NCBI RefSeq assembly: GCF_009834345.1
Contig: NZ_CP035042.1
Span: 2,170,001 to 2,234,000, forward strand
From: Billgrantia tianxiuensis
Lineage (GTDB): Bacteria; Pseudomonadota; Gammaproteobacteria; Pseudomonadales; Halomonadaceae
DNA: 64,000 bases
Direction of reading: 5' to 3'
A program made the position numbers and the translations under genes. Positions within the stretch are counted from its first letter, which is position 1. Each line of letters begins with the position of its first letter. Shown piece by piece: positions 1-64,000 of the stretch. Under the pieces are notes generated by a model, which saw nothing but the letters and a program-made list of their open reading frames with translations, had not been told where the DNA came from and searched no databases.

Positions 1-627
1 AAAGATCTTTCCGTGCACGTGATGATCGCTGCCTGGAACCTTGGCGACTACATCTCAGCGGAAGCGGCTTCGCTCGGCCTGCGGGCGCTGACCTCTTCCT
101 GGGCACGCCACCACGTCAACATCAGCCTGTGCCGGGCCAAGACCAACGGCCACTACGTCAACTCCATGCTGGCGCTCAACACTGCCGTGAAGGCGGGCTT
201 CGACGAGACGATCATGCTCGACCCCGAGGGCTACGTGGCCGAAGCATCCGCGGCGAACGTATTCCTGCTGCGCGACGGTGTGCTGCATACGCCGGAGGTT
301 ACCTCCTGCCTGCAGGGCATCACCCGCGACAGCGTGATTCAACTGGCACGCGATGTACTGGGCATCGAGGTGAGGGAGCGGCGCGTCACTCGCGACGAGC
401 TGTATACCGCCGATGAAGCCTTCGTCACCGGCACCGCCGCTGAGATCCTGCCGCTGCGGGAGCTCGACGGAAGGCATGTCGGCGCGCGTGCCGGTGCACC
501 CCTTCCGGCACAGCCGATCGCCGAGGATTCGGTCACGGCCCAGCTACAGGGTCTGTATCGAAGGGTCACCCGCGCCGAGCTGGATGACGGGCTGCATGTA
601 TTCGCGCCATGGCTGACGCCGGTCTAA
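1..627 (+). CDS. ilvE: Branched-chain amino acid aminotransferase, 5'-truncated
   Basis: The reading frame is open from base 1, so the N-terminus lies outside the window; 208 residues are visible. It looks like a PLP-dependent fold-type IV (class IV) aminotransferase that would interconvert branched-chain amino acids and their 2-oxo acids. Seen: the segment AKTNGHYVNSMLA, which fits the family's catalytic-lysine region, then the strand and turn EASAANVFLL that contacts the cofactor phosphate, and the C-terminal GITRDSVIQLARD and VTGTAAEI blocks typical of IlvE. In most IlvE proteins the second block reads EGSGEN; here it is EASAAN, so a related class IV enzyme cannot be fully excluded. The codon use matches the neighbours. 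Confidence 0.85.
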   Translation, partial: KDLSVHVMIAAWNLGDYISAEAASLGLRALTSSWARHHVNISLCRAKTNGHYVNSMLALNTAVKAGFDETIMLDPEGYVAEASAANVFLLRDGVLHTPEVTSCLQGITRDSVIQLARDVLGIEVRERRVTRDELYTADEAFVTGTAAEILPLRELDGRHVGARAGAPLPAQPIAEDSVTAQLQGLYRRVTRAELDDGLHVFAPWLTPV

Positions 628-718
628 GCCGTTTGTCTGGTCGGGTCCCGCCGCTCCGAGACACGCATCGCCTTGCATAGCTGCTAATATGGCCGCACCT
701 CGGAGATAGTGGGATGAA

Positions 719-1741
719 ATGGCTCAGACAATCGTAGGATTCTCGTTTAGTGTGCTGTTGGCGTTGGCCATGGCTTGGGGGGCTGCCGCACTGTGGTTTC
801 GCTTGCCATGGTCGCGGAACAAGCGACGCCTGGCCGTGGCCTGTTGGGGAATTCTCGCCCTGGGGCTGTTGCTATTGGGGTTGCACGGGGAGTGGCTGGC
901 GAACGCTACCCAACTGCTGCTGGTGAGCGCGCTCTTGACCTGGTGGTTTCGTTTGCAGCCCACCCACGATCGGCCCTGGTCCGATGACGTGGCCTACCTG
1001 GCCACCGGTGAGGTTCGGGACAACCAACTGACGCTGCATCACGTTCGCGACTTCGACTGGCGTACTCGCGACGAGGCCGAGGTGAGCTGGGAAGCGCGCA
1101 GCTACGATCTGGATCGCCTCGATTCGGTCGACATGATCGTATCCAGTTGGGGCCGCCCCGGGGTCGCCCATGTGATGATCTCGTTCGGCTTCGAAGGGGA
1201 GCGGTTCGTGGTTTTCTCGGTGGAGGTAAGACGCCTGAAGGGCGAGCGCTTCTCCGAGATTGGCGGTTTCTTCCGCCAATACGAGCTCGCCATCGTGGCG
1301 GCCGACGAGCGCGACGCGGTGGGCCTGCGCGCCAAGGTCCGCGGTGAACGGGTTTCACTGTTCCGCCTGACCATGTCGCGTAATGCCATGCGTTCGCTGC
1401 TGCTTGCCTACGTAGAGGAGGCCAATGCGCTGGCCGAATCCCCACGTTTCTACAATACCATTACCGCCAATTGCACCACGCTGATCTTCGCCATGGCACG
1501 GGAAATCGGGGCCCGCCTACCGCTGGACTACCGCCTGCTGGTGACTGACAGGTTGCCGGGATATGCGTTCAAGGTCGGTGGGCTGTGGCCTGGTTATACG
1601 TTGCCCGAGCTGGAGGCGAGCGGAAGAATCGACGAGCAGGCGCGCCAGGTGCATCGCGACCCCGCATACTCCCGACTCATCCGCCGGAGCGTGCCGGGTT
1701 GGGCGCCATCCGAGGAACGGCAACTAGCCCGAAACAGCTAG
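719..1741 (+). CDS. DUF4105 family membrane protein
   Basis: 340 residues. The N-terminus has two or three hydrophobic segments (about residues 7-27, 37-55 and 62-78), followed by a soluble domain of about 250 residues. The soluble part contains YNTITANCTTLIFAMA, the NCTT cysteine motif typical of DUF4105 (related to the Lnb N-terminal periplasmic domain), and a later hydrophobic GLWPGYTLPEL stretch. Family members are thought to be papain-like or NlpC-like enzymes at the envelope, but no substrate is established. The start at 719 is preceded by GGAGA at about 701. It stands alone between ilvE and the convergent trmJ. Function is inferred only from the family. Confidence 0.7.
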   Translation: MAQTIVGFSFSVLLALAMAWGAAALWFRLPWSRNKRRLAVACWGILALGLLLLGLHGEWLANATQLLLVSALLTWWFRLQPTHDRPWSDDVAYLATGEVRDNQLTLHHVRDFDWRTRDEAEVSWEARSYDLDRLDSVDMIVSSWGRPGVAHVMISFGFEGERFVVFSVEVRRLKGERFSEIGGFFRQYELAIVAADERDAVGLRAKVRGERVSLFRLTMSRNAMRSLLLAYVEEANALAESPRFYNTITANCTTLIFAMAREIGARLPLDYRLLVTDRLPGYAFKVGGLWPGYTLPELEASGRIDEQARQVHRDPAYSRLIRRSVPGWAPSEERQLARNS

Positions 1742-1781
1742 TCCGAACCGCTAGCTCGAAACCGCTAGCCACAAACAAAGA

Positions 1782-1809
1782 GCGCCACGGGCACGAGGCC
1801 TCGTGGCGC
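1782..1809. terminator. Hairpin between convergent DUF4105 gene and trmJ
   Basis: Perfect 8-bp inverted repeat GCGCCACG / CGTGGCGC with a 12-nt loop, placed between two convergent genes. No T-run follows on either strand, so intrinsic termination is uncertain; it could be a bidirectional stabilising hairpin. The rest of 1742-1996 shows no gene. Confidence 0.4.
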
Positions 1810-1996
1810 ATGTCTCCCTGGGCATGGTCCATCATGCCGACTTTCCTGCACCGGCTTCCTGCCCGGTCGCATCCGTGTCGCAGCTCGACAGTATCCCTTG
1901 TCTTTCCCCCTGCCGGGGCATGAGCCTTTATCTCATCGACAAGTGACATCGCCGTGACGGCGCGGTGATAAAAGGTCGATAAAGGCATATCGAAGC

Positions 1997-2731
1997 CTAG
2001 TCGCCCGTGGCGGATTCTTCCAGCGAGCGAAGCAGGCCCCGCAGCAGCGACAGCTCCTTGCGATTGGGCTGAGCCCGGGCGAACAACGCTTGCAGCTGGG
2101 CCTCGGTGCGCGCATGGGGCTGGGTCAGGAAACCGCTGGCCTGCATCACCCGGCTCAGGTGGGCGTGGAAGTGGTCGAGCTGCTCTCGGGTCGGCTGGCG
2201 CTCCTCGGCCGGCCGCGAGTGGCGAAACTCGCTTTCGGGACGTAGGCGCCAAGCCTTGAACGTTTCGTAGGCGAGCACCTGAACCGCCTGGGAGAGATTG
2301 AGGATGCCGTAATCGGGATTGGCCGGGATGCTGACCTGATGGCTGCAACAGCGAATCTCGTCATTGGTCAGGCCGAAGCGCTCGCGACCGAACACCAGGG
2401 CTACCGGATCGTCTGCCGCATGGGAGACGAGTTCACGGGCCATTGCCTCGGGTTCATCGAAGTGGGGCAGGGGCAGGCTGCGCAGCCGGGCGCTGGCCCC
2501 CACCACCTGTACGCAGTCGGCTACCGCCTCTTCCAGCGAGGTCACTACTCGGGCACCGTCGACCACGTCCTCGGCGCCTGCGGCCAGACGCGAAGCCTCG
2601 CTATCGGGATAGCAGCGTGGGTTGACCAGCACCAGGTCGGTCAGGCCCATGGTCTTCATGGCCCGTGCCGAGGCACCGATGTTGCCGGGGTGGTAGGTCT
2701 GGACGAGGACGATACGTATGTTCGATAGCAT
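1997..2731 (-). CDS. trmJ: tRNA (cytidine/uridine-2'-O-)-methyltransferase TrmJ
   Basis: 244 residues, the usual length for TrmJ. It is a SPOUT-superfamily methyltransferase that 2'-O-methylates tRNA position 32 using S-adenosylmethionine. Seen: the N-terminal motif VLVQTYHPGNIGASARAMKT, where the conserved Asn and Arg sit, the central LVFGRERFGLTNDEI block, and the C-terminal knot motif ILNLSQAVQVLAYE, all diagnostic of TrmH/TrmJ proteins. The helical C-terminal extension (about residues 165-244) is also typical. The gene is transcribed toward the DUF4105 gene; its upstream side holds an array of GGGCTAC repeats. Confidence 0.93.
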   Translation of the reverse strand: MLSNIRIVLVQTYHPGNIGASARAMKTMGLTDLVLVNPRCYPDSEASRLAAGAEDVVDGARVVTSLEEAVADCVQVVGASARLRSLPLPHFDEPEAMARELVSHAADDPVALVFGRERFGLTNDEIRCCSHQVSIPANPDYGILNLSQAVQVLAYETFKAWRLRPESEFRHSRPAEERQPTREQLDHFHAHLSRVMQASGFLTQPHARTEAQLQALFARAQPNRKELSLLRGLLRSLEESATGD

Positions 2732-2771
2732 CTGGACGTTCTGTGCCGGGAAACGGTGGGTAGTGTACTTT

Positions 2772-2834
2772 GGGCTACGGGCTACGGGCTACGGGCTACG
2801 GGCTACGGGCTACGGGCTACGGGCTACGGGCTAC
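2772..2834. repeat. Nine tandem copies of a 7-bp unit GGGCTAC
   Basis: Nine uninterrupted perfect copies of GGGCTAC fill the space upstream of trmJ and downstream of the groEL terminator. The same unit recurs, shorter and degenerate, after ureC at 53852-53882. It is a simple-sequence array, noncoding, and a good candidate for slipped-strand length variation. Confidence 0.95.
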
Positions 2835-2903
2835 GGGCGGCAGCAGGAAGCGTAAGCCGCAGGGTGCGGAAATCGCAAGGTAAGGTACCCTCCGGCCAAA
2901 CAA

Positions 2904-2931
2904 AACCCCTGCCGGTTTCCCGGCAGGGGTT
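2904..2931 (-). terminator. Rho-independent terminator of groESL
   Basis: Perfect 12-bp stem AACCCCTGCCGG / CCGGCAGGGGTT with a 4-nt loop. On the minus strand it is followed by TTTTGTTT, giving a classical intrinsic terminator 37 bases beyond the groEL stop codon. Confidence 0.9.
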
Positions 2932-2967
2932 GAGTCAGGCGGGTGCCTGGAGTTGGTCAGGGCCGGC

Positions 2968-4617
<1,650 letters not shown>

Positions 4618-4673
4618 TTACTTCCTGTGAGTTCGTGAACGTCTTATGGGAACGGAGTAAATTCGCGGCGTGC

Positions 4674-4967
4674 TTAGCCTTCGACCACGGCGAGAATATC
4701 GGACTCGCTCATGATCAGGACTTCCTCGCCATCGATCTTCTGCTTCTCGACGCCAAAGCCTTCTTTGAAGATCACGGTGTCGCCGACCTTGACGTCCAGG
4801 GGACGGACGTCACCGTTGTCGAGAATCCGGCCGTTACCGACGGCGAGGATTTCGCCACGAGTCGGCTTTTCCTGGGCGTTGCCCGGAAGCACGATGCCGC
4901 CAGCGGTTTTCTGCTCTTCTTCAACGCGACGGATGACGACGCGATCGTGCAAGGGACGGATGTTCAT
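4674..4967 (-). CDS. groES: 10-kDa co-chaperonin GroES
   Basis: 97 residues, full length. It caps the GroEL ring and is the first gene of the groESL operon. Seen: [14 protein letters not shown] at the N-terminus, the mobile loop [20 protein letters not shown] that docks on GroEL, and the [10 protein letters not shown] core. The start has a clear AGGAGA ribosome-binding site. Transcription most likely begins at the sigma-32 promoter at 5116-5144, leaving a leader of roughly 140 bases. Confidence 0.99.
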
Positions 4968-5115
4968 TGCTCACGTTCTCCTGATGGTCAGTGGTGCCAT
5001 GCGAGCATGGCGGTTTCATCATCGCCTTCCGGTTGGCCCGGAAGGTGGAGGCGAGGACGCCTTCCTGGTCAAAGGCGCCGAGCGTTGCTCGGCACCGTAG
5101 CCTGGTGCTGACCGT

Positions 5116-5144
5116 GAAATGGGGCCGGGCAAAACCCTTTCAAG
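5116..5144 (-). promoter_or_regulatory. Sigma-32 (RpoH) heat-shock promoter of groESL
   Basis: On the minus strand the -35 hexamer region reads CTTGAAA (5138-5144), then a 13-base spacer, then CCCCATTTC (5116-5124). This is an almost perfect match to the RpoH consensus CTTGAAA-N12-14-CCCCATNTA. It sits between the end of fxsA and groES and points at groES. No CIRCE-type long inverted repeat was seen. Confidence 0.9.
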
Positions 5145-5193
5145 GGCCAGCAGTAAAAAAATTTCACCGCACAGCGCAGACGCCAGCGGTCGG

Positions 5194-5706
5194 TTACCGG
5201 CGCGGTTCGTCACGACCGATGAAATCGCCTTCCAGCGGTTCCCCGTGTTCGCTGGTGCGCTGGCCTCCGGAGCCCTCCCGTGCGTGAGATTCTTCCTGGT
5301 TCCAGTCATTGCCCTGGTGCCTATCCCGGGAGGGGCCCCGGTAGGCCATGCCAAGCAGGCGAAGATTCGCCAGCGCCAATAGACGGGCCAGCAGCCGACG
5401 TGCGCCGGGCACGACACACAGCAGGCCGAGCGCATCGGAAAGGAAGCCGGGAGCGAGCATCAGGGCACCGCCGAAGATCAGTGCCGCGCCGGTCAGCAAT
5501 TCGCTCGAGGGGAGTTCGCCCTGTGCCATGCGCTGTCGAGCGCGAGCCAACGTGGCGGTGCCTTCCTGGCGGATCAGGTAGAGCCCTATGAACCCGGTAG
5601 TGAGTACCAGGACCAGAGTGGGCAGGAGACCGATTTGGCTGCCAACGGAAAAGAGCACGATGAAGTCGAGCAGGGTGAAAAGCGAGATGAAGAACAGTAA
5701 CGGCAT
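5194..5706 (-). CDS. fxsA: FxsA family membrane protein
   Basis: 170 residues. FxsA is a small inner-membrane protein; the E. coli member modulates F-plasmid exclusion of phage T7. Seen: hydrophobic segments at about residues 3-21, 25-45 and 70-110, the family motif SQIGLLPTLVLVLTTGFIG near residue 23, and the glycine-rich TGAALIFGGALMLAPGFLSD block followed by LGLLC. The C-terminal 50 residues are hydrophilic and low complexity. The start has GGAG upstream. It precedes groES in the same direction, a common arrangement in gammaproteobacteria, but groESL has its own promoter downstream of fxsA. Confidence 0.9.
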   Translation of the reverse strand: MPLLFFISLFTLLDFIVLFSVGSQIGLLPTLVLVLTTGFIGLYLIRQEGTATLARARQRMAQGELPSSELLTGAALIFGGALMLAPGFLSDALGLLCVVPGARRLLARLLALANLRLLGMAYRGPSRDRHQGNDWNQEESHAREGSGGQRTSEHGEPLEGDFIGRDEPRR

Positions 5707-5942
5707 GACGGCTCCGGAAATGACGGTTCGTTCATCATGGGGGCGAGAGGGGGAAATTCAAGCGGCGAGTCACTCCGATAGAAGTTCGTGATACGCTTGT
5801 GTTGCGTTGCACAAAAAATCGTCTCCGGCGCTAAAGTCGATTGAGACTTGTGCCGAATAAATGAGGGACGAGGCCGGTGAAGAAGAGGCTGGGCGGTATC
5901 CGGGCCCGCATCTTCCGATTATCACTCTATTGGGGACTGCGA

Positions 5943-6704
5943 ATGAAACTGGACAAGAGCGTAATAGCCATTACCGGCGGAGCCCGCGGCCTTGGTTTTG
6001 CCATGGCGCGTCGCTTGGGTCGCCAGGGTGCCACGCTGGCACTGATGGACCTGGATACCGATGCGTTGGACAAGGCTGTCTCCACGCTGCATGCGGAAGG
6101 CATCGAGGCAGGCGCGTTCCGGCTCAACGTGGCGGATGAAACATCCGTGAAGCAGGCCTTTGGCGACGTGGCTGCGTCGCTTGGGCCGGTTGCAGGCTTG
6201 GTCAACAACGCCGGCATCCTGCGCGATGCCCTGCTGGTGAAGGCCAAGGACGGCAAGGTGGAAAAGACCATGTCGCTCGAACAGTGGCAATCGGTCATCG
6301 ACGTCAACCTCACCGGGGTCTTCCTGTGCGGCCGTGAGGCGGCCAGCCAGATGGTCGAGGCTAATCAGGGTGGCGTCATCGTCAATATCTCGAGCATCTC
6401 CCGCGCCGGCAACATGGGGCAGAGCAACTACGCAGCCGCCAAGGCCGCCGTGGTCGCGCTCACCACGACCTGGGCCAAGGAGCTGGCACGTTACGGGATT
6501 CGTGTAGGGGCGGTGGCGCCGGGCTTCATCGAGACCGACATGACCGCTTCGATGCGTGAGGACATGCTCGAGAAGCTGACGGCGGGCGTGCCGCTCAAGC
6601 GCTTGGGCGATCCGGACCACATTGCCCAGAGCGTGGCCTTCATCTTCGAGAACGATTACTTCACTGGCCGCGTGATCGAATGTGACGGAGGGCTGCGCCT
6701 GTAG
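5943..6704 (+). CDS. SDR family NAD(P)-dependent oxidoreductase (FabG-like)
   Basis: 253 residues, a classical short-chain dehydrogenase. Seen: the Rossmann motif [12 protein letters not shown] near residue 12, the NNAGI motif, the catalytic Ser in ISSIS, the catalytic Tyr and Lys in the pair YAAAK (Y-x3-K), and the C-terminal ECDGGLRL. The substrate cannot be read from sequence; annotations such as 3-oxoacyl-ACP reductase would be guesses. I chose the ATG at 5943 because SDR proteins begin just before the Rossmann strand. A GTG at 5877 would add 22 residues and cannot be excluded. A strong terminator follows. Confidence 0.88.
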
Positions 6705-6752
6705 ACAGGAGACAGGTTCCAGCAACAGAGAAAAACCCCTGCCATGCCGATG

Positions 6753-6790
6753 ACAACGAGGCCAGCGAAATGCCGGCCTCGTTGTGTTTT
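6753..6790 (+). terminator. Rho-independent terminator after the SDR gene
   Basis: Stem ACAACGAGGCC / GGCCTCGTTGT (11 bp) followed by GTTTT on the plus strand. It lies between the SDR gene and the convergent comEA-like gene. Confidence 0.85.
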
Positions 6791-6821
6791 GCCTGGACCT
6801 CTCCAGAAAGCGACCTGATCG

Positions 6822-7091
6822 CTACTGGAAAGTGACCTGATCGCGGAAACTGTCCACGGTGGCCGGCCCGATACCGCTGACCTGGGTCAGGTCGTCGGCG
6901 CTCTCGAAATTGCCGTTGGCTTCGCGGTACTCGATGATCGCCTGGGCCCGGCTCGGGCCGACACCCGGCAGTTCGGTGAGCAATTCCGCATCGGCGGTGT
7001 TGACGTTGATCGGTGCCACATCCTGAGCCATGGCCAGTGAGCCGAAACTCAGTGCCAGCGCCAGCAAGGTTGCCTTGATGACTCCCTTCAT
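6822..7091 (-). CDS. ComEA family helix-hairpin-helix DNA-binding protein
   Basis: 89 residues with a signal peptide (about residues 1-22, cleavage after AMA) and one double helix-hairpin-helix domain. Seen: INVNTADAELLTELPGVGPSRAQAIIEYR followed by a second hairpin DLTQVSGIGPATVDSFRD, the exact ComEA-like pattern. Such proteins bind DNA in the periplasm and are used in natural transformation, although many proteobacteria keep a lone comEA-like gene. An AAGGGGA ribosome-binding site precedes the start. No other competence gene is in the window, so a role in uptake is only inferred. Confidence 0.9.
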   Translation of the reverse strand: MKGVIKATLLALALSFGSLAMAQDVAPINVNTADAELLTELPGVGPSRAQAIIEYREANGNFESADDLTQVSGIGPATVDSFRDQVTFQ

Positions 7092-7290
7092 TCCGTAAAT
7101 CCCCTTTGTGATGATTTGCTTAGCGGTGCGAGAGACACGCGTCGTCTCGCTTTTTCAAGCTAAACGAATCCGGGGGGCGAGAGGATAGGTATATCGCCTT
7201 TTTCTATGTAAGAAAAAGCCGATGGTTTGCCGCAGTGATTCGCCCGGCGGCTTGTGAGCCTATCGTGACAGGGGAGAGCGAGACGGGTGG

Positions 7291-7322
7291 AAAAAGCGCC
7301 CGGTACCATGACGGACCGGGCG
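7291..7322 (-). terminator. Rho-independent terminator of the phhAB operon
   Basis: On the minus strand the stem CGCCCGGT / ACCGGGCG encloses a 10-base loop and is followed by CTTTTTCC. It starts 12 bases after the phhB stop codon. Confidence 0.85.
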
Positions 7323-7333
7323 ATTGATATCGG

Positions 7334-7680
7334 TCAGTGGCTCTCGTCGGCGACCTTGTCGGTACGCGCGGCGAGAATGAAGTCATTCTTGTGCAGGCCC
7401 TTCATCTCGTGCGACCACCAGGTCACGGTGACCTTGCCCCATTCGGTCAGCAGGGCGGGGTGGTGCCCAGCTTCCTCGGCGATGTCACCGACGCGGTTGG
7501 TGAAGGCCAGCGCCTGCTTGAAGTTGCGAAACTTGAACACGCGCTCGAGCTGCTTGATGCCGTCGCGCTCGACCAGGCTCCAGTCGGGGATGTCCTGCTG
7601 GAGCGTTTCGATCTCGTCATCGCTGACGTGGGGGCGTCCCAGCTGCATGCTTCACATTGCTGCTCGGATAGTTGGCTCAT
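7334..7680 (-). CDS. phhB: Pterin-4a-carbinolamine dehydratase PhhB, one frameshift
   Basis: About 115 residues when one missing base is restored. The enzyme dehydrates 4a-hydroxytetrahydrobiopterin to recycle the PhhA cofactor. Seen: [28 protein letters not shown], with the conserved His-His and the Trp-rich strand. The frame from VSDDEI onward is intact, but the expected N-terminus [17 protein letters not shown] lies in another frame; the two join at a run of five C (minus strand; 7630-7634) where six would restore the frame. That N-terminus has a good GAGGAA ribosome-binding site and resembles the start of Pseudomonas PhhB, so I place the start at 7680, not at the internal ATG at 7648. Same operon as phhA, 53 bases downstream of it. 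Confidence 0.88.
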
Positions 7681-7733
7681 TCTCGTTCCTCATTGGGGTG
7701 TTGTTGGTTTCGGTCGGGGTATGATCGTTGTGT

Positions 7734-8570
7734 TCAGGCTTTTGCCTTTGCGGCTTTTGGGGCCGGTTCGAAGCGGGGTTCGTGCAGGCCCAGTTCCATG
7801 GCCCGGTGCACCATGCCCATGATGTCCTGCTGGGAAAGCTCGTGCAGGGTGGAGAGATCGTCAAGCACGTAGTAGAGCGGCTGCAGGATGTCGATTCGAT
7901 AGGGCGTGCGCAGGGCCTCGATTGGGTCGAACGGCATATGCACGGGCACGTCCGACAACGCATGCAGGGTCTCCTTGGGCGAGGAGATGATGCCGCCGCC
8001 ATAGATGCGCCGTCCGACCGGGGTGTCCACCAGGCCGAACTCCACGGTCATCCAGTAGAGCCGCGCCAGGTAGACCCGCTCCTTGGGCTCGGCGGCAAGG
8101 CCGAGGCGACCATAAGTGGCGGTGAATTCGGCGAAGGCCGGATTGGTGAGCATCGGGCAATGGCCGAAGATCTCGTGGAAAATATCCGGCTCCTTGAGAT
8201 AGTCGAGCTCCTCCGGGGTGCGAATGAAGGTGGCCACCGGAAAGCGCCGGTTGGCCAGCAGCTCGAAGAAGGTATCGAAAGGTATCAACGCTGGAACCTG
8301 GGCCGTGCGCCAGCCGGTGGCGGCGTGGAGCACGCGGTCGATATCGACGAGTTGTGGGATACGATCCTCGGGCAGGGCCAGTCGCTCGAGGCCGTCGAGA
8401 TACTCCTGGCAGACGCGTCCCTCCAGCATGCCGAGCTGACGCTGCATCAGCGTGTGCCAGGTGGCGTTGTCCTGTTCGGGCCAGTCGATGAAGCCGCTGT
8501 CGTCGGGTAGTCGCGCACGATAGCCGGTCTTGCTGGCCACGTCGCTGAGGGTCGGATGGGATGACGTCAT
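7734..8570 (-). CDS. phhA: Phenylalanine 4-monooxygenase (hydroxylase)
   Basis: 278 residues, typical of bacterial monomeric phenylalanine hydroxylase. It converts phenylalanine to tyrosine using molecular oxygen, iron and a tetrahydropterin. Seen: the iron ligands in DIFHEIFGHCPML (two His) and the Glu in YWMTVEFGL, plus the conserved RTPEELDYLKEPD. The lysine/alanine-rich tail APKAAKAKA is low complexity. The start has CGGAGA upstream. It is first in the phhA-phhB operon and divergent from tyrR; the intergenic region holds TyrR-box-like sequences, so the regulator next door probably controls it. Confidence 0.96.
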   Translation of the reverse strand: MTSSHPTLSDVASKTGYRARLPDDSGFIDWPEQDNATWHTLMQRQLGMLEGRVCQEYLDGLERLALPEDRIPQLVDIDRVLHAATGWRTAQVPALIPFDTFFELLANRRFPVATFIRTPEELDYLKEPDIFHEIFGHCPMLTNPAFAEFTATYGRLGLAAEPKERVYLARLYWMTVEFGLVDTPVGRRIYGGGIISSPKETLHALSDVPVHMPFDPIEALRTPYRIDILQPLYYVLDDLSTLHELSQQDIMGMVHRAMELGLHEPRFEPAPKAAKAKA

Positions 8571-8691
8571 GGCTGTCTCCGGTCGGCGAATCTTGTGTTT
8601 GTCCTGTGAGCCTTTGACCCGAGTCTATGTGTCTTGATGCCCAGGATGATGCGTCCCGAAACGTGTATCAGGCAGCGGGTGATGCGGTAGG

Positions 8692-8709
8692 CGTAAAGAA
8701 AACCTGACG
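8692..8709. promoter_or_regulatory. Weak TyrR-box-like half-conserved site in the phhA-tyrR intergenic region
   Basis: CGTAAA-N6-CTGACG compared with the TyrR consensus TGTAAA-N6-TTTACA: the left half matches 5 of 6, the right half only 3 of 6. Its position upstream of phhA and next to tyrR makes it plausible. It is weak on its own. Confidence 0.3.
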
Positions 8710-8774
8710 ACTTCTCGTGCGTCCTTGCCTGTTCCTGTCGAACCGAGGCTCGCGCGAGTTTGAGTCGACCGAGG

Positions 8775-8792
8775 TGTCACGTTATCTTTACA
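8775..8792 (+). promoter_or_regulatory. TyrR/PhhR box upstream of tyrR
   Basis: TGTCAC-N6-TTTACA; the right half is a perfect TyrR half-site and the left keeps TGT. It lies 73 bases before the tyrR start codon, consistent with autoregulation, which is known for TyrR in enterics. Confidence 0.5.
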
Positions 8793-8864
8793 GCCGAGTC
8801 ACGTCGTCTTGACGTCATTTTCGGCTTGCCTGGCCTGCCGATTCCCCCGCTCCGGAGGCCCGTC

Positions 8865-10399
8865 ATGAGATTGAGGTTTCATTGCCAGAACCGTATCGGC
8901 ATTCTGCGCGACATCGTTTCGCATTTCGTCGACTACGGCCTCAACGTGGCACGTGGCGAAGTGGGCGGTGAGCATGGCAATGCCATCTATCTGCACATTC
9001 CCAATTTGCTCAATGCGCAGCTGGCTACGCTGAAACCGGAGCTGGAGGCGGTCCCTGGTGTATTCGGTGTGCGCCGGGTCAGCCTGATGCCTAGCGAGCG
9101 GCGCCACCTCGAACTCGATGCGCTGCTGTCGTCGCTCTCCGACCCGGTGATGTCGATCGACATGGAGGGACACATCGTGGCCGCCAACCGTGCTGCTGGG
9201 CAGCTGCTCGGGGTGCGTATCGACGAGGTGCCGGGGCTGTCGCTCAACCGCTACCTGCCCGACGTGGATCTGCCGGCGTTGATTCGGCGCAACAATGCGC
9301 GAGTCAACGGCCTGCGCATCAAGTTGCGCGATGCGACCTTCCTGGCCGACATCGCGCCGCTACACCGCGAGCATCACGACGACGTGGCCTCCCTGGCCGG
9401 CGCCGTGGTGACCCTGCACAGCGCCGACCGGATCGGTGAGCGCATCTACCAGGTGCAGCGCCAGGAGCTACGCGGCTTCGATGCGCTGTTCCAGGCGAGC
9501 CCCAGGCTGGCCGCGCTGATTCGTGAGGCGCGGCGCATGGCGCCGCTGGACGCGCCGCTGCTGATCCACGGCGAGACCGGAACCGGCAAGGAGCTGCTGG
9601 CCCGGGCGTGTCATCTGGCCAGCGCCCGCGGCCAGGCGCCGTTCATGGCGCTCAATTGTGCCGGCCTGCCGGAGTCGATGGCCGAAACGGAGCTATTCGG
9701 CTATGCACCGGGCGCCTTCGAGGGGGCTCGCCCCGAGGGCAAGCTCGGGCTGCTGGAAATGACCGCGGGCGGTACCATCTTCCTCGACGAGGTGGGGGAA
9801 ATGAGCCCGCGGCTGCAGGTCAAGCTGCTGCGCTTCCTGCAGGACGGCGGTTTTCGCCGGGTGGGCAGCGACGATGAGACCTACCTCGACGTGCGGGTGA
9901 TCTGTGCCACCCAGCAGGACCTGCCCAAACTCTGTGCCGAAGGCCTCTTCCGACAGGACCTCTACCACCGGCTCAACGTGCTGTCGCTGGCGGTGCCGCC
10001 GCTGCGCGATTGTCTCGACGGCATCGAGGCCATGGCGCTGCACTTCATCGATCGTGCCGCACGCCAGATCGGCTGTCGCATGCCGTCGCTCTCTCCCGCG
10101 GCGCTGGCCAGGCTCTCCACCTATCACTGGCCCGGCAACGTGCGCCAGCTGGAGAACGTGCTGTTCCAGGCGGTATCGCTGTGCGAGGGCGATGCCATCG
10201 AACCCTCGCACCTGCGTCTGCCGGACGTGGGCGAGGCGCCGGGCCTCGCGGGGGTCGATCTGGACGGCAGCCTGGCCGACATCATGAGTGACGTGGAGCG
10301 CCGCGTGCTGGCGGCACTCTATCCGCAATACCCTTCCAGCCGACAACTGGCCAAACGTCTCGGCGTGTCGCACACCACCATTGCCAACAAGCTGCGCAG

Positions 10400-10427
<28 letters not shown>
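8865..10427 (+). CDS. tyrR: TyrR/PhhR family transcriptional regulator of aromatic amino acid metabolism
   Basis: 520 residues in the TyrR architecture: an N-terminal ACT domain (about 1-75, starting MRLRFHCQNRIGILRDI), a PAS domain (about 80-180), a sigma-54-type AAA+ domain (about 205-430, Walker A GETGTGKE near 236, Walker B GGTIFLDEVGEM), and a C-terminal Fis-type helix-turn-helix ending at 520. The sigma-54 contact loop GAFTGA reads GAFEGA here, so classical sigma-54 activation is doubtful; TyrR of E. coli likewise acts at sigma-70 promoters. The ATG at 8865 follows a GGAGG site and places the ACT domain correctly. It is divergent from phhA, and its 3' end overlaps recQ by 28 bases. Confidence 0.93.
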
Positions 10428-12400
<1,973 letters not shown>

Positions 12401-12455
12401 GTGGGCACTCCCTGCGCAGTTGTTTTACGTACCGTTTTTTCGAAAGGCGGAGGCC

Positions 12456-13031
12456 ATGGCGACCACCGGACGCACATTCTCGCATATCGTCGGTTTCGAC
12501 GATTGTCCGTTCCCGCGCGGCCATCGCGGCGATGTGCCCATCGTCGGTACGGTGTTCTCGGGGCTGCGCCTGGAGGGGGTGCTTTCCGGCAAGGTACGCC
12601 GGGATGGCGCCAACAGCACCCGGGAGCTCATTCGCCTGGCCGGCAGTTCGCGCTTTGCCGCGCATCTGCAACTGATCATGCTGCAGGGCGTCGCCCTGGC
12701 CGGTTTCAACGTCATCGACGTGCCGCGCCTGCACGCCGAGCTGGGGCTGCCGGTGCTGGTGGTGGCGCGCCGGGCACCGCGCCAGGGTGGCATGCGCCGG
12801 GCCCTGCTCGAGCGCATTCCCGGCGGTGCCCGCAAATGGGCGCTGGTCGAGCGTCTCGGGGAGATGGAGCCACTGGCAGGCGTCTACGTTCAGCGCATGG
12901 GATTGAGCGCGGAGGAGGCGGCCGCGGCGATTCTCGCCACCACGCCCCATGGCAGCGTGCCCGAGCCGCTGCGCGTGGCGCACCTGATTGCCGGCGGGGT
13001 GGCCACGGGGGAGAGCAGCGGGCGCGTGTAG
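12456..13031 (+). CDS. DUF99 family protein (endonuclease V-like fold)
   Basis: 191 residues. DUF99 proteins share the RNase H-like fold of endonuclease V, but no function is established. Seen: FSHIVGFDDCPF near the N-terminus, where the conserved GFDD/GIDD motif carries the acidic pair, then a VPIVGTVFSG strand, QLIMLQGVALAGFNVIDVPRLH, and the basic-residue loop VVARRAPR. The ATG at 12456 follows GGCGGAGG and removes an unrelated N-terminal stretch. It is divergent from recQ with about 55 bases between them, so the two may share a regulatory region. Confidence 0.8.
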   Translation: MATTGRTFSHIVGFDDCPFPRGHRGDVPIVGTVFSGLRLEGVLSGKVRRDGANSTRELIRLAGSSRFAAHLQLIMLQGVALAGFNVIDVPRLHAELGLPVLVVARRAPRQGGMRRALLERIPGGARKWALVERLGEMEPLAGVYVQRMGLSAEEAAAAILATTPHGSVPEPLRVAHLIAGGVATGESSGRV

Positions 13032-13120
13032 CGAGCGCGCCAGGGTGCCTACACTTTGGGTGAGATCGAGCTTTTCTCTCCTTGGCACCACTCAAGCTTC
13101 AGCACGACAGGAGGTGTTCG

Positions 13121-13774
13121 ATGACGCTCACGCCCAGGAGTATCGTGCTCGATGCCGACGGCGTCTCGCTGGAAGGCGACTTGATCCTGCCCGAAGGCGC
13201 AACCGGCATCGTGGTGTTTGCCCATGGCAGTGGCAGCAGTCGCCTCAGCAGCCGCAATCGCCAGGTGGCGCGGCATCTTGCCGAGAACGGGCTGGCGACG
13301 CTGCTCTTCGACCTGCTGACACCGGAGGAGAACGTCGTCGACGAGCGCACCCGGCAGCTGCGCTTCGACATTCCACTGATCGGTACGCGCATGACCGCGG
13401 CAGTGGGCTGGGTCGCCACGGCCGATCTCACCCGGCACCTCTCGATTGGCCTGTTCGGTGCCAGCACCGGGGCGGCGGCTGCGTTGATCGCTGCTGCCGA
13501 GCGCCCGGAACAGGTGCGTGCGGTGGTGTCCCGCGGCGGACGGCCTGACCTGGCCGGGCGGCACCTGGCGCAGGTGAAGGTGCCTACGCTTTTGCTGGTG
13601 GGAGGCTGGGACGAACCAGTGATAGAGCTCAACGAGAAGGCCAGGGAGCAGATGACCGCCGCGAGCGAGTGTGAGCTGGTGATCGTGCCTGGCGCCACGC
13701 ATCTGTTCGAGGAGCCCGGCAAGCTCGAGGAGGTCGAGCGCCACGCTGCCCGCTTTTTCCTGAATCATCTATAG
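13121..13774 (+). CDS. Alpha/beta hydrolase, dienelactone hydrolase-like
   Basis: 217 residues. Seen: VVFAHGSGSSRLSSRNRQVAR (oxyanion-hole HGSGSS), the nucleophile elbow GLFGASTGAAAAL with Ser as nucleophile, Asp near VGGWDEPV, and His in VPGATHLFEEPG, giving a full Ser-Asp-His triad. Proteins of this size and pattern are commonly found fused to phosphoribosyltransferases; this one is free-standing. The substrate is not predictable. The ATG at 13121 has a strong AGGAGGT site; an upstream in-frame ATG at 13082 would add an unrelated stretch. Confidence 0.82.
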   Translation: MTLTPRSIVLDADGVSLEGDLILPEGATGIVVFAHGSGSSRLSSRNRQVARHLAENGLATLLFDLLTPEENVVDERTRQLRFDIPLIGTRMTAAVGWVATADLTRHLSIGLFGASTGAAAALIAAAERPEQVRAVVSRGGRPDLAGRHLAQVKVPTLLLVGGWDEPVIELNEKAREQMTAASECELVIVPGATHLFEEPGKLEEVERHAARFFLNHL

Positions 13775-13906
13775 CCCTGCTTCTCCGGGCACTTCCCGTG
13801 CAGGACAGCGTCGAGCGTGGAGGGCTGGGGGCAGCCATGTCATGACCCGAGGGGCCGAGCTTGGCATAATGCTCCTTTTTCTCCTTCGCCCGCAGGGAAG
13901 ACCCCC

Positions 13907-15448
13907 ATGACCGCCTGGAGCAAGCTGCTGATCGCCACGACGCGGCTGATCGACCTGCACGACAGCGCCCACGAGCCCGGCTCTCCCTTCGTCCAGGTGA
14001 GCCAGGAGCAGCGCCGTGGCCTGCGCGACGGCTATTGGCTCGACCTCGGCTGCCTGCTGCTCGACTACCTGCTCGACGAGGACTTCGCCACCAACAGCGC
14101 CTTCGTCTCGCAGAGCCGCTGCCTCAATCACCTGCGCGAGGTGTACCCGGGGCTGCCCCACGACGACCTGAGCTTCGTCATCAACCTGCTTGCCACTCCC
14201 AGCGAGATCCACTTTCGGCAGCCGTCGCCATTACCATCGCCGACCACGGGCGACGACGCGGCGGCAGAGGAGCGCAGCCGGCGCAGCACCAAGCGCACCG
14301 CGCTGATCGAGAAGCAGGGCCAGACCGGCCAGGTGCGCCTCACCCCGAGCGGCCGCCAGGCGGTGACCCTGGCCAGCCAGGTCGAGGACCTGCTCTACTC
14401 CGAGTACGACGCCGCCAAGGTGCTGGCGGCGCTGGCGCGGGGCGATTTCGCCCGTATTCCCGACATCACCAACCAGATCCTGCTGGCCATCCGCGCGCTG
14501 ACCCAGGAGCTGCGCCGGGTGCGCGAGAACCCCACTCGCGAGGGCAAGCTTTCCGCGCTGCTCGACAACGAGCGCCACTACCACAACGCCCTGACCAACA
14601 TTCAGCAGACCCTGCTCGACGCCCGCGCCCAGCTCGCCACGCCGCGCCTGATGGAGCGCTTCGAGAGCTGGCGCGAGGCGCAGTCCGACGACTGGGACCT
14701 GCGCGTGCTCTCCGGCGCCATCGGCCGCGTGCTCACCGCCATCGAGAACCTCTCGCGGCGGCTCTCCGAGCTCTTGGCCGATATCGCCGAGGGGCGCATC
14801 CAGGCCATGGGCGTGATCGACTTCCAGGACATGGCGCGCCAGCTGCTCGAGGCGCCGCCCGCGCCCGCGCTGCGCGATGCCGTGGTGGCGCGCATGATGC
14901 CGCTGCACGTGCAGGCCACTTTCCCGCGCCTGGCGCCGCTGGTGCCGCTGCTCGAGAGCCGACGCGCCGACGTCAGCCCGGTGGCGCTGGTGTTCGACGA
15001 GGCGCGCGACGCCGCCCCCGAGGACCCGCTGCTGGCGCGCTTTCTCGAAGCGCGGGGGCCGGCGCTGCGTCAGCGCATTCGTCGCGCGCCGCTGTCGCTG
15101 CCCGAGGCGCTGACCGAGGGCTGGCACCGCTTCGAGGAGGGCGACTGCCTGGCCCAACTGCTCAACACCTTCGTCGATACCGAACTGCTGGCCCCGGGGC
15201 TGACGGTGGGTATCGACGCGACGCCGTTCGAGCTCGAACTCGACGACGGCCGCCGCATCGAGGGGGCTGTGACCCCCTCTCTCGGCTTCTTCTCTCTACA
15301 GGCGCCCGAAGCTGCGCCGAACTCCTTACAGGCGCCCGGGACCGCGCCGAATTCCTTACAGACGCCCGAAGCTGCGCCGCATTCCTTGCAGGCGCCCGCT
15401 GCCGCGCCTAACGACATATCGCGCATCGATCAGGACGAGCCAGTATGA
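13907..15448 (+). CDS. Kleisin-like subunit of a MukBEF/MksBEF/Wadjet-type SMC complex (JetA/MksF-like)
   Basis: 513 residues. First gene of a three-gene operon whose third gene is a giant SMC ATPase, so it is inferred to be the kleisin bridging the SMC heads. Seen: an N-terminal helical domain (about 1-100), a winged-helix-like part near residues 125-165 (TALIEKQGQTGQVRLTPSGRQ), long amphipathic helices through the middle (about 170-330), and a C-terminal domain. The C-terminus carries three and a half near-identical 10-residue repeats of the type SLQAPEAAPN. The start ATG at 13907 follows AGGGAAG; the stop overlaps the next start in an ATGA. Assignment rests mainly on operon context and size; homology is inferred, not measured. 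Confidence 0.65.
   Translation: MTAWSKLLIATTRLIDLHDSAHEPGSPFVQVSQEQRRGLRDGYWLDLGCLLLDYLLDEDFATNSAFVSQSRCLNHLREVYPGLPHDDLSFVINLLATPSEIHFRQPSPLPSPTTGDDAAAEERSRRSTKRTALIEKQGQTGQVRLTPSGRQAVTLASQVEDLLYSEYDAAKVLAALARGDFARIPDITNQILLAIRALTQELRRVRENPTREGKLSALLDNERHYHNALTNIQQTLLDARAQLATPRLMERFESWREAQSDDWDLRVLSGAIGRVLTAIENLSRRLSELLADIAEGRIQAMGVIDFQDMARQLLEAPPAPALRDAVVARMMPLHVQATFPRLAPLVPLLESRRADVSPVALVFDEARDAAPEDPLLARFLEARGPALRQRIRRAPLSLPEALTEGWHRFEEGDCLAQLLNTFVDTELLAPGLTVGIDATPFELELDDGRRIEGAVTPSLGFFSLQAPEAAPNSLQAPGTAPNSLQTPEAAPHSLQAPAAAPNDISRIDQDEPV
15301..15420 (+). repeat. In-frame 30-bp tandem repeat in the kleisin gene
   Basis: Three and a half copies of a 30-base unit (15301, 15331, 15361, 15391) encode SLQAPEAAPN-like decapeptides near the protein C-terminus. 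The copies differ by a few bases. It is a Pro/Ala-rich linker likely to vary in length between strains. Confidence 0.85.
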
Positions 15449-16284
15449 ACATGACCGAGATGGGCGAAGTGGTCGCCTACCTGCTGCGCTACCGCAGCGC
15501 CGAACGCACCCCGGGCGGCGGGCGCAAGCGCCGCGCCGCCCGCGAGGGCCAGCTCTCCGAGCGCGACGTCTGCGCGCTGATCGACGACGCCAGCGAGGCC
15601 GAGCGCGAGGCGCTGCGGGATTTCCTGGCCGGCCAGGGCCTGCGGCTCAAGGCCTTCGAATCCGGCGACTATCCCGGCATCGCGCCCGGCTCGCGCTACT
15701 ACGCGCTGCTGCCCGACCCGGAGCTGGAGCAGCCGCCGCTCTACACCCGCGAGCCGGTGTTCGAGGCGCTCAAGCTGCGCCAGGAGAGCCGCGCCGAGCT
15801 GGCCCAGTGGTACCTGCAGCTGTGGCTGCTGATGCACACGCTGCTCTACACCCGTTACAACCGCGCGCTCTCCGACGTCAGCCGCTACCAGGAAGCCACC
15901 TTCGCCGGAGCCGAGCTGGTCGAGCTGATGCGCGACCAGTTGGAGACGCTGCGTAGCCTGGGCGAAGAGGCGCCGGAGAGCAGCCGCGTGCTGCTGGAGG
16001 AGCGCGGCGAGGACATCAGCCGCCGGGTGCGTGCCTTCATCGACCTGCAGGTGCGCGCCGGGCTGCTCGAAGGCCTGCGCGACGCCGAAGCGAGTGCCGG
16101 CGCCGAGGAGAGCGTCGGCGAGGTATGGCAGCAGACCCTGCTCGGTGCGCTGGAGAGCGAGCAGATCGGCATCCATCAGCTCGGCCACCTGCAGGCGTTG
16201 GCTCAGGGGCGTGCCCAGGGCCGCTATCGGGATGAAGACGCGTACGAGGCCGACATCGACGAGCACGAGGAGACCCAGGCATGA
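15445..16284 (+). CDS. Kite-like subunit of the SMC complex (JetB/MksE-like)
   Basis: 279 residues, all-soluble and acidic. It overlaps the kleisin stop by four bases (ATGA) and its own stop overlaps the SMC start in the same way, so the three proteins are probably translationally coupled. The position between kleisin and SMC and the size fit MukE, MksE or JetB kite subunits. Seen: an N-terminal helical segment, then GSRYYALLPDPELEQPPLYTREPVFEALKLRQESRAELAQWYLQ, a helix-rich middle, and an acidic C-terminal tail. No catalytic motif is visible. The role is inferred from gene order. Confidence 0.6.
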   Translation: MNMTEMGEVVAYLLRYRSAERTPGGGRKRRAAREGQLSERDVCALIDDASEAEREALRDFLAGQGLRLKAFESGDYPGIAPGSRYYALLPDPELEQPPLYTREPVFEALKLRQESRAELAQWYLQLWLLMHTLLYTRYNRALSDVSRYQEATFAGAELVELMRDQLETLRSLGEEAPESSRVLLEERGEDISRRVRAFIDLQVRAGLLEGLRDAEASAGAEESVGEVWQQTLLGALESEQIGIHQLGHLQALAQGRAQGRYRDEDAYEADIDEHEETQA

Positions 16285-19200
16285 GCGTGATCAACCGCAT
16301 CGAGGTCGCCAACCTGCTCAACAAGCACGGCGACGTGGCCTCGCCCTGGGACGCCAAGATGCGTCACCTGCTGCTCGACCTGCGCGGCCAGTCGAGCGCC
16401 ATCAGCATGGAGAACGGCTTCGGCAAGACCACGCTCTCCGAGGCGCTGATCGGCCTGCTGTCGCGGGACCGCACGCTGCTCTCGCGCACCCGGCGCAAGT
16501 GCTCGCCCTCGGCGGTGGGCGGCACGGCGCGTAGCTGGAGCCACCTGCGGGTGGAGTTCCGTTCGCGCAGCGGGCTCGAACGCCAGGACGACATGCTCGC
16601 TGCGGCGGGCGAGGAGGTGGCCGGCGAGACCTTCGTGTTCGGCTTCTACGGCTACAGCGACGGCAGCGGGCTCTCGTTCTACCACTATGCCGGGCGTTTC
16701 GAAGACGTGCCGGTGCATCACCTGACCCTCGACGGCAAGCTAGCGCTCTACGCCAACCGCGACGTCAAGGCGGCCATGGCCGAGCGCGGCGTGCGCCTGA
16801 CCCACAACCGCGAAGAGTGGCTGGAAGCGGTGGGCGCCCACGTCTCCCGTCGCGAGCTGGCCCAGCTTGCCGCCTTCCAGAAGGAGGGCGGCGCCGACAA
16901 GAGTCAGATCTTCAATGCCATCAAGCCCCGCGCCGGCGAGAAGGCCGACCAGGCGTTCTTCTTCGAGGTGCTGGCCCCCGAGATCCTCTCCGGCGCCACC
17001 CGCGGCGAGACCGACGAGAGCGAGGAGCTGATCGAGGAGGTGATCCTCAACTCCGGCACCAACATCACCGAGCTGCGCCATCGCCTGGAGGAGGCCGAGA
17101 GCGACCAGCGCCGCGCCAGCGACAAGGTGGTGCGCCTGGCCGAGCTGCGCGAGCAGGGCGAGTCGCTGCGCGACGCCCGCACCCGCCTGATGGAGCTCGA
17201 CCAGGGCCTGGCAGCCAGCGAAGCCTTGCTGGGCGGGCAGGCGCTGCTGGGCCTGCCTGGGCTGCCCCGCGCCGCTGCCGAGAATGACGCCGAGGATGAC
17301 GCTGAAGAGCGCGGCGTCGCTCCGCTGGATGGCTTCGCCTGGATCGCCGGCGATACCTCGCGGCCGCGGGTCTCCACCTCGTTATTGGCGACCCTATCGG
17401 GGCTTTCCGAACGGGCCGTGCGTCAGGCGCTCTCCGAGCGCGGCGCCCGGGTCGATGTGCACCGCCGGCTGATTCACCTGCCCCAGGCCGAGTGGCCGCT
17501 CAACCGCGACGTCGGCCACGTCAGCTTCAAGGCTGCCCGCGAGTGGCTGGCCGAAAGCCATGCCCTGGCCGACGATACGGCCCGCGACCGCGCCCTGAGC
17601 GCGCTGGACGAAGGCGCCGACGCTTTCGAGGCCGCCGACGGCAACCGCTTCCGCGAGGAGGTGATAGGCGACGGGGTCTATCTCGAGGAGCTGACCCGCG
17701 AACTCGCCGAGCTGGACGAGCGCCGCGACGATCTGGAGCACGAGCGCGAGCGGCTGGAGTCCCAGCAGCGCGACTTCGTCGACAACCAGAGCTTCTACAC
17801 CCAGGCGCTGGCCGAGGGGCTGTTCAGCGAGGCCGAGCTGGAAACCCCCGAAGCCAGCGCCGAGGCGGCCAAGGCCGAGGCCGCCGACGCTCGCCGCGCC
17901 CTCAACGCGCACCTGGGCCGTGTCGGCGAGCTCAAGCAGTTCGCCGCCTGGCACGACGCCTACCGACGCGAGTGCCCGGGTACCGCACCGGCCGAGCGGC
18001 TCGAGGAGAAGCTGGAGCGCGAGGCCGAGCTGGCCGAGTCCCTCGACGAGCTGACCCGGCGCCGCGACGAGGCGCTCGGCACCTTCGAGACCGCCCGGGC
18101 CGAGCGTGAGCGGCTCAACGGCGAACGTGAACGTCTGAGCGGCGAGCAGGGCCTGCTGGCCCGCGGCCAGGCTCCCTGGCGCGCCTTCGTCGAGGGCTGG
18201 CCGGGCGAAGAGGTAAGCGGCTTCTGGACGCGGCGCAAGACTGCGCTGGCCGAGCTGGAGTCGAACTGTCGCGAGGCCGAGCAGCGCCGTCAGGAGGCCG
18301 AACGCACCCTGGCCCGGCTGGCACCGCTGGCCGAGGCCGCCCGTCGTTACGCTGAGCTGCACGGCGACGACGAGCCGGTGCACCTGCGCGCCCGCCTCCG
18401 CGAGACGGAGCGCGAGTTGGGTGACGAGCGCAAGCGGCTGCTCGATGAAGAGAACCACCTGCGCACGCTGCACCGGGCGCGGCTCGACTTCGCCGAGCGC
18501 AGCGAGCTGAGCCCGGAGAAGTGGCTGGCCGACGCCCGGCGTCGCTACCCGCGGCTGCTGCGCGAAGCGGAGACGCTGGAAGCCGACATCGCCGCCCGCG
18601 AGCGCTACCTGGAGAGCCTCTCCGGCGATCCGCTGGAGCGGCGCGTGGTGGAGGCCGAGGCCCATCGCCAACTGGACGACGCCGGCATCGCCTGGCAGCC
18701 GCTGCATGCGGTGCTCAACGTCGAGACCCATACCCCCGAACAGCGCCGCGAGTGGCTGGTGCAGGCCGCCGGGTGCTGTTCGCCCCGGTGGTGGCCGGAC
18801 GCGAGGCGGCCGAGTCCGCCGCCACCACGCTGATCGAGGCGGGCCTGGCGGTGCCGGTATTCGAGGCCGAGGCACTGACCGGCCTGCTGGCCCGGGGCGA
18901 ACCGCCCCTGGGAGCGGTGGCCGGCGTCGAGACCCTGGCGGTGAAAGCGGCGCTGGACCCGAGCTACCTGGAAGCGCTGCGCGAGGCCACCGAGAAGCGG
19001 CTGGACGCCGACCGCGAGCGGCAAAAGGCGCTGGCCGTGGAATGCGAGCGGCTCGACCCCCACGGCGAAACCTTCTCCCTGGCGCTGCGCGCCCGCGAGG
19101 CCGACGAGGCCCAGGTCGAGATGGCGCTGGAGGCCCTGGCCGAGCGGCAGGCGGCGCTGGCCGAGCGCGAGGCGGCGCTGGCGCCGCGGCTCACCGATGT

Positions 19201-21193
19201 CGCGTTCGCCTGTATCGACGACTACCAGCGCTACCTGCAGGAGGGCGGGGAGTTCGCCCAGCAGGAGGCCGCCGAGGCGCGGCTCGAAGCCGAGACGGCG
19301 CTGGCCGAACTCGCACCGCGGCGCGAAGCGGCGGCCCGCGAGTTGGAGGCCCATGGCCAGACCTGGCTCGCCGCCGAACAGTTCAGCGACGCCGGCGGCG
19401 TCGAGCGGCTGCAGGCGCTAGAGGCGCGCCTCGCCGAACTCGAACGCCACCTGAATGAGGCGAGTGTACGACTGGCCGCCGCCGAGGAGCAGCGTGAGAC
19501 GCTCAAGCGCCAGGTGGAAGAGACCGAGGCCCAACTGCGCGGCATCTTCAGCGACGGCGAGCGCGACCGTCTGCGTGCCCTGGCGCGCTTCGAAGCGGAA
19601 GGCGGCGTCGACTTCATGGTCACTGCCGCCGAGGTGCAGGAGGAGCTGGAAGCCGCTCAGGCCCGGGCGACCCGCCGTGCCGACTTCGATTTCACGCGAA
19701 TCCGTGCCTACCTGGAGGTGCGCGATGCCGCCGGAGGTAGCCAGAAGCTCGAGCGCGAGATCGCCCGGGTGCGGCGCGAGCTGGGCGAACTGCGCGAGAC
19801 GCGCAAGGCGCGGGGAGAGGAGCGCGACGCCCTGGAGGCACGCCTGGCCGAGCAGCGTCGGGCGCTGGCCTGCATCGATCAGCTGGCGGTGGAGTGGCTG
19901 CGGGTGCTGCGCGACCTGCCCGAGGGCTGGCCACGGCGCCTGGCGGCGCTGGTCGATCTCGCCGAAGCTAGCCGCTGGCCCGGGGAGGTGGATGAGCACA
20001 CGGCACGCAACGCCGCCCTCGTGGCCTGGCACGACATGGTCGGCAGCGAGGGGCAGGGCGAGCTCGACATCGAAGCGCTGGAAGCCTGTCAGCAGACCCT
20101 GGTCGATGCCCTGGGCGAACTCAACCTGGGCGAGCAGGCGCGCAACCGCGAGCGCCAGGCGCGCCAGGTCGACGGCGGCGAGCGCAAGCTGGCCGAGGCC
20201 CTGGCCGAAGCGGCCCACAGCCGCATGTTCAGCGACACCGAGCGTGCCCGCCTGGCCGGGCTGACGCATGCCAGCGCCGAGGCGCTGGACGACCTCTCGC
20301 GCCTGCACGACCAGCTTGCCGGCCAACTCGACGACCACAAGATACGGGTCGAGCGGCTGCACGCCTCTCGCGAGCAGATCGAAGGCACCCTGGTGGAGCG
20401 CCTCAGCTCGATCATCTCGGATGCCGCCGGCAACCTCGACATCCTCAAGCGCGTGGCCAAGAGCAGCGGCGAGGGCGGCGCCTTCTTCGAGGTCAAGGCC
20501 TCGCTGATCGGCCCCGACCAGCTGCGCGACCTGATTGCCACGCTGCTGGCCGACATCGACGAGCACCAGGCGGCCATGCGCCGTCGCGCCGAGCGCGACG
20601 GCGGCATGGTCGACGGCGAGGCGCGCCGCCGTGACGACGACCTGCTGCGCCAGATCCGCCGGCGCATCTACCGCGGGCTCTTCCACGACGTGGCGATCCG
20701 CCTCAAGCACGACGCCATCCGCCCCCATGGGCGGCTGTTCTCGCTCAACGAGGAGATGTCGGAGGGCCAGCGCGAGGCGGTGTCGCTGATGTGGCTGGTC
20801 AAGCTGTCGGAATTCGCCATCGAGCGTGAGCTGCGCGAGCTGCCGGGGCACCACCGCCGCCGCGCCCGCACCAGCCGCGAGAGCGTGATCCTGCTCGACG
20901 GCCTGTTCTCCAAGCTTTCTCACCGCCGCCTGATCCAAGACTCACTGGAGTCGCTTCGCAACACACGCGGGCGCTTCCAGATGATCGGCCTGATCCACAA
21001 CCCCAACTACGAGAACGACCCCGACATCTTCCCCACCTACCTGGTGGGCAGCGTGATCGGTGGGGCCCAGGGACAGGGCGGCCACGTGATGGTGCGCGAC
21101 GGGCGCATCGCTGCGCCGGAATCGCTCGGCCGCAGCGCCGGCGAGGCCAGCCTGTTCGGCATTCACGTCAGCGAGCCAGCGACCCAGGAGTAA
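16281..21193 (+). CDS. SMC/MukB-like ATPase (JetC/MksB-like), one frameshift
   Basis: About 1637 residues once one base is restored near 18776, where a GCCGGGTG run drops a base; on the two sides the protein continues as WLVQAAG and VLFAPVVAG. Seen: an N-terminal head with the P-loop-like MENGFGKT (residues 43-50), coiled coil, a globular insert (about 330-460) with a winged-helix-like stretch, coiled coil, a hinge-like domain around residues 820-900, coiled coil, then the C-terminal head with MSEGQREAVSLMWLVK (signature, from about 20756) and VILLDGLFSKLS (Walker B, from about 20886). The usual first Gly of Walker A is Met, and the Walker B Glu is replaced by Gly. Third gene of the operon. 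Longer than MukB (1486) and far longer than typical MksB. Confidence 0.7.
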
Positions 21194-21216
21194 GCGATTC
21201 GGCTTTTATGCCGAAC

Positions 21217-21247
21217 GAGCCAGGCCAGGGAAGCCCTGGTCTGGCTC
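21217..21247. terminator. Strong hairpin after the SMC operon
   Basis: A 14-bp stem GAGCCAGGCCAGGG / CCCTGGTCTGGCTC with one mismatch and a 3-base loop, just after a smaller TTCGGC / GCCGAA hairpin at 21199-21215. No long T-run follows; it plausibly ends the SMC operon. Confidence 0.6.
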
Positions 21248-21342
21248 GGAGGGGAGTGGCAACGAACCTACGTGAGCGGTAGCAAGGGAAAAGGCTGGCG
21301 GGCCTTTTCCCTTGCTAAATAGAACATGGAACAGGACATATC

Positions 21343-21887
21343 ATGTTGCGCACCTTGCTGTATGTCGGCGGCCTGCTGGCCGTTCTGTTCTTTGGCTTCA
21401 GCCTGTATGGCAAGGCCGCGCCACGTTTTTTCCCGCCAACCGTGCCTGACATGGCGCCGCCCAGCCAGCGTGCGGACGCTATTCATGTCATCAAGTCCGA
21501 GCGTGTCATGCGGCTGCTGCGGGAAGGCGAGGTCATAGAGGAATACCGCATTGCGCTTGGCGGCAACCCGGAAGGACACAAGCAACAGGAGGGCGATCAA
21601 CGTACGCCCGAAGGGGAGTACCTCATCGACTGGCGTAACCCACGCTCGATTGGGCATCTCTCACTACATGTCTCCTATCCCAATGAGCATGACCGAGCGG
21701 TAGCGCACGAGCTTGATGTCGACCCGGCGGCAACATCATGATCCACGGCATACTCAACGGCTGGGGTTGGCTGGGAAGGCTGCACCGCTACTGGGATTGG
21801 ACGGATGGCTGCATAGCGGTTACCAATCAGGAAATGCGGGAAATATGGTCTCTCGTTCCCAATGGCACTCCAATAAGCATAAAGTAA
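21343..21887 (+). CDS. L,D-transpeptidase (YkuD domain, YafK-like), one frameshift
   Basis: About 181 residues when one missing G is restored at about 21725 (CCGGCGGC for CCGGGCGGC). An N-terminal membrane anchor (about 4-22) precedes a YkuD domain, which makes or attaches peptidoglycan through 3-3 cross-links or lipoprotein ligation. The frame breaks between DVDP and GGNIMIHG; after it come the catalytic His in MIHG and the Cys in WTDGCIAVTNQEM. Both catalytic residues are therefore present in the sequence, only in two frames. The protein would end at TAA 21885-21887. Confidence 0.85.
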
Positions 21888-21930
21888 AGTGCCCAGCTGG
21901 GGGCAACTGCAAGCGCACTTGGTTCGACTT

Positions 21931-22914
21931 CTAACTCTCGCCTGGCGACGGGTGCTTGACCAATTCCGGTGGCACCCAGACGGAGATGATGAAGCCCTCA
22001 TCTGGATCGAAGCGGGCGGGATCAAGCAGGGCGTTGCCGTACTCATGCATGAACCATTCGGTGACAGCAGGCGAATAAAGCTGGTCGATCCGTGTGGTGA
22101 TCTTTTTCCGTGCTTTGGTGAGCATCGCTTCTAACGACTGCTTTCCCTGATAAGCCGTGGTCAATTTACGTCGCGCTGGGTAGCCCAAATCGGAGACATA
22201 GACGGCATAACTATCGGACTCAGGCCCATAGCGACGGACCCGCACTTTTAGCTTTGGAGGGCGGAGTGCGTCGAAGCGCGCATTGATCTCGGCGAGTTTT
22301 GCCTTGATTTCCTCGTCGGATAAAGGAGGGGCATGCGGTAGCACATCGGGAACTTCATCAAGTAACTCGGGGTGGAGCTGCCGCGACACGGTGTCGGCGT
22401 AATCATGAAAGGTCAGGAACTTGGCTGGCAATTCGGCCAGCCATTTCTCACGGAGAGCCAAGGCCTCCGCCTTCGCTCCCTCTTCACCGTATTTCCGAAC
22501 CGAGAAACGGCGACGCTTCATGCGTCCTTGGGTGCACAAGTAGACACGCCACTCACCGGCGGCGCCGGTATCCGTGCGGTACACTCCTGAAATGCCGCTT
22601 TTGTTGTTCTTGCGTATTTGGGTGGCCTTCTCCCGGTTGATGGTTGGGGGAAATGCGGCAGTGATGGCATCCCGATAGGCGCGCGCCATGGCTTCGGCGG
22701 CATCAGCCGAGCCATACACTTGATCCTTGAACAGTCGATTGATGCGATGTGTGTAGCGCCGGATGTCCACGCACCAACCCCCTAGACGATGTCCCTTGGG
22801 TTCTTCGCGCCTCAAGGCGTAGTCGGACATGCTGAGCGCATTGTCCTGTTCCGGTGGAAGGACAGTCTCGGCAGGGAGTGTGGGTAAAGAGGATGGGTCG
22901 TTCATGATATTCAT
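21931..22914 (-). CDS. AP2/ERF-like DNA-binding protein with about three AP2 repeats
   Basis: 327 residues. Seen: a central AP2-type domain at about residues 107-165, with the pattern KNNKSGISGVYR...GEWRVYL...RRRFSVRKYGEEGAKAEALALREKWL that is diagnostic of the family, an N-terminal partial copy (about 46-88, GWCVDIRR...RLFKDQVYGSADAAEAMARAYRDAI), and a third weaker copy (about 220-275, LKVRVRRYG...YAVYVSDLGYPARRKLTTAYQGKQSLEAML). Bacterial AP2 domains usually occur with HNH homing nucleases or phage integrases; no nuclease domain is seen here. It is divergent from vgrG across a 197-base region with a palindrome, which suggests but does not prove regulation of the island. Confidence 0.8.
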   Translation of the reverse strand: MNIMNDPSSLPTLPAETVLPPEQDNALSMSDYALRREEPKGHRLGGWCVDIRRYTHRINRLFKDQVYGSADAAEAMARAYRDAITAAFPPTINREKATQIRKNNKSGISGVYRTDTGAAGEWRVYLCTQGRMKRRRFSVRKYGEEGAKAEALALREKWLAELPAKFLTFHDYADTVSRQLHPELLDEVPDVLPHAPPLSDEEIKAKLAEINARFDALRPPKLKVRVRRYGPESDSYAVYVSDLGYPARRKLTTAYQGKQSLEAMLTKARKKITTRIDQLYSPAVTEWFMHEYGNALLDPARFDPDEGFIISVWVPPELVKHPSPGES

Positions 22915-22985
22915 TGAACCAATTTCATTCTATGAGGGCAATGCTGAAGTATTTTTAGGGGGTTGGATGGCAGATTCTGGTGGGG

Positions 22986-23003
22986 TGTAAGATATGGCTT
23001 ACA
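22986..23003. promoter_or_regulatory. 18-bp palindrome in the AP2-vgrG intergenic region
   Basis: TGTAAG-N6-CTTACA, a perfect inverted repeat, with a second GGCTTACA copy at 23019-23026 as a direct repeat. It resembles a TyrR box (TGTAAA-N6-TTTACA) but could equally be an operator for the AP2 protein. The remaining bases of 22915-23111 show no gene. Confidence 0.45.
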
Positions 23004-23111
23004 AATAATCGGGAAGTTGGCTTACACGCGACGCGTTGAGTTGCCGATTGGGCTTCGCTATCGTTGAAACTTCTTTTAAAGAATAACACCCTGCCGCAGG
23101 GAGGCTGACGT

Positions 23112-25219
23112 ATGGCGGATGCCACGGGGCTGCAGTTCACCCTTCATTTGTTGGGGGGCGACGAGCTGGACTTGGCCGTCACCTCCTTCAAGCACCACGA
23201 ACACCTCTCGAGGCCTTTTTGTCTGGAGGTCAAGTTTGCCAGCCGGCACGGCGACCTGTCGCCCCTCGACTGGCTGGATCGCAATGCCAGCTTGCGCATT
23301 TACCAGGACGGTCAGGAGTTGCGCCGTATCAACGGTATCGTAGCGGCTTTCCACCGTGGCGACCGGGGGCATCGGCGCACCTACTATGAAGTCACGATTC
23401 GTCCTGCGTTATGGCGGTTGTTCCTGCAGCAAAACTGTCGCATTTTCCAGCATGTCACGCCCCAGCAGATCATTCAGACACTGTGTGAGGAGAGTGGTAT
23501 ACAGGAAGTTGCCTTCGCGCTGACTCGCGACTGGCAGGAGCGAGAGTTCTGCGTGCAATATCGCGAGGATTCGCTGAGCTTTATCGAACGCCTGGCAGCT
23601 GAAGAAGGCGCGATTTACTTTCACGAGATGGAAGGAGACATCCACCGGGTGGTCTTCTGTGATCACCCTCAATTGCTGGCCCAGCTGGGAGAGCGTACTT
23701 ATCATGGGCGTAGTGGAGGGAATGCCCCTCAGCGCCATCTTCGCAAGCTGATCCAGGCCTCTCAGATCAAACCGTCGAGTGCGACCCTGGAAGACCTGAC
23801 TTTCAAACATCCGGGTCATGAGCAGATTCATCGTTACGACGAGCCGAAGCTGTCTGCCCATGGCCAGCGGGATGGCTATGAATACTACGACTATCCCGGT
23901 CGCTTCAAGCGGGATGCCTCGGGAGTGCCCTATACCCGGATTCGTCTGGAGCACCTGCGCAATGAAGCCTACCTGGCTCGGGCAGAGAGCGATCTGCCCG
24001 AGCTGTGCCCAGGAAAGCGCTTCACGCTGGAAGCGCATGACATCGACGAGTTCAACAGCGACTGGCAAGTGGTAGGTGTCGTGCACACGGGCACCCAGCC
24101 TCAGGCCGTGGCGGAGGAGGCGGTAGGCATCACCAGTGCCGACCGCTCGGGTATGGTCGATGCCACCCATTACGAGAACGATCTGGTCCTGATTCCCGGC
24201 GACCGGGCCTGGCGACCTGCTCCCAATCCCAAGCCGCGTGTCGAAGGGCCACAGATTGCCACGGTGGTGGGACCCGAGTCGGAAGAAATCTACACGGACG
24301 AATATGGTCGGGTGAAGCTGCGCTTCCATTGGGATCGTGACGGTACACCGGATGAGCGAGCCAGTGCCTGGGTGCGCGTTTCCCAGGGCTGGGCGGGCGG
24401 TAGCTACGGCATGCTGGCGCTACCGCGTATCGGGCACTCGGTGGTCGTCGACTGGCTGGAGGCCGACCCCGACCAGCCGTTGATTACCGGGCGTGTCTAT
24501 GATGCTCGTAATCTCACGCCTTATCCGTTGCCGCAGCACAAGACCCGTACCACGATCCGCACCCAGACCCATAAGGGCGTTGGCTTCAATGAACTTAGGT
24601 TTGAAGACGAACAAGGCAGCGAAGAAATCTACCTGCATGCCAGCGTGACCACAATACCGTCATCCAGCACGACGAAACGCACAGCATCGGCAATAACCGT
24701 AGCAAGTCGGTGGCGGTGGATCAATCCGAGAGCATCGGGCAGGACAAGAGTTCGCGTGTAGGCCGCGACCACACGGAGAGCATCGCCCAAGACGTCAAGA
24801 AAGACGTTGGGCGGGATGTTTACTACAGCGTGGGCCAGAGCCAGAAAGAGCGCTATGGCAAGGATGTGCTCCAACAGATTGGCAACACCTTGAAGCAGGA
24901 CATTCACGCCGATCACTTGGTCAATGTCGGCCGTAACGTCAACGAACGGGTGCAGGGCCAATACGTGTTGGAAGTCACCGACTCCATCACCAACAATACG
25001 CGCCACCACAAGCTCATGGCCTTCGAGCGCTTCGAAATCCGAGGGCCAGGCGGCAAGATCACCCTGGATGCCGCCGGGATCACTCTCGAGGCGCCCAACA
25101 TTCGCATCAAGGGCAACCTCACCACCGGTGGCTCTGGCTCCTCCAGCGTGCCGACGCTCTCGGGAGCGGCCAACGAAGCGCTGCCGCTTTGTGAAGAGTG
25201 CGAGAAGCTCAAGACATAG
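23112..25219 (+). CDS. vgrG: Type VI secretion spike protein VgrG, one frameshift
   Basis: About 702 residues after restoring one C at 24641-24642 (GCATGCCAGC for GCATGCCCAGC); the frames join as EEIYLHAQRDHNTVIQHDETHSIG. VgrG trimers cap the Hcp tube and carry effectors. Seen: the N-terminal gp27-like part, the mid-protein FHWDRDGTPDERASAWVRVSQGWAGG motif, the gp5-like OB fold, and a C-terminal beta-helix with repeated SIGQD/NVGRNV stretches ending in a Cys-containing tail. A GGGAGG site precedes the ATG. No other T6SS structural genes are present, so it is an orphan VgrG island. Confidence 0.93.
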
Positions 25220-25238
25220 GCGGATTAGGAGAGCCAGG

Positions 25239-25499
25239 ATGGCCCAACCCATTGCTCGTCTCGGTGACAAGGTGGTCTGCCCCCAACACGGCCCGGGGGA
25301 AATCGTACAAGGTGGGCAAAGCCGTATCGATGGCCGCCCGGTCGCCCGGCTGGGCGACCCATGCTCCTGTGGAGGGACCATCGTACAAGGCTCGTCCCAG
25401 GCCTCTGACAACGGCCGTCCGATCGCCTATCTCGGCTGCAAGATCAGCTGCGGTGGCAGTATCGTCAGCGGCTCGCCCACGGCCAAGGTGATGCCATGA
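25239..25499 (+). CDS. PAAR domain protein (T6SS spike tip)
   Basis: 86 residues. PAAR proteins sharpen the VgrG tip and can recruit effectors. Seen: MAQPIARLGDKVVCPQHGPGEIV with the metal-binding Cys-His pair, a second repeat VARLGDPCSCGGTIV, and a third SYLGCKISCGGSIVSG-like block (residues about 68-80), the classical PAAR repeat pattern with Cys ligands. TTAGGAGA precedes the start. The stop overlaps the next gene's start in an ATGA, so translation is coupled to the adaptor. Confidence 0.93.
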   Translation: MAQPIARLGDKVVCPQHGPGEIVQGGQSRIDGRPVARLGDPCSCGGTIVQGSSQASDNGRPIAYLGCKISCGGSIVSGSPTAKVMP

Positions 25500-26845
25500 G
25501 CGAGTACGGCCCCTGGGTAGGGCGCTGCTACTTCCGCGAGTGGCTGGGGCGGCCAAAGGACGATCCTTTCGTCGAGTCTCGCTTCAAGGATTACGCCTGC
25601 TTTGCCGCCGTGTGGACGGACTCTCAGGCCGGTTTCCTCGATAGCGTCACATGCCACCTCGAAGCCCAAGGCTACGTCTTCACCTGGGCCGAGGACGTGC
25701 TGCCGATCATCGCCTGGATGACCCGGCACGGCTATCACGCGGAGGTCGAGTCGTTGTCGCCGCGCGTGAATGCCGAGCATCGCATCGAACTGGGGGCCAT
25801 GATCCGTACGGGCGAAGACGGCCAGCCGCTGCCCGAAGTCGATCCAGTGCTCATTACCCGCCACCAGGTACCCGAGTTGCCAGACCAGGCGGACGCGCCG
25901 TTCTGGGAGCGGGCGTGGATCGCTCCGGAACTCGAAGCGCTACTGTTCGGCCAGCCTGAAGGCCGAGAGGCCTCCCTCAACACCTACTTCCTGGTCGACG
26001 CGGCGCTGAGCAAGAACATTGTCGGCACTTTCGATCTGGAAGCCGTCGACGTGCCGGTCCAGTGTCTGTTCGAAGGTGAGGGCAGCGAGGCGCAGAAGGC
26101 TTCCGCCCCCTACCTGATCGATCTGGCTCTACCTCAGGGCGCCGGTCAGGATGCTGACCTCGTGCCCCGTTTCCACAAGGACCTGTTTGCCCGCCATTGG
26201 GCGCAGGAGACAGGTATCGTGATTCGCACCGCGGCCACCTTCGACGCGACCTGGCGGCACTGCCAAGCGCACCTGAAGGTGCCGGTAGAAGGGGAGTCGC
26301 GCCAGTTGTTCCTGCGCTACTGGCACCCCGAAACCCTGGATACCTTGCTGCCGGTGCTGGAGCGGGGCGATGCCTATCAGCTACTCCGAGGCATGCAGCT
26401 GATCTACCCCAGGGAAGGGGAGGTCGTGCATGCCCAGCTCAATCCCGAGCTGGAGCTCGATGCTTCCGTTGAAGACCAGCCTTTTACCTTGAAGGGGGCT
26501 TACCGAGAAGCCTTTCAGCGCCTCGTCGACCGGCGATTCATTGCGGAGATCGAGAAAAAGCTGTTGAGCGCGTTGCCGCACACCGATCAGGAAGTGCGCC
26601 AACGTGTTACTGATACCGTGCCAAGCATGCTGCGCTACATTCGTGAGCGCTCCGGTGGAGCGCCCGTTGCTTTTGGCACATGCTTCGAACTCTCGCTTCT
26701 TGTGCTACTTCTCGGCCCGGCGGCACAGGACTTACTGGAAGCGCCGCTACTCAATGAGCGACTCGTGCCAGTAGAGCAACGGGTCGCCCTTGCTCGTGAG
26801 TGGTACTTGGAAACGCTGACCTACCATATGGAAAAGAGGGCGTGA
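25496..26845 (+). CDS. DUF4123 T6SS adaptor protein (Tap/TEC), copy 1
   Basis: 449 residues. DUF4123 proteins load effectors onto VgrG and stay in the cytoplasm. Seen: an N-terminal domain of about 100 residues that is nearly copied in the second adaptor at 28103 (shared FKDY, AGFLD, EAQGYV, TWAEDVLP, GYHAEV), then the DUF4123 core starting near residue 160 (LNTYFLVDAALSKN ... APYLIDLA), and a helical C-terminus. The N-terminal domain is an addition outside the core. Start ATGA overlaps the PAAR stop; the next gene begins 1 base after its stop. Confidence 0.83.
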   Translation: MSEYGPWVGRCYFREWLGRPKDDPFVESRFKDYACFAAVWTDSQAGFLDSVTCHLEAQGYVFTWAEDVLPIIAWMTRHGYHAEVESLSPRVNAEHRIELGAMIRTGEDGQPLPEVDPVLITRHQVPELPDQADAPFWERAWIAPELEALLFGQPEGREASLNTYFLVDAALSKNIVGTFDLEAVDVPVQCLFEGEGSEAQKASAPYLIDLALPQGAGQDADLVPRFHKDLFARHWAQETGIVIRTAATFDATWRHCQAHLKVPVEGESRQLFLRYWHPETLDTLLPVLERGDAYQLLRGMQLIYPREGEVVHAQLNPELELDASVEDQPFTLKGAYREAFQRLVDRRFIAEIEKKLLSALPHTDQEVRQRVTDTVPSMLRYIRERSGGAPVAFGTCFELSLLVLLLGPAAQDLLEAPLLNERLVPVEQRVALAREWYLETLTYHMEKRA

Positions 26846-26846
26846 C

Positions 26847-27467
26847 ATGGCTGCACCAGTAGCAGCACCAGCAGCAGGTGTTTATATTGCGGGGGCGGCC
26901 TTACTGGCTGGTGCCGCCTATCTGATGACTCCGGCGGGACAGCGCACCACGGCTTCCTTGGGTGAGGCTGTGGCCGACGGTGCCGGTAGTGCCATCGATA
27001 GTATTGTCAACCTGTTTTCGGGAAAAAAGACAGAAGAGCAAAGCGAATCAGTGCCTGTCGCCGGCACGACCACCACGACGAGGCCATGTGATGGTCCTCA
27101 TGGGGGAAGGATACAGGTGCAAGGTTATGTGCCACGCATCGATCCTCATCCATTAGAGCTATCTTGGCCGTGGAACCGTGAATGTGTACCTCCGTTACGG
27201 CCAGAAGGGCTGAGCGCTGTATCGGGGGTTTTACTTCCACAGGTTGCGGCGATTTCCTATGAGTCTGCAGGTTATCGTGGCCAGGCTTTTTCCAAGATGA
27301 GTAAACACATACGAGACTCTCCTTCAGAGGGGTTTCTTGCAGGGCATAGGGTTGGGTGGGGTATTCATCCTGCGACAAGGCAAGCTGTGCGTAATCTTAG
27401 AGCAGGGCCGGATGCACCCCGTGTGGACCTAGAGGTCCACCGGGGACGTGCATTCGGTGTTAGGTGA
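26847..27467 (+). CDS. Candidate T6SS effector with N-terminal hydrophobic helix (toxin 1)
   Basis: 206 residues. An N-terminal alanine-rich region with a hydrophobic helix (about 11-29, YIAGAALLAGAAYL) resembles the membrane-insertion segment of many T6SS cargo proteins. A short linker is followed by a compact C-terminal domain from about residue 80, starting CDGPHGGRIQVQGYVP and ending RVDLEVHRGRAFG. I do not recognise a catalytic signature with confidence. Placement between a DUF4123 adaptor and a small acidic gene identifies it as the effector of a classic adaptor-effector-immunity trio. Activity is not known from sequence. Confidence 0.62.
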   Translation: MAAPVAAPAAGVYIAGAALLAGAAYLMTPAGQRTTASLGEAVADGAGSAIDSIVNLFSGKKTEEQSESVPVAGTTTTTRPCDGPHGGRIQVQGYVPRIDPHPLELSWPWNRECVPPLRPEGLSAVSGVLLPQVAAISYESAGYRGQAFSKMSKHIRDSPSEGFLAGHRVGWGIHPATRQAVRNLRAGPDAPRVDLEVHRGRAFGVR

Positions 27468-27472
27468 TTATA

Positions 27473-28090
27473 ATGATAGAAATGTTTTTAGATGACCCTA
27501 AATTTCCTTTTTTTGACTACTACTGTGATGCAGATAGCTATATTCGCGCGCAAAGATACTGGCTACTTCTTCTGAGATCACTTCCTCAGTACAGCGAAGG
27601 CGAGTGGGCTCCTGTGATGCGCCCTGTTGATGTCAAGGATGACCAGAGTTCTGGGCTTGTCTTTTGGATAAGGAATGCGGTGGATAAGAAAGAGATCATT
27701 CTTCATACGGGTAGCTTCGAAGGATTTGTCCACCAGTATATGGTTGATAATGGTGGGTATACAGACGAGGAAGTCGAGCAGTTTGCCAAGGATTTTAATT
27801 ATCATCCAAGCGAGGCGGAGAAACGTGGCCTAACGTGGGATGAGGCAGAAAAAGATGCTCGATTGATGTATGAGGATTTTCTTGTCTGGGTTGAGGATGC
27901 GATTTATTTTCACCATGATGCTAGCCATCCAGAAGGAGGGGTGGAAGTTCCCGTGGAGCGTTTGATCCTGACCTCAGAAATTTCGGAGAGAGCGGAGCCT
28001 CTTGCCACTCGGGCGCTGGAGCTTTTTCTTCAGAAGGGGCCGGCGAAAGAGCGTGTGAATCGAGTTTTTTCTTCTGATCCGCAGGCTTAA
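27473..28090 (+). CDS. Candidate immunity protein for toxin 1
   Basis: 205 residues, soluble and acidic, clearly richer in A+T than the flanking adaptors, a common trait of recently acquired immunity genes. It follows the effector directly (a GTG at 27464 would overlap the effector stop, the ATG at 27473 would not). Seen: FPFFDYYCDADSYIRAQRYW at the N-terminus and several acidic stretches; no known domain is recognised. The role is inferred only from location. Confidence 0.55.
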   Translation: MIEMFLDDPKFPFFDYYCDADSYIRAQRYWLLLLRSLPQYSEGEWAPVMRPVDVKDDQSSGLVFWIRNAVDKKEIILHTGSFEGFVHQYMVDNGGYTDEEVEQFAKDFNYHPSEAEKRGLTWDEAEKDARLMYEDFLVWVEDAIYFHHDASHPEGGVEVPVERLILTSEISERAEPLATRALELFLQKGPAKERVNRVFSSDPQA

Positions 28091-28102
28091 GGCTGCTTAC
28101 TG

Positions 28103-29539
28103 ATGGAACATGCGATCTGGGGCCATGAGGCGACCCCACGAGGTGGCGCCACAAACGAGTATGGCCCCTGGATGGGACGTTGTTTCTTTCGTCAGTGGTT
28201 GGAAAAACCCTCTGGCAGCGATCCCTTTGCCGAGCCCAGCTTCAAGGATTACTCCTGCCATGCCGCCGTGTGGACTAGCTCCCGGGCGGGCTTTCTCGAC
28301 GTGGTGACGCGCTATCTCGAGACGCAGGGCTATGTCCTTACCTGGGACGAGGACGTGCTGCCGGTCGTGCAGTGGATGACCCAGTATGGCTACCATGCCG
28401 ATGCGCTGACGCTATCGCCCCGGGTCGGCCCTGAACATCTCTTGGAGATGGGAGATTTCACACGTATCGATGAATGCGGCATGCCCATCCAGGAAACCTG
28501 GCTGGGCATTGAAGACATTGCCGAGGTGGAACCCTTGGATGCCCAGTTTGGCGTCCACCCCATGAAGCATGTGCCAGACACGCTTCGTGAGCCACTGTTC
28601 GGCCAGCCAGTACCGACCGATGAGGAAGTCGAGCGGGCGGGTGGCGATACCACCAAGGTACCGCCAGTCAGAACGTTTGCTCTTCTCGATGCGGCAAAGG
28701 GACAGTGGTTGCAGGAGCGGATCGAGGAGTCTGGGCTTCCATTCCGCTGTTTGTTCACGGGCAAGGCCGGGGAGGAACTCAAGGCGGTGGCGCCTTATCT
28801 CGTCGAACTGGCCGAAGAGAACGATTTCACCCGTCAGCTCTTCAGCCGTTCGGGCTTTCCCTCTGACCTGTGGGACAGGGAGCCCGGCATTTTCATCCGC
28901 TCACGCGGCACGCTGGAAGAGCTGTGGAAGCATTGCCGCAAGTTCACTCGGGTGCGTGACGCCCAAGGCAGATGGTTTCATTTACGATTCTGGGAAAGCC
29001 GCTACGCAGTGGCCTACTACCAAGCCATCGTGCATGACCGCGAACGCGTCCAGCATTGGTTCCTGTGTGGCGGTGCGGCTCCACTCTCCATCATGGCGGT
29101 TTGTACGCGGCGCAGGTGCGCCTGGGTGTTCGCTCCCAGCGAAGAACTCCCGCCCCAGCGGCCACGAGCCCCTTTCCTGTACGCCGAGCAAGAGCGAGAG
29201 GCATTCGTCCAGGTCAGAAAACAAGACTTCGCCTGGAAGCTGGATAAATACCTGAGCGAACGATTTTCGGACTTCTCCGCCAATCGCGATGACGAGCGGC
29301 AGGGAATTGCTATCTCCTTGATCGACGAAGCGCAGCGCTTCGGTATGGAGGTCGAGCGCGCCGTCGCCGATTTTGCCTTGGCCAGTATGATGCTGGGTCG
29401 ACCACTCGCCGATGAACCGGCCCTGAAGCGCTTGCTGGATGCCAACATGAACGCACTGAACAAAGGTCAGTTGCTGCTGCGAGCCGTGCAGGAATTGAAC
29501 GACGAAGAACGAAAAACGATAAGGAGCCATGATGGCTGA
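28103..29539 (+). CDS. DUF4123 T6SS adaptor protein (Tap/TEC), copy 2
   Basis: 478 residues. Paralogue of the adaptor at 25496: the same N-terminal domain (GPWMGRCFFRQWL, FKDYSCHAAVW, AGFLDVVTRYLETQGYVLTWDEDVLP) followed by a DUF4123 core (TFALLDAAKGQW ... APYLVELA). It has about 25 extra residues at the N-terminus and a longer C-terminus. The ribosome-binding site is weak, and the exact start is uncertain. Its last 8 bases overlap the start region of the second effector. Duplication of the module is the likely origin. Confidence 0.82.
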   Translation: MEHAIWGHEATPRGGATNEYGPWMGRCFFRQWLEKPSGSDPFAEPSFKDYSCHAAVWTSSRAGFLDVVTRYLETQGYVLTWDEDVLPVVQWMTQYGYHADALTLSPRVGPEHLLEMGDFTRIDECGMPIQETWLGIEDIAEVEPLDAQFGVHPMKHVPDTLREPLFGQPVPTDEEVERAGGDTTKVPPVRTFALLDAAKGQWLQERIEESGLPFRCLFTGKAGEELKAVAPYLVELAEENDFTRQLFSRSGFPSDLWDREPGIFIRSRGTLEELWKHCRKFTRVRDAQGRWFHLRFWESRYAVAYYQAIVHDRERVQHWFLCGGAAPLSIMAVCTRRRCAWVFAPSEELPPQRPRAPFLYAEQEREAFVQVRKQDFAWKLDKYLSERFSDFSANRDDERQGIAISLIDEAQRFGMEVERAVADFALASMMLGRPLADEPALKRLLDANMNALNKGQLLLRAVQELNDEERKTIRSHDG

Positions 29540-30950
29540 GTTTTCGACGACTCAGAGAGTCTGCGACCCCGTGTTGCCCTGCCAGCGCGGCAACCTCTTC
29601 CTCAACGCGCTGCCGCTCGAAGCGGACAGCCCGGTGTTGATGTGCACGGTCAACGGCAACGATACCGGTCCTTTACCGAATGGGTTGATGTACCGTCTGC
29701 CCAATAGTCTGGAGGGCACTGCCAACTCGCTCACGCTCTCCACTGGCGACAGGGACTTTACGCTGTTCGAGGAACTCGATAGCTTCCCGCGTACCCGGCC
29801 TGAGGACGTGGGCGTCTACATAGGACCCATGGAGCCCATGGATGCGGCGTCGCCGCCCCCGCCAGGTCCATCCCGAACCGAGCGGGCGTTGCATCTGCTG
29901 CGAACCTACGACATGCCCAGGGCGCTGACCCACCGCCAGGAGATCGAGACGCTCCAGCAGCGGGTGGACTTGGGTGTCGCTGACAACGACACCCATGCGG
30001 CGCTGGATTCCCTGCTGCGCCAGGTCGAAGATACTGCTCGGGAGCTGGGCTATGTCGATCCTCCTATCGGGCAAGAGGATATCTATGTCTTTGCATTGCC
30101 GAACAATTTCGCGATTCGCTTCACCGAGGGGGAGTACGACCTGGATGCCCTCTCCGAGCAACACCTGCAAAAATTCGTCATTGCCATCGCCCATGGCTTG
30201 CAGCTCATCGACGAGGCATCGGGACTTCAAGCGCTCACGGATGGAACGGATGGTGCGGTCGACTTTACCCTGAGAGGCACCAACTTAGTGCCGCTGGCCT
30301 TGGACCTGACCAATATGCTGCGGCGGGGTGAGAATCGCGCCTTCATACGAGAGGTAGCCAGGCTTGGTGGAAACGGTCGTATCAGCAAGGTATGGCGCAA
30401 CGCGAATGGCACGATGATGCTCTCATTCCGCGGGCAAGCTGGCATGCGACAGTTCCTGACGGCCACGGCCTATGGGGTAGGAAACGCGAAGGTCGGCATT
30501 ATCAGCACCGCCGTGCAGAACTCACAGAACTGGGCGGGCACGCTGAGTTCTGTCGGTAAGGGTGTTCCGGTAATCTCCATCGTTCTCATCGGTGCTATCG
30601 ATTATGCGGAATGGCTGGCAGCACCGGAAACCGAGTCTGAATTAAGCCACTTGATCGGAACGCTAATTGTCGATATCTCCAAGGTGGGCATTTCGGTGAT
30701 GGCGGGGGCAATTGCCGCAGCAGGAGCAGTGCTGTTTGGATGGTCGCTGATTGTAATTGTTTCTGCCGGTATAGGTGCTGGTATCGCTGTGGGTTTTGTA
30801 TTGGATACACTCGATGAGACATGGGGAGTTACACGAAAAGTTCAAGAATTGGCGAAGGAGGTCGGGTTGGGCTTAGATGTCTTTTTGAGTCGGCGTGAGT
30901 CAGGCGAGTGGAGTGCCGACCCAGCCGTCGCGGGTGGAGGCAGTTCATGA
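29532..30950 (+). CDS. Candidate T6SS pore-forming effector (toxin 2)
   Basis: 472 residues. The N-terminal 310 residues are hydrophilic and contain a cysteine-bearing opening (TTQRVCDPVLPCQRGNLF). The C-terminal third holds hydrophobic segments at about 350-370 and 395-440 (VGISVMAGAIAAAGAVLFGWSL and the glycine-rich VSAGIGAGIAVGFVL), as in pore-forming T6SS toxins. Two membrane proteins follow it, which fits immunity to a membrane-acting toxin. I chose the ATG at 29532, six bases after an AAGGAG; 29529 also possible. The stop overlaps the next start (ATGA). Function is inferred from topology and context. Confidence 0.6.
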   Translation: MAEFSTTQRVCDPVLPCQRGNLFLNALPLEADSPVLMCTVNGNDTGPLPNGLMYRLPNSLEGTANSLTLSTGDRDFTLFEELDSFPRTRPEDVGVYIGPMEPMDAASPPPPGPSRTERALHLLRTYDMPRALTHRQEIETLQQRVDLGVADNDTHAALDSLLRQVEDTARELGYVDPPIGQEDIYVFALPNNFAIRFTEGEYDLDALSEQHLQKFVIAIAHGLQLIDEASGLQALTDGTDGAVDFTLRGTNLVPLALDLTNMLRRGENRAFIREVARLGGNGRISKVWRNANGTMMLSFRGQAGMRQFLTATAYGVGNAKVGIISTAVQNSQNWAGTLSSVGKGVPVISIVLIGAIDYAEWLAAPETESELSHLIGTLIVDISKVGISVMAGAIAAAGAVLFGWSLIVIVSAGIGAGIAVGFVLDTLDETWGVTRKVQELAKEVGLGLDVFLSRRESGEWSADPAVAGGGSS

Positions 30951-31732
30951 TCAAGACCTGTGGTGGAAAAACTATCTACTTGGACAATGATTTTTCAGAA
31001 AAGGGGCGGGCAGGGATTTCGGGTGCCTTAAATTTTTGTTGGATACTCTTTGCTCCATTTCTAATGGTGCCAATACAGTTGGTTTTTAAGGATTTTTTAG
31101 CCGGCCATTTTTTTCTTAATATGAGTCTGAGTTGGTGGCTGTTTTATGTAATGGTTATTATCTGTATAGGCTGCGTTCTGTTTCTGCGTATCGCGTTCTT
31201 TAAAATTCGGCACCCTATGGCATATCATTGGGGGCAGATGGTATTTGGTTGTTTTAGAGTTTTTTATATTAGTTCAATTCTCTGGTTGGTGCTGAGTAGT
31301 GTGGGGTGGTGGGCCTACATAGTAGTAGGGGTGTTGTGGGCGTTTTCTGAGGTGACAAATAGATACGAAGTGCGTCGTATTGGTAATGAAGAGATTTATC
31401 GAGTGTTCCGTAAGCGTTTTAAAATTCATCCAGAAGGCTATGTTCTCTATGATCCTCTCGTGAATATAAAAAACTTTCTCTCTAGTACTGATCGTCCAGA
31501 GTGGGTTGCTTGGAGAGATAGGTTCGAAAATTTTGGAGCGGTGATGATAATGCTTGCTGGGCCGGTGCTTTTTATTCGAAGTCATCAATATGGAGATAAT
31601 TTTGAGCCTAGATTTTTGATCCTGGCTGCTGTTGCACTAGCCCTTGCTATGGCTACCCGTAGCATGACTACAGATGTCATCATCGCACAGCGAGCATTGA
31701 AGCTGAAGCAGCAAGAAGGGTTGGCTGGCTGA
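30947..31732 (+). CDS. Candidate membrane immunity protein for toxin 2, copy A
   Basis: 261 residues with about five or six hydrophobic segments and strikingly A+T-rich codon use. It is a paralogue of the next gene: shared DGxxIYLDNxF opening, PMAYHWGQ, EVTNRYEV/ELTNKHEV, FRKRFK, HPEGY/HPDGY, GPVLFIRS/GPVIFIRS, NFEPRFLI and RALKLKQQEG. The start overlaps the effector stop by four bases. Membrane immunity proteins protect against pore-forming T6SS toxins; the assignment is inferred. Confidence 0.6.
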   Translation: MIKTCGGKTIYLDNDFSEKGRAGISGALNFCWILFAPFLMVPIQLVFKDFLAGHFFLNMSLSWWLFYVMVIICIGCVLFLRIAFFKIRHPMAYHWGQMVFGCFRVFYISSILWLVLSSVGWWAYIVVGVLWAFSEVTNRYEVRRIGNEEIYRVFRKRFKIHPEGYVLYDPLVNIKNFLSSTDRPEWVAWRDRFENFGAVMIMLAGPVLFIRSHQYGDNFEPRFLILAAVALALAMATRSMTTDVIIAQRALKLKQQEGLAG

Positions 31733-31748
31733 AGGAGTACAGGCGAGC

Positions 31749-32522
31749 GTGATAAAGGCTAACGATGGCGTAGATATTTATCTTGATAATAATTTTGAGG
31801 CCAATGGTAGGCCGGGCGTTTCATGGTCCTATAGTATTTTTTGGTTTTTTTTGGCTGTAAACATAATGGCCCCTATCCAAATGCATGTCGTAAGCAACTT
31901 AGGTGATCTTGATTTTTATGAGGTTGGGGTCGGCTGGTGGTCATTTGGTTTGATGATAATTATTTGTGTGGCGTGCGTTATTTTTATGTGGGTTAGCCTG
32001 TTTCGAATTCGTCAACCTATGGCGTATCACTGGGGGCAAATTATGTTCTTGTCCTTTAGGATTTTCTATATGGGGGCGTTGCTTTGGCTATCTTTGACTA
32101 ATATTGGTTTGTGGGCGTATGTTGTTGTAATTTGTTTGTGGTTGTTCTCTGAATTGACAAATAAGCATGAGGTTAATGTTGTTGGGGATGAAGAGATTAG
32201 AGAGGCGTTTCGGAAAAGATTTAAGCCCCATCCAGATGGATATTTGCTTTACAATCCCATTGCCAATGTTAATTATCTGCATAAAAAAGAACGCGCGGCC
32301 TGGGTTAAGTGGAGAGACAGATTAGAAAGCTTGGGAGCTGCAGTTGTGGCGCTCATGGGACCTGTTATATTCATTAGGAGCCAGCTGTATCGAGAAAACT
32401 TTGAGCCAAGATTTCTGATTGTGGCGGGGCTGTTGTTAGCCATGGCTCTAGCTTTGCGAGGAATGACAACAGAAGTTGCCATCGCTCGCCGGGCACTGAA
32501 GTTGAAGCAACAAGAAGGGTGA
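31749..32522 (+). CDS. Candidate membrane immunity protein for toxin 2, copy B
   Basis: 257 residues, GTG start. It is a tandem paralogue of copy A, with the same motif order and a similar multi-pass profile, 16 bases after the copy A stop and downstream of GGAG at 31733. Both copies are much richer in A+T than the adaptors and vgrG. Tandem immunity duplicates often diverge to neutralise related toxins of other strains, which is inference here. It is the last gene of the T6SS island. Confidence 0.58.
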   Translation: MIKANDGVDIYLDNNFEANGRPGVSWSYSIFWFFLAVNIMAPIQMHVVSNLGDLDFYEVGVGWWSFGLMIIICVACVIFMWVSLFRIRQPMAYHWGQIMFLSFRIFYMGALLWLSLTNIGLWAYVVVICLWLFSELTNKHEVNVVGDEEIREAFRKRFKPHPDGYLLYNPIANVNYLHKKERAAWVKWRDRLESLGAAVVALMGPVIFIRSQLYRENFEPRFLIVAGLLLAMALALRGMTTEVAIARRALKLKQQEG

Positions 32523-32652
32523 GTGGGTATATCCTGAATTGCCCTGGCGAGCTGGTCACAGAAAGTTACCCAGATGCGCCCCTGTCGATTAGCGTGCTCT
32601 GCGTTACCATGGGGTGTCGTTTTGTCTGATGCTGTCAAGGGGGCTAATCATC

Positions 32653-32958
32653 ATGCACGTCATCATCGATCTCTGCGTCGTCCCGCTGGGGGTGGGCGTG
32701 TCGGTCTCGCCGCAGATCGCCGCCTGCCAGCGGGTGATCGAGGCCTCGGGTCTCGAGCACCACATGCACGCCTACGGCACTAACATCGAGGGGCCGTGGG
32801 ATGAGGTGATGGCGGTGGTCAAGCGCTGCCATGAGGTGGTGCACGAGATGGGGGCGCCGCGCATCACCACCACTATCAAGCTGGGTACGCGTACCGACCG
32901 CGAGCAGTCCATGGCCGACAAGGTGTCGAGCGTCGAGAACAAGCTACGCGGTTCGTGA
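32653..32958 (+). CDS. MTH1187/UPF0045 family thiamine-binding protein
   Basis: 101 residues, matching the family length. Seen: VIIDLCVVPLGVGVSVSPQIAACQRVI at the N-terminus, then HHMHAYGTNIEGPWDEVMAVVKRCHEVV, and RITTTIKLGTRTDRE, the classical UPF0045 pattern. Characterised members bind thiamine or related molecules in a ferredoxin-like tetramer. GGGGG upstream of the ATG at 32653 serves as the ribosome-binding site. The 130 bases before it contain no gene. Confidence 0.88.
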   Translation: MHVIIDLCVVPLGVGVSVSPQIAACQRVIEASGLEHHMHAYGTNIEGPWDEVMAVVKRCHEVVHEMGAPRITTTIKLGTRTDREQSMADKVSSVENKLRGS

Positions 32959-32963
32959 TTCGT

Positions 32964-33899
32964 TCATGCCGTGGGTAGCGGCGTGAGCCAGGCATCGCCC
33001 AGGCGCAGCAGGTGGTCGGTGAGGGCGTCGAGGAGGCGCCCGCCTTGGCGCCAGTGGTGCCAGTAGAGAGGTACGTCGATGACGAAGCCCGGTGACAGGT
33101 CGACCAGGCGGCCATCGGCTAGGTAAGGGCCGGGGTCGATCTCCTGTAGGCGTCCTTCGCTCAATTCCCTCTCGGCCTGACGCTCCGGCACCATGCCGTA
33201 GCCGAGCCCGGCTAGCGCCAGGCCGATGAAGCCCTCCGACGACGGGCACAGATGGTGGGGAAAGGGTGGCTCCACGCCATGCTGGGCCAGGTAGCGATGC
33301 TGGAGGCGGTCGTCGGGGCCGAACACGATGGCCGGTGCTCGGCGCAGCGCCTCCGGGGTTACGCCATCGGCGAAATGACGCGCCACGAAGGTGGGGCTGG
33401 CCAGGGCGCGATAGCGCATGCTGCCCAGTGGGTAACTGCGCGCGCCTTGAACCGGCGTGGGCGAGTCGCAAATGCAGCCGGCCACGTCACCGTCGCGCAT
33501 GCGCTTGAGCGCCACCTCCTGATCCTCCACTACCAGATCGAACAGTACGGGATGTTCCTCGCAGAAACGTCCAATGGCCTCCGGCCACCAGGTGGCCAGG
33601 CTGTCGGCGTTGATCGCCAGGCGCAGGCGTTGCTCGCCGCTGCCGAGTGCCGGTATCTCATCCAGCAGGTCGCTCTCGAGCAGGCGCACCTGCTGGGCGT
33701 GGTTGAGCAGCTTGCGTCCCAAAGGCGTGGGGGCAAGACGTGGGCTGCGTACCAGTACCGGCTGCCCGAGACGAGCCTCGAGCAGCTTGATGCGCTGGGA
33801 TATCGCCGATTGTGTCAGGCCCAGGTGGCGAGCGGCGCGCTCGAAGCCGCCCTGATCGGTGACCGCCACCAGTGCGTCGAGCAGCTTGTAGTCAAGCAT
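32964..33899 (-). CDS. argP: LysR family regulator ArgP
   Basis: 311 residues, LysR architecture: an N-terminal winged helix-turn-helix (MLDYKLLDALVAVTDQGGFERAARHLGLTQSAISQRIKLLE, about 1-65) and a C-terminal effector domain. ArgP senses arginine or lysine and activates the exporter argO. The opening MLDYKLLDAL is typical of ArgP/IciA. It is divergent from argO with 94 bases between the starts, the classical ArgP-ArgO arrangement, so the regulator likely acts on that region. Confidence 0.92.
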   Translation of the reverse strand: MLDYKLLDALVAVTDQGGFERAARHLGLTQSAISQRIKLLEARLGQPVLVRSPRLAPTPLGRKLLNHAQQVRLLESDLLDEIPALGSGEQRLRLAINADSLATWWPEAIGRFCEEHPVLFDLVVEDQEVALKRMRDGDVAGCICDSPTPVQGARSYPLGSMRYRALASPTFVARHFADGVTPEALRRAPAIVFGPDDRLQHRYLAQHGVEPPFPHHLCPSSEGFIGLALAGLGYGMVPERQAERELSEGRLQEIDPGPYLADGRLVDLSPGFVIDVPLYWHHWRQGGRLLDALTDHLLRLGDAWLTPLPTA

Positions 33900-33993
33900 T
33901 AGTAATTTTTATCCCCTAGTTGGTTTATTTGTTTCTCTTATCATTGTGGCGAGCTTAGCCTTGGCGGCATCGATTCGCCAGGGAGAAAGTGAA

Positions 33994-34602
33994 ATGTGGT
34001 TGTCATGGCTCAATGGGCTACTGATCTGCGCCGGGTTGATCGTGGCCATCGGTGCGCAAAATGCCTTCGTCCTCCAGCAAAGCCTGCGTCGTCAGCATGC
34101 CTGGATGGTGGCGGGAGTCTGTGCCCTGTGCGACTGGCTACTGGTGGGGCTCGGGGTGTTGGGGTTGGGCGTGCTGATCGCCCAGCAGGATGCGTTGATG
34201 GAAGCTGCTCGCTGGGCCGGTGCCGCCTTCCTGGCCTGGCAGGCGTGGCTGGCGTTTCGGCGAGTCCTCGCCGGTCAGGCATTGGCGGCGGGGGGCGGCA
34301 GGGTGCAGTCGTGGCAGGCTGCCCTGGCGGCGACACTGGCCGTGACCTTGCTCAATCCCCAGGTCTATCTGGAAACCGTGGTGCTGCTCGGCGCCATCGG
34401 TGCGGTGCAGCCGAGTCCGCTGGGTTTCTTCATCGGTGCGGCAATGGCTTCCTTCGGCTGGTTCTTCGGCCTGGCGGCTGCAGCCGGGTGGTTGGCGCCA
34501 AGGCTGGCCAACCCGCGGGTGTGGCGGGCCATCGACCTGGCGATCGGTATCATCCTGGCGTGGGTGGCGTGGAGGTTGGCCAGTGGCGCCATGATGCCTT
34601 AG
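33994..34602 (+). CDS. argO: LysE/ArgO family amino acid exporter
   Basis: 202 residues with six hydrophobic segments. Seen: LIVAIGAQNAFVLQQSLRRQH, the LysE family signature of the first and second helices, and LLNPQVYLETVVLLG in the middle. It would export arginine and perhaps lysine across the inner membrane. GGGAGAAAG precedes the start. It is divergent from argP, its probable activator. Confidence 0.92.
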   Translation: MWLSWLNGLLICAGLIVAIGAQNAFVLQQSLRRQHAWMVAGVCALCDWLLVGLGVLGLGVLIAQQDALMEAARWAGAAFLAWQAWLAFRRVLAGQALAAGGGRVQSWQAALAATLAVTLLNPQVYLETVVLLGAIGAVQPSPLGFFIGAAMASFGWFFGLAAAAGWLAPRLANPRVWRAIDLAIGIILAWVAWRLASGAMMP

Positions 34603-34625
34603 GCAAGCCGCCCAGAGGGTTAAGG

Positions 34626-34643
34626 TGTAAAGAAAGATTTACG
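34626..34643. promoter_or_regulatory. Strong TyrR/PhhR box upstream of hppD
   Basis: TGTAAA-N6-TTTACG matches the TyrR consensus TGTAAA-N6-TTTACA in 11 of 12 positions. It lies about 230 bases upstream of the hppD start, between argO and hppD. Confidence 0.7.
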
Positions 34644-34697
34644 CTCTGTCACGAAATCACACCGCACGGAGTGCCATAGCGTCGCGATCGCCTCAGG

Positions 34698-34715
34698 TGT
34701 AAGGATCTTCTGACA
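34698..34715. promoter_or_regulatory. Weaker second TyrR-box-like site upstream of hppD
   Basis: TGTAAG-N6-CTGACA, with 9 of 12 consensus matches, 72 bases (about seven helical turns) downstream of the first box. Paired sites of different strength are usual for TyrR. Confidence 0.45.
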
Positions 34716-34870
34716 CGCCGATGTGGAGTTATCCCCAGCCGGCGTTCTCAAAGACGCCGGTGGGGCGTTCCTCGGAAAAAGTACGCGCACTAGTCTGGAG
34801 TTACGCAAAGGCAGCCCGAAGGCGGCCTGACCCAATACTGCGCATAACAATGTCCAGCCCCGGAGGAAAC

Positions 34871-35971
34871 ATGAACGCCCCTGCCAAGACCGTATCTCCC
34901 ATCACTCGGGACAACCCTATCGGCACCGATGGCTTCGAGTTCGTCGAGTATAGTGCGCCTACCGCCGAGGGCATCGAGGAGCTGCGCGCCCTTTTCAACC
35001 GCATGGGCTTCACTGAGACCCGCAAGCACCGCTCCAAGCAGGTTTTCCTGTTCCAGCAGGAGAACGTCAACTTCGTGCTCAACGCCGAGCCCGACAGCCA
35101 TGCCGCCAAGTTCGCTGAAGTGCACGGCCCCTGTGCCTGTGCCATGGCATGGAAGGTGGCCGACGCCAAGCAGGCCTTCGAATACGCCCTGGCCCACGGT
35201 GCCGAGGCAGTGGAGAACCCGGTCGGCCCCGGTGAGGTGGGCATTCCCGCGGTGCACGGCATTGGCGGTTCGCTGCTCTACTTCGTCGACAACAAGGTCG
35301 ACAGCGAAGGGCGCACCATCTACGACATCGACTTCGAGGCCATCCCCGGCCGTTCGCGCAACGACAACAGCGTGGGGCTCAAGGTGCTCGACCACCTGAC
35401 CCACAACGTCGACCGTGGCCAGATGGACGTGTGGGCCGATTTCTATACCGAGATCGCCAACTTCCGCGAGAACCGCTACTTCGACATCAAGGGCAAGAAG
35501 ACCGGCCTGCACTCCCGTGCCATGACTGCGCCGTGCGGCAAGATGCATATCCCGATCAACGAGTCGGCCGACGATACCTCGCAGATCGCCGAATTCCTCC
35601 GCGAGTACAACGGCGAAGGCATCCAGCACCTGGCCATGGCCACCGACGACATCTACGCCACGGTGCGCGCGCTACGTGCCAACGGTGTCACTTTCCTGTC
35701 CACGCCGGATACCTACTACGAGAAGGTCGACTCGCGCGTGCCCAACCACGAGGAGAACGTCGAGGACCTGCGCGAGCTGAGCCTGTTGATCGACGGCGGT
35801 CCGGATGAGGGTGTGCTGCTGCAGATCTTCACCGAGACCGTGATCGGCCCGATCTTCTTCGAGATCATTCAGCGCAAGGGCAACGACGGCTTCGGCGAGG
35901 GCAATTTCAAGGCCCTGTTCGAATCCATCGAGGAGGATCAGATCCGTCGCGGCGTACTCAAGGCGGATTGA
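34871..35971 (+). CDS. hppD: 4-hydroxyphenylpyruvate dioxygenase
   Basis: 366 residues, full length. It converts 4-hydroxyphenylpyruvate to homogentisate, the second step of tyrosine catabolism. Seen: two vicinal-oxygen-chelate halves with the iron ligands His in VLDHLTHNV, His in GIQHLAMAT and Glu in IFFEIIQRKG. GGAGG precedes the ATG at 34871, which removes an N-terminal extension available in the open frame. It belongs with phhAB in aromatic catabolism, although the homogentisate genes are outside the window. TyrR-like boxes lie upstream. Confidence 0.96.
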   Translation: MNAPAKTVSPITRDNPIGTDGFEFVEYSAPTAEGIEELRALFNRMGFTETRKHRSKQVFLFQQENVNFVLNAEPDSHAAKFAEVHGPCACAMAWKVADAKQAFEYALAHGAEAVENPVGPGEVGIPAVHGIGGSLLYFVDNKVDSEGRTIYDIDFEAIPGRSRNDNSVGLKVLDHLTHNVDRGQMDVWADFYTEIANFRENRYFDIKGKKTGLHSRAMTAPCGKMHIPINESADDTSQIAEFLREYNGEGIQHLAMATDDIYATVRALRANGVTFLSTPDTYYEKVDSRVPNHEENVEDLRELSLLIDGGPDEGVLLQIFTETVIGPIFFEIIQRKGNDGFGEGNFKALFESIEEDQIRRGVLKAD

Positions 35972-35977
35972 TCGGCA

Positions 35978-36012
35978 AGCGGCTCCCATCGCGCGGATGG
36001 GAGCCGCTTTTT
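35978..36012 (+). terminator. Rho-independent terminator after hppD
   Basis: Perfect 13-bp stem AGCGGCTCCCATC / GATGGGAGCCGCT, 5-base loop, then TTTTT. It starts 7 bases after the hppD stop codon. Confidence 0.95.
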
Positions 36013-36135
36013 CATACGCTTCAGGATGAAAATCCTGAGCACTTCAATTAGTACAAGAAAATGTCGTTGCAATCTCGGTGTTGCACCGGGCATATTGCTG
36101 CGTCAGTTCATAACAACGACTCCTCTGGTGACGTA

Positions 36136-37596
36136 ATGACGACCGAGCAACAACCCCGCGCCCAGTGGCTAGGCCGCTGGGGCTTCGTGCTGGCGGCGAC
36201 GGGTTCCGCCGTTGGCCTGGGCAATATCTGGAAGTTCCCCTACATGACCGGTGAGCACGGCGGCGGCGCCTTCGTGCTGGTTTACTTGGTCTGTATTCTG
36301 GCGGTGGGTGTGCCGGTCATGATGACCGAGATCGCCTTCGGCCGGCGCGGCCGAGGCAGCCCCATCGACGCGGTGCGTCGGGTGGTGACGGAGTCCGGCA
36401 GAAGCTCCGCCTGGTCGCTGCTGGGTTGGATGGCGATGCTGTGCGGCTTCATGATCCTGTCGTTCTACGTGGTGGTGGCCGGCTGGTCGTTTTCCTATCT
36501 GTGGAAGATGCTGAGCGGTGGCCTGAATGGCTCGGGTGTCGACGATATGGTGGCAATCTTCGTCGCCAACAACGAGAACCCATTCAATCTCGGCTTCTGG
36601 AGTACCCTGGTGACGCTTGCCACCATGTTGATCGTCGGCAAGGGCGTTCAGGCGGGTATCGAGAAGAGCGTGAGTTGGATGATGCCGGGCATGGTCGTCA
36701 TGCTGTTGATCCTGATCGGCTACGGCGTGTTTTCCGGCGGCTTCGGCGAGGCATGGCGCTTCCTGTTCTCCTTCAACACCGGCAGCCTCTCCAGCGAGGG
36801 CATGCTGGCCGCACTGGGCCATGCCTTCTTCACTCTGTCGCTGGCTTCCGGCGCCATTCTCACCTACGGCAGCTACCTGCCGGCGGGGGCTTCGATCGGG
36901 CGCACCACGTTCAGCGTAGCGATCGCCGATACCCTGGTAGCGCTCATGGCGGGCCTGGCGATCTTTCCCATCATCTTCGCTAACGGCATGAGCCCCGAGG
37001 GCGGCCCCGGGCTGCTGTTCATGAGCTTGCCGCTGGCGTTCCAGGCCATGCCGCTGGGCACGCTGTTCGGCATCCTGTTCTTCGTCATGCTCTCGATGGC
37101 GGCGCTGACCTCGTCGATCTCCATGGTCGAGGCCACCGTCTCCTGGCTGGTGGACAACAAGGGCATCACCCGGCGTACCGCGGCGTGGGGAACGGGTATC
37201 GTGCTGTGGCTGGTGAGCACCCTGGCGATGCTGTCGTTCAACCTGGGTGCCGACTGGACCCTGGCCGGCCGTCACTTCTTCGACTGGCTCGACTACCTCA
37301 CCTCGCGCTGGATGATGCCGCTCGGCGGCCTGGGCATGGTGCTGCTGGCCGGCTTCGTGCTCAAGAGCGAGAGCTTTCGCGAGGAGCTGGGCCTGGCGCC
37401 GTACTGGCATGCGTTGTGGCTGTTCATGGTGCGCTACGTGAGCCCGCTGGGCATCCTGGTGATCTTCGTCGATGCGCTGGGCATTGCACGGCTGGAGTTC
37501 GGCGTCCACTGGCCCTGGCTGCTCGCCGTGCTGGCGCTGATCACCCTGGTCGGCGAGCTGCTGAGCCCCAGGCTACGGCGCACGCTGGCTGGCTGA
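36136..37596 (+). CDS. Sodium-dependent (NSS/SNF family) amino acid transporter
   Basis: 486 residues, about 11-12 transmembrane segments. It is a LeuT-fold symporter that uses the sodium gradient. Seen: the first-helix signature GSAVGLGNIWKFPYMTGEHGGGAFV with the unwound sodium/substrate-binding loop, and the TMH 6 region TLSLASGAILTYGSYL. The start at 36136 was chosen because the preceding in-frame residues do not resemble the family. Its substrate could be tyrosine or tryptophan given the hppD neighbour, but that is only suggestive. Confidence 0.9.
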   Translation: MTTEQQPRAQWLGRWGFVLAATGSAVGLGNIWKFPYMTGEHGGGAFVLVYLVCILAVGVPVMMTEIAFGRRGRGSPIDAVRRVVTESGRSSAWSLLGWMAMLCGFMILSFYVVVAGWSFSYLWKMLSGGLNGSGVDDMVAIFVANNENPFNLGFWSTLVTLATMLIVGKGVQAGIEKSVSWMMPGMVVMLLILIGYGVFSGGFGEAWRFLFSFNTGSLSSEGMLAALGHAFFTLSLASGAILTYGSYLPAGASIGRTTFSVAIADTLVALMAGLAIFPIIFANGMSPEGGPGLLFMSLPLAFQAMPLGTLFGILFFVMLSMAALTSSISMVEATVSWLVDNKGITRRTAAWGTGIVLWLVSTLAMLSFNLGADWTLAGRHFFDWLDYLTSRWMMPLGGLGMVLLAGFVLKSESFREELGLAPYWHALWLFMVRYVSPLGILVIFVDALGIARLEFGVHWPWLLAVLALITLVGELLSPRLRRTLAG

Positions 37597-37602
37597 GCCA
37601 TG

Positions 37603-37626
37603 GGCTTGCCCCGGCCGGGGCAAGCC
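37603..37626 (+). terminator. Hairpin after the NSS transporter gene
   Basis: Perfect 10-bp stem GGCTTGCCCC / GGGGCAAGCC with a 4-base loop, starting 6 bases after the stop. It is followed only by GTTAATG, so it is less sure as an intrinsic terminator. Confidence 0.6.
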
Positions 37627-37674
37627 GTTAATGTCGGGCCGGGTCCGCTAAGGACGTTTCATCGAGATGACAGG

Positions 37675-38109
37675 ATGCTCTCACATACGATTTGTGGTGC
37701 CGGCCCGGTCGCACCTCGCTTGCTGCGAGGTGCATTGGCGCTTCTGATACTGCTCTTGATTGCCGGCTGTGCCGGACGCGATGGGGGCCGTGGCGAGCGG
37801 GCCTCGGTGCCATCCGGCTGGAATGGCGAGCGGGGGCAGGCTTCCTTTTATGCCGACCGCTACCATGGCCGGCGCACCGCCAGTGGCGAAACCCACGATC
37901 GCAACGCGCTGACGGCGGCGCATCGCAGCCTGCCATTCGGCACACGGGTCCGGGTGACGCGGCTGGACAACGGCCGCGAGACGGTGGTGCGTATCAATGA
38001 TCGTGGACCCTTCGTGCGCGGTCGTGTCATCGATCTCTCGCGGCGTGCGGCCGAGGAACTCGGCATGCTCGGGCAGGGCGTGGCGGAGGTGCGGCTTTCG
38101 CCTGAGTGA
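37675..38109 (+). CDS. rlpA: RlpA-like lipoprotein (septal ring lytic transglycosylase, DPBB domain)
   Basis: 144 residues. An N-terminal lipoprotein signal with lipobox LIAGC (Cys near residue 32) is followed by a double-psi beta-barrel: [41 protein letters not shown] and [28 protein letters not shown]. These carry the catalytic-type Glu/Asp and His of RlpA, which cleaves naked glycan strands in P. aeruginosa. The C-terminal SPOR domain of full-length RlpA is missing, as in many short homologues. Confidence 0.88.
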
Positions 38110-38188
38110 GGACCCGGCTGCGCTGGCCAGGTGTCTCGTCCCGTCACTCATGCGACAATGACGCTTTCGCTAACGTCGAGCGCCCGTC

Positions 38189-39877
38189 ATGTCTTCCCCG
38201 CGCAGCGAATCCATTGCCGAACTCCAGCGCCTGCGTCGTGGCCGTTCAAGGCGCGGCTGGCTGACGCGCAGCTTTCGCCTGCAGGTGATGCTGCTGGTCG
38301 GCCTGCTGCTGGCCGGCATGCTGCTCGCCCAGGGTGCCTACCTCAATCACCGCAAGGCCGAGATCATCAGCCACCAGATGGGTGAGCGGGCCCTGGCCGT
38401 GGCGCTCAGCGTCGCCAGCATCCCGGAACTGATCGCGGCCTTCGACGACCCCGACCCCAGCGCCACCATTCAGCCCATCGCCGAGCGCATCCGGCGTGAA
38501 ACGGGCGCGCGCTACGTGGTGGTGGGCAATACCGAGAGCCTGCGCTATTCCCATCCGCTGCCGGAACGGCTGGGCAAGCCCATGGTCGGCGGCGACAACG
38601 ATCGTGCGCTGTTGCATGGCGAATCCTACGTCTCGGAGGCGACCGGCTCGCTAGGCGAGGCGGTGCGCGGCAAGACCCCGGTCTTCGACGCCGAGGGCAA
38701 CATCATCGGCATCGTCTCGGTGGGCTTCATGCTCGACCGGGTGGAACTGGCCGTGATCGAGCACACCAGCCTGGGGTGGTGGCTGGTGGCACTGATGATC
38801 GTGCTCGGCTTTGCCGGTGCCTACCTGCTTTCGCGTCACCTGAAGAGGGTGATACTGGGGCTCGAGCCCTACGAGATCGCGCGCCTGGCGATGGAGAAGG
38901 AGGCGATCCTGCAGTCGATCCACGAGGGCATCCTGGCGGTGAACCGCGAGGGGCAGATCACGCTGGTCAACCAGCAGGCGCGGCGCTTTCTCGGGCTGCC
39001 ACCGGCCGAGGAGGTACTGGGGCGACCGATCCAGGAGGTGGTGCCCAATTCGCGCCTGTCCGAGGTGCTCGAGCGTGGCGAGCGCCAGTTCGACCAGGAG
39101 ATGTGGCTGGGCGACCATCCCATCGTGGTCAACCGCGTACCGATCCTGCATGCCGGCGAGATTGAAGGGGCCGTATCGACGTTCCGCAGTCGTCGCGAGA
39201 TCGTCAATCTCTCCAATGCCCTCAGCGCTGCCAGCCGCGACGTGGACATGCTGCGTGCACAGGCTCATGAGTACTCCAACAAGCTGTACACCATCTCTGG
39301 AATGCTGCAGCTCGACCGCATCGAGGATGCCCTGGCCCTGATCCATCAGGAGAGCGAGCGCCAGCAGGCGCAGATGACCTTCCTGATGAAGCACGTTGCA
39401 GATCCGGTGGTCAGCGGCACCTTGCTGGGCAAGCTGACCCGGGCCCGGGAGCTCAACGTGGCGCTCGAGATCGACGACCAGAGTTCGCTCTCCTCACCGC
39501 TAACCTTCACCGGCCAGGAGGTCATGATGACGGTGATCGGCAACCTGCTCGACAACGCCTGCCATGCCGCTCAGCAACGCGGGGAAGGTGGGCAGGTTCG
39601 ATTGTTCTTTACCGACCTGGGCGAGCAGCTGCTGATCGAGGTGGAGGACAACGGCCCTGGCGTGCCGCCGGAGCATGTCGAGTCGATCTTCGAAGAAGGC
39701 TTCTCCACCAAGCCGGGCAAGCATCGCGGCATCGGCCTGGCGCTGGTAAGCCGACTGTGCCGGGAGAACGGTGGGGCCATCACGCTCGAGGAGAGCGAGC
39801 TGGGTGGCGCCTGCTTCACGGTAGTGCTCGACCGCTCGCTGTGTCGAACGAGCCAGCCGGTCGAGCCGTCACCGTGA
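38189..39877 (+). CDS. CitA/DcuS-type sensor histidine kinase
   Basis: 562 residues: TM1 (about 30-52), a periplasmic PDC-like sensor domain (about 55-195), TM2 (about 197-216), a PAS domain (about 235-340), an SpoOB-type dimerisation segment with the phosphoacceptor His in QAHEYSNKLYTISGML, and an HATPase_c domain with NLLDNACHAA and EDNGPGVPPEHVESIFEEGFSTK ... GIGLALV. Such kinases sense citrate, C4-dicarboxylates or tricarboxylates. The regulator follows 40 bases later, and a tct transporter operon lies next, so the signal is probably a tricarboxylate. Confidence 0.93.
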   Translation: MSSPRSESIAELQRLRRGRSRRGWLTRSFRLQVMLLVGLLLAGMLLAQGAYLNHRKAEIISHQMGERALAVALSVASIPELIAAFDDPDPSATIQPIAERIRRETGARYVVVGNTESLRYSHPLPERLGKPMVGGDNDRALLHGESYVSEATGSLGEAVRGKTPVFDAEGNIIGIVSVGFMLDRVELAVIEHTSLGWWLVALMIVLGFAGAYLLSRHLKRVILGLEPYEIARLAMEKEAILQSIHEGILAVNREGQITLVNQQARRFLGLPPAEEVLGRPIQEVVPNSRLSEVLERGERQFDQEMWLGDHPIVVNRVPILHAGEIEGAVSTFRSRREIVNLSNALSAASRDVDMLRAQAHEYSNKLYTISGMLQLDRIEDALALIHQESERQQAQMTFLMKHVADPVVSGTLLGKLTRARELNVALEIDDQSSLSSPLTFTGQEVMMTVIGNLLDNACHAAQQRGEGGQVRLFFTDLGEQLLIEVEDNGPGVPPEHVESIFEEGFSTKPGKHRGIGLALVSRLCRENGGAITLEESELGGACFTVVLDRSLCRTSQPVEPSP

Positions 39878-39916
39878 GGCGAGAGGTCGGCGGCCATAAT
39901 GACAACGTAAAACGCC

Positions 39917-40675
39917 ATGGGGGAAATGATGCACGCAGCAGGCCAGACGCCTGATGAATACGGCATCCTGATCGTCGAGGACGATTTCCGGATCGCCGAG
40001 ATCCACCGCGCCTTCATCGAGCAGAGCCAGGGCTTCCGCGTGGTGGGAATGGCACGCAGTGGGGCCGAGGCGCGCGAGCTGATGGTACGGCATGCCAGCG
40101 CCGTGCAACTGGTGCTGCTCGATGCCTACCTGCCCGACGTCGAGGGACTCGAGCTGCTGTGGGCGCTGCGCCGCGATCACGTGCACATCGATATCGTCAT
40201 GATAACCGCGGCGCGCGAGGTGGATACCATCTCAGAAGCGCTACGCGGCGGCATCTTCGACTACTTGATCAAGCCGGTCGAGGCGGCGCGCATGGCGCAG
40301 ATGTTGGCGCGTTTTCGCCGCGAGCGCGAGGCGCTGGCGGCACGCAGCGAGCTCAGCCAGGAGGAGCTCGACCGAGTGCTGGCCCGGCTGCGTCCCGAGG
40401 GGGCGACGAGCACGGCGACGCGTAGCCTGCCCAAGGGCATCGACCGCTTGACGCTGCGTGCGGTGGTGGCGGCGCTCGACAGCGCCGGCAAGCCTCTGGC
40501 CGCCATGGAAGTGGCACGCGCCATGGGGGCTAGCCGCTCGACGGCGAGGCGCTACCTGGAGTTCCTGGTATCGGTACAGGTCGTGAGCGCCGAGCTGGGC
40601 TATGGTGACGTCGGGCGGCCCGAACGGCGCTACCGGCTGGCGGGAGATGCGTCGCCCTGGTGCGAAGAGGGTTGA
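39917..40675 (+). CDS. CitB/DcuR-type response regulator
   Basis: 252 residues: receiver domain (about 15-130) with the acidic pocket VEDD, the phosphorylatable Asp in LVLLDAYLPDVEG, and Lys in YLIKPVE, then a helix-turn-helix output domain (about 180-245, TLRAVVAALDSAGKPLAAMEVARAMGASRSTARRYLEFL). It pairs with the preceding CitA-type kinase. In-frame ATGs at 39926 and 39929 are alternative starts. It probably controls the downstream tctCBA genes. Confidence 0.92.
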   Translation: MGEMMHAAGQTPDEYGILIVEDDFRIAEIHRAFIEQSQGFRVVGMARSGAEARELMVRHASAVQLVLLDAYLPDVEGLELLWALRRDHVHIDIVMITAAREVDTISEALRGGIFDYLIKPVEAARMAQMLARFRREREALAARSELSQEELDRVLARLRPEGATSTATRSLPKGIDRLTLRAVVAALDSAGKPLAAMEVARAMGASRSTARRYLEFLVSVQVVSAELGYGDVGRPERRYRLAGDASPWCEEG

Positions 40676-40743
40676 GAGAGGAGAGTTGAGCGAGGAGGGC
40701 TGAGAGTAGCAATACGGCCGTGAGCACAATGAACAAAATGCTC

Positions 40744-40759
40744 ACAAAGAACACTTTGT
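40744..40759. promoter_or_regulatory. Inverted repeat upstream of tctC, candidate operator
   Basis: ACAAAG-N4-CTTTGT, a perfect 6-4-6 palindrome, 104 bases before the tctC start. It lies between the response regulator and tctC and is a candidate binding site for that regulator; this is inference. The 188-base gap 40676-40863 also begins with a purine-rich stretch of GAGAG-type repeats and has no gene. Confidence 0.4.
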
Positions 40760-40863
40760 CGTTTATGTTCAGAAACTTGTCTATGTTGTGAAGACTCCTC
40801 TAACGTTCGAGGTGTACGCCCTCGGGCGGTGACACAATAATTATCCGACAACCGGAGAACGCC

Positions 40864-41861
40864 ATGACTGCCAAGTTTCCCGTCAAGCACCTGACCCTGC
40901 TGGCCCTGCCGTTGGCTGCTGCCAGCCTGGCCACCCTGGCTCAGGCCCAGGACTGGACGCCCACCCGTTCCATCGAGTTCATCGCCCGGCCAACCCGGGC
41001 GGCGGCTGGGACACCCTGGTGCGCACCACCTCCCGTGTCATCCAGGAGGAAGGGCTGGCTGACCAGAACTTCGCCGCCATCAACGTGCCGGGAGGCGGCG
41101 GTGCCGTGGCTTGGGCGCAGATCGCGCGCGACAGCGGCAACCCGCACAAGCTGTTCGCCACCAGCCCGCCCATCATTCTGGTGCCGCTGGCAGGGACCTC
41201 GCGCCACGATCACACCGATTTCACCCCGATCGCACGCCTGATCACCGACTATTCCATCGTGCTGGTGCGTGACGACTCACCCTACGGCGACCTCAACGAG
41301 CTGTTCGAGGCGATCCAGGAGAAGCCCAACCTCAGCATCGGTGGCGGTAGTGCTCCTGGTTCGATGGATCACATCTCCATCGCTGGGCTTGCCTCCGCGG
41401 CAGGGCTGAACGCAGCGGAAGTCAACTACGTGCCGTTCTCCGGCGGCGGCGAGGCCATGACCAGCCTGATGGGCGGCCATGTCGAGGCGGTAATCACCGG
41501 CGCCGGCGAGGCCTCCGGACAACTGGGCGAGGGTAGTGAGGTTCGCGCCCTGGGTGTTTCCGCTCCCGAGCGCATGGGCGGTGTGCTGGCTGACGTGCCC
41601 ACCTACCAGGAGCAGGGCATCGACTACACCTTCGACATCTGGCGCGGCGTGATGGGTGCTCCGGACATGCCCGCCGAGGCCGTGGCCTATTACGAGGACC
41701 TGTTCGCCCAGATGCTGGAGACCGACGGCTGGCAGCAGGCTCGTGATCAACTGGGCTGGCTCGATGCCTATCAGGACAGCGAAGAGTTCGGCGACTTCCT
41801 CGATGCACAGAAGACGCAGTTCAGCGAAGTGCTGAGCGATCTTGGCCTGCTCGGCCAGTAA
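40864..41861 (+). CDS. tctC: Tripartite tricarboxylate transporter substrate-binding protein TctC (Bug family), one frameshift
   Basis: About 332 residues once one C is restored at 40985-40987; the frames join as SIEFIAPANPGGGWDTLVRT, which is the typical Bug/TctC start of the mature domain. Seen: a signal peptide (residues 1-29, ...AAASLATLAQAQ), then a Bug-type periplasmic solute-binding fold with repeated GGG substrate-contact loops. The two halves lie in different frames only near residue 41. It delivers a tricarboxylate to TctAB. Confidence 0.9.
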
Positions 41862-41956
41862 GTAAGCGAAGGCAAGACCCTTGGCCAGGGCTTCGCTACG
41901 GAGCTCTGGTCGGTTCATCCTGCAACACCTGAGCCATTCGGCTCGAGGTTTACCCC

Positions 41957-42460
41957 ATGACACGACTCAATACCAACCAGTGGCTGGCACTCATCATCGC
42001 CGTGTTTGCCGCCGCCTACCTGTGGATGGCGTGGCAGATTCCCTCGTTCCCCTTGCCTCGCCCGGTGGACTCCGATCTCTTTCCCAAGGTGCTGGGGTTC
42101 ACTCTGCTTGCATTGGCTGCCTTGCTGTTCTTCGAGCGTCCGGCCGAAGTGGTCAGTGACGACGAGGAGGCGGATGCGGCGGCGCAAGAGGCTCAGGAAG
42201 ACGCCGCCCGGCCCTTGCTGCTGCGCCCCTGGTCGCGCGTCGTCGTGACCTCGCTGGCCATCGTGGCCTACGCGCTGCTGCTGGTACCGTTCGGTTTCGT
42301 GCTGGCTTCCACCCTGTTGGGCTTCGGCCTGAGCTGGTACTACGGCTATCGCCGCCATGCGATCAACTTGGCGGTATCGTTGGGCGTAGTGCTGACGCTC
42401 TACCTGACTCTCACCCGTGCCATGGGCGTCTACCTGCCCACCGGCCTGCTGCCATTCTGA
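41957..42460 (+). CDS. tctB: Tripartite tricarboxylate transporter small membrane subunit TctB
   Basis: 167 residues with four hydrophobic segments (about 7-25, 40-56, 92-125 and 137-155). An acidic cytoplasmic linker (DDEEADAAAQEAQEDAAR) separates the first pair from the second. This size, topology and position between tctC and tctA identify TctB; its job is to pair with TctA in the sodium- or proton-coupled symport of citrate-like acids. Confidence 0.85.
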   Translation: MTRLNTNQWLALIIAVFAAAYLWMAWQIPSFPLPRPVDSDLFPKVLGFTLLALAALLFFERPAEVVSDDEEADAAAQEAQEDAARPLLLRPWSRVVVTSLAIVAYALLLVPFGFVLASTLLGFGLSWYYGYRRHAINLAVSLGVVLTLYLTLTRAMGVYLPTGLLPF

Positions 42461-42478
42461 TCGGCTGGAGAGACTTCC

Positions 42479-43980
42479 ATGGAGTCCTTGAACAATCTGA
42501 TGTACGGCTTCGGCATTGCGCTGGAGCCGATGAACATCGCCTATGTCTTCTTTGGCGTATTCGCCGGCACGATCATCGGCATGCTGCCCGGGCTCGGCCG
42601 ATCAGTGCGCTGGCACTGATGATCCCTATTACGTTCGCTATGGAGCCTTCCTCGGGCCTGATCCTGATGGCAGGGGTCTACTATGGCGCGATCTTCGGCG
42701 GCTCGACCTCGTCGATCCTGCTCAACGCGCCGGGTGTGGCGGGAACCGTGGCCACCTCCTTCGATGGTTATCCGATGGCCAAGCAGGGCATGGCGGGCAA
42801 GGCCCTGGCCATTGCCGCCTACGCCTCGTTCATTGGCGGCACCGTTTCCATCGTATTCCTGATGCTGGTGGCGCCGCTGCTGGGCAAGGTGGCCGTCAGC
42901 TTCGGTCCGGCCGAGTACTTCTCGCTGATGGTGCTGGGCCTGACGGCGGTGGTATCGCTGTCCGACAAGTCGCTGGTGAAGGGCCTGATCGCCGCAGTGC
43001 TCGGGGTTATGATCTCGATCATGGGCATCGATCTGCAGACCGGTACCGAGCGCTATACCTTCGGCAGCGCGCATTTGCTGGACGGTATCGACTTCCTGGT
43101 GGTAGCGCTGGGTATCTTCGCTCTGGCCGAGGTGTTCTACATCCTGCTGCGCGGCGGCGGCGGCAAGGAGGCGCCACGCAACGCCATCGGTTCGCTCAAG
43201 CTGACGCGTAGCGAAGTGAGCCAGATCGCGCCGCCCATCGCACGCAGTTCGGTGCTCGGTTTCTTTACCGGCGTACTGCCGGGCGCTGGTGCCACCATCG
43301 GTTCGTTTCTCGGCTACAGCATGGAGAAGCGTCTGGCGAAGGACGGCCACACCTTCGGCAAGGGCAACATCAAGGGCGTGGCGGCACCGGAGGCGGCCAA
43401 CAACGCGGCCTGTACCGGCTCCTTCGTGCCGCTGCTGACGCTGGGTGTGCCGGGGTCGGGCACCACCGCGGTGCTGCTTGGCGCGCTGCTGATCATGGGC
43501 GTCTCGCCAGGTCCGATGATGCTCGAGAATCGCCCGGACGTGTTCTGGGGCGTAATCGCCAGTATGTACATTGGCAACATCTTCCTGCTGGTTCTCAACC
43601 TGCCGTTGATCCCGTTGATTGCCAAGATTCTCGACATGCCGAAGCCGATGCTGCTGTCGCTGATCCTGATCTTCTGCATGGTCGGCGTCTATGGCATGAG
43701 CTTCAGTATCTTCGATCTGCTGTTGCTGCTCGGCTTCGGCCTGCTGGGACTTGGCATGCGCCTGTTCGGTTTCCCCACCGCACCGCTGATTCTGGGCTTG
43801 ATTCTCGGCGCCATCATGGAAGAGTCGATGCGGCGGGCGCTGCAGATCTCCGGTGGCGACTGGTGGACCTTCATCGACAAGCCGATCTCCATGTGGCTGC
43901 TGATCATTGCAGCGCTGTCGCTGCTGCTGCCGCTGGCCAAGCGGGGCCTGACCAAGATGCGCAGCCCAGCCGCTTCCTAG
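42479..43980 (+). CDS. tctA: Tripartite tricarboxylate transporter large membrane subunit TctA, one frameshift
   Basis: About 500 residues after restoring one C near 42597-42600 (GGGCTCGGCCGATC for GGGCTCGGCCCGATC); the start region is MESLNNLMYGFGIALEPMN ... GTIIGMLPGLG, joined to PISALALMIPITFAMEP. Seen: the family's glycine-rich motifs GMLPGLG and YYGAIFGGSTSSILLNAPG, and the later PGAGATIGSFLGY and ALLIMGVSPGP. It has about 12 transmembrane segments. GGAGAG precedes the start. It is the last gene of the tct operon. Confidence 0.92.
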
Positions 43981-44019
43981 CAGCTCAGCCACAGACGAGA
44001 AGTAGAAGCATCTTTCCCA

Positions 44020-44049
44020 GCAGGGGCGTCGAGAGATCGACGCCCCTGC
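44020..44049 (+). terminator. Strong terminator-like hairpin after tctA
   Basis: Perfect 13-bp stem GCAGGGGCGTCGA / TCGACGCCCCTGC with a GAGA loop, followed by TTGCGTT. The first part of the 349-base gap 43981-44329; the rest holds NtrC boxes and a sigma-54 promoter. Confidence 0.85.
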
Positions 44050-44064
44050 TTGCGTTAGGTGGGG

Positions 44065-44081
44065 TGCACTTGCTTGGTGCG
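44065..44081 (+). promoter_or_regulatory. NtrC-binding box 1 upstream of urtA
   Basis: TGCACT-N5-GGTGCG against the NtrC consensus TGCACC-N5-GGTGCA: 10 of 12 matched. It lies about 160 bases upstream of the sigma-54 promoter of the urt operon, a normal enhancer distance. Confidence 0.65.
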
Positions 44082-44130
44082 TGCTCGTGGTGCAGGCGAA
44101 CGTTGTCGGCGCAAAGGTTCACCTGACCTG

Positions 44131-44147
44131 TGCACGCCTGCGGTGCG
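44131..44147 (+). promoter_or_regulatory. NtrC-binding box 2 upstream of urtA
   Basis: TGCACG-N5-GGTGCG, 10 of 12 matches to the NtrC consensus, about 92 bases upstream of the -24 element. Together with box 1 it forms a tandem enhancer. Confidence 0.65.
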
Positions 44148-44222
44148 ATAGGGTGAGTTCTGGCTCGAAGAGCTGCGCGTAACTGTTTGTACAGGAAGCC
44201 TTCCAAGGGTTTTGCCGCATGA

Positions 44223-44238
44223 TGGCGCAGGCCTTGCA
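44223..44238 (+). promoter_or_regulatory. Sigma-54 promoter of the urt operon
   Basis: TGGCGCAGGCCTTGCA carries GG at -24 and GC at -12 with exact spacing; against TGGCACG-N4-TTGCA it differs at two consensus positions. It lies 92 bases before the urtA start codon. NtrC boxes upstream and the urea-transport cargo make nitrogen control very likely. Confidence 0.82.
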
Positions 44239-44329
44239 ATGGCTTGGAGCCTAGTGCTGTGCGGCCGGTGTCGGCCGTGCATGAACTTCACAACAAGTCC
44301 CTCCCGCAGGAGGGCGCAAGGAGGTTCGA

Positions 44330-45697
44330 GTGAACGCTTCCCGTCGCAACATGCCTTTCCCCGTTCGCATCATGTCATCCCCGTCCCGCGCTGTGGCCGC
44401 AGCCCTGTTGGCGGCGGCGTCCCTCGGTGTTACTGGCCAGGCGCTGGCCCAGGAAGAGCCCATCAAGGTGGGCATCCTGCACTCGCTGTCCGGCACCATG
44501 GCGATCAGCGAATCGACCCTCAAGGACACCGTCGAGATGCTGATCGAGCAGCAGAACGAGCAGGGTGGCCTGTTGGGCCGTCAGCTCGAGGCGGTGGTGG
44601 TCGACCCGGCCTCCAACTGGCCGCTGTTCGCCGAGCGTGCCCGCGAGCTGCTCGAGCAGCATGAGGTGGACGTGGTGTTCGGCAACTGGACTTCGGTGTC
44701 GCGCAAGGCCGTGCTGCCGGTGTTCGAGGAACTCAATGGCCTGCTGTTCTATCCGGTGCAGTACGAGGGCGAAGAGTCCTCGGAGAATGTCTTCTACACC
44801 GGGGCAGCGCCCAACCAGCAGGCCATCCCGGCGGTGGAATACCTGCTCAACGAGGTGGGCGTGGAGCGCTTTGCGCTGCTCGGCACCGATTACGTCTACC
44901 CGCGCACCACCAATCGTATCCTCGAAGCCTTCCTCAAGGAGGAGCACGGCATTGCCGACGAGGACATCATGATCAACTACACGCCGTTCGGTCACTCCGA
45001 CTGGCAGAACATCGTCGCCGAGGTGCGCCGCTTCGGCAGCGAGGGCAAGAAGACCGCAGTGGTCTCGACCATCAACGGCGACGCCAACGTACCGTTCTAT
45101 CGCGAGCTGGCCAACCAGGGCATCGACGCCGCCGACATTCCGGTCATCGCCTTCTCGGTGGGTGAGCAGGAGCTCTCCGGCATCGATACCGGCCCGCTGG
45201 TGGGTCACCTGGCCGCCTGGAACTACTTCATGAGCGTGGACACCGACGCCAACTACGACTTCATCGACGCCTGGATCGACTACACCGGCGACGAGGAGGC
45301 GGTGACCAACGATCCCATGGAGGCGCACTACATCGGCTTCAACATGTGGGCCGAGGCGGTGCGCAAGGCCGGCACCACCGACGTCGATGCGGTCAAGGAG
45401 GCCATCATCGGCGTGACCGTTCCCAACCTGACCGGCGGCTATGCGGCGATGATGCCCAACCACCACATCACCAAGCCGGTGCTGATCGGCGAGGTACAGG
45501 ACAACGGCCAGTTCGACATCGTATGGCAGACGCCCTCCACCGTGGCCGGCGATGCCTGGTCCGACTACCTGCCGGGTTCGCGTGACCTGATCGCTGACTG
45601 GCGCAAGCCCATGGAGTGCGGCAACTTCAACGTGGCCAACGGCCGCTGCGGCGGCAGCACCGCTGCCGAAGAGGCCGAAGCGGCGCTCGCCGAGTAA
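44330..45697 (+). CDS. urtA: Urea ABC transporter substrate-binding protein UrtA
   Basis: 455 residues, GTG start with AAGGAGG upstream. Seen: a signal peptide (residues about 1-37, cleaved near ALAQEE), then the mature start EEPIKVGILHSLSGTMAISE, which is the UrtA/AmiC fold signature, with NWTSVSRKAVLPVFE, NGLLFYPVQYEGEESS and DYVYPRTTNRI. UrtA captures urea in the periplasm. It is the first gene of urtABCDE and lies behind the NtrC and sigma-54 sites. Confidence 0.96.
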   Translation: MNASRRNMPFPVRIMSSPSRAVAAALLAAASLGVTGQALAQEEPIKVGILHSLSGTMAISESTLKDTVEMLIEQQNEQGGLLGRQLEAVVVDPASNWPLFAERARELLEQHEVDVVFGNWTSVSRKAVLPVFEELNGLLFYPVQYEGEESSENVFYTGAAPNQQAIPAVEYLLNEVGVERFALLGTDYVYPRTTNRILEAFLKEEHGIADEDIMINYTPFGHSDWQNIVAEVRRFGSEGKKTAVVSTINGDANVPFYRELANQGIDAADIPVIAFSVGEQELSGIDTGPLVGHLAAWNYFMSVDTDANYDFIDAWIDYTGDEEAVTNDPMEAHYIGFNMWAEAVRKAGTTDVDAVKEAIIGVTVPNLTGGYAAMMPNHHITKPVLIGEVQDNGQFDIVWQTPSTVAGDAWSDYLPGSRDLIADWRKPMECGNFNVANGRCGGSTAAEEAEAALAE

Positions 45698-45840
45698 GCC
45701 CAGCATGGCCCCCGCTGCCTGGCAGCGGGGAGCACGCCTTCTTCACCGATTCCGAGGAACGCTCCGATGAGATATCCCCCGTGCCCTGGCCAGTGGCGGC
45801 CGGGGCGAGGGCCGGCAGCGCCGCCGAAGACAGCGAGCCC

Positions 45841-47472
45841 ATGCATGCAGCAACGAGGGGTTCGTGGCTGATGGTTCTCGTCCTTGCCCTCACGCTCGCA
45901 CTTGGTCTTACGCTGGCCGCTCCCGCATCCGCGCAGGACGCCGAAAGGTCCGACGATACAACAGCACAGGCGCTTCTCGCGGCGCTGGACGTGTCGTCGT
46001 TTTCCGCTAAGGGCGAAGCCATTGAGGCCATCGTGCGCAGCGACGATCCTCGCGCACGGGACTGGCTCCAGGCCCTGCTCGATGGTCGTTTGCAGCGCAT
46101 CGACGATGGCCGCTTCGTGGTAGTGCTCGACAATTCGGGCCGCCAGTGGCCGGTCGAGGACGCCCTGACCGGCGAGGCCCTGGGCGAGATGTCGCGCCGC
46201 GACCTGGACCGCATCGGCATCAATAACGCGCTGCGCAATCAACTGCGCAGCGCCATCGCCGTGGTCGATCTCTATGCCGCCGATGTCGGGTTACGCCGCG
46301 CTTCCGCCGAGCGGTTGCTGGGCGAGGTCGACGGCGACCTGGCTGGCCCCCTGGCCGAGGTGATCGAGGCGGAGCCGGATGCGCGGGTGCAAGAGCGGCT
46401 GATCCAGGCGCTCGCCATTTACCGCCTGGAGCAGGGTGAGGTCGAGGCGGTCGAGGAACTGCGCGGCAGTCTCCATCCTAGGGTGCGGGTTGCTCTCAAT
46501 CGGGTACTCAACAGTGACGATCCCGCGCTGGTCGAGGAGGCCAGGAGCGCCTTGAGCGGCATCGAGCAGAAGCTCAAGGTCAACCGTGCGGTCGAGACGC
46601 TCTACTTCGGCCTGTCGCTGGGCTCGGTGCTGGTGCTCGCCGCCATCGGCCTGGCCATCACCTTCGGCGTGATGGGCGTGATCAACATGGCCCATGGCGA
46701 GCTGATCATGCTCGGTGCCTACACCACCTGGGCCATGCAGCAATTGCTGCCGGGCCAGCCGGGGCTGGCCTTGATCCTGGCGATTCCCGCCGGCTTCCTG
46801 GTGGCAGCTCTGGCGGGTATCGCCATCGAGCGCGGCGTCATCCAGTTCCTGAAAGGACGGCCGCTGGAAACGCTCTTGGCCACCTTCGGCATCAGCCTGA
46901 TCCTGCAGCAGCTGGTGCGCACCGTCATTTCGCCGCTCAACCGCACCGTCGTCACGCCGGAGTGGATGAGCGGCTCCATTGCCGTCAACGATGCGCTTTC
47001 TCTCACGCTCAACCGGATGGTGGTGCTCGGCTTCGCCCTGGTGGTGTTCGCCGCGCTGATGCTGATCATGCGCCGTACCCGGCTCGGCCTGGAGGTGCGG
47101 GCGGTGACCCAGAACCGTGCCATGGCACGCTCGATGGGCATTCGCGCCACGCGGGTCGACATCCTGACCTTCGCCCTGGGCTCCGGGGTGGCGGGGCTGG
47201 CCGGCGTGGCGCTCAGCCAGCTCACCAACGTGGGACCCAACCTGGGCCAGAACTACATCATCGACTCCTTCATGGTGGTGGTCTTCGGCGGCGTGGGGAA
47301 TCTGTGGGGCACCCTGGTGGCGGGGCTATCGCTCGGTGTCATCAACCAGGTGCTGGAACCCTGGGCCGGTGCCGTGATGGCCAAGATCATCGTGCTGGTG
47401 TTCATCATCCTGTTCATTCAAAAGCGCCCCCGCGGACTCTTCCCGCAGAAGGGCCGGGCGGCGGAGGGCTGA
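45841..47472 (+). CDS. urtB: Urea ABC transporter permease UrtB
   Basis: 543 residues from the ATG at 45841; the open frame runs farther upstream, but a signal-like segment after this Met supports it as the start, and the ribosome-binding site is weak. Seen: an unusual but family-typical N-terminal periplasmic part (about 30-250), then LivH-type membrane helices with FGVMGVINMAHGELIMLGAYTTW and the later EVRAVTQNRAMARSMGIR loop that contacts the ATPase. It forms the channel with UrtC. Confidence 0.93.
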   Translation: MHAATRGSWLMVLVLALTLALGLTLAAPASAQDAERSDDTTAQALLAALDVSSFSAKGEAIEAIVRSDDPRARDWLQALLDGRLQRIDDGRFVVVLDNSGRQWPVEDALTGEALGEMSRRDLDRIGINNALRNQLRSAIAVVDLYAADVGLRRASAERLLGEVDGDLAGPLAEVIEAEPDARVQERLIQALAIYRLEQGEVEAVEELRGSLHPRVRVALNRVLNSDDPALVEEARSALSGIEQKLKVNRAVETLYFGLSLGSVLVLAAIGLAITFGVMGVINMAHGELIMLGAYTTWAMQQLLPGQPGLALILAIPAGFLVAALAGIAIERGVIQFLKGRPLETLLATFGISLILQQLVRTVISPLNRTVVTPEWMSGSIAVNDALSLTLNRMVVLGFALVVFAALMLIMRRTRLGLEVRAVTQNRAMARSMGIRATRVDILTFALGSGVAGLAGVALSQLTNVGPNLGQNYIIDSFMVVVFGGVGNLWGTLVAGLSLGVINQVLEPWAGAVMAKIIVLVFIILFIQKRPRGLFPQKGRAAEG

Positions 47473-47475
47473 TCC

Positions 47476-48615
47476 ATGCAATCGCGATCGTGGCTGATGA
47501 GGCCGTTCGGCGAACGCTCGACGCTGATCTTTCTCGGCGTGCTGCTGGCGACAATGGCCCTGGTGACGCTACTGCACGTGGCCGTGCCGGCGGGGCATCC
47601 GCTCCATGTCAGTGCTTATACCGTTAACTTGTTCGGCAAGTACCTGAGCTACGCCCTGCTGGCGGTGGCGGTGGATCTGGTGTGGGGCTATCTCGGTATC
47701 CTCAGCCTGGGCCATGGCGCCTTCTTCGCCCTGGGCGGCTATGCCATGGGCATGTACCTGATGCGCCAGATCGGTGACCGTGGCGTTTATGGCCACCCGG
47801 TGCTGCCCGACTTCATGGTGTTCCTCAACTGGGACAGCTTGCCGTGGTACTGGCATGGCTTCGACATGGCCGGGTTCGCCTTCCTGATGGTGCTGCTGGT
47901 ACCGGGAGCGTTGGCGCTGGTGTTTGGCTTCCTGGCGTTTCGCTCACGGGTCACCGGGGTCTATCTGTCAATCATCACCCAGGCGCTCACCTTCGCCCTG
48001 ATGCTGGCCTTCTTCCGCAACGAGATGGGCTTCGGCGGCAACAACGGGCTGACCGACTTCCGCGAGATCCTCGGCTTCAACCTGCGCAGCAGCGAGACCC
48101 GGCTGGGCCTCTTCCTGGCCACCGGCGTGGCCCTGGCGCTGGGCTACCTGCTGTGCCGGGCCATCGTGACCAGCAAGCTGGGCCGGGTGTGCGTGGCGAC
48201 CCGCGACGCCGAGGCGCGCACGCGCTTTCTCGGCTATCGGGTCGAGCGCTTCCAGCTGTTCGTGTTCGTGGTCTCGGCCATGCTGGCGGGCCTGGCCGGG
48301 GCGCTCTATGTGCCTCAGGTAGGGATCATCAACCCCAGCGAGTTCTCGCCGCTGTTCTCCATCGAGATCGTGCTGTGGGTGGCGCTGGGCGGCCGCGCGA
48401 CGCTCTATGGAGCGGTGATCGGGGCGATACTCGTCAACTACGCCAAGACGGTCTTCACCGGGGTGATGCCCGATGCCTGGCTGTTTGCCCTGGGCGGGCT
48501 CTTCGTGCTCGTCACGGTGTTCCTGCCCAAGGGGGTGGCGGGGCTCCTGGCATTGCGACTTCGTCATCGCCGCGACGGTGACGCCTCGTTTTCCGGCAAG
48601 GAGGCATCGGCATGA
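47476..48615 (+). CDS. urtC: Urea ABC transporter permease UrtC
   Basis: 379 residues, LivM-like with about eight hydrophobic segments. Seen: VDLVWGYLGILSLGHGAFFALGGYAMGMYL and the EAA-like loop RVCVATRDAEARTRFLGYRV. GGAGGG precedes the ATG, and its stop overlaps urtD by four bases. The two permeases form the transmembrane path. Confidence 0.94.
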   Translation: MQSRSWLMRPFGERSTLIFLGVLLATMALVTLLHVAVPAGHPLHVSAYTVNLFGKYLSYALLAVAVDLVWGYLGILSLGHGAFFALGGYAMGMYLMRQIGDRGVYGHPVLPDFMVFLNWDSLPWYWHGFDMAGFAFLMVLLVPGALALVFGFLAFRSRVTGVYLSIITQALTFALMLAFFRNEMGFGGNNGLTDFREILGFNLRSSETRLGLFLATGVALALGYLLCRAIVTSKLGRVCVATRDAEARTRFLGYRVERFQLFVFVVSAMLAGLAGALYVPQVGIINPSEFSPLFSIEIVLWVALGGRATLYGAVIGAILVNYAKTVFTGVMPDAWLFALGGLFVLVTVFLPKGVAGLLALRLRHRRDGDASFSGKEASA

Positions 48616-49451
48616 GCATTTTGGGTTCATTGGCCAATCGTGACCGGGTCTTCGATTTCCTGGTGCCGGCCGAGTCGCCGGTCGACGTGCGCCACGGGCC
48701 GATTCTCTACCTCGAGGACGTCACGGTCAGCTTCGACGGCTTCAAGGCGATCAATGACCTCAACCTGACCATCGACGACGGCGAGCTGCGCTGCATCATC
48801 GGACCCAACGGCGCCGGCAAGACCACCATGATGGATATCATCACCGGCAAGACCCGACCCGACAGCGGCAAGGTATGGTTCGGCAGTCGCCACGACCTGC
48901 TGACCATGAACGAGCCGCAGATCGCCAGCCTGGGCATCGGGCGCAAGTTCCAGAAGCCCACGGTGTTCGAAGCATTGAGCGTATTCGAGAACCTGGAACT
49001 GGCGATGGCTGCCGACAAGCGCATCCTGCCCACGCTCACCGCGCGCATGAGCGGCGAGATCCGTGACCGCATCGACGAAGTGCTGGTGACCATCGGCCTG
49101 GGCGAACTGCGCCAGCGCCCGGCGGGCATCCTTTCCCACGGCCAGAAGCAGTGGCTGGAGATCGGCATGCTGCTGATGCAGCGGCCGCGCCTGTTGCTGG
49201 TGGACGAGCCGGTGGCCGGCATGACTGAGCAGGAGATGGAGCGTACCGCCGAGCTGCTGACCGGGTTGGCGGGAAAACAATCCGTTGTGGTCGTCGAGCA
49301 CGATATGGGCTTCGTGCGTTCCATCGCGCGCAAGGTGACGGTGCTGCACCAGGGCAGTGTGTTGGCGGAGGGCAGTATGGACCAGGTTTCGAGCGACCCG
49401 CGGGTGGTCGAGGTCTACCTGGGTGCCGAAGCCGAGGAGGAGGCGGTCTGA
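48612..49451 (+). CDS. urtD: Urea ABC transporter ATP-binding protein UrtD
   Basis: 279 residues, LivG-like. Seen: Walker A GPNGAGKTTMMD, the LSHGQKQWLEIGMLL signature, Walker B RLLLVDEPVAGM, and the switch His in VVVEHDMGFV. The start overlaps the urtC stop by four bases and has AAGGAGG upstream; the stop overlaps urtE by one base. It energises urea uptake. Confidence 0.96.
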   Translation: MSILGSLANRDRVFDFLVPAESPVDVRHGPILYLEDVTVSFDGFKAINDLNLTIDDGELRCIIGPNGAGKTTMMDIITGKTRPDSGKVWFGSRHDLLTMNEPQIASLGIGRKFQKPTVFEALSVFENLELAMAADKRILPTLTARMSGEIRDRIDEVLVTIGLGELRQRPAGILSHGQKQWLEIGMLLMQRPRLLLVDEPVAGMTEQEMERTAELLTGLAGKQSVVVVEHDMGFVRSIARKVTVLHQGSVLAEGSMDQVSSDPRVVEVYLGAEAEEEAV

Positions 49452-50149
49452 TGCTCGAGATCGACAAGCTCAACCAGTTCTATGGCGAAAGCCACACCCT
49501 GTGGGATCTCGACCTGGCCGTGCCGGTGGGCCAGTGTACCTGCGTAATGGGGCGCAACGGGGTGGGCAAGACCACCTTGATGAAGGCGATCATGGGGGAG
49601 GTGGCGGTGGCCTCCGGCAGCATCCGCTATGCCGACGATGTCGAGCTTACCCGGCGGCGGGTGGAGGATCGTTCGCGGCTGGGGATCGGCTACGTGCCCC
49701 AGGGGCGGCAGATCTTCCCGCTGCTCACCGTGGAAGAGAACCTGCGTACCGGCCTGGCGGCACGCGGCGATGGTCGGCGCACCATCCCGGAGCGCATCTT
49801 CGAACTCTTCCCGGTGCTCGAGGAGATGAAGCACCGTCGGGGCGGCGATCTCTCGGGCGGCCAGCAGCAGCAGCTGGCCATCGGTCGGGCGCTGGTGATC
49901 GAGCCACGCCTGCTGATTCTTGACGAGCCGGGGGAGGGGATCCAGCCCAATATCGTCACCCTGATTGGCGAGGTGATTCGCAAGCTGATCGCCGAGGACG
50001 GTCTGACCGTGCTGCTGGTGGAGCAGAAGCTGCCCTTCGCCCGCAAGTATGCCGATCGCTTCGCGATCATGGATCGCGGCCGGCCGGTGGCCAAGGGCGC
50101 GATCGGCGAGCTGTCCGATGCCCTGATCAAGGAGCACCTGACGGTATAG
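49451..50149 (+). CDS. urtE: Urea ABC transporter ATP-binding protein UrtE
   Basis: 232 residues, LivF-like. Seen: Walker A GRNGVGKTTLMKAI, signature LSGGQQQQLAIGRAL, Walker B RLLILDEPGEGI, and the EQKLPFARKYADRF segment. The start shares one base with the urtD stop (TGATG). It is the last gene of the urt operon; the 265 bases that follow hold the urease control region. Confidence 0.96.
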   Translation: MLEIDKLNQFYGESHTLWDLDLAVPVGQCTCVMGRNGVGKTTLMKAIMGEVAVASGSIRYADDVELTRRRVEDRSRLGIGYVPQGRQIFPLLTVEENLRTGLAARGDGRRTIPERIFELFPVLEEMKHRRGGDLSGGQQQQLAIGRALVIEPRLLILDEPGEGIQPNIVTLIGEVIRKLIAEDGLTVLLVEQKLPFARKYADRFAIMDRGRPVAKGAIGELSDALIKEHLTV

Positions 50150-50178
50150 CCGTTTTGCCAAGGTAAGGAATTCGCTCC

Positions 50179-50195
50179 TGCACCGTTCTGGGCCG
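50179..50195 (+). promoter_or_regulatory. Weak NtrC-like box upstream of ureD
   Basis: TGCACC-N5-GGGCCG; the left half is perfect, the right half keeps GG. About 165 bases upstream of the sigma-54 promoter. Confidence 0.4.
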
Positions 50196-50234
50196 TGATC
50201 AAGAGGGTTACGAGGCGCTCATGCGCAGAAACTG

Positions 50235-50251
50235 TGCGCCTCGCTGGCTTT
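50235..50251 (+). promoter_or_regulatory. Degenerate NtrC-like box upstream of ureD
   Basis: TGCGCC-N5-GGCTTT; the left half fits and the right half does not beyond GG. It lies immediately next to the stronger box at 50254, in tandem. Confidence 0.3.
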
Positions 50252-50253
50252 TG

Positions 50254-50270
50254 TGCGCCAATCTGGTGCG
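50254..50270 (+). promoter_or_regulatory. Strong NtrC box upstream of ureD
   Basis: TGCGCC-N5-GGTGCG, 10 of 12 matches to TGCACC-N5-GGTGCA, about 94 bases upstream of the sigma-54 -24 element. Confidence 0.65.
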
Positions 50271-50347
50271 AAGATGGTCCTTGCAGGTGTGGCTGTATAC
50301 AAAATAACTCAATGAATCGTATTCGTTTTTTCTGCATTTCACTGTTC

Positions 50348-50363
50348 TGGTACAGCGGTTGCC
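50348..50363 (+). promoter_or_regulatory. Sigma-54 promoter of the urease operon
   Basis: TGGTACAGCGGTTGCC has GG and GC at exact -24/-12 spacing, with TTGC kept. It lies 52 bases before the ureD start codon. Confidence 0.82.
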
Positions 50364-50414
50364 TGAATAGGGCAAAGCCTCGACGAAGAGGCCGAACCCT
50401 GTTGCAGAAGGCCG

Positions 50415-51314
50415 ATGCCAATGACGGCTCGTTTCGACGCCAAGACACTGCTGCCGCCCTGTGCTTCCGGTCACCGCTTCGATGCCGGCCGCCGCTGGGT
50501 GGCGTCGCTGGAACTCGGCTTCGACCGGCGCCAGGGGGCCACCCGCCTGGTGCGGGCTCGTCATCAGGGCCCGCTGCGGGTGCAGCGGCCTTTCTATCCC
50601 GAGGGGCGCGAGGGCTCGTGTCATGTTTACCTGCTGCATCCACCCGGAGGGCTGGTCAGCGGCGATGTGTTGCACGTCTCGGTTCAGGTCGAAGCGGGCG
50701 CCCGTGCGTTGGTGACGACGCCTGCGGCCAACAAGCTCTATCGTGCCGACAGCCATGGTGTGGCCTGGTCCCAGCGTACCGAGCTGCAGGTGGCGTCGGG
50801 CGGAGTGCTCGAGTGGCTGCCCCAGGAGACCATTGCCTTCGACGGCTCGTGCGGTGAGCAGCACACGTCCATCGAGCTGGCCGACGATGCGCGTTGCCTG
50901 GGCTGGGAAGTGTTGGCGCTGGGTCGACCGGCGAGCCGGCTGCCCTACGTGTCGGGCCGAATCGAGCAGCGCTTTCGGCTGTATCGCGATGGCAAGCCAT
51001 TGTGGCTGGAGCGCCAGCCGCTCGACCCGGAGCACCCGCGCTTCAAGGGGCGCTGGGGGCAGGGTGGCGCCAGCGTGCAGGCCACCCTGTGGGCCGTGGG
51101 CCTCGACGATGAAGCCCTGGCCGTCGAGGCATTGCGTGACGCGATAACGCCGAACCCGCGCTGGGCGGTGACCATGCGCCATGGCGTGCTGTTGCTGCGC
51201 TATCTAGGACATGAGCGTAACGAAGCCTGGGACCTTTGCCAGCAGGCCTGGGCCTGTCTCAGGCCGTTGTTGATCGATTCTCCTCCCCATTCCCCCCGTA
51301 TCTGGTTCACCTGA
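50415..51314 (+). CDS. ureD: Urease accessory protein UreD
   Basis: 299 residues. UreD is a scaffold that binds apo-urease and accepts the nickel-loading UreFG. Seen: GRRWVASLELGFDRRQGATRLVRARHQGPLRVQRPFYPEG and YLLHPPGGLVSGD, the family's conserved region, then the PAANKLYR and WLPQETIAFDG blocks. First gene of the ure operon, behind the sigma-54 promoter. In-frame ATGs at 50415 and 50421 are alternatives; 50415 is used. Confidence 0.95.
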   Translation: MPMTARFDAKTLLPPCASGHRFDAGRRWVASLELGFDRRQGATRLVRARHQGPLRVQRPFYPEGREGSCHVYLLHPPGGLVSGDVLHVSVQVEAGARALVTTPAANKLYRADSHGVAWSQRTELQVASGGVLEWLPQETIAFDGSCGEQHTSIELADDARCLGWEVLALGRPASRLPYVSGRIEQRFRLYRDGKPLWLERQPLDPEHPRFKGRWGQGGASVQATLWAVGLDDEALAVEALRDAITPNPRWAVTMRHGVLLLRYLGHERNEAWDLCQQAWACLRPLLIDSPPHSPRIWFT

Positions 51315-51332
51315 CGATTCCAGGAGACTCGC

Positions 51333-51635
51333 ATGGAACTGACCCCGAGAGACAAGGACAAGCTGCTGCTGTTCTCGGCCGCCCAACTGGCCGAGCGACG
51401 CCGGGCTCGCGGCCTCAAGCTCAACTACCCGGAAGCGGTGGCGCTGATCAGCTTCGAGATCATGGAAGGCGCGAGAGACGGCCGCAGCGTGGCCGAGCTG
51501 ATGAGCTACGGCCGCGAGATCCTCGGCCGCGACGATGTGATGGAGGGGGTAGCCGAGATGGTGCACGAGGTGCAGGTGGAGGCGACGTTCCCTGACGGCA
51601 CGAAGCTGGTCACGGTCCACACGCCAATCGTCTAA
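51333..51635 (+). CDS. ureA: Urease subunit gamma UreA
   Basis: 100 residues, canonical: [39 protein letters not shown] and the ending [15 protein letters not shown]. Structural subunit of the (UreABC)3 apoenzyme. CAGGAGA precedes the start. Its stop codon falls within the left arm of a large palindromic element; ureB follows after 154 bases, an unusually large gap for this pair. Confidence 0.98.
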
Positions 51636-51754
51636 AACTGGCTGCACTCGGCCATGCTGTGTTGGCTTCACGACAAAAAATGCTCATTTACTAAAGTAAA
51701 CTCCGCGTTTTTGTCGCTCGCCGCCTTGCCTGGCCTTCGTTCGCTCAGTTTTAG
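51632..51754. repeat. Palindromic intergenic element, copy 1 (between ureA and ureB)
   Basis: A 123-base long imperfect hairpin. Outer arms CTAAAACTG / CAGTTTTAG (51632-51640 and 51746-51754), intermediate arms GGCCA / TGGCC, inner arms CGACAAAAA / TTTTTGTCG (51671-51679, 51708-51716), and a central hairpin TTTACT-AA-AGTAAA inside the core TGCTCAT...CTCCGC. The left arm includes the ureA stop codon. Relatives are at 62451 and 63200. Confidence 0.9.
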
Positions 51755-51789
51755 CTGTTCAATGACAGCCATAACGTAGGGAAGGTCCA

Positions 51790-52106
51790 ATGATTCCCGG
51801 TGAGTACCAATTACAGGACGGCGAGATAGAGCTCTGCGCCGGGCGCGAGCGGATCACGGTGGAGGTGGCCAACATCGGCGACCGGCCGATCCAGGTCGGC
51901 TCCCATTATCACTTCGCCGAAACCAACCCGGCGCTTGTCTTCGACCGCACCAAGGCACACGGCTTTCGGCTGGACGTGGCGGCGGGCACGGCGATTCGCT
52001 TCGAGCCGGGTCAGACCCGCGAGGTCACGCTGATTCCTTTTGCCGGCACGCGCCATATCTACGGCTTTCGCGGTGAGGTGATGGGTAAGCTGGATGGAGG
52101 TAGCGC

Positions 52107-52110
<4 letters not shown>
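51790..52110 (+). CDS. ureB: Urease subunit beta UreB
   Basis: 106 residues. Seen: the canonical start [15 protein letters not shown] and the middle [28 protein letters not shown], and the end [18 protein letters not shown]. The stop overlaps the ureC start by four bases. The structured element upstream of ureB may affect readthrough between ureA and ureB; this is inference. Confidence 0.98.
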
Positions 52111-53851
<1,741 letters not shown>

Positions 53852-53852
<1 letters not shown>

Positions 53853-53882
53853 GCTACGGGCTACGGGCTACGAGCTACGAGC
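53852..53882. repeat. Degenerate GGGCTAC-type repeat after ureC
   Basis: Four CTAC units joined by GGG or GAG follow the ureC stop, then GAGCCCGAAGCCCGCGG. The unit is the same 7-mer as at 2772-2834, about 51 kb away. It fills the gap to ureE. Confidence 0.7.
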
Positions 53883-53922
53883 CCGAAGCCCGCGGCTCGT
53901 GGCCCGATACTGGGGTTGAATA

Positions 53923-54501
53923 ATGCTGAAACTGATCGAACGCCTGGGACCCATCGAAGGACGCCAGGCCAGCGACACCCTCACGCTGCCCTATGAGCTG
54001 CGCATTCGCGGTCGGCTCAAGGCGGTCAGCGACGCCGGTCGCGATCTGGGGCTGTTTCTCGACCGTGGCCCGGTGTTGCGTCATGGCGAGGGGCTGCGCG
54101 CCGAGAGCGGTGAGATCGTGCGGGTCAGGGCTGCAGACGAGCCGGTGGTGACGGCGCGCGTTGCGGCAGGCCTGCCGCTGGCGCGGCTCGCCTACCACCT
54201 GGGCAATCGCCACGTACAACTGGCCCTGGGCGAGGACGGGCAGGGTGGTTACGTGCGCTTCCCGCCGGACCACGTTCTGGAAGAGCTGGCCGAGTTGCTG
54301 GGAGCGAGCCTGGAACGGCACGAGGCTCCCTTCGATCCCGAGCCGGGCGCCTACCACCAGCTCGGCCATTCACATGCGCATGACCACGATCATGACCATG
54401 AGCACGGCCACGATCATGACCATGAGCACGGCCACGATCATGACCATGAGCACGGCCACGATCACAGTCACCACGGCCATGGCCATCACCATGCCCATTG
54501 A
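53923..54501 (+). CDS. ureE: Urease accessory nickel chaperone UreE
   Basis: 192 residues: the usual two-domain UreE (about residues 1-148) plus a His-rich tail of about 44 residues (HSHAHDHDHDHEHGHDHDHEHG ...). UreE delivers nickel to UreG; the tail binds several metal ions. The tail is encoded by three perfect or near-perfect 24-bp repeats. Its last bases overlap the start region of ureF. Confidence 0.96.
   Translation: MLKLIERLGPIEGRQASDTLTLPYELRIRGRLKAVSDAGRDLGLFLDRGPVLRHGEGLRAESGEIVRVRAADEPVVTARVAAGLPLARLAYHLGNRHVQLALGEDGQGGYVRFPPDHVLEELAELLGASLERHEAPFDPEPGAYHQLGHSHAHDHDHDHEHGHDHDHEHGHDHDHEHGHDHSHHGHGHHHAH
54394..54465 (+). repeat. Three 24-bp tandem repeats in ureE His tail
   Basis: Three copies of a 24-base unit encoding the octapeptide DHEHGHDH (54394, 54418, 54442). 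The third copy differs at its last base. It is an in-frame expansion likely to differ in copy number between strains. Confidence 0.9.
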
Positions 54502-55207
54502 GGCGGCCCAGGGGATGGCGCAGAGCGACGATCTGGCCCTGCTGGGACTGTTGCAACTGGTCAGCCCGGCGCTGCCGATCGGCGCCTTTGCCTTTTCGCA
54601 GGGGCTCGAGAGTGCCTTCGAACTCGGGTGGGTAAAGGACGAGGCGAGCCTCGGCGACTGGCTGACCGGCGTGCTCGACGACGGCCTGACCCGCTGCGAG
54701 CTGCCGGTGCTGGCGCGTCTGCAGCAGGCCTGGGCGGATGAGGATGCCGAGGCGATCGCACAGTGGGATGGCTGGCTTGCCGCCAACCGCGAGACCGCCG
54801 AGCTGGCCGCCGAGGATTCGCGCCTGGGCGCGTCGCTCTCCCGTCTATTGGGCAGTCTGAACCTGTTGCCCGAGGGCCCTTCGAGAGAGTCGCCAGCGCT
54901 GCCGCCGGGCGCCGGCTACGTGACGGTATTTGCCTGGGCTGCCCAGGTGCGAGGGGTGGCACCGCGCCAGGCCATGCTCGGCTTTTCCTGGGCCTGGCTC
55001 GAGAACCAGCTGGCGGTGGCCTGCAAGGCGCTGCCGCTGGGACATACCGCCGCCCAGCGCCTGGTCGAGCGGCTGCGCCCGGCGCTGGTGGCCGCGGTAG
55101 ACGAGGCGCTCGTGCTCGAGGACGACGAACTCGGCCCTGCGCTGCCCGGCCTGGCGCTGGCCAGCGCGTTGCACGAAACGCAGTACTCGCGATTGTTTAG
55201 AAGCTAG
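54491..55207 (+). CDS. ureF: Urease accessory protein UreF
   Basis: 238 residues. UreF binds UreD and gates nickel insertion. Seen: LALLGLLQLVSPALPIGAFAFSQGLE, the classical UreF start, and the AAQVRGVAPRQAMLGFSWAWLENQLAVACKALPLG middle. The open frame extends far upstream inside ureE, so the start must be chosen: 54491 (MPIEAAQGM...) and 54515 are both plausible, 54479 less so. The start lies within the last 11 bases of ureE. The gap to ureG is 122 bases with a hairpin. Confidence 0.92.
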   Translation: MPIEAAQGMAQSDDLALLGLLQLVSPALPIGAFAFSQGLESAFELGWVKDEASLGDWLTGVLDDGLTRCELPVLARLQQAWADEDAEAIAQWDGWLAANRETAELAAEDSRLGASLSRLLGSLNLLPEGPSRESPALPPGAGYVTVFAWAAQVRGVAPRQAMLGFSWAWLENQLAVACKALPLGHTAAQRLVERLRPALVAAVDEALVLEDDELGPALPGLALASALHETQYSRLFRS

Positions 55208-55210
55208 TAG

Positions 55211-55262
55211 TAAGAGGGAAGAGGGAAGAGGGAAGACAGGACGTGAGTTTTCTTCCCTCTTC
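55211..55262. repeat. GAGGGAA-type tandem repeat and hairpin between ureF and ureG
   Basis: About three copies of GAGGGAA (55213-55234) are followed by a perfect 12-bp inverted repeat GAAGAGGGAAGA / TCTTCCCTCTTC (55225-55236, 55251-55262), loop 14. A second small hairpin, GTCGC / GCGAC, follows. No T-run. It could be a processing site or attenuator inside the urease operon. Confidence 0.75.
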
Positions 55263-55329
55263 GAGTCGCGAAGCGACGTCTTCCTTCTCGTGACATTCCA
55301 AACGTCGAATTCATGAAAGGAACAAGACG

Positions 55330-55968
55330 ATGACACATTGCCTACGCGTCGGTGTCGGCGGCCCGGTGGGGTCCGGCAAGACGGCTCTGCTCAAGCAGCT
55401 CTGCCTGGCGCTGCGCGACCACTATGACATTGCCGTGGTCACCAACGATATCTACACCCGTGAGGACGCCGATTTCCTGCTGCGTCACGAGGCGCTGCCA
55501 GCCGACCGCATCCTGGGTGTGGAGACCGGCGGCTGCCCGCACACGGCGATCCGCGAGGATGCTTCGATGAACCTCGCCGCCATCGACGAGCTGCAGGGGC
55601 GACATCCCAACCTGGAGCTGGTGCTGGTGGAGTCGGGCGGCGACAACCTCTCGGCCACCTTCAGTCCTGAGCTCTCCGACCTCACGCTCTACGTGATCGA
55701 TGTTTCCGCCGGTGACAAGATCCCGCGCAAGGGCGGGCCCGGTATCACCAAGTCGGACCTGCTGATCATCAACAAGATCGACATCGCCGAGCAGGTTCAC
55801 GCCTCGCTCGAAGTGATGGAGCGGGATTCGAAGAAGATGCGCGGCGAGCGTCCGTTCGTCTTCACCAACCTCTACGACGGCGTGGGTCTCGAAGAGATCA
55901 TCCGCTTCATTCTCGATCGCGGCATGTTGTCGGAGCGTCGTCCCCGGGCCCAGCCGGTCAACGCCTGA
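55330..55968 (+). CDS. ureG: Urease accessory GTPase UreG
   Basis: 212 residues. SIMIBI-class GTPase that hands nickel to the UreDFC pre-activation complex. Seen: P-loop [17 protein letters not shown], the nickel-binding Cys-Pro-His in [17 protein letters not shown], and the guanine motif [14 protein letters not shown]. It follows ureF after a 122-base gap containing a hairpin. Confidence 0.98.
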
Positions 55969-56008
55969 GTCTAAACCCGTTTCCCTTATCGGCAAGGAGA
56001 TCGCCACC

Positions 56009-56611
56009 ATGAAGAACCGTCATTCCTCCGCCACGCGCCTGGCACTGGCCAGCGTCCCCCTCATGCTGCTGGTCGCGGGCATGGCTGTTGGCCACCCGGG
56101 CCACGACCATGCCCACGGCAGCGGCTTTGCCGCCGGCTTGGCGCATCCGTTGCTGGGGCTGGATCACCTGCTGGCGATGCTGGCCGTCGGGCTGTGGAGC
56201 CTGCGCCAGAGCCGTGCTTTCAGCCTGGCGGCGCCGCTGCTCGCCGCCGGTGGCATGCTGCTGGGAGCCGGATTGGCCTGGGGGGGGTTGGCATTGCCGG
56301 GCGTGGAGTTCGGTATTGCCATGTCGGTGTTGCTGGCGGGTGTATTGATTGCCGCGCTGGTTAAGGTGCCGGCCGCGGTGGGCGCCGGCGTAGTGGTACT
56401 GTTCATGCTGTTCCACGGCCATGCCCACGGCAGCGAGATGCCGCACGGTGCCTCCATGCTGGCGTACCTGGCCGGTTTCACGCTGGCCACGCTGGCGATC
56501 ACCTATGTGGGCCGCCTGGCCGGCGGGTTTCTCATGCAGCGGGAGAACCGTTTTCTGCGGGCTCTGGGCGTGGCGATCGCGGCAGCCGGGGCACTGTTTG
56601 CCTTCGGCTGA
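56009..56611 (+). CDS. ureJ: HupE/UreJ family nickel permease
   Basis: 200 residues. A signal-like N-terminus (about 1-27) leads into the His-rich start GHPGHDHAHGSGFAAGLAHPLLGLDHLLAMLAVGLWSLR, the metal-binding first helix motif of HupE/UreJ, then about five more hydrophobic segments, and a second HGHAHGSEMPHG motif. It would import nickel for urease. Position after ureG supports this. GGAGATCG serves as ribosome-binding site. Confidence 0.93.
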   Translation: MKNRHSSATRLALASVPLMLLVAGMAVGHPGHDHAHGSGFAAGLAHPLLGLDHLLAMLAVGLWSLRQSRAFSLAAPLLAAGGMLLGAGLAWGGLALPGVEFGIAMSVLLAGVLIAALVKVPAAVGAGVVVLFMLFHGHAHGSEMPHGASMLAYLAGFTLATLAITYVGRLAGGFLMQRENRFLRALGVAIAAAGALFAFG

Positions 56612-56666
56612 TCGCGCGCCGAGCCTGAAGTCCCGCAACGTTTCTCCTTCCTGATGTCCATGCCCT

Positions 56667-56692
56667 ACACGCCCGACTTCGGCCGGGCGTGT
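56667..56692 (+). terminator. Hairpin terminator after the urease operon
   Basis: 9-bp stem ACACGCCCG / CGGGCGTGT with a short loop, followed by CATTGTT. It lies 55 bases after the ureJ stop and ends the operon. Confidence 0.75.
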
Positions 56693-56784
56693 CATTGTTG
56701 GCCAAGGCGGTTCGACCTTGGCTCAAGTTGACAGGTAACGTGCGACCGCCCAGCTTGAATAGGCAGAATGACAAAGGAGGGCGC

Positions 56785-57012
56785 ATGGATACGCTACTGC
56801 TGGCGATCAAGATCGTCATCACCCTGCTGGTCGCGATTCTCTTCGTGCAGAACATCGTCCTGGTCGAGGTGCGCTTCCTGGCATGGGGAACGCGCATGCC
56901 GCTGGCGTTGCTGCTGCTCGTCATCTACGTGCTTGGCATGGTCAGCGGCAAGGCGCTGTTTACGTTCATACGCCGGTTACGGAGCAATAGAAAGCACAGC
57001 TCCCGTTATTGA
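56785..57012 (+). CDS. LapA (DUF1049) family membrane protein
   Basis: 75 residues with two hydrophobic segments (about 5-25 and 40-60) and a basic C-terminus (RRLRSNRKHSS). Seen: VAILFVQNIVLVEVRFLAWGTRMPLALLLLVIYVLGM, the LapA-domain pattern of lipopolysaccharide assembly protein A. AAAGGAGG precedes the ATG at 56785; the open frame runs upstream, but this start is clearly preferred. Convergent with yihY. Confidence 0.8.
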   Translation: MDTLLLAIKIVITLLVAILFVQNIVLVEVRFLAWGTRMPLALLLLVIYVLGMVSGKALFTFIRRLRSNRKHSSRY

Positions 57013-57034
57013 GGGGTTACTGGGAGTGCTCGCC

Positions 57035-57958
57035 TCAGTCCACGTGCGTGATCGCCTCCCGCCGTGGGTCGACATACCACGGCAAGCCGCGACGGGCGTT
57101 GTATTCGAGTTCGGCGATGACCTGGGCGCCGAGCAACAGGATCACGGCGCCCACTTCCAGGGTCAGCAGCACCACGATCAGCGTGGCGAGTGAGCCGTAG
57201 ACCACGTTGACCAGCGAGACGTTGAGAAAATAGAACATCAGCAGGAAGCGGACCCCTTCCCACAGCAGGGCGGCGACGAAGCCGCCTACCAGCGCTCTTT
57301 TCAAGGCGATCTTCACCACGGGAAGAACCTTGTAGATGGCGCTGAAGAGCAGGAAGACACCGAGGAAGCTGAACAGGTTGAGCAGGGGATCGGAGAGGCC
57401 GGCCAAGGGCATGTCGCGCCCGGCGACCACTCGCCACAGGGTGCCGATCGCCTCGGCCAGGGTCACCATCAGGGTGAGGGCGGCCAGGCCGGCACCCAAC
57501 ACCAGCATGAACAGGTAGGGGAGCAGTACCGAGACCCAGATTCGGCGCTTGGGATGGGCTTCCGGTGTGTGGAAGATAATCGCCAGGGCGTCTTCCAGCA
57601 TGCGAAAGACGAAGGAGCTGAACACCAGCAGCATCAGAATGCCGAACAGCCCGATCACGTCGCGCGATTCCAGTAGGGTACGCACCGCTTCCAGCAGGCC
57701 TTCGGCGTGGGCCGGAGCCAAGTGGGCCAACTGGACGCTGAGGACCTCGAGCAGCACGGCTTCGTCCACGACCCGCGTCAGCAGTACGGCGAGCAGGGCG
57801 AAGAGTGGCACGATGGAAAGCAGGATGTTGTAGCCGACACCGCCTGCCAGCAGAATGCCGCGGTTGCGCAGGAAGGCCACCAGGACTCGCCACAGGAAGG
57901 CACCAACGCGAGGAACCAGGACGAACATGACACGCTGCGACCTGTGGTCTCGAGACAT
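57035..57958 (-). CDS. YihY/BrkB family membrane protein
   Basis: 307 residues, about six hydrophobic segments. Seen: the family opening FLRNRGILLAGGVGYNILLSIVPLFALLAVLL and the later LLWEGVRFLLMFYFLNVSLVNVVYGSLATLIVVLLTLEVGAVILLLGAQVIAE. Proteins once annotated ribonuclease BN belong here; the role in bacteria is not settled. I chose ATG 57958 with AAGGAG upstream, since the longer frame adds an unrelated N-terminus. Confidence 0.9.
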   Translation of the reverse strand: MSRDHRSQRVMFVLVPRVGAFLWRVLVAFLRNRGILLAGGVGYNILLSIVPLFALLAVLLTRVVDEAVLLEVLSVQLAHLAPAHAEGLLEAVRTLLESRDVIGLFGILMLLVFSSFVFRMLEDALAIIFHTPEAHPKRRIWVSVLLPYLFMLVLGAGLAALTLMVTLAEAIGTLWRVVAGRDMPLAGLSDPLLNLFSFLGVFLLFSAIYKVLPVVKIALKRALVGGFVAALLWEGVRFLLMFYFLNVSLVNVVYGSLATLIVVLLTLEVGAVILLLGAQVIAELEYNARRGLPWYVDPRREAITHVD

Positions 57959-58135
57959 GGCGAGTGTCGCTCCTTGTGCCGAACTGGGAATCCTCTTCGT
58001 TAAGGTATTAGCGTACACCGTAGGCCACAAGCCTGGCCGCTTCGCTGGATGCTTCGTGCAGGTCCGCTACACTGGGGCTGACGGTGGCCGATAGCTACCT
58101 CTCGACTCTTCCAACCGGACAGCAAGGAGAGCTGT

Positions 58136-58210
58136 ATGCGCAATATCATCTACATCATTGGCCTGATCGTTGTGGTGCTTTTTATCCTTTCGATGCTGGG
58201 ACTGCGTTAA
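58136..58210 (+). CDS. 24-residue single-helix membrane microprotein
   Basis: MRNIIYIIGLIVVVLFILSM... (24 residues ending LGLR). One hydrophobic helix flanked by a basic start and an Arg end. A very strong ribosome-binding site AAGGAGA lies 5 bases before the ATG. It is far too short for ordinary gene callers. Similar tiny proteins (GLIVVVL..LS..GLR type) seem to occur in other gammaproteobacteria, from memory, so translation is plausible. Its stop codon forms the first bases of a repeat element. Confidence 0.65.
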   Translation: MRNIIYIIGLIVVVLFILSMLGLR

Positions 58211-58307
58211 GGAAACACAGCACAAGTGCCTGCGCGAGCGAATCGCTGCGTTGCGCGGTGCCGCCTTGCGTTTCATCTCGCTCGCCGATTTGTTCAGCGC
58301 TTCCTTA
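58208..58307. repeat. About 100-bp intergenic element with imperfect terminal inverted repeats
   Basis: Left end TAAGGAAACACAGCACA and right end TGTTCAGCGCTTCCTTA are inverted repeats with a few mismatches (TAAGGAA / TTCCTTA perfect at the ends). The middle is GC-rich with further internal pairing. It resembles a MITE or REP-type insertion rather than a gene. Confidence 0.55.
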
Positions 58308-58343
58308 GGCACCCGGCGGATGCCTAACGAGCGCTAGGCACAG

Positions 58344-58372
58344 GCCATGACCGGCAGCATGCCGGTCATGGC
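58344..58372. terminator. Strong hairpin between repeat element and hydrolase gene
   Basis: Perfect 13-bp stem GCCATGACCGGCA / TGCCGGTCATGGC with a 3-base loop, just past the stop of the minus-strand hydrolase gene. No T-run. Confidence 0.55.
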
Positions 58373-58382
58373 ATGTCGTCCG

Positions 58383-59450
58383 TCAGCGTTCTTCCAGCAG
58401 CGTCTCGATCAGTGCGTGCAGTCGCTCTTGGTTGAAACGGGCACCGTCCGGGCTGGGCGTAGGGTCGGCGGTAATGGCCACCGTCAGTTCGCGTGCAGGG
58501 ATTACATAGAGCCCTTGACCACCGAAGCCGCGCCCGTAGTAGACGCGCTCCCCAGCCAACGTGGTGATGAACCAGCCATATCCGTAGCTGTCGCCTGTCC
58601 AGCGTGAGGTGCCATGCGGTTGCCAGGAAGCCTCCACCCACGCCTTCGGCAGCACGCGCACTCCATCGATCACCCCATCGAGGCGGTAGAGTTCGCCGAG
58701 GCGTATCAGGGCCAGGGGGGAAAGGACCATGTCGTTGCCGCCGAAATAGATGCCCTGCGGGTCCTGCGGCCAAGGCGGAATGGTGATGCCGAGAGGGTCG
58801 CCAAGCAGGCGCCGAGCCAGCGCCAGGGTGCTTTCACCACTCGCTTCGGTAAGGGCGGCGGAGAGCAGGTGGGAGCTGCCGGTAGAGTAGAGCATCTCGT
58901 CTCCGGGGCGAGCGACGAAGGGACGGCTCAGAGCATCGGCGACCCAGTCGCTGCTTGCGACCCAGGCGCCGTAGTTGTGCCCCGACGTTCGCTCGAGCCC
59001 CGCCTGCAGGGTCAGCAGATGTTCCACGGTGATCTGATCGATGCGTGGATCGGCATCGTCGGGAACTCGCGAACCGAGCAGCTCCACGATGGGCTGGTCG
59101 ACGCCCTCGATCACCTTCTCCTCGATGGCGGCTCCGACCAATGCCGCCAGCACGGTCTTGGACAGCGATTTGATGTTGACCGGCCGGTCGCTGGCGGGAC
59201 CTGCCAGGCGGTGCTCCAGGACGATCTCGCCCTGTTCGGCGACCACGATGGCGTGTAGCCGGGAAACTTCGCTTGCCCGCTCTACCAGTCTCGCCAGCGC
59301 CCGCTCGCTGACGCTCTCCTGCGCTGCCTCCTGTGCCTGGGCCAGTGGCGAAAACGGGCCGAGCAGGCACAGGCACAGCGCGAGTGATGACATGAGCAGG
59401 CATCGCCAGGGATGAAGAGGATGCGCCAGGGCAGCTAGGCTAATCGACAT
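58383..59450 (-). CDS. Serine hydrolase, beta-lactamase class C-like fold
   Basis: 355 residues with a signal peptide (about 1-40, ending near AQAQ). Seen: nucleophile motif SLSKTVLAALVGAAIEEK (S-x-x-K), the second motif YSTGSSHLLSAAL, and the ending RGFGGQGLYVIPARELTVAIT (HTG-like position). It is a penicillin-binding-protein-type hydrolase of the family annotated beta-lactamase; true substrates are unknown and it is unlikely to be a resistance gene. Confidence 0.85.
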   Translation of the reverse strand: MSISLAALAHPLHPWRCLLMSSLALCLCLLGPFSPLAQAQEAAQESVSERALARLVERASEVSRLHAIVVAEQGEIVLEHRLAGPASDRPVNIKSLSKTVLAALVGAAIEEKVIEGVDQPIVELLGSRVPDDADPRIDQITVEHLLTLQAGLERTSGHNYGAWVASSDWVADALSRPFVARPGDEMLYSTGSSHLLSAALTEASGESTLALARRLLGDPLGITIPPWPQDPQGIYFGGNDMVLSPLALIRLGELYRLDGVIDGVRVLPKAWVEASWQPHGTSRWTGDSYGYGWFITTLAGERVYYGRGFGGQGLYVIPARELTVAITADPTPSPDGARFNQERLHALIETLLEER

Positions 59451-59560
59451 GCTCGCTCTCGCGTGGAAGTGTTCCTCTGTTCGAGGACGCCAGGTTGCCG
59501 GAGGTTCCGGGAGGACTCGTCGGGCTTTTACTCACTCATCGTCAATGGGAGGCTACAACG

Positions 59561-60154
59561 ATGTGTCCACTCCTGCCGCGTTGGCTTGGGGTGGGGCTGT
59601 CCCTGCTGTTGCTGACCGGTTGCGTTGGCCGTGTCATGCCGCCCGAGCCCCAGTCGCTGGCCCATCCCGTCGATATCTACCTGCTCGATCATGGCCGTCA
59701 CTCGAGCCTGGTGCTGCCGCGCGCAGAGGGTGGGGTGGTACGCTACAGCTATGGTGAGTGGCGCTGGTACGTCGAGGGGCGACGCCATTTTCCGGCCGGC
59801 GCTGCGGCTATGCTGTGGCCCACCGAAGCGGGGCTGGGACGTGGCATCCACCCCGGGATCGAATCGCCCCATCAGTTCCACCGGCTGGCGCCCGAGGGAG
59901 TGGCCGAGGTCTACCCGTTCCAGGCTGAGGCGAGCCGGGTACAGGCATTGCAGCGGCACCTCGATGGGCATTTCGAACGGGCCGAAGTCGAGCCGGTGGC
60001 GAGTGAGGAGTTCGGACTGGAGTTCGTTCCCTATCCGCGAGGATATTCTGCCGCCCACCAGTCGAACCTGGTCGTTGCGCGCTGGTTGCGTGCCCTGGAT
60101 GTCGAAGTCCAGGGATCGCCGTGGTTTTCCAATTGGCGTGTCGACGAGCCCTGA
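59561..60154 (+). CDS. Putative lipoprotein of DUF2459-like type
   Basis: 197 residues. ATG at 59561 (GGGAGG upstream) opens a lipoprotein signal with lipobox LLTGC (Cys at residue 24). The mature part starts VDIYLLDHGRHSSLVLPRAEGGVVRYSYGEWRWYVEGRR and contains QSNLVVARWLRALDVEV, a pattern close to DUF2459 proteins (His/Gly in the strand HGRHSSLVL). Function unknown. An upstream in-frame ATG at 59495 would add residues before the signal and is not used. Confidence 0.65.
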   Translation: MCPLLPRWLGVGLSLLLLTGCVGRVMPPEPQSLAHPVDIYLLDHGRHSSLVLPRAEGGVVRYSYGEWRWYVEGRRHFPAGAAAMLWPTEAGLGRGIHPGIESPHQFHRLAPEGVAEVYPFQAEASRVQALQRHLDGHFERAEVEPVASEEFGLEFVPYPRGYSAAHQSNLVVARWLRALDVEVQGSPWFSNWRVDEP

Positions 60155-60309
60155 GTCGGCATGATTCCGCCATGTCTCGCCTTTTTCTCTGTCCGAGTGT
60201 GCGCAGTTGGCCAAGGGGCGGTTGCTTCCTTTTACCCAGGGTATCGCTATGTATGCTGAGGAAGGAGCGGCACGAGAATACTGAAAGGACCAACAGGAGG
60301 GTCTAGCCC

Positions 60310-61434
60310 ATGTCGGAGACAGCCGAGAGCCCACTCTACAAGGACAGGCGAGTTTTAGTGCTGGTGGCCATTGCCCTGCTCGCCATCGTCTGGGCGATAT
60401 TCGCACACAACAATGCCAGTGATTATCGGGAGCGCAGTGCCGCGCTCGAGGAACAGTTGACGGCACTCGAGGGCGAGCATCAGGAATTGATCGGCGAACT
60501 CAACCAGCGCAACCAGGCGGGCGAGGATATCGAGACGCTTCAGGCGAGGCTGGCTGGGCTCGAAGAAGAGCGACAATCGGTGGAAGCGGCTCTGGACGAG
60601 GAGCGGCAGGCTGTCCGAAGTGAGATCGAGCAGCTCGAGGCCGAAGCCGCGGAGGCGGAAAACCGCCTCGCAGAGTTGCAGGAGCAGCAGGCCTCGCTGG
60701 AAAGCGATCTCGAGGCCCGTCGCAACGAGCAGGCCGAAATGGAGAATAGCCTCGCTGCCCTGCGCGATGACTACCAGGCGGTGGATGAAGCGCGAGCCGA
60801 TGCCGAAGCAGCCCGCCAGGATGCCGAGAATGCCCGCCAAGAGGCGGAGGAGACACGACAGGCCGCTGAGGAAGAACGTCAACAAGCCGAAGAGGCACGC
60901 CAGCAGGCAGAGGCTGAACTCGAGCAGATTTCCAACGAGCTGGGCCAGATGCGCGAAGACGCTGAGGCTGCCCAGGAGCGGCTGGATACACTCAATACGG
61001 CGATCGAAGAGCGTGAGCAGACCTTGGAGACACTGGAGAACGACATCGAGGCACTGGAGGCTTGGCGCGATGAGGTCGAGGCCGAAGTGGGTGAAATCCG
61101 CGATGAGCGTGACGCCGCCACCTCCGAGCTCGAATCGATTCGCCAGGAGCGCGACGAGGTGAACCAGGAAATCGATTCGGGCCGTAGCCAGCTCGAAGAG
61201 GTGGAAGCTCAGGCCGAGCGGCGCCAGCAGCAGCTACAGCAGCTCGAGGAACAACTGGCGCAGTGGCGCGATGCGCTGGCCGAACTCGAGCTGCGTACTG
61301 AATCGACCGAGCAGGACCAGCAGCGGCAGAACCAGCGGCAACAGGAAGGCCAAGGCCAGCAGCCGCAGGGTCAGCAGCCGCAAGGCCAGGATGAAGCCAC
61401 CAGTGAGACCGAAGACGCCAGTGAGCGCAGTTGA
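60310..61434 (+). CDS. Membrane-anchored long coiled-coil protein
   Basis: 374 residues. A single transmembrane segment near the N-terminus (about 16-35, VLVLVAIALLAIVWAIFA), then a long acidic coiled coil (about 40-335) rich in E, Q, R and A, and a Q-rich low-complexity tail (QQRQNQRQQEGQGQQPQ...). No catalytic domain is visible. AGGAGG precedes the start. It may be a structural or envelope-spanning protein; similar gene products are usually called hypothetical. The following gene is mrp/apbC. Confidence 0.6.
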   Translation: MSETAESPLYKDRRVLVLVAIALLAIVWAIFAHNNASDYRERSAALEEQLTALEGEHQELIGELNQRNQAGEDIETLQARLAGLEEERQSVEAALDEERQAVRSEIEQLEAEAAEAENRLAELQEQQASLESDLEARRNEQAEMENSLAALRDDYQAVDEARADAEAARQDAENARQEAEETRQAAEEERQQAEEARQQAEAELEQISNELGQMREDAEAAQERLDTLNTAIEEREQTLETLENDIEALEAWRDEVEAEVGEIRDERDAATSELESIRQERDEVNQEIDSGRSQLEEVEAQAERRQQQLQQLEEQLAQWRDALAELELRTESTEQDQQRQNQRQQEGQGQQPQGQQPQGQDEATSETEDASERS

Positions 61435-61573
61435 TCGGGCGGGTGGACGCGGTGGCGGGATATGGCTCGCCATGAGCGTTCAGGCGTGCCCATGCGCTGG
61501 CAGCGGCGCGTTATACTGACGTCGGGACAGAACGATGGCACTTTAGCCACACCAACCATACGAGGAGTCAATC

Positions 61574-62379
61574 GTGATCGAAGGGGTCAAGCATATCGTG
61601 GCCGTGGCATCCGGTAAGGGTGGAGTCGGCAAGTCCACCGTTACCGTCAACCTGGCGCTGGCCATGGTGGCCGAGGGCTATCGAGTCGGCATTCTCGATG
61701 CCGACATCCATGGCCCCAGCCAGGCCCAGATGCTTGGCGTGCCGGAAGGGGTGCGGCCCCAGCAGGCTGGAGAGAACCGCTTCCGTCCGCTGGAAACTCA
61801 CGGCGTGCAGGCCATGTCGATGGCGTTCATGGTCGATACGCGGGAACCCATGGTGTGGCGTGGTCCGATGGTCGCGGGGGCCTTCCAGCAGTTGTTGACC
61901 CAGACGGCATGGCAGGATCTCGACGTGCTGTTCATCGACATGCCGCCGGGCACCGGTGACATTCAGTTGACCCTGGCGCAGAAGGTGCCGGTGGATGGCG
62001 CCGTCATCGTCACCACGCCGCAGGACATTGCCCTGCTCGACGCGCGCAAGGGCATCGAGATGTTCCGCAAGGTGAACGTGCCGGTGCTGGTGTCGTGGAG
62101 AACATGAGCCTGCACGTGTGTTCCCAGTGCGGTCACGCCGAACCGATCTTCGGCGAAGGGGGCGGCGAGCGTATTGCCGGGGAGTACGATACTCGCGTGC
62201 TCGGCAGGCTGCCGCTGGCATTGTCGATCCGCGAACAGGTCGACGGTGGCCGGCCCACGGTGGTCGCCGAGCCGGAGGGGGAGGTGACCCACACCTTCCG
62301 CGACATGGCGCGGCAGATCGCCAAGGCGCTCGAGGGTCAGTCGACGGATGAGGGGCCGAGCATTTCCTTCAGCGACTAA
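61574..62379 (+). CDS. apbC: Mrp/ApbC iron-sulfur carrier ATPase, one frameshift
   Basis: About 268 residues once one G is restored near 62084-62092 (GTGCTGGTGTCG for GTGCTGGGTGTCG); the frames join as VPVLGVVENMSLHVCSQCGH. Mrp/NBP35-type ATPases carry Fe-S clusters. Seen: P-loop SGKGGVGKSTVTVNLAL, the switch MPPGTGDIQLTLAQ, and the Fe-S cysteine pair CSQC. The N-terminal DUF59 domain of typical E. coli-like Mrp is missing; the GTG start at 61574 begins directly with the ATPase. Confidence 0.92.
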
Positions 62380-62427
62380 CGGCGTTTGGCCCAGGAGCGT
62401 TTGCCATGGGCCGTGACGAGTGCACCA

Positions 62428-62450
62428 AGGGCCGCTATGATAGCGGCCCT
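62428..62450. terminator. Strong hairpin after mrp
   Basis: Perfect 10-bp stem AGGGCCGCTA / TAGCGGCCCT with a 3-base loop, directly abutting the palindromic element copy 2. Confidence 0.7.
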
Positions 62451-62592
62451 AGGCTATATCCGAAAACTGGCTGCGCTCGGTCATACGGCGTTAAAAATCG
62501 GCTTAAAATGCTCATTTACTAAAGTAAACTCCGCTCTTGCGCCGATTTTTGCCTGGTCTGACCTTCGCTCGCCGTCTTTTCGGCCATAGCCT
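62451..62592. repeat. Palindromic intergenic element, copy 2 (between mrp and dcd)
   Basis: A 142-base hairpin. Outer arms AGGCTAT / ATAGCCT and CCGAAAA / TTTTCGG, then GGTCA / TGACC, inner arms AAAAATCGGC / GCCGATTTTT (62493-62502, 62541-62550), and the central TTTACT-AA-AGTAAA hairpin. The core from TGCTCAT through CTCCGC is identical to copy 1 at 51632, while the arms differ yet remain paired, i.e. covariation. Confidence 0.9.
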
Positions 62593-62631
62593 ACTTCTTC
62601 ATTCTTCGGCACAACTCTTTCAGGACGTCCC

Positions 62632-63198
62632 ATGAGCATCAAGCCCGACAGTTGGATCCGCCGCATGGCCGAGCGGGAAGGTATGATCGAACCCTTCGAA
62701 GCCGACCAGGTGCGTTACGTGAACGATCAGCGGGTGATCTCCTTCGGTACCTCCAGCTACGGCTACGACGTTCGCTGTGCCGACGAGTTCAAGGTGTTCA
62801 CCAATATTCACTCCGCGGTCGTCGACCCCAAGGCGTTCGACGAGAAGAGCTTCGTCGACATCAAGGGCGATGTCTGCATCATCCCGCCCAACTCCTTCGC
62901 CCTGGCGCGCACCGTGGAGTACTTCCGCATCCCGCGCAGTGTGCTGACCATCTGCCTGGGCAAGTCGACCTACGCCCGCTGCGGCATCATCGTCAACGTG
63001 ACGCCGCTGGAGCCGGAGTGGGAAGGGCACGTGACCCTGGAGTTCTCCAACACGACCAACCTGCCGGCCAAGATCTACGCCAACGAGGGCGTGGCGCAGA
63101 TGCTGTTCCTGGAGTCGGACGAGGTGTGCCAGACCTCCTACAAGGATCGCGGTGGCAAGTATATGGGGCAGAGGGGAGTGACTTTGCCCCGCACCTGA
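62632..63198 (+). CDS. dcd: dCTP deaminase
   Basis: 188 residues, full length. It makes dUTP from dCTP for thymidylate synthesis. Seen: [36 protein letters not shown], the family signature [21 protein letters not shown], catalytic [22 protein letters not shown] with the Glu, and the closing tail [13 protein letters not shown]. It follows the palindromic element. Confidence 0.97.
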
Positions 63199-63199
63199 G

Positions 63200-63422
63200 A
63201 GAAAGCGTCGATTTATTGCTGCGCTCGACCTTCTGAGCGCCGGCGGTGCCGAGGCGTCGGACCGTCAAAATCCTCATGTAGCAGGCTACACTCCGGTTGA
63301 CTCGCAGCCTTCGGCTTCTCGCCCCTTTGGGGCCAGCCTACGGCTGTTTGTCGCTTCGCTCGGTATTGCGCTCCGGCGGCGATCAGCATGTCATCGCTCG
63401 CGACATAAATCGCCGGCTTTCT
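63200..63422. repeat. Palindromic intergenic element, copy 3 (between dcd and purN)
   Basis: A longer relative, about 223 bases, filling the convergent dcd-purN gap. Outer arms AGAAAGC-GT-CGATTTAT / ATAAATCG-CCG-GCTTTCT; core AAAATCCTCAT-GTAGC-AG-GCTAC-ACTCCGG at 63267-63296 with the same CTCAT...ACTCCG frame as copies 1 and 2, but the central hairpin is GTAGC / GCTAC instead of TTTACT / AGTAAA, and flanks GTCAA / TTGAC (63264-63268, 63297-63301). Covariation again. Confidence 0.75.
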
Positions 63423-63423
63423 A

Positions 63424-64000
63424 CTATTTCTCGTCCAGTTCTTCGGCGGCGTCGGCGTGGGAGAGGCGTAGCCCCTGTGGTGGCAGCGGGGTGCCGTCGA
63501 GCACGGCGGCCTCGCCCTCGAGGCGCAGCCGGCCCTCGAGGAACCACTTCACCGCGATGGGATAGATCAGGTGCTCGCGGGCGTGAACCTTCTCCTTCAG
63601 GCTCGCCTCGGTCTCGCCCTCGCTCACTTCCACCACCGCCTGGATCGCGACCGGGCCGCCGTCGAGTTCCTCGGTGACGAAATGCACGCTGCAGCCGTGC
63701 TCGGCCACGCCGTCGGCCAGCGCCTTGGCGTGGGTGTTCAGGCCACGATAGGCGGGAAGCAGAGAAGGGTGGATGTTGAGCATGCGGCCATGGAAGCGCT
63801 GCACGAAGCGCGAACTGAGTATGCGCATGAAGCCGGCCAGCACCACCAGGTCCGGCTCATGGCGCTCGATCACCTTGATCAGGGCGCCATCATAGGCTTC
63901 GCGGCTGTCGTACTCGCCGTGGGGCAACACCACGGCATCGATGCCGGCATCGCGGGCTCGTTGCAGGCCGTAGGCATCCGCGACGTTGGAGATCACCGCG
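63424..64000 (-). CDS. purN: Phosphoribosylglycinamide formyltransferase, 5' end beyond window
   Basis: 192 residues visible; the N-terminus lies beyond base 64000, since the frame stays open with AVISNVADAYGL. It transfers a formyl group in de novo purine synthesis. Seen: the catalytic Asn and His in MLNIHPSLLPAYRGLNTHAKAL, the formate-site motif HFVTEELDGGPVAIQ with the catalytic Asp, and the GVAEHGCSVH core. Typical tail. Convergent with dcd. Confidence 0.96.
   Translation of the reverse strand, partial: AVISNVADAYGLQRARDAGIDAVVLPHGEYDSREAYDGALIKVIERHEPDLVVLAGFMRILSSRFVQRFHGRMLNIHPSLLPAYRGLNTHAKALADGVAEHGCSVHFVTEELDGGPVAIQAVVEVSEGETEASLKEKVHAREHLIYPIAVKWFLEGRLRLEGEAAVLDGTPLPPQGLRLSHADAAEELDEK

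Follow-up and report, generated by a model that had tools for sequence, protein, structure and literature searches.

The three-gene kleisin-KITE-SMC operon that we analyzed is probably a divergent Wadjet-like (JetABCD-like) one with the order jetA-jetB-jetC, and deletion in this lineage has reduced its jetD to a stub of 38 codons. It lies in a window of 64,000 nucleotides, the whole stretch of DNA that was analyzed (positions 2170001-2234000), of a genome that consists of a single 5.0-Mb contig. In our best reading, the operon represents a new Wadjet-like variant with a putative function, which repeatedly sheds its nuclease and keeps the SMC ring. The strongest parts of this reading are the repeated absence of JetD, accompanied by stubs and by continued selection on the remaining genes, and the family-wide loss of the catalytic Glu of Walker B.

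Operon layout and the jetD remnant

The operon and its 3' flank carry the following features.

13907..15448, + strand: kleisin-like protein (JetA/MukF position), 513 aa, ATG at 13907
15293..15397, + strand: repeated tail of the (S)LQAPxAAP type at the kleisin C-terminus, from sequence and alignment
15445..16284, + strand: KITE-like protein (JetB/MukE position), 279 aa
16281..18833, + strand: SMC-like ATPase (JetC/MukB position), first frame, with the N-terminal head and first coiled coil
16407..16430, + strand: Walker A (P-loop), MENGFGKT
18521..21193, + strand: SMC-like ATPase, second frame, with the second coiled coil and C-terminal head
20756..20779, + strand: ABC signature, MSEGQREA
20891..20920, + strand: Walker B, LLDGLFSKLS, with Gly replacing the catalytic Glu and Ser replacing the D-loop Asp
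20978..21004, + strand: presumed switch-histidine segment, QMIGLIHNP
21206..21319, + strand: jetD remnant, 38 codons from near the gene start, the remainder including the toprim part being deleted
21216..21318, + strand: two long hairpins just past the SMC stop, within the jetD remnant

The kleisin and KITE genes share a four-base ATGA overlap (15445-15448), as do the KITE and SMC genes (16281-16284), and the coordinates and open reading frames of the 513- and 279-aa proteins agree with the original prediction. The gene order likewise upholds the proposed kinship with MukFEB/JetABC. The kleisin tail region is shorter in most of the 25 other alignment rows. Downstream of the operon, the anticipated hairpin and L,D-transpeptidase were both recovered, the former as two hairpins of unusual stability (z = -7.8; 0 of 200 shuffles equally stable) and the latter as a YkuD fragment. 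By the operon genes, the closest row to the window is Billgrantia desiderata FB2 (99% over 1571 columns). We retrieved 74 further loci from named genomes using two peptide patterns, MENGFGK and MSVINRIE. Upstream of the SMC gene, the KITE gene was present in all 74 and the kleisin gene in 73; the sequence of locus L075 begins too late to include the kleisin.

The stub matches the JetD N-terminus of Billgrantia zhangzhouensis with 60.5% identity over 38 aa (E = 2e-7), and its score of 49.3 bits compares with 29.6 bits for the best match among 300 shuffled copies. JetD directly follows SMC in 24 of the 72 resolvable loci, L052 and L089 being left out because their sequences end too near the SMC gene to tell; among the others, two carry JetD stubs (L045 and L110) and 46 have nothing. 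In the 24 loci, JetD starts between -19 and +30 bases from the SMC stop, with a four-base overlap in 11, and the match spans 346-379 codons, free of stops in every case. All six members scanned contain JetD_C (PF09983) above the Pfam cut-off, and the same six match the PADLOC JetD models (best, JetD1, 2e-22). The Glu and Asp-x-Asp typical of toprim domains are invariant in the 18 JetD rows aligned, all from relatives, and would be the catalytic residues of JetD.

An intact kleisin-KITE-SMC-JetD operon is absent from the window. The original prediction that no nuclease or toprim-type fourth gene follows the SMC therefore stands in so far as no intact gene is present, and fails in that a JetD remnant occupies 21206-21319. 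Its view of the system as JetD-less by nature does not survive, given the fourth gene in a third of the resolvable relatives and the stub here; nor do homologous operons always carry JetD, which is there only sometimes. The deletion has a parallel in Billgrantia aerodenitrificans (L112), which shows the same shortened DNA arrangement as the window (86% over 731 bp), so it is not an accident of the window assembly. At L105, a whole JetD is followed by the transpeptidase region. A replacement nuclease downstream of JetD-less loci was considered and rejected: the recurring neighbors scanned, which were part of the neighbors of these loci, were CMAS, GGDEF, thiamine-binding, globin, LysR, DUF2955, and PBP-like proteins.

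ATPase motifs and family relationships

The P-loop MENGFGKT and the Walker B LLDGLFSKLS were both found as first described. We aligned the Walker B of the window SMC by eye to the DEAFSKMD of ordinary JetC. The motif DGLFSxL[S/T] occurs in 87 of 88 close-family proteins and in 33 of 34 newly listed wider-family proteins (120 of the 182 wider-family matches were listed, and 34 of those counted as new). Both proteins without it end before the motif, leaving D-G in 120 of the 120 proteins that cover Walker B, a proportion that overstates the rarity of other residues because the protein searches pick by shared five-residue words, which for the wider family were drawn from the Walker B region. In comparison, all seven ordinary Wadjet/Mks SMCs examined, from relatives in the same genus or order, read D-E (D-E-A-F) here. 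These observations confirm a Walker B without the catalytic Glu, and since all 120 covering proteins have D-G, the Gly is an old trait, which occurs with and without JetD.

At the P-loop, 84 of 85 close-family proteins covering the region have Met, and the distant relative P0093, one of the Bradyrhizobium-type relatives (P0093-P0127), has A. At the same position, the 34 newly listed wider-family proteins have A in 20, L in eight, G in one, and M in one, and the pattern leaves four uncovered. For these counts the 74-locus set was unusable, as it had been selected by the P-loop pattern MENGFGK. Of the two substitutions originally called unusual, the Gly thus holds family-wide, whereas the Met is a clade trait, with A or L predominating in more distant relatives. 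The segment QMIGLIHNP is one that we take to be the switch-histidine segment, an assignment carried over from ABC ATPases. ATP hydrolysis would be slow without the catalytic Glu, to judge from the motif. Passages of PMC10586767 describe Lamassu LmuB as generally without the Walker B Glu, with Gln in its place, and a passage of PMC10123090 reports that hydrolysis by C. glutamicum MksB is unnecessary for MksG activity in vitro.

Pfam, NCBIfam, and PADLOC gave weak matches only for the four window pieces. Neither the window proteins nor the genome matched DUF3375 (JetA/MksF), DUF4194 (JetB/MksE), or the MukB family PF04310, and the window proteins did not match the MukF/MukE Pfam families. Profile-profile comparison against JetA/JetB returned no match, and searching PDB sequences with the SMC profile yielded nothing beyond coiled coils and helical proteins (best E = 0.013). 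Among predicted structures, with weak support, the KITE model was nearest to Wadjet JetABC chains and the best match of the kleisin model was MukF, in tables that re-inspect Foldseek's own list, so that families missing there may still match. The models weakly suggest kleisin and KITE folds.

The operon resembles Wadjet (JetABCD/EptABCD/MksBEFG, types I-III) in its kleisin-KITE-SMC-JetD order, in the JetD_C/toprim nuclease of a third of the resolvable relatives, and in a Walker B region that can be matched by eye to that of ordinary JetC. It differs in the lack of DUF3375/DUF4194 similarity in the window kleisin and KITE, in the length of the SMC (about 1630 aa versus 1121-1217 aa in seven ordinary ones), in the Gly for the catalytic Glu, and in the absence of JetD from most members. 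With MksBEF of P. aeruginosa it shares three genes and no nuclease, apart from the SMC frame break in the window; however, the sequence families differ, and here the presence of JetD varies between closely related species, with stubs in some. The long SMC and the predicted kleisin structure, closest to MukF, recall MukBEF, but no PF04310 protein is present in the genome, the MukF/MukE families are not matched, and relatives carry JetD.

No plasmid records with the KITE were found, and among 72,556 plasmid records the SMC or its distant relatives appeared only in a single P. aeruginosa megaplasmid, represented by two nearly identical records. The 50,697 phage records gave no match, and viral contigs none that was confirmed. 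A distant relative compared with 398 genomes drawn from the phylum gave four matches: the own genome, two genomes of the same family, and a doubtful one (E = 6e-4, internal stops). The operon was rejected as the sole condensin, because ScpA was found in all 48 good genomes as well as in the own one. Our literature search yielded no paper linking Wadjet and JetD to Halomonas, or Wadjet to Halomonadaceae; for JetC Walker B, JetD loss, and Wadjet types, no title or abstract start among the matches listed describes this family.

The SMC frame break and the history of JetD

The single SMC of about 1637 aa that was originally proposed is in fact two open reading frames in different frames (16281-18833 and 18521-21193), and the similarity to the closest relative switches frame near 18773. 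All 12 of the relatives fetched first have one open SMC frame, and so do 73 of the 74 loci retrieved later, with or without JetD, the exception being L092 (1094 aa); the open SMCs of relatives measure 1604-1669 aa once upstream extensions are trimmed. Comparison of 36 universal genes with E. coli K-12 revealed frame breaks in rpsL, an essential gene, and in one tuf copy of the same assembly, in which VgrG and the operon-adjacent L,D-transpeptidase are also cut mid-domain. The 22 open reading frames matched from the closest relative comprised 11 full, eight partial (seven covered 87-95%, one 18%), and three broken ones, with the SMC among the broken. With the frame open in nearly all relatives (73 of 74) and with rpsL, a tuf copy, and VgrG also disrupted in this assembly, strong though indirect evidence makes an assembly indel the most likely cause of the break near 18773. 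Programmed frameshifting was rejected, as the frame is open in those relatives. If a true mutation had broken JetC in addition to the deletion of JetD, the strain would carry a dead, decaying Wadjet; this reading would bring together the stub and the two SMC frames within one copy, but we regard it as unlikely: the same assembly also damages rpsL, tuf, VgrG, and the L,D-transpeptidase, its completeness is 95.2% against at least 97% for 48 of the 57 relatives listed, and the frame stays open in JetD-bearing and JetD-less relatives alike.

Among 275 genomes of the family, 80 had the KITE and 24 had a JetD of this kind at full length. All 24 JetD genomes belong to the 80, and in each of them JetD and the KITE share a contig, 4.9-5.4 kb apart. 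No full-length JetD was found in the other 56 KITE genomes, and short weak JetD matches in seven further genomes (two with and five without the KITE) were left uncounted. These absences are approximate, since the scan scored only part of the first-look candidates per genome (at most nine for the KITE and seven for JetD) and left contig ends unchecked. On a tree of 75 rows, the JetD state changes at least 14 times, 13 of the changes being forced by starred branches of what is a quick tree with no bootstrap and a long-branch warning. JetD and SMC divergence are correlated, with r = 0.87 across 24 loci and none of 2000 permutations reaching that value; without the two Endozoicomonas, r is 0.86 across 22 loci. 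JetD occurs in two of the four loci of the Endozoicomonas branch and is absent from Oceanospirillum (two resolvable loci), Terasakiispira (one), and Halotalea (one). On the P. aeruginosa megaplasmid (L118), a truncated SMC relative with DGLFSNLS lies beside an annotated JetD. The co-occurrence of JetD with the KITE, the co-divergence of JetD and SMC, the JetD of Endozoicomonas and the plasmid, and the stubs favor repeated loss, so the changes of state would be mostly losses, with single gains possible.

Selection was assessed in pairs hand-chosen from the tree, with SMC dS above 1 in two. The SMC dN/dS was 0.058-0.136 in 10 JetD-less pairs and 0.051-0.205 in eight JetD-bearing pairs. Values for the KITE and kleisin were 0.05-0.24, except for a kleisin value of 0.35 in one near-identical pair (dS 0.01). 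The SMC, KITE, and kleisin are under purifying selection in the JetD-less pairs, and these low ratios imply that the three-gene remainder does something visible to selection.

This selection on an SMC without JetD also fits a condensin of the MksBEF/MukBEF class, nuclease-free by nature, to which JetD was an occasional late addition. That account can further draw on the 46 resolvable loci without JetD and the two with stubs, on the lack of phage matches and the merely partial match in two plasmid records, on the kleisin model nearest MukF, and on a passage of PMC10123090 in which the patchy distribution of MksG elsewhere is explained by horizontal transfer. We nevertheless consider it quite unlikely. 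A late addition sits poorly with stubs in the window, L045, and L110, with JetD in half of the Endozoicomonas-branch loci and beside the P. aeruginosa plasmid relative, with the divergence of JetD and SMC in step, and with the 195 KITE-less family genomes, none of which has a full-length JetD of the type studied here and five of which have short weak matches. Highly improbable, in our judgment, is a Lamassu-like (Rad50/LmuB-type) sensor, which would detect DNA through an ATP-gated clamp and not by extruding it. LmuB shares the natural loss of the Walker B Glu, PADLOC returned weak LmuB matches (best E = 2e-4), and the P-loop of the distant relative P0093 matches LmuB (E = 0.025). However, no LmuB head-domain match was found in the window, the better matches, including that at 2e-4, fall in the presumed coiled coil, and the kleisin and KITE partners and the JetD nuclease are Wadjet parts; passages of PMC10586767 describe a protein of about 650 aa, versus about 1630 aa here, with Gln rather than Gly and with other partners.

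Putative function without the nuclease

In a divergent Wadjet-like complex of this kind, the SMC dimer would close an ATP-bound kleisin-KITE ring on DNA, and the slow hydrolysis expected without the catalytic Glu might make it a slow motor or an ATP-gated clamp. Together with JetD, the complex may mark small circles for cutting. Without JetD, it may hold or compact DNA, which would amount to plasmid silencing or to an accessory chromosome condensin beside SMC-ScpAB; MksBEF is thought to hold or compact DNA after losing JetD. The suggestion of a divergent condensin or a defence-linked complex accordingly keeps its Muk/Jet kinship and its unusual Walker B, with the amendment that the nuclease has been lost and the SMC is interrupted in this assembly. 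A bolder and tentative proposal, which we hold possible but rather doubtful, is a separate Wadjet-like class, set apart by its glycine Walker B, whose members clamp DNA under the control of ATP instead of extruding loops by hydrolysis, and which has shed JetD a dozen or more times in Halomonadaceae and their kin while selection kept the nuclease-free complex for a second job.

Passages of PMC10586767 propose that MksBEF arose when plasmid-cutting Wadjet lost JetD, and that MukBEF may have the same origin. If the separate-class proposal is true, the shedding of JetD would provide natural replicates of the proposed step from a plasmid-defence complex to a chromosome condensin. Because sister species differ in whether they have JetD, stubs remain, and the SMC ring is still under selection, the role of JetABC without the nuclease is testable in close pairs. 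The family-wide loss of the catalytic Glu, even where JetD is present, would challenge the need for a fast ATP-driven extruder in plasmid recognition.

Surroundings of the operon in the window

The operon (window 13907-21193) has a GC content of 71.2%, compared with 63.5% for the window as a whole. It is flanked by the following genes.

Window 10400-13031: RecQ-type helicase and Endo_dU family protein, upstream of the operon
Window 21343-21741: L,D-transpeptidase (YkuD)
Window 21931-22914, reverse strand: 327 aa ORF
Window 23112-25219: VgrG

A cluster with RecQ-like ORFs was again found upstream of the operon in relatives. The 327 aa ORF, with the operon on one side and the VgrG region on the other, gave a weak AP2-domain match (E = 2.6e-6) that falls under the curated cut-off. 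Downstream of the operon, a frame change cuts the YkuD domain of the L,D-transpeptidase at position 53 of 146, and another in VgrG spreads Gp5_trimer_C across two ORFs. Such frame cuts are expected from an indel-prone assembly.

Variant loci among the relatives

In Halomonas beimenensis (locus L079), the P-loop reads MENGFGRT, with Arg replacing the Lys kept elsewhere, and the operon carrying this substitution retains JetD, the Wadjet nuclease. The same locus belongs, together with L058, L062, and L063, to one JetD-bearing clade in which approximately 100-540 additional bases separate the kite stop from the SMC ORF; the kite/SMC junction in other loci is a four-base overlap. The single assembly of Gammaproteobacterium MFB021 contains the operon twice, in near-identical form, on two contigs (L074 and L075), and this pair is possibly an assembly duplicate.

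A megaplasmid-borne relative

A further relative is located on a Pseudomonas aeruginosa megaplasmid.

NZ_MT732184.1, 223996-248856: L118, P. aeruginosa megaplasmid

Here, the SMC relative is truncated and bears the motif DGLFSNLS, accompanied by an annotated JetD. The same stretch also holds a Tn3 transposase and mer genes.
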